Assembly: GCA_947629405.1 (NCBI GenBank) | Contig: CANRDL010000008.1 | Span: 1-39,724 of the forward strand | DNA length: 39,724 bases | Reading direction: 5' to 3' | Origin: an uncultured Bacilli bacterium | GTDB taxonomy: Bacteria; Bacillota_I; Bacilli_A; RF39; UBA660 | In this document: in pieces, positions 1 to 39,724 of the stretch | Layout of the letters: each line of letters opens with the position of its first letter | Numbering within the stretch: the stretch's first letter is position 1 | Position numbers and translations under genes: made by a program | The notes under the pieces: model-generated | Databases searched by the model: none | Seen by the model: the letters and a program-made list of their open reading frames with translations, nothing else | What the model was told of the DNA's origin: nothing

Positions 1-212
1 TTTCCTTTAAATTACGTGCATTTACCAAAATACACTACTCCCCTTTTAATATAGTGCACTTTTCTTAAAACTTAACGTATTTAATTTTGACTATTTTTTT
101 AAAATACCATTCAATATTTATAGGTCTTATAGAAGTTTCTGAGATTAAATCTTGATATTTTATTTATATATCTTCCTCTTCTATTAAAATTTATATATTT
201 TTTTATATTTTA

Positions 213-235
213 TGTTATACTTAATTTAAGGAGGG
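213..235 (+). promoter_or_regulatory. Extended -10 promoter and Shine-Dalgarno of the ThyX-like gene
   Basis: TGTTATACT at 213-221 is an extended -10 element (TG, one base, TATACT), and AAGGAGGG at 228-235 is a strong ribosome site 8 bases before the ATG at 244. The -10 lies so close to the start that the 5' leader would be very short. No convincing -35 is visible. The rest of 1-212 is AT-rich non-coding DNA in which I see no gene. Confidence 0.5.
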
Positions 236-243
236 TTTAGAAA

Positions 244-1548
244 ATGAAAATAAATTTAGATCCCAATGGGATGTGTTTAACTAAGGATAAAAAGAAATTA
301 GATTTAAAAGAAGCTTTAAAGATAACAGGTGTTAAAGCAGCGGTGTGTTTTAAAGATGGTGATATAACTCCTCAAATGATTAGGGAAACAGAGAGTGATG
401 AGCAATTAATTAAGAGAGGTATAAATACAATTTTAAGTGACCATACATCACCTAGCGAACAAGTTTCCGTTAGCTTAGAGATTACAGGCATTCCCAAAAT
501 ACTTTGCATGATTTTAAATAATGAGCATGAATATGCTGCCGATGAAAGATCTATTCGTTATACAATTATTAAAGAAAACGCGGCAATATCAAAAGAGGAA
601 GTTACTCTTTATTATAAGTGGCTAAACATTTTTATTAATATTTTAAATTCTAAATATTATGATTTTTTTAAAAAATTTAATCAAGGAAAAACGGAAGAAG
701 CAACTATTAAGAAAACAAATAATGCTATTAAAAAAATTGCTCAAGAAAATGCAAGATATCTAATCACTTTATTTGTTCCTACTACTCTAACTTATACAGT
801 ACCTCTTGCTCAAATTAATAAAATCTGTGTATATATGCAAAGAATAATTGATAATCCCTTAAATGAATTTGAAGAGGCATTAATTCCTTATTTACAAGAA
901 TTTATTAGCGAGTTAAAAGATTTAGATGTTGTTATAACTAATCAAAAAATTGCTAAATTGAAAATTATTAATGTTCCTGATAATGATGATTATTTTTATC
1001 ATAACAATAAAAAAATTGACTTATCGCTATTTGCTAAGCGTAATAAATTTAGTGCTTTAGGAAAAGAGAATGAAGTTGGTTATAATATTAGTTATAATTT
1101 TGGTTTAACAATAAGTGCTCTAGCAGAAATGCAACGACATCGAACTGCTTATTTTGAATGCAGTTATCCATCTAATACTAACTTTAAAGTTTATACACCA
1201 ATATTAATTAGAGAAAATAAAAAATTGAGTGAAGAATGGTTTAAAGATGTAATGAGTCTAAAACAATTTTACCCTCAAGCCCAATTACTTGATGTAAATA
1301 TTTGTGCTCCTTTAAAAAATATTATCAATTTTATTGGTAAAGAAAGAGCCTGTGATAGAGCATTGTTAGAAGTACAAGATACTTTTACTAATCAATTAAT
1401 TCCTCAAATTTATGAAGAATTAGTTCGCAACCAAAAATTGGAATTGGCTAAAAATTTAGAACCATATACTAATCGTTTAAGATGTGCTTATCCCGATTAC
1501 AATTGTCCTACTCCATGTGGCCATCCAAGAGTAAAAAGAAAATTTTAA
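244..1548 (+). CDS. Tandem ThyX-like (FAD-dependent thymidylate synthase fold) protein
   Basis: A 434-residue protein that reads as two ThyX-like halves in one chain. ThyX makes dTMP from dUMP using FAD and methylene-tetrahydrofolate, and its signature is RHRxxSxNExSxRY. Half 1 (about 25-225) has the end of that signature, ERSIRY at 101-106, but NEH at 93-95 where RHR is expected; its later segment (ENARYL, about 168-173) resembles the E-AR...P region of ThyX. Half 2 (about 275-395) keeps RHR at 298-300 but not the NExSxRY part; NIINFIGKER at about 359-368 resembles the LRxLxHFLxxR substrate segment. The tail has three Cys and a His (C414, C421, C425, H427), a possible metal site. The gene stands alone, convergent with alaS. 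ThyX-like ancestry is moderately certain from motifs. Whether it still makes dTMP is open. Confidence 0.6.
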   Translation: MKINLDPNGMCLTKDKKKLDLKEALKITGVKAAVCFKDGDITPQMIRETESDEQLIKRGINTILSDHTSPSEQVSVSLEITGIPKILCMILNNEHEYAADERSIRYTIIKENAAISKEEVTLYYKWLNIFINILNSKYYDFFKKFNQGKTEEATIKKTNNAIKKIAQENARYLITLFVPTTLTYTVPLAQINKICVYMQRIIDNPLNEFEEALIPYLQEFISELKDLDVVITNQKIAKLKIINVPDNDDYFYHNNKKIDLSLFAKRNKFSALGKENEVGYNISYNFGLTISALAEMQRHRTAYFECSYPSNTNFKVYTPILIRENKKLSEEWFKDVMSLKQFYPQAQLLDVNICAPLKNIINFIGKERACDRALLEVQDTFTNQLIPQIYEELVRNQKLELAKNLEPYTNRLRCAYPDYNCPTPCGHPRVKRKF

Positions 1549-1583
1549 AAAAATCATGAAAATTTTAAATCATGATTTTTTTT
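1547..1583. terminator. Bidirectional terminator between the ThyX-like gene and alaS
   Basis: Inverted arms AAATCATGA (1551-1559) and TCATGATTT (1570-1578) are flanked by an A run on the left and a T run on the right. The hairpin can therefore end transcription from both convergent genes. Confidence 0.8.
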
Positions 1584-1605
1584 ATAGATAAATTATAAAA
1601 AATTA

Positions 1606-3360
1606 TTATTTTTCTTCTAATACTGCTTTGATTCTTCTAACCCCAGCTGAAGAAGATTCTTCTTTTATAATTTTAAAATGACCTAATTCTTTAGTGTTTT
1701 TAACATGTGGTCCGCCACATAATTCTTTGGAAAAATCGCCAATTTCATAAACCGTGACCATATCGGGATATTTTTCGATAAACATACACTCTGCTCCTGA
1801 TTTAATTGCTTCTTCTTTTGGCATTTCTTTTTTAATTATATCTATTTTATCATTTATCCATTTATTTACTAATTCTTCTGTTTTTTGTTTTTCTATATCA
1901 GTTAACTTATGATCGCAAGAAAAATCAAAACGCATTCTTTCAGAAGTTATATTACTACCCTTTTGATGAACATCTTCAGAAACAACTTTTTTTAAAGCGG
2001 CATTTAAAAGATGAGTTGCAGTATGATATTTAGTTTCCATTTCCCCATTACCAGCAAGTCCTCCTTTAAATTTTCCCGCAGAGGCTGTACGAGATTTTTC
2101 TTGATGTTCTTTAAATTTTTGATAAAAACCATCAATATCAACTTCTATGTTTCTTTCCCTTGCTATTTCTTCCGTAAGCTCAATTGGAAAACCATATGTA
2201 TCATATAATCTAAAAGCTAAAGAAGCATCAATTTTATTATCCACTAAATTTTTAGTATTTTTATCAAATTCTCTTAAACCTTTTTCTAAAGTTCTATTAA
2301 ATTTTATTTTTTCTTGTTCTAAAACACTTAATACTATTTCTTTATTCTGCTTAAGTTCTTTATAATACTTTTCATATTTAGAAATAATAACTAAAGCTAT
2401 TTCTTTCATAAAATCAGAATTAATATCAATGCCTAATTTTTTGGCATGACGGATTGATCTTCTAATTAATCTTCTTAATATATAACCCTGATCAGTGTTA
2501 GATGGTTTAATTAAAGAATTATCAGCAGATATAAATACAGCAGTTCTAATATGATCAGCTATTATACGCATTGACTTTTCATTTTGAGAATATGGTAAGT
2601 TAGATATTTCTTCAATTTTTTTAATTACATCTATCCACAATGATGAAATATAATTATCATTTACCCCTTCTAGTATAGCAGTTGTTCTTTCAACTCCCAT
2701 TCCAGTGTCAACATTTTTCTTGGGAAGATCTTCTATTTTACCATCTTTAGTTTTATTGTATTGCATAAAAACATTATTCCAAATTTCAACCCATCTTTCA
2801 TCTTCAGGATCAAATTCTTCTGGGATTTCATCATCGCTTCTAAAATAAAATATTTCAGTATCAGGGCCACAGGGACCAAATTCTCCTGCTATCCAAAAAT
2901 TATCATCAACAGTTTTACAAATTCTTTTATCACTAATTCCTAAACTTTTCCAAATTTCTATGGATTCCTTATCTTCTCCAATTAATTCATTTCCCGCAAA
3001 AACAGTAATAGCAAGTTTTTCTTTAGGTATTTTTAAAACAGATGTTAAAAATTCAAAACTCCAAGTAATTGCTTCTTTTTTAAAATAATCACCTAAAGAC
3101 CAGTTTCCAAGCATTTCAAAAAAAGTATGATGATAAGCATCGCCAATTGTATCTAAATCATTAGTTCTTATACATTTTTGATAATCACAAAGTCTTTTTC
3201 CATAAGGATGACTTTCCCCCATTAAATAAGGAATTAAAGGTTGCATACCAGCTGTATTAAATAAAACAGAAGGATCATTTTCAGGCACTACGGGAGCAGA
3301 TGGAATTTGCTTGTGTCCTTTACTTTTGAAAAAATCTATATATAAATCTTTTAAATTCAT
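1606..3360 (-). CDS. alaS: Compact alanine--tRNA ligase lacking beta-barrel and C-Ala
   Basis: Charges tRNA-Ala with alanine and should clear mischarged Ser or Gly. The 584 residues hold the class II catalytic core (motif 2 around HHTFFEMLGNWS at 77-88, motif 3 GMGVERT at 220-226) and the editing zinc site (H446 and H450 in HTATH, C548 and H552 in CGGPH). The protein stops right after SAGVRRIKAV, so the C-Ala domain is absent; E. coli AlaRS has 876 residues. The roughly 100-residue beta-barrel that normally lies between the tRNA-recognition helices and HTATH is also missing: FKGGLAGNGE (431-440) runs almost directly into the editing domain. The frame is intact through all motifs and ends at tandem stops, so this looks like a real short form. 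It lies 3 bases after the kinase-like gene in one operon. No T-box is seen before it. Confidence 0.93.
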   Translation of the reverse strand: MNLKDLYIDFFKSKGHKQIPSAPVVPENDPSVLFNTAGMQPLIPYLMGESHPYGKRLCDYQKCIRTNDLDTIGDAYHHTFFEMLGNWSLGDYFKKEAITWSFEFLTSVLKIPKEKLAITVFAGNELIGEDKESIEIWKSLGISDKRICKTVDDNFWIAGEFGPCGPDTEIFYFRSDDEIPEEFDPEDERWVEIWNNVFMQYNKTKDGKIEDLPKKNVDTGMGVERTTAILEGVNDNYISSLWIDVIKKIEEISNLPYSQNEKSMRIIADHIRTAVFISADNSLIKPSNTDQGYILRRLIRRSIRHAKKLGIDINSDFMKEIALVIISKYEKYYKELKQNKEIVLSVLEQEKIKFNRTLEKGLREFDKNTKNLVDNKIDASLAFRLYDTYGFPIELTEEIARERNIEVDIDGFYQKFKEHQEKSRTASAGKFKGGLAGNGEMETKYHTATHLLNAALKKVVSEDVHQKGSNITSERMRFDFSCDHKLTDIEKQKTEELVNKWINDKIDIIKKEMPKEEAIKSGAECMFIEKYPDMVTVYEIGDFSKELCGGPHVKNTKELGHFKIIKEESSSAGVRRIKAVLEEK

Positions 3361-3363
3361 AAT

Positions 3364-3906
3364 TTACTCCTTTACAACTTTTTCTAAAATTTCTTCTTTT
3401 AATGATAAAATATCTTTATTATTGCGAATAATAAAATCAAAATTTTCATAATCATCTAAATCATGTTCAGAAATATGTAATTTTTCTTTATTATTTAAAG
3501 TACTTTGTTCAAAATTACTTTCAATGTTTATACATATCACATTATGATAATATTTTTTAATAATTTCAATTTCATCTTTAAATCGCACATCAGATATAAT
3601 AACACCATCACAATAATTTTCATAGACTTTTATATCTTCTAACATCCTATTTGTAAAAAAATTTGGCATATTTAATTCTTTTCTAATTAATATACCAGTA
3701 TTTTGTAAAAAAGATCTCGGTTTTGTCTTTTCAGCATAATTCCAATTTTCAATTTCTTGAGCATATAATTTTAAATATTTGGAATATTGGGTAATAACAT
3801 ATTTTTTATTATTTTTTAAAAAATATTCATATAAAATATTGGCAACAGTAGATTTACCACTATGGGCTTTACCAGAAATTAAATATATTTTAAAATTACT
3901 TTTCAT
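3364..3906 (-). CDS. Deoxynucleoside-monophosphate-kinase-like P-loop protein
   Basis: A 180-residue P-loop protein starting MKSNFKIYLISGK. Walker A is GKAHSGKS at residues 12-19. The later segment SDVRFKDE is typical of phage- and Firmicute-type deoxynucleoside monophosphate kinases, which phosphorylate dNMPs to dNDPs; a more general adenylate-kinase-like role is possible. A longer frame starts at 3933, but the ATG at 3906 follows an AGAAGAA ribosome site and overlaps the end of the AI-2E gene by only 11 bases, so I prefer it. The gene sits between the AI-2E family gene and alaS with 3 bases to alaS, which suggests translational coupling. The substrate cannot be read from the sequence. Confidence 0.7.
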   Translation of the reverse strand: MKSNFKIYLISGKAHSGKSTVANILYEYFLKNNKKYVITQYSKYLKLYAQEIENWNYAEKTKPRSFLQNTGILIRKELNMPNFFTNRMLEDIKVYENYCDGVIISDVRFKDEIEIIKKYYHNVICINIESNFEQSTLNNKEKLHISEHDLDDYENFDFIIRNNKDILSLKEEILEKVVKE

Positions 3907-5095
3907 TATTTTTCTTCTTTCTTCCAATGACAATAGATTTTTTCTTTGTTAAATTATTATCAGTTATCTGGTTATTTAAGTTAATTTTTTTAGAAAAAAA
4001 CTCAAATAATATTTTTGTTAAAGCAAGAAGTGGCGTAGAAATAATCATTCCTATAATACCAAAAAAATGCCCAAATATTAGTAAACCAATAATAATATAA
4101 ACAGGATGTAATTTAATTTGTTTACTCATAATTAAAGGAGAAATAATATTTCCTTCAATAAATTGAATAACAAATATGGCTATTCCAATAGAAATTCCAA
4201 TTGCAGTAGATTGAGTTAATCCCACAATAACTGCTGGTATAGCTCCAATATATGGTCCAATGTAAGGAATAATATTTGTAATAGCACAAAATAAAGCAAA
4301 TAACATTGGTGCTTTAAGACCTAAGATAGTAAATACAATACTACATATTACAAATATTAAAGATGCATCTATTAATATTCCTTTACAAAAACTATATAAA
4401 GCAGAAGAAATTTTATGTAACAAATCTCTTACTTCAAAGCGATAATTATCAGGTATTATATTAAAAATATATTTTTTAATTGAACTAAAATTGCATAACA
4501 TATAAAAACCGATAATTAAACTTATGAAAAATATACCAATACCAGAAATTGATGTTGAAAAAATATTTATAATAGTATTAGGAAGATTTTTAGTAAATCC
4601 TATAAAATATTTTTGAACATAATTTATTAAATTATTTTGAACACTATGTAAATTTATACCATCTATACTACTAATATTGGAAAACAAATAAATAATAAAT
4701 TTTTTAATATCACTAAATAAACCTGGAATAGTATTTAAGAATTCTTTAAATTGGGTTGTTAAAGGAGGAATAACTAATAAAACAATTAAACATAATAAAC
4801 AAATAAATGTAACAAAAATTACTACAGTAGAAAATAATCTCTTTATCCCTTTTTTTTCTAAATAAGTAACTATGGGATTAAATAGCCAAGCAATTAAAAA
4901 ACCAATAAAAACAGGTAAACAAACTTTTAAAATTGTTAATAATATATTTAAAATTTTTGTTTGTCTAATTATTAAAATACCAATAAATATTAAAGTAATT
5001 ATACCAAGAGCATAAAAAATTTTTAATATTTTATTAGACAAGGCCACTGTTTCATTAATTTTTTTAACATTTAATTTTTCATTATTATCTTTCAT
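3896..5095 (-). CDS. AI-2E family transporter
   Basis: A 399-residue polytopic membrane protein of the AI-2E exporter family (PF01594; includes TqsA, YdiK, B. subtilis YrrI). After a cytoplasmic N-terminus there are closely spaced hydrophobic helices at about 28-70 and 75-110, then an outer loop, then five or so helices from about 180 to 365. The conserved stretch GPYIGAIPAVIVGL lies in the second half. Family members are proposed to export AI-2 or act in sodium/proton exchange; which applies here is unknown. In many Bacilli a gene of this family lies just upstream of alaS, and the same order is seen here with one kinase-like gene between. An extended -10 TGTTATAAT (5117-5125) and an AGGAG ribosome site precede the ATG. 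Confidence 0.88.
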   Translation of the reverse strand: MKDNNEKLNVKKINETVALSNKILKIFYALGIITLIFIGILIIRQTKILNILLTILKVCLPVFIGFLIAWLFNPIVTYLEKKGIKRLFSTVVIFVTFICLLCLIVLLVIPPLTTQFKEFLNTIPGLFSDIKKFIIYLFSNISSIDGINLHSVQNNLINYVQKYFIGFTKNLPNTIINIFSTSISGIGIFFISLIIGFYMLCNFSSIKKYIFNIIPDNYRFEVRDLLHKISSALYSFCKGILIDASLIFVICSIVFTILGLKAPMLFALFCAITNIIPYIGPYIGAIPAVIVGLTQSTAIGISIGIAIFVIQFIEGNIISPLIMSKQIKLHPVYIIIGLLIFGHFFGIIGMIISTPLLALTKILFEFFSKKINLNNQITDNNLTKKKSIVIGRKKKNNEK

Positions 5096-5116
5096 AAATT
5101 TACACTCCTATAAATT

Positions 5117-5125
5117 ATTATAACA
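5117..5125 (-). promoter_or_regulatory. Extended -10 promoter for the AI-2E/kinase/alaS operon
   Basis: On the minus strand TGTTATAAT is an extended -10 element 22 bases before the ATG at 5095; the ribosome site AGGAG follows at 5105-5109. This would drive the AI-2E, kinase-like and alaS genes together. Confidence 0.55.
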
Positions 5126-5145
5126 TAATAAATAGATATTTATAA

Positions 5146-5173
5146 ATAAAAAAGAAAGCTTTTCTTTCTTTTA
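5146..5173 (-). terminator. Terminator after the metallo-hydrolase gene
   Basis: Arms AAAGAAAG (5151-5158) and CTTTCTTT (5164-5171) flank a 5-base loop. On the minus strand a T run follows, just past the stop of the metallo-hydrolase gene. Confidence 0.65.
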
Positions 5174-5176
5174 AAA

Positions 5177-5806
5177 TTATTTAATTAATAAAATACATTC
5201 TATATCATTAGATATTAATTTTTTAAAATTCTCACCATCAATTTTAGAACCAATTATTTCGGCATAATGAGTTGGTATAACAGTTTTTGGTTTTATTAAA
5301 TTTATTAATTCAGCTGCTTCATTATAATTCATTGTAAATTTTCCACCAATAGGAACTAATGCAATGTCACATTTTACTTTCTTATTTTCAGAAGTTATAT
5401 CGGTGTCACCCGCAACATAAATTCTTTCATTATTAATAGTTATAATATAACCTACCCAATTATTTTCTTTAGGATGAAAATTTTTATTAATATTATAACT
5501 AGGGATAGTTTCTATTTTATATCCTCTTATATCATAAGTATTATTTGGTAAAACTTTAACCATATTTTTACTATTTATTTCTAATAAATTTTCAACATTC
5601 ATTTTATCAGGTATTACTAAAATAGTATTATTTTTAATAATTTTATTTATAGAATCTACATCAAAATGATCATAATGATCATGGGTAATAAAAATGATAT
5701 CGGCATCTTTATAATTATCTTTTATTTTATAAGGATCAAAATAAATTATTTTATTATCTGTTATTTTTATGCTACTATGACAATTAATTGTAATTTTATT
5801 TTTCAT
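5177..5806 (-). CDS. MBL-fold metal-dependent hydrolase (UPF0173/UlaG-like)
   Basis: A 209-residue protein of the metallo-beta-lactamase fold. The metal motif HxHxDH is HDHYDH at residues 42-47, followed by a later AGDTD and PTHYAE that supply further metal ligands. It matches the small stand-alone MBL group (PF13483/UPF0173, distantly UlaG-like); the substrate is unknown. The ATG at 5806 is chosen because AGAAGGA lies about 9 bases upstream; the longer frame to 5839 would overlap the end of proS. It begins 15 bases after proS and is probably read from the proS T-box transcript, ending at the terminator at 5146-5173. Confidence 0.8.
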   Translation of the reverse strand: MKNKITINCHSSIKITDNKIIYFDPYKIKDNYKDADIIFITHDHYDHFDVDSINKIIKNNTILVIPDKMNVENLLEINSKNMVKVLPNNTYDIRGYKIETIPSYNINKNFHPKENNWVGYIITINNERIYVAGDTDITSENKKVKCDIALVPIGGKFTMNYNEAAELINLIKPKTVIPTHYAEIIGSKIDGENFKKLISNDIECILLIK

Positions 5807-5820
5807 CTTAAAAATTCCTT

Positions 5821-7233
5821 CTAATATTGTTTTCCCCAATATATTTTATATTTAGCATCTTTATTACAAAATGGACATTTGCCATCTACTTTTTCATCGA
5901 TAATACATCTTGACGAAAGTCCATATTTTTCTTTTACTTTATCTTCACAATCTCTTGAACCACACCAATTAGTTTTAATAAATCCAGGCATTTTTGTATA
6001 TTTTTCAAATTCTTCTATATCTTTGGCATTATAAAGCATACTATCGCGTCTTTTTAAAGCTTTATTATACATATCAGTTTGCATAGTTTTTAAAGTACTT
6101 AAAATAGTGTTTATAATCTCTTCTTTTTTTACTACATTTTTTTCTAAGGTATCACGCCTAACAATAGTTACATTATTATTTTCTAAATCTCTAGCGCCAA
6201 CTTCGACTCTTATTGGATAACCTTTAACTTCTGCTTCGGCAAATTTAAATCCAGGTGTTTTATTAGAATTATCAACTTTATAACTAATATTTTCTTCTTT
6301 TAATAATTTAGTTAAATCAGCAATTACAGGATTAACTATCTCTTCATTACCAATTGGAATAATTACTACTTGAATTGGTGCGATTAATGGTGGCAATACC
6401 AGTCCTAAATCATCGCTATGAGTCATTATTACTCCCCCAATCATTCTAGTTGAGGCTCCCCATGAAGTTTGATATGGAGTTTCAAGTTTATTTTCTTTAT
6501 TTAAAAATTCTATACCAAATGCTTTAGCAAAACCTTGGCCCAAATAATGACTTGTTCCATTTTGTAAAGCGACACCATCATACATCATCGCTTCAATTGT
6601 ATAAGTATTAACTGCTCCAGCAAATTTTTCTTTTTCCGTTTTTCTTCCTGTAATTACGGGAAGTGCTAAATATTCCTTTTGAAATTTTTCATATATTTTA
6701 AGCATTCTTAAAGTTTCTTCTACTGCTTCTTCTTTGGTTTCGTGCATAGTATGTCCTTCTTGCCATAAGATTTCTCTACTTCTAAGAAAAGGTCTAGTTG
6801 TTTTTTCCCATCTTACAATTGTACACCATTGATTATAAAGTTTAGGAAGATCACGATATGATTTTATTATCTTTTTATAATGTTCACAAAATAATGTCTC
6901 ACTAGTAGGTCTTATACAAACCCTTTCTTCAAGTTTATTTTCTCCACCATGGGTTACCCAAGCAACTTCAGGAGCAAAACCTTTCACATGATCTTTTTCC
7001 ACATTAAGTAAAGATTCTGGTATAAACATAGGCATTTGGATATTTTCATGACCAGTTTCTTTAAACATAGAGTCTAATATTTTTTGAATATTTTCCCAAA
7101 TAGCATAACCATATGGTCTAATTATCATACTTCCTTTAACACTACTATAGTCAATTAAATCAGCTTTCTTGCACAAATCAGTATACCAAGTTGCAAAATC
7201 AACATCTCTTGAAGTAATTTCTTTATTTTTCAT
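5821..7233 (-). CDS. proS: Proline--tRNA ligase, archaeal/eukaryotic type
   Basis: A class II synthetase that charges tRNA-Pro. The 470 residues match the short archaeal/eukaryotic-type ProRS. There is no inserted editing domain between motifs 2 and 3 (motif 2 near TRPFLRSREILWQEGHT), and a C-terminal zinc-like domain carries cysteines in NWCGSRDCE and CPFC. The protein ends in Tyr (YWGKQY), as is usual for this type. The ATG at 7233 follows AGAAGG at 7-8 bases and begins MKNKEITSRD. An in-frame extension to 7293 runs back into the T-box leader and is rejected. Expression is controlled by that T-box, so it should rise when uncharged tRNA-Pro accumulates. Confidence 0.96.
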   Translation of the reverse strand: MKNKEITSRDVDFATWYTDLCKKADLIDYSSVKGSMIIRPYGYAIWENIQKILDSMFKETGHENIQMPMFIPESLLNVEKDHVKGFAPEVAWVTHGGENKLEERVCIRPTSETLFCEHYKKIIKSYRDLPKLYNQWCTIVRWEKTTRPFLRSREILWQEGHTMHETKEEAVEETLRMLKIYEKFQKEYLALPVITGRKTEKEKFAGAVNTYTIEAMMYDGVALQNGTSHYLGQGFAKAFGIEFLNKENKLETPYQTSWGASTRMIGGVIMTHSDDLGLVLPPLIAPIQVVIIPIGNEEIVNPVIADLTKLLKEENISYKVDNSNKTPGFKFAEAEVKGYPIRVEVGARDLENNNVTIVRRDTLEKNVVKKEEIINTILSTLKTMQTDMYNKALKRRDSMLYNAKDIEEFEKYTKMPGFIKTNWCGSRDCEDKVKEKYGLSSRCIIDEKVDGKCPFCNKDAKYKIYWGKQY

Positions 7234-7253
7234 AAAATACCTTCTTTCTAAAA

Positions 7254-7450
7254 TAAAAAAGGATTGGTAAAGGAGTGCAAAGCACGGTACCATCCTTTTT
7301 TTTACTCGTAATTGATAACGGAACTAACCGAAAATAGTTTTCTATTTCACTTTCAAGGTAGGAATTTAATCATATTATAATTTGGTTTTCACTATTTCCA
7401 AATTCACTTTGTATAAGGGATGATTAAATCATGTCCTCTAACGTTTTTTC
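7254..7450 (-). promoter_or_regulatory. T-box leader of proS (proline specifier CCU)
   Basis: The minus-strand leader contains the T-box core GGATGGTACCGTG at 7295-7283, which closely matches the consensus AGGGTGGTACCGCG. A GC-richer hairpin with arms GGATGGTA...TACCAATCC follows and ends in a T run at 7260-7255, the intrinsic terminator. Upstream, CCU at 7362-7360 followed by A fits the specifier position of Stem I and matches proline; this placement is by eye. Uncharged tRNA-Pro would pair with the core and stabilise the antiterminator. Confidence 0.92.
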
Positions 7451-7487
7451 AACTAAATTATATATAAAAATATTTTAAAAGTCAATT

Positions 7488-10400
7488 TTATTTTTTAGTT
7501 TTTTTATAATAGCCTTTTCTACAAATTAATTTATCAGTAGTAGCTAGTACACCAGGTAGTAAAAATAATATTAATAATACTGCTGCCAATGTACCTTGGG
7601 AAATAGTTTCACATATTTTGGCCGCAATTGCGGAAGCAAAATTTGCTACTATTAAGGTAACAATAATTAATATTGATGAAGAACTAATAATTGTATGTAT
7701 AGATTTATTATAGGCATTAATTATAGATTCTTTTATTCCCATAGTTAATCTTGATTCACGATAGTAAGAAGTATAAACAATTGCATAATCAATAGTGGCT
7801 CCCATAAGTATTGCTTGAACTATTAATAAAGATATGAAATATACCGATCCACCAGTTATTGAAATAGCACTCATTGTAATATATACAGCTGTCTGAATAA
7901 TTATTACTAAAACAAATGGAATAATTAAATCTTTAAAGGTAACAGCAACTACAATAAATATGAATATCATTGTTAATATAGTAATTTTATTTAATTCTTT
8001 ATTAAAAGTTTTACTCATTTCCACAGCCATAGGAGAATTACCAACAACATATATATCATCTTTATCTCCTATTTTATCTTTAATAGAATTAATAAATTTA
8101 TAAGTTTCTTTATTTTCAGCAGCATATTTTGTATTAAGTACAACTCTTGAATATTTATCTGAAACAATTAATTTTTTAGATTTTGCAACCGTCTTTTTAG
8201 CATCTTTTATAGTTGCTCTTTTGCTTTTACTTATAAAATCATTAAATCTTTTATCTGTTATAATATTTGAATTTAAGTAATTAACAAATTGTTCAATAGT
8301 CATTTTCCAAGATAAATTATATTCTTTATTACTTCCATAGTATAAATAAACTAAATCTAATAATGATTTATCTAAATTATCACTTAAAACTTTAAGTGTG
8401 TTAAATGCTTCTTTTGATGTATACTTAGTTTTATTAAGAGAATTATTCATTAAAGTATTTATAGTTGTTATTTTTTCTTTTTTATCATTATCAAAATTAG
8501 AAGCATATTCTTTATTATTCATAACATCATTAACAATAAAATTAACATAATCATATAATGATATTTCTTGATTGGATTTAATATATTTAGAATTATATAA
8601 ACTGAATAATAAACTCATAGTATCATTATTTATACCAAGTAATGAACTTAATTGAGACGATGTATATTTTGTTTTATTAATAGTGGAATTCATTACTTCT
8701 CTTACTAAAGATAATTCTTTGATGGATGAAGAAGATAATTTTCCTTTTAATAATTCGTTATCTTTATTAGTTAAAACTAAATTGGCTAATTCAAAAGGTG
8801 TTAATGTAGTTATTTGATTATTATAATCATAAACCCCATAAATTTTCTTTATTTGATCAGAATCAGTAGCAGTTAACTCACTTATCTCATTATAAGTAAA
8901 AGATTTATCAGTATTATTAATTATAGTATAAGCAAGATTTAATAAACTACTATTATTTTTTAAATAAGGAGCTAATATTTGATTAGATTGATTAGCCACT
9001 AAGAAATTAATTAAGTTTTTAATAGAAATAGATTGCTTAACTCCATCATCTTTAACACCATATATTAAACTAGCAATAGTTGGATTTTGAGAATATTTAC
9101 TTACCATTTCACTAAGAGTATAGGAATTTGAATCTTCTATTTGATTTAACTCAGAAGCAACTTGCTCAAAAGAATTTTTAAAATTAACAAAATTATCATT
9201 TTGAGCCATAGATAAAGCAGTATTTGCATATTCCCTAATTGTCATTTTAGTAGTTGAATTATTACCAGTATATAAATAATATAATAATGATAAAGTTTTA
9301 ACATTTATGTTTATTCCTAATTTACTAAGATAAGTTTGCATAGTATTTAAATCTAAATCATTTATAACAAGATCACTGCTTAATGTTTGTAATAAATTTA
9401 ATTTTTGAACTGTCTTATCATCAAACATATCTTTATAATTAACATCATTAGAAATATCTAAAGCATAAGTTGCAAATTCATTTAAAGTTAATTTAGTGTT
9501 ACTATCAGTAGTTGTTCGATAAAATAAGAATAATTGCTCTATTAGATTTTTATCTATACCAAAAATAGTAGATAATTCACTAGCAGTCATTTTCTTATTT
9601 ATTTTTGAATCATCAGTAAAGTTTTGTAATTGTTTTAATTTAGTAATAGTAGCTTTATCTAAACTTTGAGAATATTTTGAGTCATTGGCTACATCATTAA
9701 GCATAAAATCTACAAAATCTTTTATTGTCATCGAAGTATTTACATTTTTACTATTATAATAAATTAAAATATTATTAGCATCATCTTCACTCATTCCTAG
9801 AATTTTAGCTATTTCATTAGTATTTCTTTTTTTATTTATTAAGTTAGAAGATGTAAAATTTTCAAGTAAGTTTAAATTATCTTTGGTTTCTTGATTTATC
9901 GAATTTTTAAAATTATTATTAGGATAAATATCTGATTTGATAAATTTAATAAATTCATCTAAAGACATTTTATTATTTTCATTAGGATTATAATATTTAT
10001 AATAAACTAATTTAATTAAATAATCATCTATTTTTACATCTTGTCCCAAATCTTTAAATTTTTGATTTAATTTATCATAAGTTAAGTTTTCATTAATTGT
10101 ATTAGAATAACATAATACTTGATCAATTTTTTTATCCTTTTCTAATTCTTTGCAATAGTTAGAAATTAGATCTTCGTATTTATTATTATAAACAATTGCT
10201 ATTTGATTAGTTGCAGGAAAAACTTTACCTACTTTATCCTGTTCGGAACCAGTATATAAAATATTAATATTTCCTTTTAAGAAATAAGCTAAAACAAATA
10301 ATATTAAAATTAAAGCAGCTTGAATAAATCTAGTTTTATATATAAATTTACCTAATTTAGTTAAATTAAATTTAGGAGATTTTTTCTTAGTTTTAGCTAT

Positions 10401-11327
10401 TAAATTATCAAATATTAAAAGTAAGGCAGGTAAACAGAAGAATATACTTGCTAAACTCAATAATACTCCTTTAGCAAGAACAAATCCTAAATCTTTACCA
10501 ATTGTAAAACTCATAAAAATAAGTGCTAGTAATCCTACAATTGTTGTAACAGAACTACTTGATATAGATTTAAAAGATTGATATAATGCCGCTTTCATCG
10601 CTTCTATCTTATTAGAATTTTTTTCTTTTTCTTGCTTATATCTATTTGATAACATAATAGAATAATCCATTGATAATGCTAATTGTAAAATAGCTACAAT
10701 AGAATTTGTTATTGAAGAAACACTATCAAACATAATATTAGTTCCTTTATTAATAAATATAGCGATGCCAATTGAAATTAAATATAACCATGGTTCAATA
10801 TAAGATTCACTAAGTATTATTAATATAATCATTGCAAATAAAATGGCAATAATAACAACTGAAATTTGCAAAATAGGTTGATTTTCCTCATAAATTGATC
10901 CACTCATACCGGCTGTTTCAAAATTATCGTTAACATATTTATAGACATTGGTAGCAGTTTTGGAATGATCATAATCATCGACATTTAAAACATATAAAGT
11001 ATATTTACCTTTATTATATTCATTAGTATTTTCATAATTAACAGAACTTACTCCATCAATGTTTTTTAATTTTTTTAAAGTAGATTTTTTTTCACTATTA
11101 GAAAGTCCTTTAAACATAACATTAAGTACCGAAGAATCTTGCTCAATAAATTCTTCATCCATTATATCTTTACCAATTTTAGTTTCAGAATTGGCTGGCA
11201 AATATTTCATAATATCTTCATTAATGTTGACTTTTGTTGATAAAAATAGACCTACACCAGCTAATATTATAAATAAAGTTAAAAAGAAATATCGTCCTCT
11301 CACTATAAAATCTGTTATTTTTTTCAT
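7488..11327 (-). CDS. MMPL/RND-superfamily membrane transporter with repeats in the second outer loop
   Basis: A 1279-residue protein with two RND-like halves. Each half has a large outer loop after its first helix and a bundle of helices. The paired Asp-Tyr residues of MMPL proteins are visible: D221-Y222 (SMDYS) in half 1 and TIDYA near 1180 in half 2. MMPL members flip or export lipids, glycolipids or drugs using proton flow; the substrate here is unknown. The second outer loop is very long (about 360-1080) and holds about eight units of about 78 residues. Each unit has a segment like KMTIxEFVxFxLxD (near 454, 532, 612, 695, 765, 842, 922 and 1008) followed by short helices. It is divergent from a TetR-family gene, which suggests local repression. 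Confidence 0.85.
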   Translation of the reverse strand: MKKITDFIVRGRYFFLTLFIILAGVGLFLSTKVNINEDIMKYLPANSETKIGKDIMDEEFIEQDSSVLNVMFKGLSNSEKKSTLKKLKNIDGVSSVNYENTNEYNKGKYTLYVLNVDDYDHSKTATNVYKYVNDNFETAGMSGSIYEENQPILQISVVIIAILFAMIILIILSESYIEPWLYLISIGIAIFINKGTNIMFDSVSSITNSIVAILQLALSMDYSIMLSNRYKQEKEKNSNKIEAMKAALYQSFKSISSSSVTTIVGLLALIFMSFTIGKDLGFVLAKGVLLSLASIFFCLPALLLIFDNLIAKTKKKSPKFNLTKLGKFIYKTRFIQAALILILFVLAYFLKGNINILYTGSEQDKVGKVFPATNQIAIVYNNKYEDLISNYCKELEKDKKIDQVLCYSNTINENLTYDKLNQKFKDLGQDVKIDDYLIKLVYYKYYNPNENNKMSLDEFIKFIKSDIYPNNNFKNSINQETKDNLNLLENFTSSNLINKKRNTNEIAKILGMSEDDANNILIYYNSKNVNTSMTIKDFVDFMLNDVANDSKYSQSLDKATITKLKQLQNFTDDSKINKKMTASELSTIFGIDKNLIEQLFLFYRTTTDSNTKLTLNEFATYALDISNDVNYKDMFDDKTVQKLNLLQTLSSDLVINDLDLNTMQTYLSKLGININVKTLSLLYYLYTGNNSTTKMTIREYANTALSMAQNDNFVNFKNSFEQVASELNQIEDSNSYTLSEMVSKYSQNPTIASLIYGVKDDGVKQSISIKNLINFLVANQSNQILAPYLKNNSSLLNLAYTIINNTDKSFTYNEISELTATDSDQIKKIYGVYDYNNQITTLTPFELANLVLTNKDNELLKGKLSSSSIKELSLVREVMNSTINKTKYTSSQLSSLLGINNDTMSLLFSLYNSKYIKSNQEISLYDYVNFIVNDVMNNKEYASNFDNDKKEKITTINTLMNNSLNKTKYTSKEAFNTLKVLSDNLDKSLLDLVYLYYGSNKEYNLSWKMTIEQFVNYLNSNIITDKRFNDFISKSKRATIKDAKKTVAKSKKLIVSDKYSRVVLNTKYAAENKETYKFINSIKDKIGDKDDIYVVGNSPMAVEMSKTFNKELNKITILTMIFIFIVVAVTFKDLIIPFVLVIIIQTAVYITMSAISITGGSVYFISLLIVQAILMGATIDYAIVYTSYYRESRLTMGIKESIINAYNKSIHTIISSSSILIIVTLIVANFASAIAAKICETISQGTLAAVLLILFLLPGVLATTDKLICRKGYYKKTKK
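8280..9990 (-). repeat. About eight protein-level repeats (about 78 residues each) in the MMPL protein
   Basis: Units are marked by KMSLDEF, SMTIKDF, KLTLNEF, KMTIREY, SISIKNL, TLTPFEL, EISLYDY and KMTIEQF, each followed by an Asn/Asp-rich stretch, a helix with Leu at regular positions, and a (T/N)KxxTxxE-like segment. The first three and the last two are most alike. The DNA itself is not obviously repetitive, so the duplication is old. Confidence 0.7.
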
Positions 11328-11353
11328 ATTATTTCCTTCCTTTCGGTGAATAA

Positions 11354-11367
11354 ATTATACTATAGCA
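11354..11367 (-). promoter_or_regulatory. Promoter of the MMPL gene
   Basis: On the minus strand TGCTATAGTATAAT overlaps two possible -10 hexamers (TATAGT with an upstream TG, and TATAAT) 27-40 bases before the ATG. No clear -35 is seen. GGAAGGAAA precedes the start. It lies within the 150-base region shared with the divergent regulator. Confidence 0.45.
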
Positions 11368-11445
11368 CCAATCTTTTTGTTCGTAAATATCAAAAATATG
11401 GTTTGTGTCAAAATTTTTACAAGAATTTTAATTTTGTCAAAATTA

Positions 11446-11470
11446 TGATATAATCTTTCTTGGTTAGGAG
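11446..11470 (+). promoter_or_regulatory. Extended -10 promoter and ribosome site of the TetR-family gene
   Basis: TGATATAAT at 11446-11454 is an extended -10, and AGGAG at 11466-11470 lies 9 bases before the ATG at 11480. TGTCAAAATT occurs twice nearby (from 11406 and from 11435), 29 bases apart. This direct repeat could be a binding site for the regulator, but that is only a guess. Confidence 0.5.
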
Positions 11471-11479
11471 TTGAAGAAA

Positions 11480-12031
11480 ATGAAAGTAAAAGGTATTAAT
11501 GTATCATCTAAAAAAACCAAAGAAAAAATTAAACATGCTTTTGCAGAACTTCTTTTTGAGAAAAAAAGTTTGAACAAATTAACGGTGACAGAATTAGTAA
11601 AGAAGGCAGATATCACAAGAAGTGCCTTCTATACACATTATGATAATATCTATGAAATTGCCAAAGAATTTCAAGAAGAAAATTTAACAATTTTTGTTCA
11701 AAATATGAAACAATTACAATCTGTTGAAGATATGAATCATTATTTTGATGAAATTAAAAACTATTTAGAAGAAAATGAAGATATTTATACAATGATTTTA
11801 TCTAGTAAAGATCCCCTATTTTTTGTAGGATCTTTCGGTAAAATTATTTCTAAAAATTTATATGATATTTTAAAACAAAAAAATATTAAAAATCTAGAAT
11901 TTAATATTTTATTCTTTGTAGATGGTTGTATGAATTTAATAATAAAACATTATCGAAAAGAAATACCCTATTCTCTTGATGAAATTATAAATTATATGAA
12001 GGATATGTTTAAAAGATTATTTTTGAAGTAA
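11480..12031 (+). CDS. TetR/AcrR-family transcriptional regulator
   Basis: A 183-residue regulator with a TetR-type helix-turn-helix at about residues 25-60; TVTELVKKADITRSAFYTHY is the typical recognition region. The rest is a helical ligand-binding domain that I cannot assign to a subfamily. I choose the ATG at 11480, 9 bases after AGGAG; the frame extends to a TTG at 11471, but that leaves no room for the ribosome site. The gene is divergent from the MMPL transporter with 152 bases between, the classic layout of a TetR repressor and its efflux or lipid transporter target. Repression of that gene and of itself is inferred. Confidence 0.85.
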   Translation: MKVKGINVSSKKTKEKIKHAFAELLFEKKSLNKLTVTELVKKADITRSAFYTHYDNIYEIAKEFQEENLTIFVQNMKQLQSVEDMNHYFDEIKNYLEENEDIYTMILSSKDPLFFVGSFGKIISKNLYDILKQKNIKNLEFNILFFVDGCMNLIIKHYRKEIPYSLDEIINYMKDMFKRLFLK

Positions 12032-12033
12032 AT

Positions 12034-12064
12034 AAAAAAATCAACAATATTTGTTGATCTTTTT
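12034..12064. terminator. Bidirectional terminator between the TetR-family gene and the membrane-anchored protein
   Basis: ATCAACAA (12040-12047) and TTGTTGAT (12051-12058) form a perfect 8-bp stem with a TAT loop. An A run precedes it and a T run follows, so it serves both convergent genes. Confidence 0.85.
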
Positions 12065-13034
12065 AATTTGTTGGTTCAGTACTTATCCAAATATAATTAC
12101 CTGTTCCATCCTCTTTAAATGTATGTTTATATATTGTCGCTTGATCTTCATAATCTTTAAATACTTGAGATTTTATTGTTTTTTGAGTATCTACATCATA
12201 AGTATCAGAAAAATTACTTTTATATTCTTTATTTTGCGCAATCAATTTTGATTTATCTCCATACTTGTATATATTGGTTTTGCAAGTTAATTCACCATTA
12301 TCATCTACATCCTCAGATGTATATAAAATATATTTTTCATATAAGTATATTTTATCATCTTTTTTAGTTGCTTTAGTAAATTCACTTTGTTTGCCAATTT
12401 CAGCACAACCAGTATCTCCACCACCATAGTTGCAAAAATATATACCGTTTTTATAATTACAGATTCCTATATATTTATAAATATCTATATCATCATCAGT
12501 ATAATTTATATTACCAAATGCACTTTTTACAATTTCAGATATAGTTTCTTTTTTATAAGCATACCAATTATCTATACTAAATTTTAAATTTTTTACATAA
12601 CATTCATACCCTCTTTCACTTTGATGTAGATTTGGGGATTCTTCAATACAATCTGATTTATTTACAGTAGTATCAAGACTTCCATAAATTTCATAACCTT
12701 CAGGATTACTATAAATTAATTGTCCTACAGAACTTAGTATAGCATCATTAGAAATATCTTTGTAAGTAACTTTAGTACTTTGATAAGCATCTTTCCCTGA
12801 ATCATTATGAGGAATAATTAATTTTAATTTATCAATAGTTTTAGAATCATTTATATCAATTTCTTCTACTTTTTCTTTTTTAGTTTCTTTTTTTTCTTCT
12901 ACTTTCACTTCTTTTTTAAAATATTTATAAAAATATAAATCATAGGCTATATAACCTAAACTTCCAATAAGTAATATTGTAAGTATTACTATTGCAATTG
13001 TTTTACCTTTTCCACCCTTTTTTTCTTCTATCAT
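12063..13034 (-). CDS. Membrane-anchored protein of unknown function, paralogue A
   Basis: 323 residues, no family recognised. A short Lys-rich cytoplasmic start (MIEEKKGGKGK) is followed by one membrane helix at about 12-31 and a Lys/Glu-rich linker at about 38-58. An outer domain of about 265 residues follows, with several cysteines (for example in KSDCIEE, GYECYVK, GICNYKNG, CNYGGG) that could form disulfides. Its first 53 residues nearly equal those of the next gene, while the outer domain does not resemble it. It is the last gene of the minus-strand block that starts near 17 kb and lies 14 bases after paralogue B. AAAGTAGG lies before the ATG. Confidence 0.75.
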   Translation of the reverse strand: MIEEKKGGKGKTIAIVILTILLIGSLGYIAYDLYFYKYFKKEVKVEEKKETKKEKVEEIDINDSKTIDKLKLIIPHNDSGKDAYQSTKVTYKDISNDAILSSVGQLIYSNPEGYEIYGSLDTTVNKSDCIEESPNLHQSERGYECYVKNLKFSIDNWYAYKKETISEIVKSAFGNINYTDDDIDIYKYIGICNYKNGIYFCNYGGGDTGCAEIGKQSEFTKATKKDDKIYLYEKYILYTSEDVDDNGELTCKTNIYKYGDKSKLIAQNKEYKSNFSDTYDVDTQKTIKSQVFKDYEDQATIYKHTFKEDGTGNYIWISTEPTN

Positions 13035-13051
13035 AATTTACCTACTTTCTA
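12880..13051. repeat. 5' module copy A shared with 13805-13977
   Basis: About 170 bases covering the ribosome site, start codon and first 53 codons match the copy at 13805-13977 at about 96% by eye. Similarity ends abruptly where the outer domains begin. Confidence 0.9.
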
Positions 13052-13960
13052 CTTTTCAATTCTGACTGATTCTTTAAATATATAATCTCCTTCATCAGTT
13101 TTTTCAAATGTTATTTTATATTTAGAAAATTCTTGGTAATTATTTTCATTTAATTCAAAATCATCTGTATTTCCACTATACTCTTCTTTTTCTAAATTTT
13201 TATATATTTTTGAATCCAAATATGTTATTCCATTAGAATTTAAACCATCGTTAAAATAATTATATGCAACAGCAGCATAGACATATACATAGTTTTCTTT
13301 AACAGTTACCTTATAAACATATTTTTCTATATGATTAAATGCTGTATCTCCACAGGCACTATTAGTATAAAAATATTCATTAGTAACAACTGGAACATTT
13401 GGACAATTTTTACTAGAAGTTAATTCATTACTATAGTCAAAATCTGTTCCATAAACTTCTTTTATATTATTTTTTACATCACTAATTTTATATTTTCCTC
13501 CACCATCAACTGATAACTTCGCTTTTTGTATTTCGGTAAGTTCCGAATTAATTACTTTACATTCTCCTGAAGTATTACATTCACTTTCTAATTCTTCTGA
13601 TTTTAAATTTCCTGAATTAAATGCAGAATATAATTTAAAATCTTCAGGAATATCTTCTGATGTTACTTTTTCTTTATCAAAAATAATTCCACCTGAATAA
13701 GTATATTCGCGATCAAAAATATCAATTTTTGTTATCTGTTCAAAATTTCTAATTACCTGTCTTTTTATTGTATTATCTTTAAGTTCTACTTCTTTAGCTA
13801 CTTTTTTAGTTTCTTTCTTTTCTTCTACTTTCACTTCTTTTTTAAAATATTTATAAAAATATACATCGTAAGCTATGTAACCTAAACTTCCAATAAGTAA
13901 TATTGTAAGTATTACTATTGCAATTGTTTTACCTTTTCCACCTTTTTTTTCTTCTATCAT
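13049..13960 (-). CDS. Membrane-anchored protein of unknown function, paralogue B
   Basis: 303 residues with the same anchor as paralogue A: Lys-rich start, one membrane helix at about 12-31, and a Lys/Glu linker. The outer domain (about 60-303) is different in sequence but again holds spaced cysteines (ESECNTSGECK, SKNCPN, NSACGD). No domain is recognised. AAAGTTGG precedes the ATG. The two genes are adjacent and co-oriented, so they probably arose by tandem duplication with later replacement or fast change of the outer part. Confidence 0.75.
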   Translation of the reverse strand: MIEEKKGGKGKTIAIVILTILLIGSLGYIAYDVYFYKYFKKEVKVEEKKETKKVAKEVELKDNTIKRQVIRNFEQITKIDIFDREYTYSGGIIFDKEKVTSEDIPEDFKLYSAFNSGNLKSEELESECNTSGECKVINSELTEIQKAKLSVDGGGKYKISDVKNNIKEVYGTDFDYSNELTSSKNCPNVPVVTNEYFYTNSACGDTAFNHIEKYVYKVTVKENYVYVYAAVAYNYFNDGLNSNGITYLDSKIYKNLEKEEYSGNTDDFELNENNYQEFSKYKITFEKTDEGDYIFKESVRIEK

Positions 13961-13977
13961 AATTTACCAACTTTCTA
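13805..13977. repeat. 5' module copy B shared with 12880-13051
   Basis: Second copy of the nearly identical ribosome-site, anchor and linker module. The differences are mostly third-position changes, for example in the codons around IAYD. Confidence 0.9.
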
Positions 13978-14060
13978 TATTTATAAGATATAATATATTA
14001 ACTACTCAGTAAAGATTTTTATTTTTATTTACCTTTTCTTTGACAATAATTTTACAAAGA

Positions 14061-14087
14061 AAAAAGTTACTTTTTGTAACTTTTTTT
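14061..14087. terminator. Terminator after the zinc-ribbon/DUF2628-like gene
   Basis: GTTAC (14066-14070) and GTAAC (14076-14080) form a short stem extended by flanking A and T runs. It can act in both directions but should serve the minus-strand gene that ends at 14128. No gene is seen in 13961-14127. Confidence 0.65.
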
Positions 14088-14127
14088 ATTAATTTTATTA
14101 ATTAATTTGGTACTTACTCAAACATCT

Positions 14128-15114
14128 TTATTTTTTATTTTCTGATGCTGAAACAAAACTTAATGATTTGGCAATTTTATCTTTATATTGAAGACATCTT
14201 TTATTACCACTAAGAGATACTTGATATAAACCTTCTGAATTTTTATCATATGAATAGTAATCTACACTTGTATCATCATTTTTATAATACCAAACACTTT
14301 TATTTATAGTTACTTTATTATATTTGTGATTATTTTTAAAATATGCTAATAAATCTAATTCTGAAGTTATTCCATATCCTTCTTTTGTATCAAGAATTAA
14401 TCCATTATAACTAAAAGGATCATCATTATAATATATTTCATATAGACAAATGGCATTTAAACTTGAAAAATTGGCATATGTTTTACTTTTATTATCAACG
14501 TCAATAGGAACACGTATAAATTCTGAAGGAACTGTATATTTTAAAACATAACCATTACTACTATCTCCAACTGTATCAAATTTTTTAACCTCAGGAATTA
14601 TAAAATTTAGTATAGTTGAAATAATAAACCATATTATTAAAAAGATGATTATACCTAAATAACTTGTTCCTCCTTTTTTACCGGCAATTTCAATTAAATT
14701 ATTTTCGGATAAATTTGAATTTTTTACTTTTATCTTACGAATTTGTTTTTTGGCATGTGCTAAATATAATTTATTAAAATTAAACCCTAGTAATATTATG
14801 AATACAACAATTAATATATTAAAAAATAAATAAGAAAACTTACTTAAAAGATTCATTATGAATAAAATTATAAGTGATGGTAAATACATTTTACGATATA
14901 ACAAATATAAAATATTAAAAAACCAAGCCCAAACATTAAATTTTCCCATTTTTATTTTGTCATAATTATTTCCTATGTAAGAAAATAATAATTTATCATC
15001 CAAGGAAATATTTTTCTCATTATTAATATTATTTTCATTATTTTTTATTTTATTATTACAATTTTTACAATAACCATTCTTATCTAATAAATTTCCACAA
15101 TTTGTACAATACAT
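14128..15114 (-). CDS. Zinc-ribbon membrane protein with DUF2628-like region
   Basis: 328 residues. An N-terminal zinc ribbon (CTNCG at 3-7 and CKNCN at about 16-20) is followed by a segment resembling DUF2628, FNVWAWFFNILYLLYR, and two or three membrane helices at about 78-115. A further helix lies at about 152-172, before an outer domain that ends near LSFVSASENKK. Zinc-ribbon plus membrane proteins of this kind are common in low-GC Firmicutes and have no established function. It lies 34 bases after the preceding small gene in the same minus-strand block. Confidence 0.75.
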   Translation of the reverse strand: MYCTNCGNLLDKNGYCKNCNNKIKNNENNINNEKNISLDDKLLFSYIGNNYDKIKMGKFNVWAWFFNILYLLYRKMYLPSLIILFIMNLLSKFSYLFFNILIVVFIILLGFNFNKLYLAHAKKQIRKIKVKNSNLSENNLIEIAGKKGGTSYLGIIIFLIIWFIISTILNFIIPEVKKFDTVGDSSNGYVLKYTVPSEFIRVPIDVDNKSKTYANFSSLNAICLYEIYYNDDPFSYNGLILDTKEGYGITSELDLLAYFKNNHKYNKVTINKSVWYYKNDDTSVDYYSYDKNSEGLYQVSLSGNKRCLQYKDKIAKSLSFVSASENKK

Positions 15115-15148
15115 TTTATTACCTTCTTTTTATTGCATTATTTTTATT

Positions 15149-15517
15149 TTAATTTTTTCCATCTGGTGTTTTTTTAATATATTTGACTATAACAACTATT
15201 AATGATGGTATTACTAAAAGCCAACATATAAGTGCTAACCATCTAAAAATTAATATAATGGGATATTGTGTTATCTGATAATCTAACAATACACCTTTTT
15301 GCAAACGAATTATCATAAATGCTAGTATATTACAAATATACATTAAAAAACCACCTACAAAAAAGCAAAGAGGTATCCACCATTTTAATTTTTTCTTTAT
15401 TTTTGGTGGTTGTATATCATTATTTTGATTAGACACAAATTGTTGATTATTCGGTATTTCATTATTATTATATAAATTATAGTTGCTTTGATTAAAATTA
15501 TTATTTTCTTGATTCAT
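15149..15517 (-). CDS. Small Asn/Gln-rich membrane protein, paralogue 1
   Basis: 122 residues, function unknown. An Asn/Gln-rich N-terminus of about 40 residues (MNQENNNFNQ) leads to a basic patch and about two to three membrane helices (about 45-70 and 85-112). Its first ten residues equal those of the gene at 16712-16993, and the overall plan (N/Q-rich start, KKK patch, W-(I/L)-P before the first helix) is the same. AGAAAGGAAA precedes the ATG. Confidence 0.65.
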   Translation of the reverse strand: MNQENNNFNQSNYNLYNNNEIPNNQQFVSNQNNDIQPPKIKKKLKWWIPLCFFVGGFLMYICNILAFMIIRLQKGVLLDYQITQYPIILIFRWLALICWLLVIPSLIVVIVKYIKKTPDGKN

Positions 15518-15586
15518 TTTTTTTCCTTTCTATAATCATTTATTTAAATATTTAATTCTTTTTTTTAAATATTTTCAACTCTAACC

Positions 15587-16702
15587 TTATTTGTTAATCT
15601 TTTTTATAACAATTAATCCTAAAATAAATTCAATTACAAAAATTATAATAGCCTCTATTATATATTTGCTATACATTATAAAAAATAAAGCTAATATAGA
15701 ATATACAATTAAAACTAGTATATTTATTTTTATTTGTTTTAAAATTATTTCTTTTTCTTTTTTATCATCTTTAGTTAAATATTTAAGTGCTTTTTTATCA
15801 GCATATACAATTACGGAAAAAATTGTAACTACCAATCCATAAAATATAATAATAGGAATTAAATCTCCTTTTTTTTCTGTTGAAATTTTCATAATATCTT
15901 TAATAGTAACCAAAAATGGTATTATATATATTATTATATTTTTTTTATTTTTATAGCAATTTACAATAAAATTTATAAAACCTCGATGCTCTCCATCTTT
16001 GTTATCAATTTTTTGTTTTCCATTTTTTATTTTAGATTTTAGTAAATCCAAAATATTTTCCCAATTATCATAATATTTATATATTGTAATTGTTTGATTT
16101 TTACAACTAGTGTTGTTTAAAAGATTTAGATAATCACAAGTTACTTGAATTTTATCATTAAATTCTTTTATTTTATAAACATTAACTATATCTAAACAGT
16201 CAATTACATTTTCAAAATTAATATTATTCTTTTCAATTTTTTCAAAATTTTTTTGATTTTCATCTTTTAGTTTTTTACGAAAGAATATATATTTAATAAT
16301 ATCATCAAGTACAGAATCTTTGACAATGTCATACCTAGAATAAAATATATCACCTAGAAATTTAAGAGAAATTAATCTATTATCATTAGTAATTATATAA
16401 CATCTACTAGATAATATTTCTTTATCTGTTATGAATTGAAAAAATGACAACAAAAAATACAAAAAAATAAAGAAAAATACAATAGAAAGTACGAATAAAA
16501 TTATTCCAATGTAAGCTAAAAATTTAGCTGGTTTTTCTATAGTTACTATCTTTATATAACAAAATACTAAAACAGCTATAATTAGTGCACTAATTAATAT
16601 AGATAAAACTTTCTTTAACTTTTTTTTATTATTTTTTTGTTTATATATTTTTTGATTATATAAACAAATTTTTTTTATTTTTAAATTATCTACATCAATC
16701 AT
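15587..16702 (-). CDS. Multi-helix membrane protein of unknown function
   Basis: 371 residues. Two membrane helices at about 33-90 are followed by a cytoplasmic-looking basic domain of about 150 residues, then two pairs of helices at about 248-300 and 325-368. I recognise no family. Its ATG follows GAGGATTTT and lies 9 bases after the stop of the upstream small gene, so the two are co-transcribed. The role is unknown. Confidence 0.65.
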   Translation of the reverse strand: MIDVDNLKIKKICLYNQKIYKQKNNKKKLKKVLSILISALIIAVLVFCYIKIVTIEKPAKFLAYIGIILFVLSIVFFFIFLYFLLSFFQFITDKEILSSRCYIITNDNRLISLKFLGDIFYSRYDIVKDSVLDDIIKYIFFRKKLKDENQKNFEKIEKNNINFENVIDCLDIVNVYKIKEFNDKIQVTCDYLNLLNNTSCKNQTITIYKYYDNWENILDLLKSKIKNGKQKIDNKDGEHRGFINFIVNCYKNKKNIIIYIIPFLVTIKDIMKISTEKKGDLIPIIIFYGLVVTIFSVIVYADKKALKYLTKDDKKEKEIILKQIKINILVLIVYSILALFFIMYSKYIIEAIIIFVIEFILGLIVIKKINK

Positions 16703-16711
16703 AAAATCCTC

Positions 16712-16993
16712 TTATTTATTTTTATTACTAACACTGAGTATAATAGCAATAATTATACTTGGAAATAAAAGTGCTCCACAAATAGTGCCAATTCTCAAAA
16801 ATAAGACCATAATGATATTAAACTTATATCCAAGTGTTGCTGGTACAAAAGATATTAATAGCGACATAATCATAATAATCAAAATTATAACTGGAATAAG
16901 CCAATATTTTTTCTTTTTGGGTTTTGGATTTAATGGTTGATTATTAGAATTCTCATTATTTATTTGATTAAAATTATTATTTTCTTGATTCAT
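16712..16993 (-). CDS. Small Asn/Gln-rich membrane protein, paralogue 2
   Basis: 93 residues, function unknown. Starts MNQENNNFNQ as in the gene at 15149-15517, then a KPKKKK patch and two membrane helices (about 32-55 and 60-88). GAGG precedes the ATG. It is the first gene of the minus-strand block and is preceded by a promoter related to that of the surface-protein gene at the right edge of the window. Confidence 0.65.
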   Translation of the reverse strand: MNQENNNFNQINNENSNNQPLNPKPKKKKYWLIPVIILIIMIMSLLISFVPATLGYKFNIIMVLFLRIGTICGALLFPSIIIAIILSVSNKNK

Positions 16994-17020
16994 TTTTTAC
17001 CTCTTTCTTTTTCTAAGAAA

Positions 17021-17062
17021 ATTATACAATGTCAATACCCCACTCTGTCAAGTTTTTGTGAA
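17021..17062 (-). promoter_or_regulatory. Promoter of the small-membrane-protein block
   Basis: On the minus strand TTGACA (17051-17046) and TATAAT (17026-17021) are separated by 19 bases containing GGGG. The upstream CACAAAAACTTGACAG and the downstream TATAAT-TTTCTTAG parts match the promoter before 39543 almost base for base. The 19-base spacing is longer than ideal. Confidence 0.7.
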
Positions 17063-17264
17063 TATCTTTTGTTCCTTTACATCTATTTGTCAAAAGTGAT
17101 TTTGATATTTTTAATAACCATAACTATTTTTTAATTTTACTTTTTTATTTTAAATAAATAAAAATCCACTAGTTCAACTAGTGGTTTTTATGAAGCCCTA
17201 TAAGGGCATTTTACTGGCTGACTTCACATGAAGTCTTTTTTAATCGGCCAACTGCCTTCTATAC

Positions 17265-17744
17265 CTACACACCCTTAAAAGGGTCTTGGTATTCTTTTAT
17301 ATTCCTTTCATCTGATATTTTATCTTCTATTTCTTGATTCTTTATATATTTTTTTATTGTCTGCTTGTTTAGTCCTACGGTGCTTACATAGTATCCTTTC
17401 GCCCAGAATGTTCTTTGACCGTATTTATATTTCAAATTTGAATGGTTATCAAATATCATCAATGCACTCTTTCCCTTAAGAAATCCCATGAATTGTGATA
17501 TACTCAATGTAGGTGGAATTTTTACAAGCATATGTATATGATCTATACATGCATTAGCTTCTATTATTTCCACATCCTTATAATCGCATAATCGTCGTAA
17601 GTATGTACCTATATCTCTTCGTAGCTTTCCGTATATACTCTTTCTACGATATTTTGGTATAAAAACTATATGATACATACAGTTCCACTTTGTGTGAGAT
17701 AAGTTACTCTCGTCTGCTTCTCTACCTGATTTAAGTTTTTTCAT
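17265..17744 (-). CDS. tnpA: IS200/IS605-family Y1 transposase
   Basis: 159 residues, full length for the family. The HUH metal motif is H69-I-H71 (DHIHMLV), and the likely catalytic tyrosine is Y133 in IKKYIKNQ; the conserved RTFWAKGYYVST precedes it. The enzyme cuts and rejoins single-stranded DNA at hairpin-marked ends. All key residues are present, so the copy may be active. The ribosome site (AGGAG) and ATG both lie inside one arm of a perfect 21-bp inverted repeat, which should keep translation low. Confidence 0.96.
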   Translation of the reverse strand: MKKLKSGREADESNLSHTKWNCMYHIVFIPKYRRKSIYGKLRRDIGTYLRRLCDYKDVEIIEANACIDHIHMLVKIPPTLSISQFMGFLKGKSALMIFDNHSNLKYKYGQRTFWAKGYYVSTVGLNKQTIKKYIKNQEIEDKISDERNIKEYQDPFKGV

Positions 17745-17812
17745 TTAATTCTCCTTTTGATTGAATTTGGTTGACCGACCATCTTCATTATATCAAAAGG
17801 AGAATTAAATGA
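17741..17812. repeat. Perfect 21-bp inverted repeat enclosing tnpA ribosome site and start codon
   Basis: Arms 17741-17761 and 17792-17812 are exact reverse complements around a 30-base loop. In tnpA mRNA the AGGAG and AUG are therefore in a long helix. The second arm also forms AGGAG plus ATG on the plus strand, opening a 16-codon frame (17809-17859) that I do not call a gene. Confidence 0.9.
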
Positions 17813-17892
17813 TTACTACGACGCTACTGCTATTATATTCATACCGGCGTAGCCGGTAGTTTTTTGTTTGACCTTAATGGTCAAACATAATT

Positions 17893-17918
17893 AAAAAATC
17901 AACAAAATTATTTGTTGA
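17893..17918 (-). terminator. ileS terminator overlapping the end of its coding region
   Basis: TCAACAAA (17899-17906) and TTTGTTGA (17911-17918) pair around a 4-base loop, and on the minus strand a T run follows. The upstream arm lies within the last codons of ileS. Confidence 0.85.
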
Positions 17919-20900
17919 CTTTTTCAATATCTAAAGATATATCTACACCATTAATATTAGTTTTAATTGAATTATTTTCTTTAATTATTATTTCTTTAGT
18001 TAAAGTTTCACTCATAATGTATTCTTTAAATTGATTTAAAACATCACTTAATTCACTAGAAATATATAATTTAATTCTATCTACTATATCAAAATCTTTA
18101 TCTTTTCTTAAATTTTGAACTTTAGAGACTAATTCTCTAGCATCTCCTTCAAGTTTTAATTCTTTAGTTAAAGTGGTATTTAAAATAATAAAATTATTAT
18201 TTTCCATACCAACATTAAATCCTTCTTTTTCTTCAATTCTAATATCAACCATATTTTCATTTATTTCATAATCTTTAGAATCTATATTTAATATAATAGT
18301 TTCTTTATTATAAAGTTTATTTATATCATTAGTATCTAATTTACTTAATTTTTCTTGATATTCTTTTATATTTTTACCAAATATTTTACCTACTTCTTTA
18401 AAATTTGGTTTTACAGTTAAATTCATATAAGAAGATAAATCATCAACAAATGATACTTTTTTAACATTTAATTCTTCTTTAATCAAATCTGTTAAATCAG
18501 AAATAATTTTTTTATTTTTACCATCGAGTAAAGCTTCACTTATTGGTTGTCTTACCTTAATTTTAGAATTTTCTCTAACCATTCTTCCAATAGATATTAA
18601 ATCTCTTACTAAATCCATTTTTTCTTCCAAAGCATCATTTATTAAATCTTCATTACAAACTGGGAAATCTTCTAAATGAACTGAATAATTATTGGTAAGT
18701 TTTTTATACATTTCTTCTGTTATAAAAGGTATAATTGGCGCAAGTAATTTAGTAAGTCCAACTAAAACTTCATAAGTTGTCATATATACAGCTTTTTTAG
18801 AAATATTTTCTTCACTTTGCCAGAATCTTTTTCTATTTCGTCTTATATACCAATTAGATAAATCTTCTGAAACAAATTCAGTGGCAAATTTTACAACTTT
18901 ATTTAAATCGTATGAATCATAAGCATCAGTAACATTTTTAATTAATCGATTGTATTTTGATAATAACCATTTATCTATTTCTTCTCGATCTTTATAATCT
19001 ACTTGACAATTATCTGTATCAATATTATCAGTGTTTGCATACATTGCAAAGAAATTATAAGTATTTTTAAGAGGATTGAAAAATTTAGAATGTACTTCTT
19101 TTAAACCATCTTCATCAAACTTTAAAGGAGTCCATACAGGAGATACATAAGGAAGATAAAATCTTATAGTATCTGCTCCATATGTATTCATCAAAGTAAA
19201 TGGTTCAATAGCATTTCCTTTTGATTTATGCATTTTTTGACCATTTTTATCAAGTAATAATTCATTAACTAAAACATTTTTATATGGACTTATTCCTTTT
19301 ACAAATACGGATATTACAAGAAGAGAATAAAACCATCCTCTTGTTTGATCAATTCCTTCGGATATAAAATCGGCTGGAAATTGACTTTCCCAAAGTTCTT
19401 TATTTTCAAAAGGATAATGATATTGAGCAAAAGGCATAGCACCAGAATCAAACCAACAGTCAATGACATCTTTGCATCTAGTCATCTCTTTACCACATTC
19501 TGGACATTTTAAATGAATATCATCAACATATGGTCTATGTAATTCAATTGTTTCATCAATATTTTCAATAGATTTTTCAATTAATTCTTTTCTGGAACCA
19601 ATCATTTCTTTATGTCCACAACTACAAATCCATAATGGAAGTGGTGTTCCCCAATATCTTTGACGAGAAATTGCCCAGTCATTTAAATTTTCTAGCCAAT
19701 TGCCAAATCTTTTTTCGCCAACAAAATCAGGATACCAATTAACTGTTTTATTAGCTTCAATAATTTTATCTTTTAATTTAGTTACTTCTAAATAATATGA
19801 TGGTTTAGAATAATATAAAAGTGGTGTTTTGCATCGCCAACAATGCGGATAATTATGAACCATTTTTTGTTTTTTAAATAATTTATCATTTTCTTTTAAA
19901 TATTTTATTACTTCAAGATCAGCATCAAATACTTTCATACCCTTCCATGGACCTTCTGTATAACATCCTTCTTCAGAAACAGGATTTAAATATGGTAAAT
20001 TATAATTTTTAGCAACATTAGCATCATCTTGACCAAAAGCAGGAGCAATATGAACAATACCTGTTCCATCTTCCATAGTTACATAAGTATCATTGGTTAC
20101 AAAGAAAGCTTTTTTATTTACTGATAGTTCTGGTATTAATTGTTCGTATTCTACATATTCTAAATCTTTACCCTTATAGGTTTCTAAAACAGTAAAATCG
20201 TCTCCTAAAACTTTATTAGCTAATTTTTTTGCTAAAATAAATTTATAATCTTTAGATTTAACTTTAATATATTCCTCATTAGGATTTACACATAATGCAA
20301 CATTAGAAAGTAATGTCCAAGGAGTAGTTGTCCAAACTAAGAAATATTCATCTTTATCTTTTAATTTAAAAGGGACAATTACAGTATCAACAGATATTTC
20401 TTTATATCCTTGGGAAACTTCATGAGAAGCAAGACCAGTTCCACAACGAGTACAGAAAGGAACTATTTTAACTCCTTCATAGAATAAACCTTCATCAAAG
20501 AATTTTTTTAAAATCCACCATTCAGTTTCTATATAATCATTATTATATGTTACATAACTATTTTTAAGGTCAATAAATTGTCCCATTTCCTTAGTAAATC
20601 TAGAAAAGGCTTCTTCATTTTTCCAAACGGCTTCTCTACATTTTTCATTAAATTCTTTAATTCCATATTTTTCAATATCGCCTTTACCATTAAAGCCAAG
20701 TTCTTTTTCAACTTGGACCTCAACGGGAAGACCGTGAGTATCCCAACCAACTTTTCTAAGTACTTTATTACCTTTCATAGTTTGATACTTGCAAAATGTA
20801 TCTTTTAAAAATTTAGCAAGCATATGATGAAGTCCTGGCATTCCATTAGCAGTTGCTGGTCCATCATAAAAAACAAAGTTTTTTTCATTTTCTCTATTTT

Positions 20901-21000
20901 TAATAGTTTCTAATAAAATATCTTCATCTTGCCATGTTTTTAAAATATCAAGTTCAATATCATGCGTATTACCTTTTTTTAAACTTTTAAAATTTTTCAT
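17908..21000 (-). CDS. ileS: Isoleucine--tRNA ligase, type 2 (IleRS2) with GLHH signature
   Basis: 1030 residues, class I synthetase charging tRNA-Ile. Length and motifs fit the eukaryote-like IleRS2 type with the DUF5915 C-terminal region. The first signature, normally HxGH, is GLHH at residues 56-59 (MPGLHHML); the second is KMHKS near 588. The CP1 editing domain is present (WTTTPWTLLSN, then GTGIVHIAPAFGQDD). Cysteine pairs in CTRCG, CSCG and CPEC may bind zinc. The ATG at 21000 follows GGAGG at 7 bases; the frame continues to 21144 only because the T-box leader happens to be open. IleRS2 enzymes are known to resist mupirocin. Regulated by the T-box upstream. Confidence 0.97.
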   Translation of the reverse strand: MKNFKSLKKGNTHDIELDILKTWQDEDILLETIKNRENEKNFVFYDGPATANGMPGLHHMLAKFLKDTFCKYQTMKGNKVLRKVGWDTHGLPVEVQVEKELGFNGKGDIEKYGIKEFNEKCREAVWKNEEAFSRFTKEMGQFIDLKNSYVTYNNDYIETEWWILKKFFDEGLFYEGVKIVPFCTRCGTGLASHEVSQGYKEISVDTVIVPFKLKDKDEYFLVWTTTPWTLLSNVALCVNPNEEYIKVKSKDYKFILAKKLANKVLGDDFTVLETYKGKDLEYVEYEQLIPELSVNKKAFFVTNDTYVTMEDGTGIVHIAPAFGQDDANVAKNYNLPYLNPVSEEGCYTEGPWKGMKVFDADLEVIKYLKENDKLFKKQKMVHNYPHCWRCKTPLLYYSKPSYYLEVTKLKDKIIEANKTVNWYPDFVGEKRFGNWLENLNDWAISRQRYWGTPLPLWICSCGHKEMIGSRKELIEKSIENIDETIELHRPYVDDIHLKCPECGKEMTRCKDVIDCWFDSGAMPFAQYHYPFENKELWESQFPADFISEGIDQTRGWFYSLLVISVFVKGISPYKNVLVNELLLDKNGQKMHKSKGNAIEPFTLMNTYGADTIRFYLPYVSPVWTPLKFDEDGLKEVHSKFFNPLKNTYNFFAMYANTDNIDTDNCQVDYKDREEIDKWLLSKYNRLIKNVTDAYDSYDLNKVVKFATEFVSEDLSNWYIRRNRKRFWQSEENISKKAVYMTTYEVLVGLTKLLAPIIPFITEEMYKKLTNNYSVHLEDFPVCNEDLINDALEEKMDLVRDLISIGRMVRENSKIKVRQPISEALLDGKNKKIISDLTDLIKEELNVKKVSFVDDLSSYMNLTVKPNFKEVGKIFGKNIKEYQEKLSKLDTNDINKLYNKETIILNIDSKDYEINENMVDIRIEEKEGFNVGMENNNFIILNTTLTKELKLEGDARELVSKVQNLRKDKDFDIVDRIKLYISSELSDVLNQFKEYIMSETLTKEIIIKENNSIKTNINGVDISLDIEKVNK

Positions 21001-21018
21001 ATAAATCCTCCTTAAAAA

Positions 21019-21255
21019 TAAAAAAAAGTCCTTAAAAATAAGGACGAAAAATTTCCGTGGTACCACCTTTATTCGTAGAATATCTACCTCATTACTTTTA
21101 ACGTAAGTTAACCGTTCTTTTCTACTAATTTCAAAAAGACACATCAGAAGTGATCTAAAATATTTCTTATTTAATTCTTTTTCACCATTTTAAGAATTTC
21201 TCTTTTAAAATAAGGATAATATTTTCGTCTTCCTCAATTGCTTTCAACAACGATT
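21019..21255 (-). promoter_or_regulatory. T-box leader of ileS (isoleucine specifier AUC)
   Basis: The minus-strand leader has the T-box core AAAGGTGGTACCACGG at 21070-21055 and then an intrinsic terminator, TAAGGAC/GTCCTTA arms at 21028-21045 followed by a T run. AUC at 21154-21152, followed by A, is a plausible isoleucine specifier; I placed it by eye. Transcription should read through into ileS when tRNA-Ile is uncharged. Confidence 0.92.
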
Positions 21256-21270
21256 ATAAAATTATTTAAT

Positions 21271-21594
21271 TTATTTGTCAATCTTTTTATTATATTTTTT
21301 TACGGAATGTTCGGAAACAAAATAATCTAAAATATATGAAATAACAAATGCTAATATAAATGTTAAAACTAAAACAATAGTTATATTTAGCGCTTTACTT
21401 TTTGTTACTATAACTGTATCAATAGTTTCATTAAAAACAAGCCCTACTGAGTCAATTAGCAAAACTATACAAGAAAAAATTAATGACTCAACTAAGTATA
21501 CTTTGCATCTTCTTTTTTTAGAACTATTATCATTTTCCATTGGCAAATTTTTATTCCACATAGTTTTAGGAACTTTTATCATATTATTCTTCAT
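21271..21594 (-). CDS. Small two-helix membrane protein of unknown function
   Basis: 107 residues with a basic N-terminus (KKRRCK at about 26-31), membrane helices at about 32-52 and 70-92, and a charged tail. No family recognised. The ATG at 21594 overlaps the end of mutS by 11 bases, so it is probably translated from the mutS transcript; an alternative start is the ATG at 21582. Nothing links its function to mismatch repair except position. Confidence 0.55.
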   Translation of the reverse strand: MKNNMIKVPKTMWNKNLPMENDNSSKKRRCKVYLVESLIFSCIVLLIDSVGLVFNETIDTVIVTKSKALNITIVLVLTFILAFVISYILDYFVSEHSVKKYNKKIDK

Positions 21595-24118
21595 AATCTT
21601 TACTCTTTTCTTTTAATTTATATAAAATATTCATTGCTTCCATTGGCGTTATATTTAAGATATTTATAGCATCTATTTCTTTTTTTAATTCGTTTTCTTT
21701 TTTAGGAAAAGTAAATGAAATTTGTTCATTCATTTTTCGAGGTTTATTTTGTTCATATTTTTTTAAATGTTCACTAGCATTTTTTATAATACTATCAGTA
21801 AGCCCTGCTAAAGATGCAACTTGAATACCATAGCTTTTATCTGTTGGACCATCTTTTACTTTATGTAAAAAGGTTAAATTATCATTTTCAAAATTAGCAC
21901 ACACATGAACATTTTTAATAGTTGGATATTTTTTTGATAACGAGGTAAGTTCATGATAATGAGTTGAAAATAAAGTTTTACAATTAATTTTGGTATTGAC
22001 ATACTCAAGAATAGACTCTGCTAAACTCATTCCATCATATGTTGATGTTCCTCTTCCAAGTTCATCAAATAAAATTAAACTATTTTCTGTCGCTCCTTCT
22101 ATAGCATTTTTAGCCTCCAACATTTCAACCATAAAAGTTGATTCTCCGGAAACTAAATCATCAGAGGCGCCAATACGCGTATATATTTTATCAATTATTT
22201 TTAAATTACAATCTTCACATGGTACAAAAGAACCAATTTGAGCCATAATTATTATAATCGCTAGTTGGCGCATATAAGTTGATTTACCAGCCATATTAGG
22301 TCCTGTAATAAGTAAGGTTGATGTATCTTTATCCATTATACAATCATTGGCTACATATGATAAGTGAGTAACATTATCTACAACAGGATGTTTTCCCCCA
22401 ATAATATTAATAGTATTATCATTATTAAATTTAGGACGAACAAAACTGTTTTCAATAGCTACAGTTGCTAAAGATAAATAAGCATCAATTTGACTTAAAT
22501 TATCCGCTAAAGTTTTTAATTTAAATATTTCTTTTTTAACTTTTTCTTTTATTTCTAAAAATAATTCGTATTCTAATTTTATAATCTTTTCTTCACTATT
22601 TAAAACTAAAGCTTCTTTTTCTTTCAAAACAGGAGTTATGTATCTTTCGGATGTTGAAAGGGTCTGACGGCGTTCCCATCCCCATTCATCTTTTACTTCT
22701 TTTACTTGACCTTTAGAAATTTCAATATAATATCCAAAAACTTTATTAAATCCCACTTTTAAAGTTTTAATGCCTGTTTTGTTTCTTTCACTTTCTTCAA
22801 GGGTTGCAATAAAATCTTTTCCCCCACTTCTGATATTTTTAAGTTCATCTAATTCTTTATTGTATCCTTCTTTTATTAAGTAACCTTCTTTAATAGAAAC
22901 AGGAGGATTTTCATATATAGATTTTTCTAATAAATTATATATTTCTTTATTTTCATCTATATTTATATCGAAAGAAAGTTCATCAATTAATTTTTTAATC
23001 TCAGGAATATTTTTTAGAGAGTTTTTTAATTGTAGTAAGTCTTTAGCATTCAAAGAACCACATATAACTTTACCACATAATCTTTCAATATCATAAACTC
23101 CTTCTAAAGCATCTCTTAATTTTTCTCTAGTGATAAATTCATTAATTAATTTTTCGACATAGTCAAGTCTTTTATTAATTTTATTTATATCAAGTAAAGG
23201 ATGGAGTAACATATCTTTTAATTTTCTTCTACCCATAGCAGTTTTACATTTATCTAGAAGCCAAATTAAAGAAAAGTTTCTTTCTTTTAGACGAATTGTT
23301 TCAAATAATTCTAAATTTCTTATTGTATGAATATCCATATATAATGTTTCTTCATTATTTAAGATATTGACATGATCGATATGACTGACATCTTTAAGTT
23401 CCTTTTTTACTAAATAATAAAATAAGTGTCTTATACCCATTTTTATTCTTTCATCAGTTACAGAATTAATTAAATCCCTATATTCATTTTGAAGCATTTC
23501 ATTAGATTCGGTAACTAAAATGCCATAATTATTTTCTAAAGTTGATATTAATTTTAAAGGAAAATTATCAATTGTAATTATTTCTCTTATTCCTAATTTT
23601 AATATTTCATTTAATAGTTTACTGTCATCTTTTTCAATATATAAAGCATTTAATACTCCCGTAGAAATATCAGCAAAAGATAGTAAATAACAATCTTCAA
23701 AGGAAATAACTCCCCCAATATAACAATTAGTAGCATTATCTAAATATTCCTCATCAACAAATGTTGATTTAGATACGACATCAACTACTCCTCTTTTTAC
23801 TGTACCCTTAACATCTTTAGGGTCTTCTAATTGTTCAGCAATAGCTACTTTATAGCCTTTTTCTACTAATGTTTTTATATAAGGTTTAACTGAATGATGG
23901 GGAACCCCACACATGGGAACTCTTTCAGAAAGTCCCGCATTTTTACCTGTTAAAGTAAGTTCTAATTCGCGGGCAGCAATTTTTCCATCTTCAAAAAATA
24001 ATTCATAAAAATCTCCCAAACGATAAAATAATAGTTCATCTTCATGTTTATCTTTAATTTCCATATATTGTTTCATCATAGGAGATAATTTTTCTCTATC
24101 TACTTCATTTCGATTCAT
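21584..24118 (-). CDS. mutS: DNA mismatch repair protein MutS
   Basis: 844 residues, full length. Recognises mismatches and small loops and recruits MutL. The mismatch-binding N-terminal domain has FYELFFEDG (a Phe-x-Glu-like contact region lies within YRLGDFYELF). The ATPase has Walker A GPNMAGKST near 610 and DELGRGTST later. QISFTF near the C-terminus looks like a sliding-clamp binding motif. GGTGG precedes the ATG. Divergent from lexA with 179 bases between. mutL is not in the window. Confidence 0.98.
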   Translation of the reverse strand: MNRNEVDREKLSPMMKQYMEIKDKHEDELLFYRLGDFYELFFEDGKIAARELELTLTGKNAGLSERVPMCGVPHHSVKPYIKTLVEKGYKVAIAEQLEDPKDVKGTVKRGVVDVVSKSTFVDEEYLDNATNCYIGGVISFEDCYLLSFADISTGVLNALYIEKDDSKLLNEILKLGIREIITIDNFPLKLISTLENNYGILVTESNEMLQNEYRDLINSVTDERIKMGIRHLFYYLVKKELKDVSHIDHVNILNNEETLYMDIHTIRNLELFETIRLKERNFSLIWLLDKCKTAMGRRKLKDMLLHPLLDINKINKRLDYVEKLINEFITREKLRDALEGVYDIERLCGKVICGSLNAKDLLQLKNSLKNIPEIKKLIDELSFDINIDENKEIYNLLEKSIYENPPVSIKEGYLIKEGYNKELDELKNIRSGGKDFIATLEESERNKTGIKTLKVGFNKVFGYYIEISKGQVKEVKDEWGWERRQTLSTSERYITPVLKEKEALVLNSEEKIIKLEYELFLEIKEKVKKEIFKLKTLADNLSQIDAYLSLATVAIENSFVRPKFNNDNTINIIGGKHPVVDNVTHLSYVANDCIMDKDTSTLLITGPNMAGKSTYMRQLAIIIIMAQIGSFVPCEDCNLKIIDKIYTRIGASDDLVSGESTFMVEMLEAKNAIEGATENSLILFDELGRGTSTYDGMSLAESILEYVNTKINCKTLFSTHYHELTSLSKKYPTIKNVHVCANFENDNLTFLHKVKDGPTDKSYGIQVASLAGLTDSIIKNASEHLKKYEQNKPRKMNEQISFTFPKKENELKKEIDAINILNITPMEAMNILYKLKEKSKDYEE

Positions 24119-24237
24119 AAAACCACCACATAACTAAATTTATTATATCACAAATAAATAAAATAGTTAAAGATAATAAAATATAAAATTTAAGTAATTT
24201 GTACGCATTAATTAAATACTTTTTATTTTCAAGTATG

Positions 24238-24276
24238 AAACATTTGTTTGACAAACATAGTGTTTGATGATATTAT
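24238..24276 (+). promoter_or_regulatory. lexA promoter with overlapping LexA-type operators
   Basis: TTGACA at 24248-24253 and TATTAT at 24271-24276 are separated by exactly 17 bases. AAACATTTGTTT (24238-24249) fits the Bacillus-type SOS box with half-sites 4 bases apart (compare CGAAC-N4-GTTCG). A second palindrome, CAAACA-TAG-TGTTTG (24252-24266), fills the spacer. Together four AAACA/TGTTT half-sites overlap the -35, so LexA binding would block RNA polymerase. Confidence 0.85.
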
Positions 24277-24297
24277 TAATTTATAAGGAGATTATTT

Positions 24298-24915
24298 ATG
24301 GAAAAACTAACTTTTAAACAAAATGAAGTTTTAACTTTTATTAAAAAATTTATTGCTAAAAATGGTTATCCACCTTCTGTTAGAGAAATATGTAAAGGAT
24401 TAAATTTAAATTCCCCAGCTACGGTTTTTACTCATATTAAAAAACTAGAAAGTACCGGATATATAAAAAAAGGAAATGGTAAAAATCGAACAATTGAAGT
24501 GCTTGTAGAAAATGAATATTTAGATTCTAATAAAGATGTTGCTAAAATTGCTTTATTGGGAAAAATTACGGCTGGTCCACCAATTGAAGCGATTGAAAAT
24601 CCTGATGAATATATAAGTGTTCCTGCCTCATTAGTTCCTAAAAATAAAAAAGTTTTCTCTTTAAGAGTATCAGGAGAATCAATGATTAATAAAGGTATAT
24701 TTGATAATGATATAGTCATTGTTCAAAGACAAGTTACTGCTAATAATGGTGATATAGTTGTTGCAATGAATGAAGATAATGAAGTTACATTAAAAACTTT
24801 TTATAAAGAAAAAAATCATATAAGATTACAACCTGAAAATGATACAATGGATCCTATTATCCTTCCTAATGTTACAATACTGGGAAAAGCAATTGGTTTA
24901 TATCGAACTATTTAA
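24298..24915 (+). CDS. lexA: LexA repressor
   Basis: 205 residues. Represses DNA-damage genes and is self-cleaved when RecA is activated. The winged helix at 1-65 contains PPSVREICKGLNLNSPATV. The self-cleavage site is A92-G93 (ITAGPP), with catalytic S128 (SGESM) and K166 (TLKTF). AAGGAG precedes the ATG. Its own promoter carries operator palindromes, so it is autoregulated. I saw no comparable operator before the other repair genes here (mutS, nth). Confidence 0.97.
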   Translation: MEKLTFKQNEVLTFIKKFIAKNGYPPSVREICKGLNLNSPATVFTHIKKLESTGYIKKGNGKNRTIEVLVENEYLDSNKDVAKIALLGKITAGPPIEAIENPDEYISVPASLVPKNKKVFSLRVSGESMINKGIFDNDIVIVQRQVTANNGDIVVAMNEDNEVTLKTFYKEKNHIRLQPENDTMDPIILPNVTILGKAIGLYRTI

Positions 24916-24944
24916 AAAAAGAATTGATTAATCAATTCTTTTTT
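24914..24944. terminator. Bidirectional terminator between lexA and the C69 hydrolase
   Basis: GAATTGATTAATCAATTC (24921-24938) is a perfect 18-base palindrome between an A run and a T run. It overlaps the last codons of the C69 gene. Confidence 0.88.
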
Positions 24945-25869
24945 CATTACAATATCTTTTACTTTTCCAAAATTCACAATTATTTTGATGTTGTTCATCT
25001 ACTATTGGATAAATTATTGGATCTCCAAATACATATTTTTTATATTCTGATTTGCATGGATTTGGACATCCAGTAAAATATATTTCTGGTCTATTTTTTA
25101 ATATTACAATCATTGAATTTGTAGTTTCGCATTCGCCATGCATACAAATACTATATTTATTACCTATTTTTGAATGTGAACATAAAATTTTTAAAAAATC
25201 ATCCTTATTTTTAGCAAATAATAATTTTATAAATGACATTTTACTCCTATATTCACCACTATCCCAAGATTTACTTTCATATTTTTTCTTAAAATTTTTT
25301 ACATCATTATAGGCATCTGCTTTTTTGATTGATAAACAATTAGATATATTATACATTTTTTTACTTTTTACAGCATATTTTTTACCAATTGTTTCTAAAA
25401 CAAATAATTCATTTCTATCCATAATTAAAAATGAATTATCATAGTAAGATTTTTTTTTATAACCACAGTTACCACCTTGACCATATTTTTCTAATAATTT
25501 AATTATTTGGTCTAATGCTTCTTTAGCAGATGAAGATCTTTCAAGACCTAATCTAACTAAATCCATTCCTATTAAAGATTCTTTATTTTTTTTACTTGTT
25601 TTTGATTTAATCGCTTCATTTCCTATGCAAACACCACAATCATTTATGCCCATTTCTGCTCCCCAAATCCAAACAGGTTTTGATATTAATATAGCGTGGG
25701 TATGTTTTACATTTTCAATTTCTATATATGTAGTTTTCAATTTTTTATTTTTATTTTCTTTAGCATCTATGAATACCATTACTTGTGGTTCATCATATTG
25801 TCTATCACTATTTTTGGCAAAAATTGAAAATCTATTTTTACTTCCGATTTTTCCAAATGTATCACACAT
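24928..25869 (-). CDS. Secernin-like C69-family Ntn hydrolase
   Basis: 313 residues, likely peptidase/amidohydrolase of the C69 (secernin/dipeptidase) group of N-terminal nucleophile enzymes. Cys2 directly after the initiator Met is the expected nucleophile (MCDTFGK), and KNSDR at 19-23 is the typical following motif. The WGAEMGIND and GVCIGNEA segments also fit the family. A Cys-containing tail (GCPNPCKSEY) is present. GGAGG precedes the ATG by 7 bases. Nineteen bases separate it from the phosphatase gene upstream, so they are probably co-transcribed. Substrate unknown. Confidence 0.82.
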   Translation of the reverse strand: MCDTFGKIGSKNRFSIFAKNSDRQYDEPQVMVFIDAKENKNKKLKTTYIEIENVKHTHAILISKPVWIWGAEMGINDCGVCIGNEAIKSKTSKKNKESLIGMDLVRLGLERSSSAKEALDQIIKLLEKYGQGGNCGYKKKSYYDNSFLIMDRNELFVLETIGKKYAVKSKKMYNISNCLSIKKADAYNDVKNFKKKYESKSWDSGEYRSKMSFIKLLFAKNKDDFLKILCSHSKIGNKYSICMHGECETTNSMIVILKNRPEIYFTGCPNPCKSEYKKYVFGDPIIYPIVDEQHQNNCEFWKSKRYCNEKRID

Positions 25870-25888
25870 GTAAAACCTCCAATTTATG

Positions 25889-26359
25889 TTAAAATTTATT
25901 ATTTTTAATTATATATTCTAAAAATTTTTCGCAACCATATACAATATCATAATATGCTGAATAAAAATCTCCAGTATACCAAGGATCAGATATATTTTTA
26001 GGATTATTAGAAAAATCTAATAATCTAAATATTTTATTTTTTGAATCTTTTTCAATAATCTTTAAAATATCAAATATATTTTTTTCTTCCATTACTAAAA
26101 TATAATCAAACTTTTTATAATCTTCTTTTGTAATTTGTTTAGATATGTGTTCATTAAAAGGAATTTTCATTTCTTTTAAAATTTTTTTGACTTCAATGTA
26201 TATTCCTTCCTTATTAATTTCATTGTAACAGCTAGTTGCAGCAGAATCTATATAAAATTTCTCAGATAAATTCTTTTTGTCGACCATATTTTTAAATATA
26301 AATTCTGCCATTGGCGATCTACATATATTTCCTAAACATACAAATAATACTTTTATCAT
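25889..26359 (-). CDS. Low-molecular-weight protein tyrosine phosphatase
   Basis: 156 residues. The phosphate loop CLGNICRS (C8 to R14, CX5R) and the general acid in DPWYTG (D125) identify the family, which also includes arsenate reductases; the Asp-Pro-Trp-Tyr loop favours a phosphatase. Targets in Firmicutes include protein-arginine and protein-tyrosine phosphate. It is followed by the C69 hydrolase gene. No partner kinase is seen in the window. Confidence 0.92.
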   Translation of the reverse strand: MIKVLFVCLGNICRSPMAEFIFKNMVDKKNLSEKFYIDSAATSCYNEINKEGIYIEVKKILKEMKIPFNEHISKQITKEDYKKFDYILVMEEKNIFDILKIIEKDSKNKIFRLLDFSNNPKNISDPWYTGDFYSAYYDIVYGCEKFLEYIIKNNKF

Positions 26360-26438
26360 AAATTAAACTCCAAATTTTAAAAGTTTAAAATTAATTAATA
26401 AATTAATACTACAAAATAGCTATGAAAAAACTTGTTGA

Positions 26439-27203
26439 TTAATCATCAATTCTTTTTAAATTTAAACTATTATTATCTTCGCTAACTAAAATTAAATTAT
26501 TTTTAGTATTATCTAATATTCCCGTAAATTTTTGTTCTTTCTCATTAGAAAAATATGTTTCTGTATTACCATCGATAACACATCTTTTAGGATTTAATTT
26601 TATATTGTAATAAATTTTATTTTCTTCATTATTTTTATAGCTTCCTTCTTCTGTGATATTAAAAGTACCAATGCAATAGTTATCAAGATGATTACTTGTA
26701 TTATACATTTCATATTCCTTATCATCTACATCAAATTCATAACTTCCTCCAGATTCAGTGTGAAGCCACTCACCATTTAAATATTGTTCAGTACTTCGGC
26801 TAAAAATAAAACTATCATCATTATAATCATAATCTGATTTAGAATAATTTTTGCTTTCAGTACTAGCAAATATGATTATAAAAAATATAAAAACACAAAT
26901 AAGTATTAAGAAGAAAACAGATAGACAAATTCCAATAATTGAAAGTACTGGTCCATAACATTTTTCACCTGTTTCCTTTTTATATTTTGAGCCTGAAATA
27001 ATACTAATTATTCCAGTAGGAATATTTAAAATATTAATAAAAAATGCAGATACAATTGTAATAATTCCTAAAACATTGGAAAGTTCTTTATTATTTTGAA
27101 CTTCTTTATTTTGGTTATTATTGATTTTTTCCTTTTTTAATTTTTCACAATTTGAACACTTTCCGTCCTTGTTTAATTTTTTACCACAGTTAGAACAATA
27201 CAT
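26439..27203 (-). CDS. Zinc-ribbon membrane protein with outer domain
   Basis: 254 residues. Zinc ribbon at the start (CSNCG and CSNCE), then two membrane helices (about 42-68 and 83-113) with a DUF4190-like look, then an outer domain of about 130 residues (NGEWLHTESGG onward). Same plan as the gene at 14128-15114 but with no clear sequence match outside the ribbon. Function unknown. Its promoter overlaps the palindrome after nth. Confidence 0.7.
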   Translation of the reverse strand: MYCSNCGKKLNKDGKCSNCEKLKKEKINNNQNKEVQNNKELSNVLGIITIVSAFFINILNIPTGIISIISGSKYKKETGEKCYGPVLSIIGICLSVFFLILICVFIFFIIIFASTESKNYSKSDYDYNDDSFIFSRSTEQYLNGEWLHTESGGSYEFDVDDKEYEMYNTSNHLDNYCIGTFNITEEGSYKNNEENKIYYNIKLNPKRCVIDGNTETYFSNEKEQKFTGILDNTKNNLILVSEDNNSLNLKRIDD

Positions 27204-27228
27204 AAAAACACCTATCTTTCTATTACAA

Positions 27229-27255
27229 ATTATAACATATTTTTAAAAATATGTT
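27229..27255. promoter_or_regulatory. 22-bp palindrome overlapping nth stop and the next gene's extended -10
   Basis: AACATATTTTT/AAAAATATGTT (27234-27255) is a perfect palindrome. It contains the nth stop codon, and its left end overlaps TGTTATAAT (27237-27229 on the minus strand), an extended -10 for the zinc-ribbon gene. It could be the nth terminator stem, an operator, or both. Confidence 0.55.
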
Positions 27256-27883
27256 AATTTATGTTTTTATTTTTATATTTACAAATATTAATAAAAGGAC
27301 AACTTTTACAATCTGGTTTTTGACTTTTACATAAATATCGACCAAAAAAGATTAATTGATGATGTAATTTATTCCATTTATCTTTAGGAAATTTTTTCAT
27401 TAATTTCTTTTCTACTTGTAAAACACTATCATTTTTTCTCGCTAAACCTAATCTTTTTGATACTCTTTCTACATGTGTATCTACCGCAATAGTTGGGACA
27501 TTAAAAAGTTCTCCTAAAACAACATTAGCAGTTTTTCTTCCAACTCCCTTTAAACTTTCTAAATATTTTCGGTCATTGGGAACTTGGCCATTATAATTTT
27601 TAACTAAATCCTGAGCAATATACTTTATATATTCACTTTTTTTCGTATATGAGCCCAAAGTATAAATATATTTGGAAATTTCTTCGGTATCTATTTTCGC
27701 AAGTTCAAAAATATTATATTTTTTAAATAATTTTTCCGTTACTAGGTTAACTCTTTTATCAGTACATTGAGCAGATAAAACAACCGCAATTAATAATTCA
27801 TAATCTCTATTATATTTCAGTTCACATTTTGCATCAGGAAAAAGGATATCTAATTTTTCAATAATTTCATTACTCTTCATCAT
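27254..27883 (-). CDS. nth: Endonuclease III
   Basis: 209 residues. A DNA glycosylase/AP lyase removing oxidised pyrimidines. The helix-hairpin-helix has LKGVGRKTA with the catalytic Lys K117, and the catalytic Asp is D135 in AVDTH. The iron-sulfur cluster ligands are C185, C192, C195 and C201, with the canonical C-x6-C-x2-C-x5-C spacing. The start overlaps the end of dnaD by 14 bases, giving the conserved Firmicute order dnaD-nth. Confidence 0.97.
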   Translation of the reverse strand: MMKSNEIIEKLDILFPDAKCELKYNRDYELLIAVVLSAQCTDKRVNLVTEKLFKKYNIFELAKIDTEEISKYIYTLGSYTKKSEYIKYIAQDLVKNYNGQVPNDRKYLESLKGVGRKTANVVLGELFNVPTIAVDTHVERVSKRLGLARKNDSVLQVEKKLMKKFPKDKWNKLHHQLIFFGRYLCKSQKPDCKSCPFINICKYKNKNIN

Positions 27884-28508
27884 TTAACCAATCATAATCA
27901 AATAAATCGACAAACTCTTTATCATCCTTTTTTTCTAAATGATTATGTACATCTTTCATTGTTTTAAAACCTTTTTTATTCCACTCATAAATAATCTTAT
28001 CAATATATCTAAAATTACTTACTCCATTATAAACGGCTTCTTTTAAGGCCCCAATTATTAAATCTTTCGAAATATTGGTAGAAATCCAGCCATTTATTAT
28101 TTCATATTCCATGGGAGATAAAGTCCTACCTAGTTCATTTTCAAAAACTTCAAATATAGTATCTTCTTCAATTTCATTTTTTTTATTCTCATATATTTTA
28201 CTTACTTCTTCATAAAATTTATCTAAATTAATAATTTCAACCATTTTATTTTCTTTATCTTTTATTGTATCAATTGTAATTAAATTTTTACTTATCAAAT
28301 TATTAAAAGTATTTAAGACATCATCAGATGACATATTTAATTCTTCACTAATTTTTTTAGGATCAAAAATTGGTTTATATTCATTATTAAAGTAAAGAAT
28401 TAAAAAAACTTCATCTATATTTAAATTTAATTTTTTAAATACTTTAATAAATGACAAAGATATAGAATAATGTTTTTCTTTAATAAAGTATTTTATTGTA
28501 TCTTTCAT
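27870..28508 (-). CDS. dnaD: DnaD-family replication initiation protein
   Basis: 212 residues. DnaD helps load the replicative helicase at origins and restart sites. The N-terminal winged-helix part (1-95) and the C-terminal DnaD domain (about 118-200, ELGRTLSPMEYEII, then YIDKIIYEW) are visible. The WL near the end (DWLN) fits the family. It overlaps cca by an ATGA and nth by 14 bases, so the three form one tight operon. Confidence 0.9.
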   Translation of the reverse strand: MKDTIKYFIKEKHYSISLSFIKVFKKLNLNIDEVFLILYFNNEYKPIFDPKKISEELNMSSDDVLNTFNNLISKNLITIDTIKDKENKMVEIINLDKFYEEVSKIYENKKNEIEEDTIFEVFENELGRTLSPMEYEIINGWISTNISKDLIIGALKEAVYNGVSNFRYIDKIIYEWNKKGFKTMKDVHNHLEKKDDKEFVDLFDYDWLNDEE

Positions 28509-29599
28509 TTTTCATTCCTCCAATGCCTTATAATATAATCTTTTAATGTTTCTTTATTATTTTCTATTTTACCACATAATATTAAAGAAATTAAATCATT
28601 TTGTATTTCTTTTATAAGACTAGATGGTTTAATATTTAAAATTGTTATAATTTCATCAACTGTTAACTTTAAATCATTAGTAGTTTTAATAGGCAAAGTT
28701 TGATACATTTTACTTATTTCTTCTCTATCATATTTTAAAATAATTCCCGCCACAGATGATAAATAAAGGCCATATTCAAATAAAATTTTATTATCTATCT
28801 TTTTATTTTGTAAAATTTTTTTAATACAATTTATATTATATAAACTTTGTTTAGAAAAATTATATTTGTCACTAAAATCCATTTGGGCCCAAATGCCATA
28901 TAAATCATCTACATATTCTATTTTTTTATAATTTATTTCCATATATTTTAATAAATCTAATTTTTTTAAATAATCTAATCCTTTTTTAACATGTTTAGAA
29001 CTAAAAATTAAATTTAACTCTTTCTTTTTTAATTCATATGGTAATGATTTTATTAATTTTTTATATTTTTTAATATTTTTTATAATATTTTTATCCAACT
29101 GGAAATTTAAAGTAGTAGCAAACCTTATTGCTCTAAGCATTCGCAAAGGATCTTCTTTAAATTTTATGGATGGATCTAAAACTGATTTTATTACTTTACC
29201 TTGTAAATCGGATAAACCATTTAATTCATCATATATCTTACCATTCTTATCCATATACATAGTATTAATAGTAAAATCTCTTCTTAGTAAATCTTTTTTT
29301 ATATCTTTAGTATACTCAATTTTTTCTGGTCTTCTTTTATTCTGATAAAATTCTATTCGATAAGTATTAATATCAAAATTATATTTATTGGTTAATATTT
29401 TCACACTGCCATATTCTTCATCATTAATTTTTGCTTCATTAAATATTTTTATAAGATCTTTCGGAAGAGCATCGGTTATAATATCAACATCATTTGTTTC
29501 AATATTTAAAAGTTTATCTCTAACATAACCACCAACTATATATGCCTTAAAACCAGATTCTTCTATTTTCTCAAGGATCTTTGTTATATTTTCATCCAT
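28505..29599 (-). CDS. cca: CCA tRNA nucleotidyltransferase (class II)
   Basis: 364 residues. Adds or repairs the 3' CCA of tRNAs. The nucleotidyltransferase head has GGYVRD at 23-28 and DVD at 37-39; RRDFTINTM and EDPLRMLRAIRF follow in order, as in class II enzymes. The C-terminal part is shorter and more diverged than in E. coli. Class II also includes poly(A) polymerases and A-adding enzymes, but this Firmicute context favours cca. It ends in TGA within ATGA shared with dnaD. Confidence 0.9.
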   Translation of the reverse strand: MDENITKILEKIEESGFKAYIVGGYVRDKLLNIETNDVDIITDALPKDLIKIFNEAKINDEEYGSVKILTNKYNFDINTYRIEFYQNKRRPEKIEYTKDIKKDLLRRDFTINTMYMDKNGKIYDELNGLSDLQGKVIKSVLDPSIKFKEDPLRMLRAIRFATTLNFQLDKNIIKNIKKYKKLIKSLPYELKKKELNLIFSSKHVKKGLDYLKKLDLLKYMEINYKKIEYVDDLYGIWAQMDFSDKYNFSKQSLYNINCIKKILQNKKIDNKILFEYGLYLSSVAGIILKYDREEISKMYQTLPIKTTNDLKLTVDEIITILNIKPSSLIKEIQNDLISLILCGKIENNKETLKDYIIRHWRNEK

Positions 29600-29617
29600 T
29601 TTAAGTTCACCATAAAT

Positions 29618-29626
29618 ATTATATCA
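29618..29626 (-). promoter_or_regulatory. Extended -10 promoter of cca-dnaD-nth
   Basis: TGATATAAT on the minus strand is an extended -10 that begins 19 bases before the cca ATG, predicting a very short leader. Only a weak GGTGA lies between. Confidence 0.55.
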
Positions 29627-29637
29627 TAAAAATTTTA

Positions 29638-29672
29638 AAATAGTTTTCTTAAAAAAAAGAAACTACTAAATA
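29638..29672 (-). terminator. Possible weak rpoC terminator
   Basis: After tandem TAG stops of rpoC the minus strand reads AGTTTCTT, a T run, AAGAAAACT and more AT-rich sequence, which can form an imperfect stem. The T run lies mostly in the loop, so read-through into cca is possible. Confidence 0.35.
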
Positions 29673-32600
29673 GCTTCTTTTTCATCAGTTAAAAATTGTT
29701 CTTCTAACATTTCTGATGGTTCATCATCCATAAATTCATTTTCTAACATCATTTCAATATTACTATATTGTTTAGCACCAGTTCCCGCAGGAATAAGTTT
29801 TCCGATAATAACATTTTCTTTTAGTCCTCTTAAATAATCAACTTTTCCTTTAATCGCTGCATCAGTTAAAACTTTTGTAGTTTCTTGGAAAGATGCTGCA
29901 GATAAGAATGAATCTGTTTCTAATGAACTTTTTGTTATACCAAGCATTACTGGTTTTCCAGTAGCAGGTACTTTTCCAGAAATTATAGCTGGTTTATTAC
30001 CTTCAGCAAACTCTTTCATTGAAACAGTTAAACCACCAACAAAGTTTGTGTCACCTTCAGTAATAATTTTCATCTTATTAATCATTCTATGAGCGATAAT
30101 TTCAATATGTTTATCAGAAATATCAACACCTTGTGATCTATAAACATTTTGAATTTCTTTTAAGATATATTCTTGAACAGTAATTGGGTCAGTTACAGCA
30201 AGCAATTCTTTTGGTGCGATTGCCCCTTCTGTTAATTTATCACCAGCATTAACTTTATCGCCTTTTTCAATTCTGATTTTAGCTCCATAATTACTAATAT
30301 GTTCACGAGCTTCTACATCATTTTCAATAATAATTTTAAATTTACCATTTTTATCTTCTATTGATGTAACAGTTCCAGAAATTTCAGCAATTGTTGCTTT
30401 ACCTTTTGGTGTACGCGCTTCAAATAATTCTTCAACTCTTGGAAGACCTTGAGTAATATCATCGCCACCTGCTACACCACCTGAGTGGAATGTACGCATG
30501 GTAAGTTGAGTACCAGGTTCACCAATTGATTGAGCAGCCATTATTCCAACTGCTTCGCCAGTTTCAACTAAGTTACCAGTAGCAAGATTTCGTCCATAAC
30601 ATTTTTGACATACACCATTATGAGATTTACAAGTAAGTACTGATCTAATTCTTAAGCTCTTGATACCAGCTTTTAAAATTTTACTTACAGCACTTTCAGT
30701 AATCATTTCATCTTTTTCAACAATTACATTTTGAGTTTTTGGATCGACAACTTTAGAAGCAGCATATCTACCTAAAATACGATCAGCAAATGGTTCGATA
30801 ATAGCTCCAGATTTATCATCTACAAAGTCATAAACTTCTATTCCATCAATTGAACCACAATCCTCTTCTTTAACAATTATATCTTGAACTACTTCAACAA
30901 GACGTCTTGTTAAATAACCTGAATCGGCCGTACGAAGAGCTGTATCCGCACTACCTTTTCTAGAACCATGTGATGATAAGAAGAATTCATTGGCAGTAAG
31001 TCCCTCTAAGAAATTAGAAATAATAGGAATTTCTACCGGTTCACCACTAGGTTTAGCCATAAGGCCACGCATACCAGCAAGTTGAGTAAAGTTAGATGCT
31101 GAACCACGAGCCCCAGAGTTCATCATCATGAAAATTGGGTTATGATTATCTGATTCGGCTGTTTTAGCAAGTTCATCTTGAACTTGATCTTTAGCTTTAG
31201 TCCAAATATCAATTACTTTATTAAATCTTTCTTCTTCAGTAATTAAACCTCTTCTAAATTGTTTATTTACTGTATCAACAAGTTTTTGCGCATCTTCTAC
31301 TATCTTACCTTTATTTTTAGACTCAACAACATCACTAATTGAGAAAGTTATACCAGCAACAGTTGAATATTTAAATCCTAAATCTTTTAATTTATCAAGC
31401 ATTAAAGAAGTTTCTGTTGTCTTATATCTTTTAAATATTTGAGCAATAATTTTACTTAATATTTTTTTATCAAATGGTTTTACAAGTTCCATTTTTTCTA
31501 CTTCTTTTTTAATATCTTTACCCATTTCTATAAAATACTTAGATGGTGTAATACCTTCAATATTTTCTTTAGTAGGTTCATTTATATATGGGAAAGAATC
31601 AGGTAAAATTTCATTGAAAATTAATTTACCAGGAGTAGTAACTAAATATTTATCATGTTGTTCTTCGGTAAATAATTTATGTCTAAATGATTTTACAGGA
31701 ATTACTACTCTAGTATGAAGAGTTACTTCTTTTCTTTCATAAGCCATTAATGCTTCATTAGCATTTTTATATACTTTCGCTTCATTATCTAAACCTTTTT
31801 CTTCAATAGTTAAATAATAATTTCCTAATACCATATCTTGAGATGGTGTAACAATAGGTTTTCCATCTTTAGGATTTAAAATGTTATTAGCACCAAGCAT
31901 CAATATTCTCGCTTCAGCTTTAGCTTCTTCAGATAAAGGAACATGAACAGCCATTTGGTCACCATCGAAATCGGCATTAAAAGCAGCACAAACTAGTGGA
32001 TGAAGGCGAATTGCTTTACCACCAATTAAAACTGGTTCAAATGCTTGAATACCAAGTCTATGTAAAGTTGGGGCACGGTTTAATAATACTGGATGTTCAG
32101 TTATAACATCTTCAACAATATCCCAAACACATTCATCTTTATTTTCAATTAATTTCTTTGCTCCTTTGATATTGTGAGCAAGTTCACGCTCTACTAAGCC
32201 ATGAATTACATGTGGTTTAAATAGCTCTAAGGCCATATCTTTAGGAATTCCACATTGATACATTTTTAATGATGGTCCAACTACTATTACAGAACGACCA
32301 GAATAATCTACACGTTTACCAAGTAAATTTTGACGGAAACGACCTTGTTTACCTTTTAACATAGAAGATAAAGATTTTAAAGGTCTATTTCCAGCTGCTG
32401 TTACACTTCTTCCTCTTCTGCCATTGTCAAATAAAGAATCAACGGCTTCTTGAAGCATACGTTTTTCGTTTTGAACAATAATTGTAGGTGCTCCAAGTTC
32501 AAGTAGTTTCTTTAAACGATTATTTCTATTAATTATTCTACGATATAAATCATTTAAATCAGAAGCAGCAAATCTACCACCATCAAGTTGAATCATAGGA

Positions 32601-33316
32601 CGAAGTTCAGGAGGAATAACTGGTAAAACATCAAGAACCATCCATTCAGGTTTATTATTTGATTCATAGAAAGATACTAAGCATTCTAATCTTTTAACTA
32701 GACGCATTCTCTTTTGACCAGTAAGTCCTTCTAACTCTTTTCTAAGTTCATTAATTTCTTTTTCAAGATCAACATCTTTTAATAGTTCTTTAATGGCTTC
32801 AGCTCCCATACCAACACGGAAAGTATTGCCATATTTTTCATAATATTGCATGTATTCTCTTGTTGATAAAGTTTGTTTCTTCTCAAGTGGAGCCTTTCCA
32901 GGATCAATTACAACATAGGATACAAAGTACAATATTTCTTCCAAATCTCTTGGAGACATATCTAATACTAATCCCATTTTAGAAGGGACACCTTTAAAAA
33001 ACCAAATGTGAGAACAAGGAGATGCAAGTTCAATATGTCCCATACGTTCACGACGAACTTTAGATTTAGTAACTTCAACTCCACATCTATCACAAATTAC
33101 ATTTTTATATCTTAATCTTTTATATTTTCCACAAGAACATTCATAATCTTTGGTAGGTCCAAAAATCTTTTCACAAAATAGACCATCGCGCTCTGGTTTT
33201 AAAGTACGATAATTTATTGTTTCTGGTTTTTTAACTTCACCATAAGACCATGATCTAATTACATCAGGAGAAGCAATCCCAATTTTTATTCCTTTAAATT
33301 TATTAACTTCTATCAT
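29666..33316 (-). CDS. rpoC: RNA polymerase beta' subunit
   Basis: 1216 residues, full length for a Firmicute beta'. N-terminal zinc site with CSCGK and CDRCG at about 60-75; catalytic NADFDGDQM near 449 binds the active-site magnesium; a second zinc region is in [13 protein letters not shown]. The ATG overlaps the rpoB stop (TAATG). RBS is within the end of rpoB. The frame closes with two stops. Confidence 0.99.
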
Positions 33317-36300
33317 TATTCTTCCCCCTCTTCTAACATATCTAAGTCTTCATCTTCGGGAAATTCAAGATCATCAAAATCTACTTCTTTTTCTTCTTCG
33401 TCTTCATTAGTTTCTTCTTGATAGTCATCATTTTTTTCAACTTCTTCAGTTAATGACGCTTTATCAATTTCTTCAATTGTTATAGAATCATCTTTTTCTT
33501 CTGTTTCTTCTAATTCTTTAAGTTCTAAGACATTATCCTCTGTATCAATAAATTGAATATTTAAACCTAATGCTTGGAATTCTTTTATAAGTACTCTAAA
33601 GCTTTCTGGTATACCAGCTTGATCAACAATATTTCCTTTTACTAATGATTCATAAACTTTTACACGACCTACAACATCATCAGATTTAATTGTCAAGATT
33701 TCTTGAAGAATATGGGCAGCACCATAAGCATATAATGCCCAAACTTCCATTTCTCCAAATCTTTGACCACCAAATTGGGCTTTACCACCTAAAGGTTGTT
33801 GAGTTACAAGTGAATATGGACCAGTACTTCTAGCATGTAATTTATCATCGACCATGTGATGTAATTTCATCATATACATTACACCAACGGCAATTCTATT
33901 TTCAAAAGGTTCACCAGTACGACCATTATAAAGAATTTGTTTTCCATCTGGTTCCATACCAGCTTCATCCATCATTTCCTTAATATCATCTTTAGTGGCA
34001 CTATCAAATACTGGAGTAGCAATTTTACATCCTAATTTTTTAGCAGCCATACCTAAATGTATTTCTAAAATTTGACCAATGTTCATACGAGATGGAACAC
34101 CTTGAGGATTTAATAATACATCTACTGGAGTACCATCAGCCATAAATGGCATATCTTCTTCTGGTAATATTAATGAGATAACTCCTTTATTACCATATCT
34201 ACCAGCCATTTTATCTCCAACTTGAATTTTACGCTTTTGAATAATATAAACACGGATTACTTTTGAACATCCAGCAGGTAATTCATCACTATTTTCTTTA
34301 GTATAAACTTTAACATCATGAACAATTCCCGCTGCCCCATGTTCAACACGTAAAGATGTATCTCTTACTTCTCTAGTTTTTTCACCAAAAATAGCGTGTA
34401 ATAATTTTTCTTCAGAAGTAAGTTCTTGAACACCTTTTGGTGTAACTTTACCAACTAAGATATCTCCTTCTTTTACTTCTGTTCCAATTCTTACTATACC
34501 ATTGGCATCAAGATTTCTTCTTGAATCTTCAGATACATTTGGAATATCTCTAGTAATTTCTTCTGGTCCAAGTTTAGTATCACGACAATCTATGTCATAA
34601 TGTTCTATGTGTAATGATGTATATACATCATCTTTAACAAGTCTTTCATTAAGAACAACAGCATCCTCATAGTTATATCCATCAAATGTCATGAATGCTA
34701 CTGTCATATTTTTACCAAGAGCAAGTTCACCATGATCACATGAAGGACCATCAGCAATAACTTCTCCTCTTGTAACTTTATCACCTTTTTTAACTAAAGG
34801 ACTATGATTGAAGCATGATGCAGCATTACTTCTTTCAAAATTTGCTAAATAATAAGTATCTTTACCCTTAGTATTTTTAACAATTATCTTTTTAGAATCA
34901 GCATATTCTACTACTCCATCAGCTTTACAAATAATTGTTGAGCCTGAATCTCTTGCAGCAATGTATTCAATTCCTGTTCCCACAATTGGGCTTTCAGCTT
35001 GAAGTAAAGGTACTGCTTGACGTTGCATGTTAGCACCCATTAAAGCACGAGTGGCATCATTATGTTCAAGGAAAGGTACTAAAGATGTTGTTATAGAAAC
35101 GATTTGGTTTGGAGCAACATCCATATAATTAATTAATTCCCTTTTAGCAATTACGTTTTCAGTATTTAAACGACAAATAATTTCATCAGCAACTATTTTA
35201 TTATCTTTATCTAATTTAGTAGTTGCTTGAGCTATATAAAAATCTGTTTCTTCATCAGCAGTTAAATATTCTACCTCATCAGTTGCAACCCCATTAATTA
35301 CTTTACGATATGGAGTCATAATGAAACCATATTCATTAACTTTAGCATAAGATGCAAGTGAAGTAATAAGTCCTATATTTTGACCTTCTGGAGATTCAAT
35401 TGGACATAAACGACCATAATGTGATCCATTAACATCTCTTACTTCCATACCAGCTCTATCACGAGAAAGACCACCAGGTCCTAAAGCAGATAAACGTCTC
35501 TTATCAGTAAGTTCGGCAATTGGATTAATTTGGTCCATAAATTTAGAAAGTTGAGATGATCCAAAGAATTCTTTTAAACAAGCAGTAACGGGACGAATAT
35601 TAATTAAACTTTTTGGTGTTACTGTGTCTAATTCTTGAGTTGACATTTTCTCTCTAATTACTCTTTCCATACGAGTAATACCAATTCTAAATTGATTTTG
35701 AACAAGTTCTCCTACTTGTCTTACACGACGATTTGCTAAATTATCTATCTCATCGATGTTACCAATATTATCAAGTAAATTTAAATAATAAGAAATTGAT
35801 GCATAAATATCAGAAATAGTTAAACGCTTAGTATCAATTGTTTGATCATTACCAATAATTTTAATTGTTTTTGTTTCATCTTTTGGATCAATTACTTTTA
35901 TTTCTTGAATTTTATTATATTGATCAAGTTCTTCATTAATTATTGTTTCATGAACACCATAACCTTCTTTAAATAAAGGTTTAATTTCTTCTAAGATAGG
36001 TTTAGTAATAACTGTTCCCTTTTTAACAATTACTTTTTTATCTTTTTTAATATCTTCAGCTATTTTGCATCCTACAAGTCGATCAAGAACATTTAACTTT
36101 TTATTAAATTTATAACGACCTACTTTGGCTAAATCATATCTAAATGAATCAAAAAATCTTGTAATTAAATGATTTTTTGTACTATCTAGTGTTGCTGGTT
36201 CTCCTGGGCGAAGTTTTTCATATATTTCAATTAAAGCCTCATCAGTATTTTTAGTAGAATCTTTTTCGATAGAATTCTTTAAATATTGATTCTCACCAAA

Positions 36301-36930
36301 TACTTCCATGATTTCTTCATCACTAGATAATCCTAAAGCACGAAGTAATGTTGTAACAGGAACTTTTCTAGTTCGATCAATTCTTACATAAATTACATCT
36401 CTAGCATCAAGTTCATATTCAAGCCATGTACCTTTATTAGGAATAACTTCACCAGAAATAACTGGTCTACCATTTTTATCAATTTCTCTTTTAAAATAAA
36501 TTGATGGACTTCTAACTAATTGAGATTGAATAACTCTTTCAACTCCATTAATTATAAAAGTACCTGCTTCAGTCATTAAAGGCATATCACCTAAAAATAC
36601 TTCTTGTTCTTTTACTTCTCCTGTCTCATGCAAAAAGAGTTGAGCTTGAACTTTTAAAGGTGCAGCATAACTTACCATTCTTTCTTTTGCTTCTTTTATA
36701 GAATATCTCGGTTCATCAATATGATATTCTCCAAATGCTAATGTTATTTTTCCAGTGAAATTTTCAATGGGAAAAATTTCATCAAATACTTCTTTAATAC
36801 CTACTTCTAAGAATCTTTGATAAGATTTTTTTTGTATTTCAAGAAGATCTGCTAGTGCTAATACACTTTTTGTTTTAGAGAAACTTCTTCTTTCTCTGTG
36901 GTCACCAAATTTTTCGATTTTATATGCCAC
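33316..36930 (-). CDS. rpoB: RNA polymerase beta subunit (rifampicin-site variants)
   Basis: 1204 residues. Catalytic beta subunit. The start is GTG (36930-36928) after GGGGTG at 7 bases. The rifampicin region is [14 protein letters not shown] then [17 protein letters not shown]. Compared with E. coli, Q513 is Lys (K463, codon AAA) and H526 is Asp (D476, codon GAT at 35505-35503); S522 is Ala. Lys at 513 and Asp at 526 are both known resistance substitutions, so the organism is probably intrinsically resistant. The last 70 residues are strongly acidic (over half Asp/Glu). rplJ/rplL are not upstream, unlike the usual Bacilli order; an envelope gene is there instead. Confidence 0.99.
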
Positions 36931-37030
36931 TAATTTTCACCCCAATATCTAGATATTTTTTTAGTTTTACGCACTCCAAAAGAATACGTCACCAAGATAT
37001 AAGTTTATACTAATTTAATAAAAAAGTCAA
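36931..37030 (-). promoter_or_regulatory. rpoBC promoter and structured leader
   Basis: TTGACT at 37030-37025 and TATAAA 15 bases further (37009-37004) are a plausible promoter on the minus strand. The leader then forms ACGTATTC/GAGTGCGT, an 8-bp stem with three G-U pairs around a short T-rich loop (about 36967-36988), and the palindrome AATATCTAGATATT (36944-36957) just before the ribosome site GGGGTG. Confidence 0.5.
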
Positions 37031-37044
37031 TGTGTTTATATAAA

Positions 37045-37080
37045 AAAAATTGAAAAATTTTAATTTTTTCAATTTTTTTG
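37045..37080. terminator. Terminator after the glucosaminidase gene
   Basis: An AT-rich inverted repeat, AAATTGAAAAATT/AATTTTTTCAATTT, between A and T runs overlaps the end of the glucosaminidase gene. It can act on the minus strand ahead of rpoB. Confidence 0.65.
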
Positions 37081-37977
37081 TAAATTATTTAATTCTTCTA
37101 GCGAAATATTTTCTTTATCAGCATAACTATTCATTGCATTATTTACTAAAGATAACCAATGAGAACTTGCCACTTTTACCCCATTATCACTTATAGATGG
37201 ACAATAAATATTACCTATTTTTTCAACTGTATTTATACCTTTGGAAAAATAATTTTTATCAAGATAACGAATATATTGCATAACACCATATTCAATATTC
37301 TTATGAGCAATTAATTTTCCGTTACTCATTCCCCCATATATATTATTTACAGCAAGCATAGATGAAGCTTCATAATAGCCACTTTCAGCTGCTCCTATAC
37401 TAATAGCTATTTTATAATCTACATTAGGGTATACACTAGTAAAATAATTAATTAAGCCTTCAACATACTCTTTATTTCCTTTGTATGCTTCTACTTTATT
37501 ATTTTGGTATTGAGGATTTAAAGATAAAAATTCTTCAAAATAATCAATAATTGCTAAATCTTTGCTCTGATAATTTCGCAAAACGCCATTATCATTTAAA
37601 AATCCTAAATTATTTTCATTAAATTCGGTATAATTTTTTGCTCTATTTTTTAAATCTTCAATTATTACATTAACATCTACCTTATAAACTTTAGCATAAA
37701 ATTCGATTAATAATCGATTATTTTCTAAAAGTTTTTCATATTCTTCTTGTGGATCCGTAAATGTAACTAAACATTTATTATCTAGCACATCTACATTTAG
37801 AGGATCGGCAACTACATCATTTGAAGAATTGAAAGATTCATTATTATTTATTTTACTATTATATATTTTATTATCATTATTACTATTCTTACCAATTAAT
37901 AAAAAGAAAGTAAATAATGTTATTATCATTATACTAAACTTCACAATAGCATATTTGCTATTCGAATCGCTTTTCAT
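37069..37977 (-). CDS. Membrane-anchored glucosaminidase-like cell-wall hydrolase
   Basis: 302 residues. N-terminal membrane helix at about 10-28 (signal or anchor), a low-complexity Asn/Ser linker, then a C-terminal lysozyme-like domain of the mannosyl-glycoprotein endo-beta-N-acetylglucosaminidase type (PF01832). The likely catalytic Glu is in AAESGYYEA (near 197), followed by NNIYGG and EYGVMQYIRYL. The ATG at 37977 follows AGGAGG at 7 bases; the frame extends to 38007 but without a better site. It ends in TGA. Expected to cut peptidoglycan glycan strands outside the cell; it implies the organism has a cell wall. Confidence 0.8.
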   Translation of the reverse strand: MKSDSNSKYAIVKFSIMIITLFTFFLLIGKNSNNDNKIYNSKINNNESFNSSNDVVADPLNVDVLDNKCLVTFTDPQEEYEKLLENNRLLIEFYAKVYKVDVNVIIEDLKNRAKNYTEFNENNLGFLNDNGVLRNYQSKDLAIIDYFEEFLSLNPQYQNNKVEAYKGNKEYVEGLINYFTSVYPNVDYKIAISIGAAESGYYEASSMLAVNNIYGGMSNGKLIAHKNIEYGVMQYIRYLDKNYFSKGINTVEKIGNIYCPSISDNGVKVASSHWLSLVNNAMNSYADKENISLEELNNLQKN

Positions 37978-38118
37978 AAAGAAAAACCTCCTATGTGTAA
38001 TAAGCATTTTAACAAATTTACATTAAGTTGTCAAATTTACCCTAATTTCTTTTTATATTTTAGGCTAAAAAAGTTAAAAATATTCATAGTAATAATAAAT
38101 ATTTTTCAATCATTATAA

Positions 38119-38146
38119 TAAAAAAGAACAAAGATTATCTTTGTTC
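38119..38146 (-). terminator. Terminator after the surface-protein gene
   Basis: GAACAAAG (38126-38133) and CTTTGTTC (38139-38146) form an 8-bp stem; on the minus strand a T run follows. It is about 105 bases after the stop codon. No gene is seen in 37978-38250. Confidence 0.8.
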
Positions 38147-38250
38147 AATTTCATCAAAAAAATTAATTTATATTTTATAGCAAATATCATAATTATAATT
38201 TTATTATTTTAAAAATTATTATAATAATTAAAAGGTACTAATTTTTGTTA

Positions 38251-39543
38251 TTAGTAAGTATATTTAAATTTAATATGATACTTTTTAGCATAATTAGTTA
38301 ATTGACCATATCTATTAAAATGGACATTTATATCGTATTCTATATCTTCTAACTCTTCATAACTAAAATCAATATCAATAGTAAATTTTGGCCCTTCATT
38401 AAGAATTATTCCATACATCGGAGGAGAATCAACAGTGCAAAAATAATACCAATCTTTATTATTTTCATGAAGAAAATATTCACCATCAAGATAACTCCAA
38501 GCTATAATAAAATTTTTAAATGATTTTACACCCTTTACTTTTGAATAAGGTACATAAATAGTTATAGTTGAATTATTTTCATATCCTCCATGTTTTCCAT
38601 TTACAAAAAGTATTTTATTTACATATACTTTATCATCATTTCGATCGGGGTATTCAAATCTAACTGAAGTAATAATTCCATTTTTAAAAATTTTATTTAA
38701 ATCTGGTGGAATATCACTATTATCTTTTATTATATTTTTTATAGTATAATCTCTTATATATGTTCCATCTTCAGCATATACTTTTAATTTACGATTTACT
38801 TCTATTTTTGAATTAAATTCAGGCATATCAAATACTGCATCTATTATTTTTCCATTATTAGTTAAATTTCCTATTAATGTAATGTTTCTGGCAGAAGTAT
38901 TTTGAACATATAAATCATAATTTTCTACATTTTTATTAAATGTAGGTTTAAGAGTACCATATGAAGATGTTAAATCAGTTAATTCAGTAGTTTCTGAAAG
39001 TGGAGAATATTTTATATTTTCATATCCTTCTTCTAATTTAGGTTTTGAATACTCATATCCTGAATCCAATTTAATATGCCAAGGACCATTGTTTGGATCT
39101 ACTGAAAGTGGTTTTGAAATACTATAAGTAGTTACTAAGCGGATTTTTTTAGTTTCATTTGGTTTTATTATTCCTACTGGATGAGAATATTCTTCACTTG
39201 GTATTTTATAATATATTTGGCCAAAATGACCAGATGCTTTATCTTTCCAATTTAAATTATATGAATATGTATTTGTATTGGAATAATTATGTATTGTAAA
39301 TTCCATTTGTTGATAATTTGTATTTTCTACATTTTCACTTTTTATTATTTTAACATCAGATATACTTGAATTAAAATTTCCTACTTCTATTTCTCCTGTT
39401 TTATTTATAAAGTATGAATATGTTATAAAGATAAAAAAAGTAAGGATTACTAAGATTATACATGAGCTTATAAAGGTATTTTTTATCTTTTCTTTTTGGC
39501 TAAGATACTTTTTTAATTCTACTTTTGTATTATTCTTTTTCAT
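38251..39543 (-). CDS. Surface protein with TasA/camelysin-like start and cadherin-like beta-sandwich
   Basis: 430 residues. A Lys-rich cytoplasmic tail of about 22 residues is followed by one membrane helix at about 23-43 and YSYFINKTGEIEVGNFN, a pattern like the N-terminus of TasA/camelysin-type proteins. A cadherin-like beta-sandwich (PF12733 type) lies at about 190-270: LTSSYGTLKPTFNKNVENY at its start and VYAEDGTYIRDYTI at its end. A further beta-rich outer part runs to the C-terminus. No sorting signal is seen. Probably displayed on the cell surface. Its promoter has an eight-G tract between -35 and -10, so its expression may switch on and off. Confidence 0.75.
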   Translation of the reverse strand: MKKNNTKVELKKYLSQKEKIKNTFISSCIILVILTFFIFITYSYFINKTGEIEVGNFNSSISDVKIIKSENVENTNYQQMEFTIHNYSNTNTYSYNLNWKDKASGHFGQIYYKIPSEEYSHPVGIIKPNETKKIRLVTTYSISKPLSVDPNNGPWHIKLDSGYEYSKPKLEEGYENIKYSPLSETTELTDLTSSYGTLKPTFNKNVENYDLYVQNTSARNITLIGNLTNNGKIIDAVFDMPEFNSKIEVNRKLKVYAEDGTYIRDYTIKNIIKDNSDIPPDLNKIFKNGIITSVRFEYPDRNDDKVYVNKILFVNGKHGGYENNSTITIYVPYSKVKGVKSFKNFIIAWSYLDGEYFLHENNKDWYYFCTVDSPPMYGIILNEGPKFTIDIDFSYEELEDIEYDINVHFNRYGQLTNYAKKYHIKFKYTY

Positions 39544-39567
39544 AGTATTTCCTTACTTTCTAAGGAA

Positions 39568-39605
39568 ATTATATAATAGACCCCCCCCTGTCAAGCTTTT
39601 GTGGA
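39568..39605 (-). promoter_or_regulatory. Promoter with eight-G spacer tract (candidate phase-variable)
   Basis: On the minus strand TTGACA (39594-39589) is followed immediately by GGGGGGGG (39588-39581) and then TCTATTA and TATAAT (39573-39568). The spacer is 15 bases, two short of the optimum of 17. Upstream CACAAAAG and downstream TTTCCTTAG match the promoter at 17021-17062, which has only GGGG and a 19-base spacer. Confidence 0.8.
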
Positions 39606-39663
39606 AAAATTTGCCATTTTTTGTTGAATTCAAATTTTTAAGAAAACCGTAAATTATTTACTT

Positions 39664-39693
39664 AACGTCTCGTTTTTTATCTTTCGGGACGTT
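39664..39693 (+). other. GC-richer hairpin at the window edge
   Basis: AACGTCTCG (39664-39672) and CGGGACGTT (39685-39693) pair fully on the plus strand with one G-U pair, around a 12-base loop. No T run follows. It may belong to an RNA or element that continues beyond the window. Nearby GTAAATTATTTAC (39649-39661) is a second palindrome. Confidence 0.4.
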
Positions 39694-39724
39694 ACCTCTT
39701 AACTAACACGGGGAATATAAAATA

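Follow-up and report, generated by a model that had tools for sequence, protein, structure and literature searches.

Eight consecutive G lie in the spacer of a promoter just upstream of a gene for a putative surface protein of an uncultured gut bacterium of the Bacilli, and the locus raises the question of whether such a tract switches its gene by slippage or belongs to a promoter type with another role. The window (the whole stretch of DNA that was analysed, 39,724 nucleotides) comprises positions 1 to 39,724 of contig CANRDL010000008.1 of the assembly GCA_947629405.1.

The window promoter and its gene

On the minus strand, the order of elements is TTTTTCCACAAAAGC TTGACA GGGGGGGG TCTATTA TATAAT TTCCTTAGAAAGTAAGGAAATACT ATG (Table 1). 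The initial annotation of this promoter, i.e. TTGACA, eight G, TCTATTA and TATAAT with a 15-base spacer, was borne out by direct reading, and so were the perfect sigma-A hexamers with the G tract inside the spacer; it was also correct in calling the tract the longest G/C run of the window, the runners-up being seven runs of five. An Rfam search of the window gave no match. A leader hairpin (TTTCCTTAGAAAGTAAGGAAA) masking the Shine-Dalgarno sequence was considered as the main feature and rejected, because transcription probably starts about 7 bases past the -10, inside the 5' arm of the hairpin, and because the hairpin is absent from other members of the promoter family. Elsewhere in the window (17051-17021, minus strand), TTGACAGAGTGGGGTATTGACATTGTATAAT precedes a small membrane protein and has a G-rich spacer with no homopolymer.

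Table 1. Features of the window
Feature	Position	Strand	Remarks
DnaA-box-like element TTTTCCACA (TTWTNMACA)	39600..39608	minus	
-35 TTGACA	39594-39589	minus	direct reading
G8 tract	39588-39581	minus	C8 at 39581-39588 on plus; direct reading
Spacer remainder (tail) TCTATTA	39580-39574	minus	direct reading
Whole spacer, 15 bases	39574..39588	minus	G8 + TCTATTA
-10 TATAAT	39573-39568	minus	direct reading
Leader, -10 to ATG	39544..39567	minus	24 bases; start codon at 39543
Shine-Dalgarno AAGGA	39554-39550	minus	within palindrome TTTCCTTA-GAAAG-TAAGGAAA
ORF, 430 aa	39543-38251	minus	N-terminal anchor helix, then beta-rich extracellular part (predicted)
MutS (mismatch repair)	21584..24118	minus	assigned by sequence reading, without family search
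End of multi-copy inserted element, 77 bases	39648..39724		in common with the ends of contigs C1 and C14

The ORF downstream has a single hydrophobic anchor, located N-terminally, and gave no Pfam match at E<=0.01; its structure was predicted as a helix (2-48) followed by strands, at low confidence (pLDDT 55). Contig C1 encodes two paralogs (421 and 431 aa), both with the same promoter upstream; they share 56% and 46% identity with the window protein, and the first 55 residues are nearly identical. The product had been described as a membrane-anchored surface protein; the N-terminal helix supports the anchor, and the surface location, which is drawn from the sequence, agrees with the paralogs. 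Two tandem paralogs at 12063-13960 (minus strand) of the window share their N-terminal anchor (MIEEKKGGKGKTIAIVILTILLIGSLGYIAYD) exactly, diverge in their ectodomains, and lack a G-tract promoter.

A promoter family in the genome

The tract had been read as one single switch, which did not hold: 19 near-identical promoters were found genome-wide, and a single-locus tract was rejected on this copy number. The 1.13 Mb genome contains 21 runs of at least seven G, and 19 of the 21 are in promoter position, i.e. TTGAC[A/T]-G7..9-...-TATAAT, with tracts of G8 (15 promoters), G9 (three) and G7 (one) and with spacers of 15 to 19 bases; four of the 19 have the TTGACT-G8/9-...-TATAAT form. One of the two remaining runs belongs to a looser version, TTGACGAT-G9, and the other is intragenic. 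The pattern TTGACAGGGGGG has 15 copies genome-wide, against none for the reversed control pattern, and all matches to TTGACAGGG...TATAAT in this genome have at least seven G, with none of three to six G. The module comprises a TTWTNMACA box, 5 bases, TTGAC[A/T], G8 (7-9), 7-11 bases and TATAAT, usually followed by a leader of about 24 bases; the tail of the spacer after the tract is of 7, 8, 9 or 11 bases, depending on the gene. This genus-specific promoter module, found mostly before surface-protein genes, is real.

Members of the family differ in tract length. A promoter on contig C19 has the same tail and leader start as the window promoter with G9 and a 16-base spacer, the state that the initial annotation had foreseen; the gene of this promoter lies past the contig end. 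Contig C20 has two tandem paralogs with G7 and G8, respectively, the upstream 100 bases of which are 93% identical. A looser relative of the promoter, TTGACGAT-G9-ACATGTTACACT (contig C1:128-136, locus L207), precedes an 82-aa protein, which has no Pfam match and which we take to be YukD/EsaB-like. A phage origin of the module was also considered and rejected, the module pattern having no match among viral contigs.

A simple hydropathy rule predicts an exported or anchored product, with an N-terminal anchor or a signal peptide, for 15 of the 18 scoreable downstream genes; among background ORFs the count is 32 of 131 (p=2e-6). The products comprise the window protein and its paralogs (three of that type) and signal-peptide proteins ending in NPNTSD, NPKTG or IPNTG plus a membrane helix and lysines, i.e. 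sortase-type tails; three sortase genes were found in the genome. Several of the signal-peptide products contain short repeated stretches without Pfam match, which to our eye presumably form a beta-helix. Further products are a glycosyltransferase-like protein and, by Pfam, an SPFH protein and a ClpX-like ATPase.

Inserted element at the contig ends

Many of the G-tract promoters are at contig ends, because a multi-copy element is inserted upstream of them. The element is insertion-sequence-like, and its body is absent from the assembly; its ends are found at both sides of the window (1-77, and as in Table 1) and at the contig ends C1, C4, C14, C16, C20, C26, C29 and C33. Six G-tract promoters have an element end 32-53 bases before their -35; in the window the distance is 53 bases, and the tie to the promoter is one of position only. 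Four insertions can be matched up (C8/C26, C16/C14, C20/C29 and C33/C4) through target words of 14-16 bases that are repeated. The element's placement suggests that it prefers the region upstream of the promoter module.

The sister species and other gut lineages

The other genome of the genus that was compared, the sister species (G001, Lapin-016__bin23; uncultured Bacilli bacterium, rabbit gut), contains 14 such promoters; their -35 is TTGACT in 13 cases and TTGACA in one, and there are 12 tracts of G8, one of G9 and one of G5. The promoter of the ClpX-like ortholog has G8 and a spacer of 17 in the focal genome, as against G5 and a spacer of 13 in the sister species. The initial annotation had proposed to compare tract lengths in related genomes; they do differ between related copies (G5, G7 and G9 in paralogs and one ortholog), and a uniform length of exactly eight G, which would have spoken against a switch, is nearly but not fully what was found (15 of 19 here, 12 of 14 in the sister species; 27 of 33 over the two genomes). 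The number of G is not correlated with tail length among the genus promoters (Spearman -0.14, p=0.45), hence the tract is not tuned to a total spacer of 17. The TTWTNMACA box is present at a fixed distance upstream of the -35 in 33 of 33 genus promoters; it differs from the DnaA box TTWTNCACA by A for C at position 6 in about 40% of the members, whereas some members match exactly (TTATCCACA).

A family-wide module was rejected: the TTGACA form was found in one of 144 genera sampled of the family, the focal genus, and the TTGACT form in four of 144. Another genus of the family (G080) has G8, G8 and G9 with one identical tail, and among further genera there are one G9 before a NPNTSD surface gene and one G12. 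Unrelated gut bacteria have the same architecture, with 8-12 G, before surface genes.

A broad scan for TTGACA-G>=7-...-TATAAT in one genome per species (84,980 species) yielded 105 stretches; these include chance matches and ordinary G-rich spacers, mainly at G7, and were used for the trend alone. When each genome is counted once per length class, the share of exported products grows with the tract, from 7/33 (21%) at G7 and 5/13 (38%) at G8 to 16/30 (53%) at G>=9, with a background of 13%. Copies that differ by one G between near-identical flanks were found in Lapin-018__bin38 (G10/G11; 97/101 and 79/80) and in Lapin-027__bin54 (G9/G10), the flank identity being about 96-99%; such one-G differences would fit the trace expected from slippage. 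In Phascolarctobacterium (loci L153, L154, L167, L168 and L174), spacer tracts of G7-G9 lie next to a short inverted repeat that directly precedes the -35; the genes behind these tracts encode a sugar transferase and large exported proteins of repetitive sequence, and copies differ by one G.

Slippage and alternative explanations

Judged from the sequences, slipped-strand phase variation at the G-tract promoters is plausible. The phase-switch reading of the initial annotation gains from the surface-type gene, the tract between the -35 and -10, and the lengths that differ between related copies; against it stand the near-invariance of G8, the presence of mismatch repair genes, and a G number that does not make up for differing tail lengths. 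Since MutL (contig C18, via PF08676) is encoded in addition to MutS, slippage at G8 is expected to be slower. In Neisseria phasome work, poly-G tracts of at least nine were taken as phase-variable (PMC5953494), and the G8 of the window is below this cut-off for frequent slippage; nine G serves as a practical limit rather than a strict rule, since the tracts of Treponema pallidum include G8 (PMC7864442).

The best explanation, to which we would give slightly better than an even chance, sees in the module a sigma-A contingency promoter, at which slippage would vary single surface genes. Slipped-strand mispairing at the tract would add or remove one base, and would thus bring the spacer closer to 17 or take it further off, changing the transcription of one surface gene at a time. 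Tails of 7, 8, 9 and 11 bases with the usual G8 would set spacers of 15, 16, 17 and 19 at different genes, and because tail length differs between genes, an identical slip could have opposite effects, with transcription going up at one gene and down at another. At its spacer of 15, the window gene would be weakly transcribed, and G9-G10 would be stronger. With G8 and mismatch repair genes, switching would probably be slow, and the family may be one of low-rate switches.

A possible but rather unlikely alternative is a fixed operator, in which G8 and the TTWTNMACA box are the candidate site of one regulator (DnaA or another) for joint control of the surface genes, and the tract seldom slips. 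The prevalence of G8 in the genus argues for it, as do the invariant distance from box to -35 in every member, the independence of G number from tail length, and a search of the focal genome for CCACAAAA...TATAAT, in which 12 of 13 matches have a G tract and the exception lacks a -35; we know of no surface regulon of this kind under DnaA. However, tracts of 7, 9 and 5 exist, the tract differs between near-identical copies in other lineages, and other genera have TTGACW-G8..12-TATAAT before surface genes without the box, which favours a tract that acts on its own. A combination of both, with about 19 promoters forming a contingency regulon in which slipping G8 tracts work jointly with a DnaA-box-like operator and preset tails give opposite up and down responses, is a decidedly improbable reading; if true, surface variation would be combinatorial and would depend on one shared regulator, which might be DnaA and would then link it to replication.

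The module might instead be an inherited cassette that was copied with duplicated surface genes and kept by descent or gene conversion, the G-rich spacer being merely tolerated. Tandem duplicated clusters with similar upstream DNA (five genes on C20, two on C1, two on C29) are in line with this, but unrelated families (ClpX-like, SPFH, glycosyltransferase, anchored and sortase-type proteins) have the common core amid differing surrounding DNA, a 20%-G+C-rich homopolymer has been retained in two species despite the very A+T-rich genome, and the architecture recurs in other genera; we regard this explanation as unlikely. Homopolymers are error-prone in short-read assembly and the window tract lies just 136 bases from the contig end, and individual sites could still carry a wrong G count; for the family as a whole, an isolated or misassembled homopolymer was rejected by copy number (15 exact copies against none for the control pattern), the same family is found in the assembly of a second species, and the contig ends are accounted for by the inserted repeat, so that such an artefact is extremely improbable.

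Comparison with known systems

Phase variation in gut Firmicutes has mostly been discussed as DNA inversion. About 19 mostly surface-related loci with a common G-tract promoter in a small uncultured Bacilli genome, together with a surface share that rises with tract length across genomes, suggest that promoter-spacer homopolymers are an overlooked route of surface variation in gut commensals. A spacer homopolymer before a tandem surface-gene family is known from vlp of Mycoplasma hyorhinis, and tandem surface genes are found here as well; the vlp tract is poly-A, its products are lipoproteins, and Mollicutes lack MutS.

In T. pallidum, several surface genes (tp0126, tprE/G/J/L) have poly-G tracts of 7-11, and the tract of tp0126, an outer-membrane protein gene, lies between the -35 and -10 and gives best expression at a 17-base spacer (PMC7864442). 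The position in the spacer and the several surface genes per genome are thus alike; however, there is no single conserved module with upstream box in T. pallidum, as against about 19 loci of one module here, and lengths vary within an isolate and the length effect was measured by reporter there, whereas the tract here is nearly always G8 and is known from sequence. For porA of N. meningitidis, which is cited in PMC7864442, a promoter-spacer poly-G is likewise reported, with transcription that drops when the spacer leaves 17; it is a single locus with a longer tract, and was shown experimentally. Bifidobacterium breve is, likewise, a gut commensal with a G tract and sortase-linked surface structures, and slippage of G tracts was found by deep sequencing for its sortase-dependent pili; its studied tracts, unlike those here, are G10-G11 within coding sequence (frame switching), while the paper also points to other G tracts, which lie in promoter spacers (PMC9187656). 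DnaA-regulated promoters (PMC8203912) offer a parallel to the 9-mer that resembles a DnaA box and closely precedes the -35 here, a parallel by likeness of sequence. Different from the known systems is one module common to about 19 loci and several gene families, with preset tails and an upstream box.
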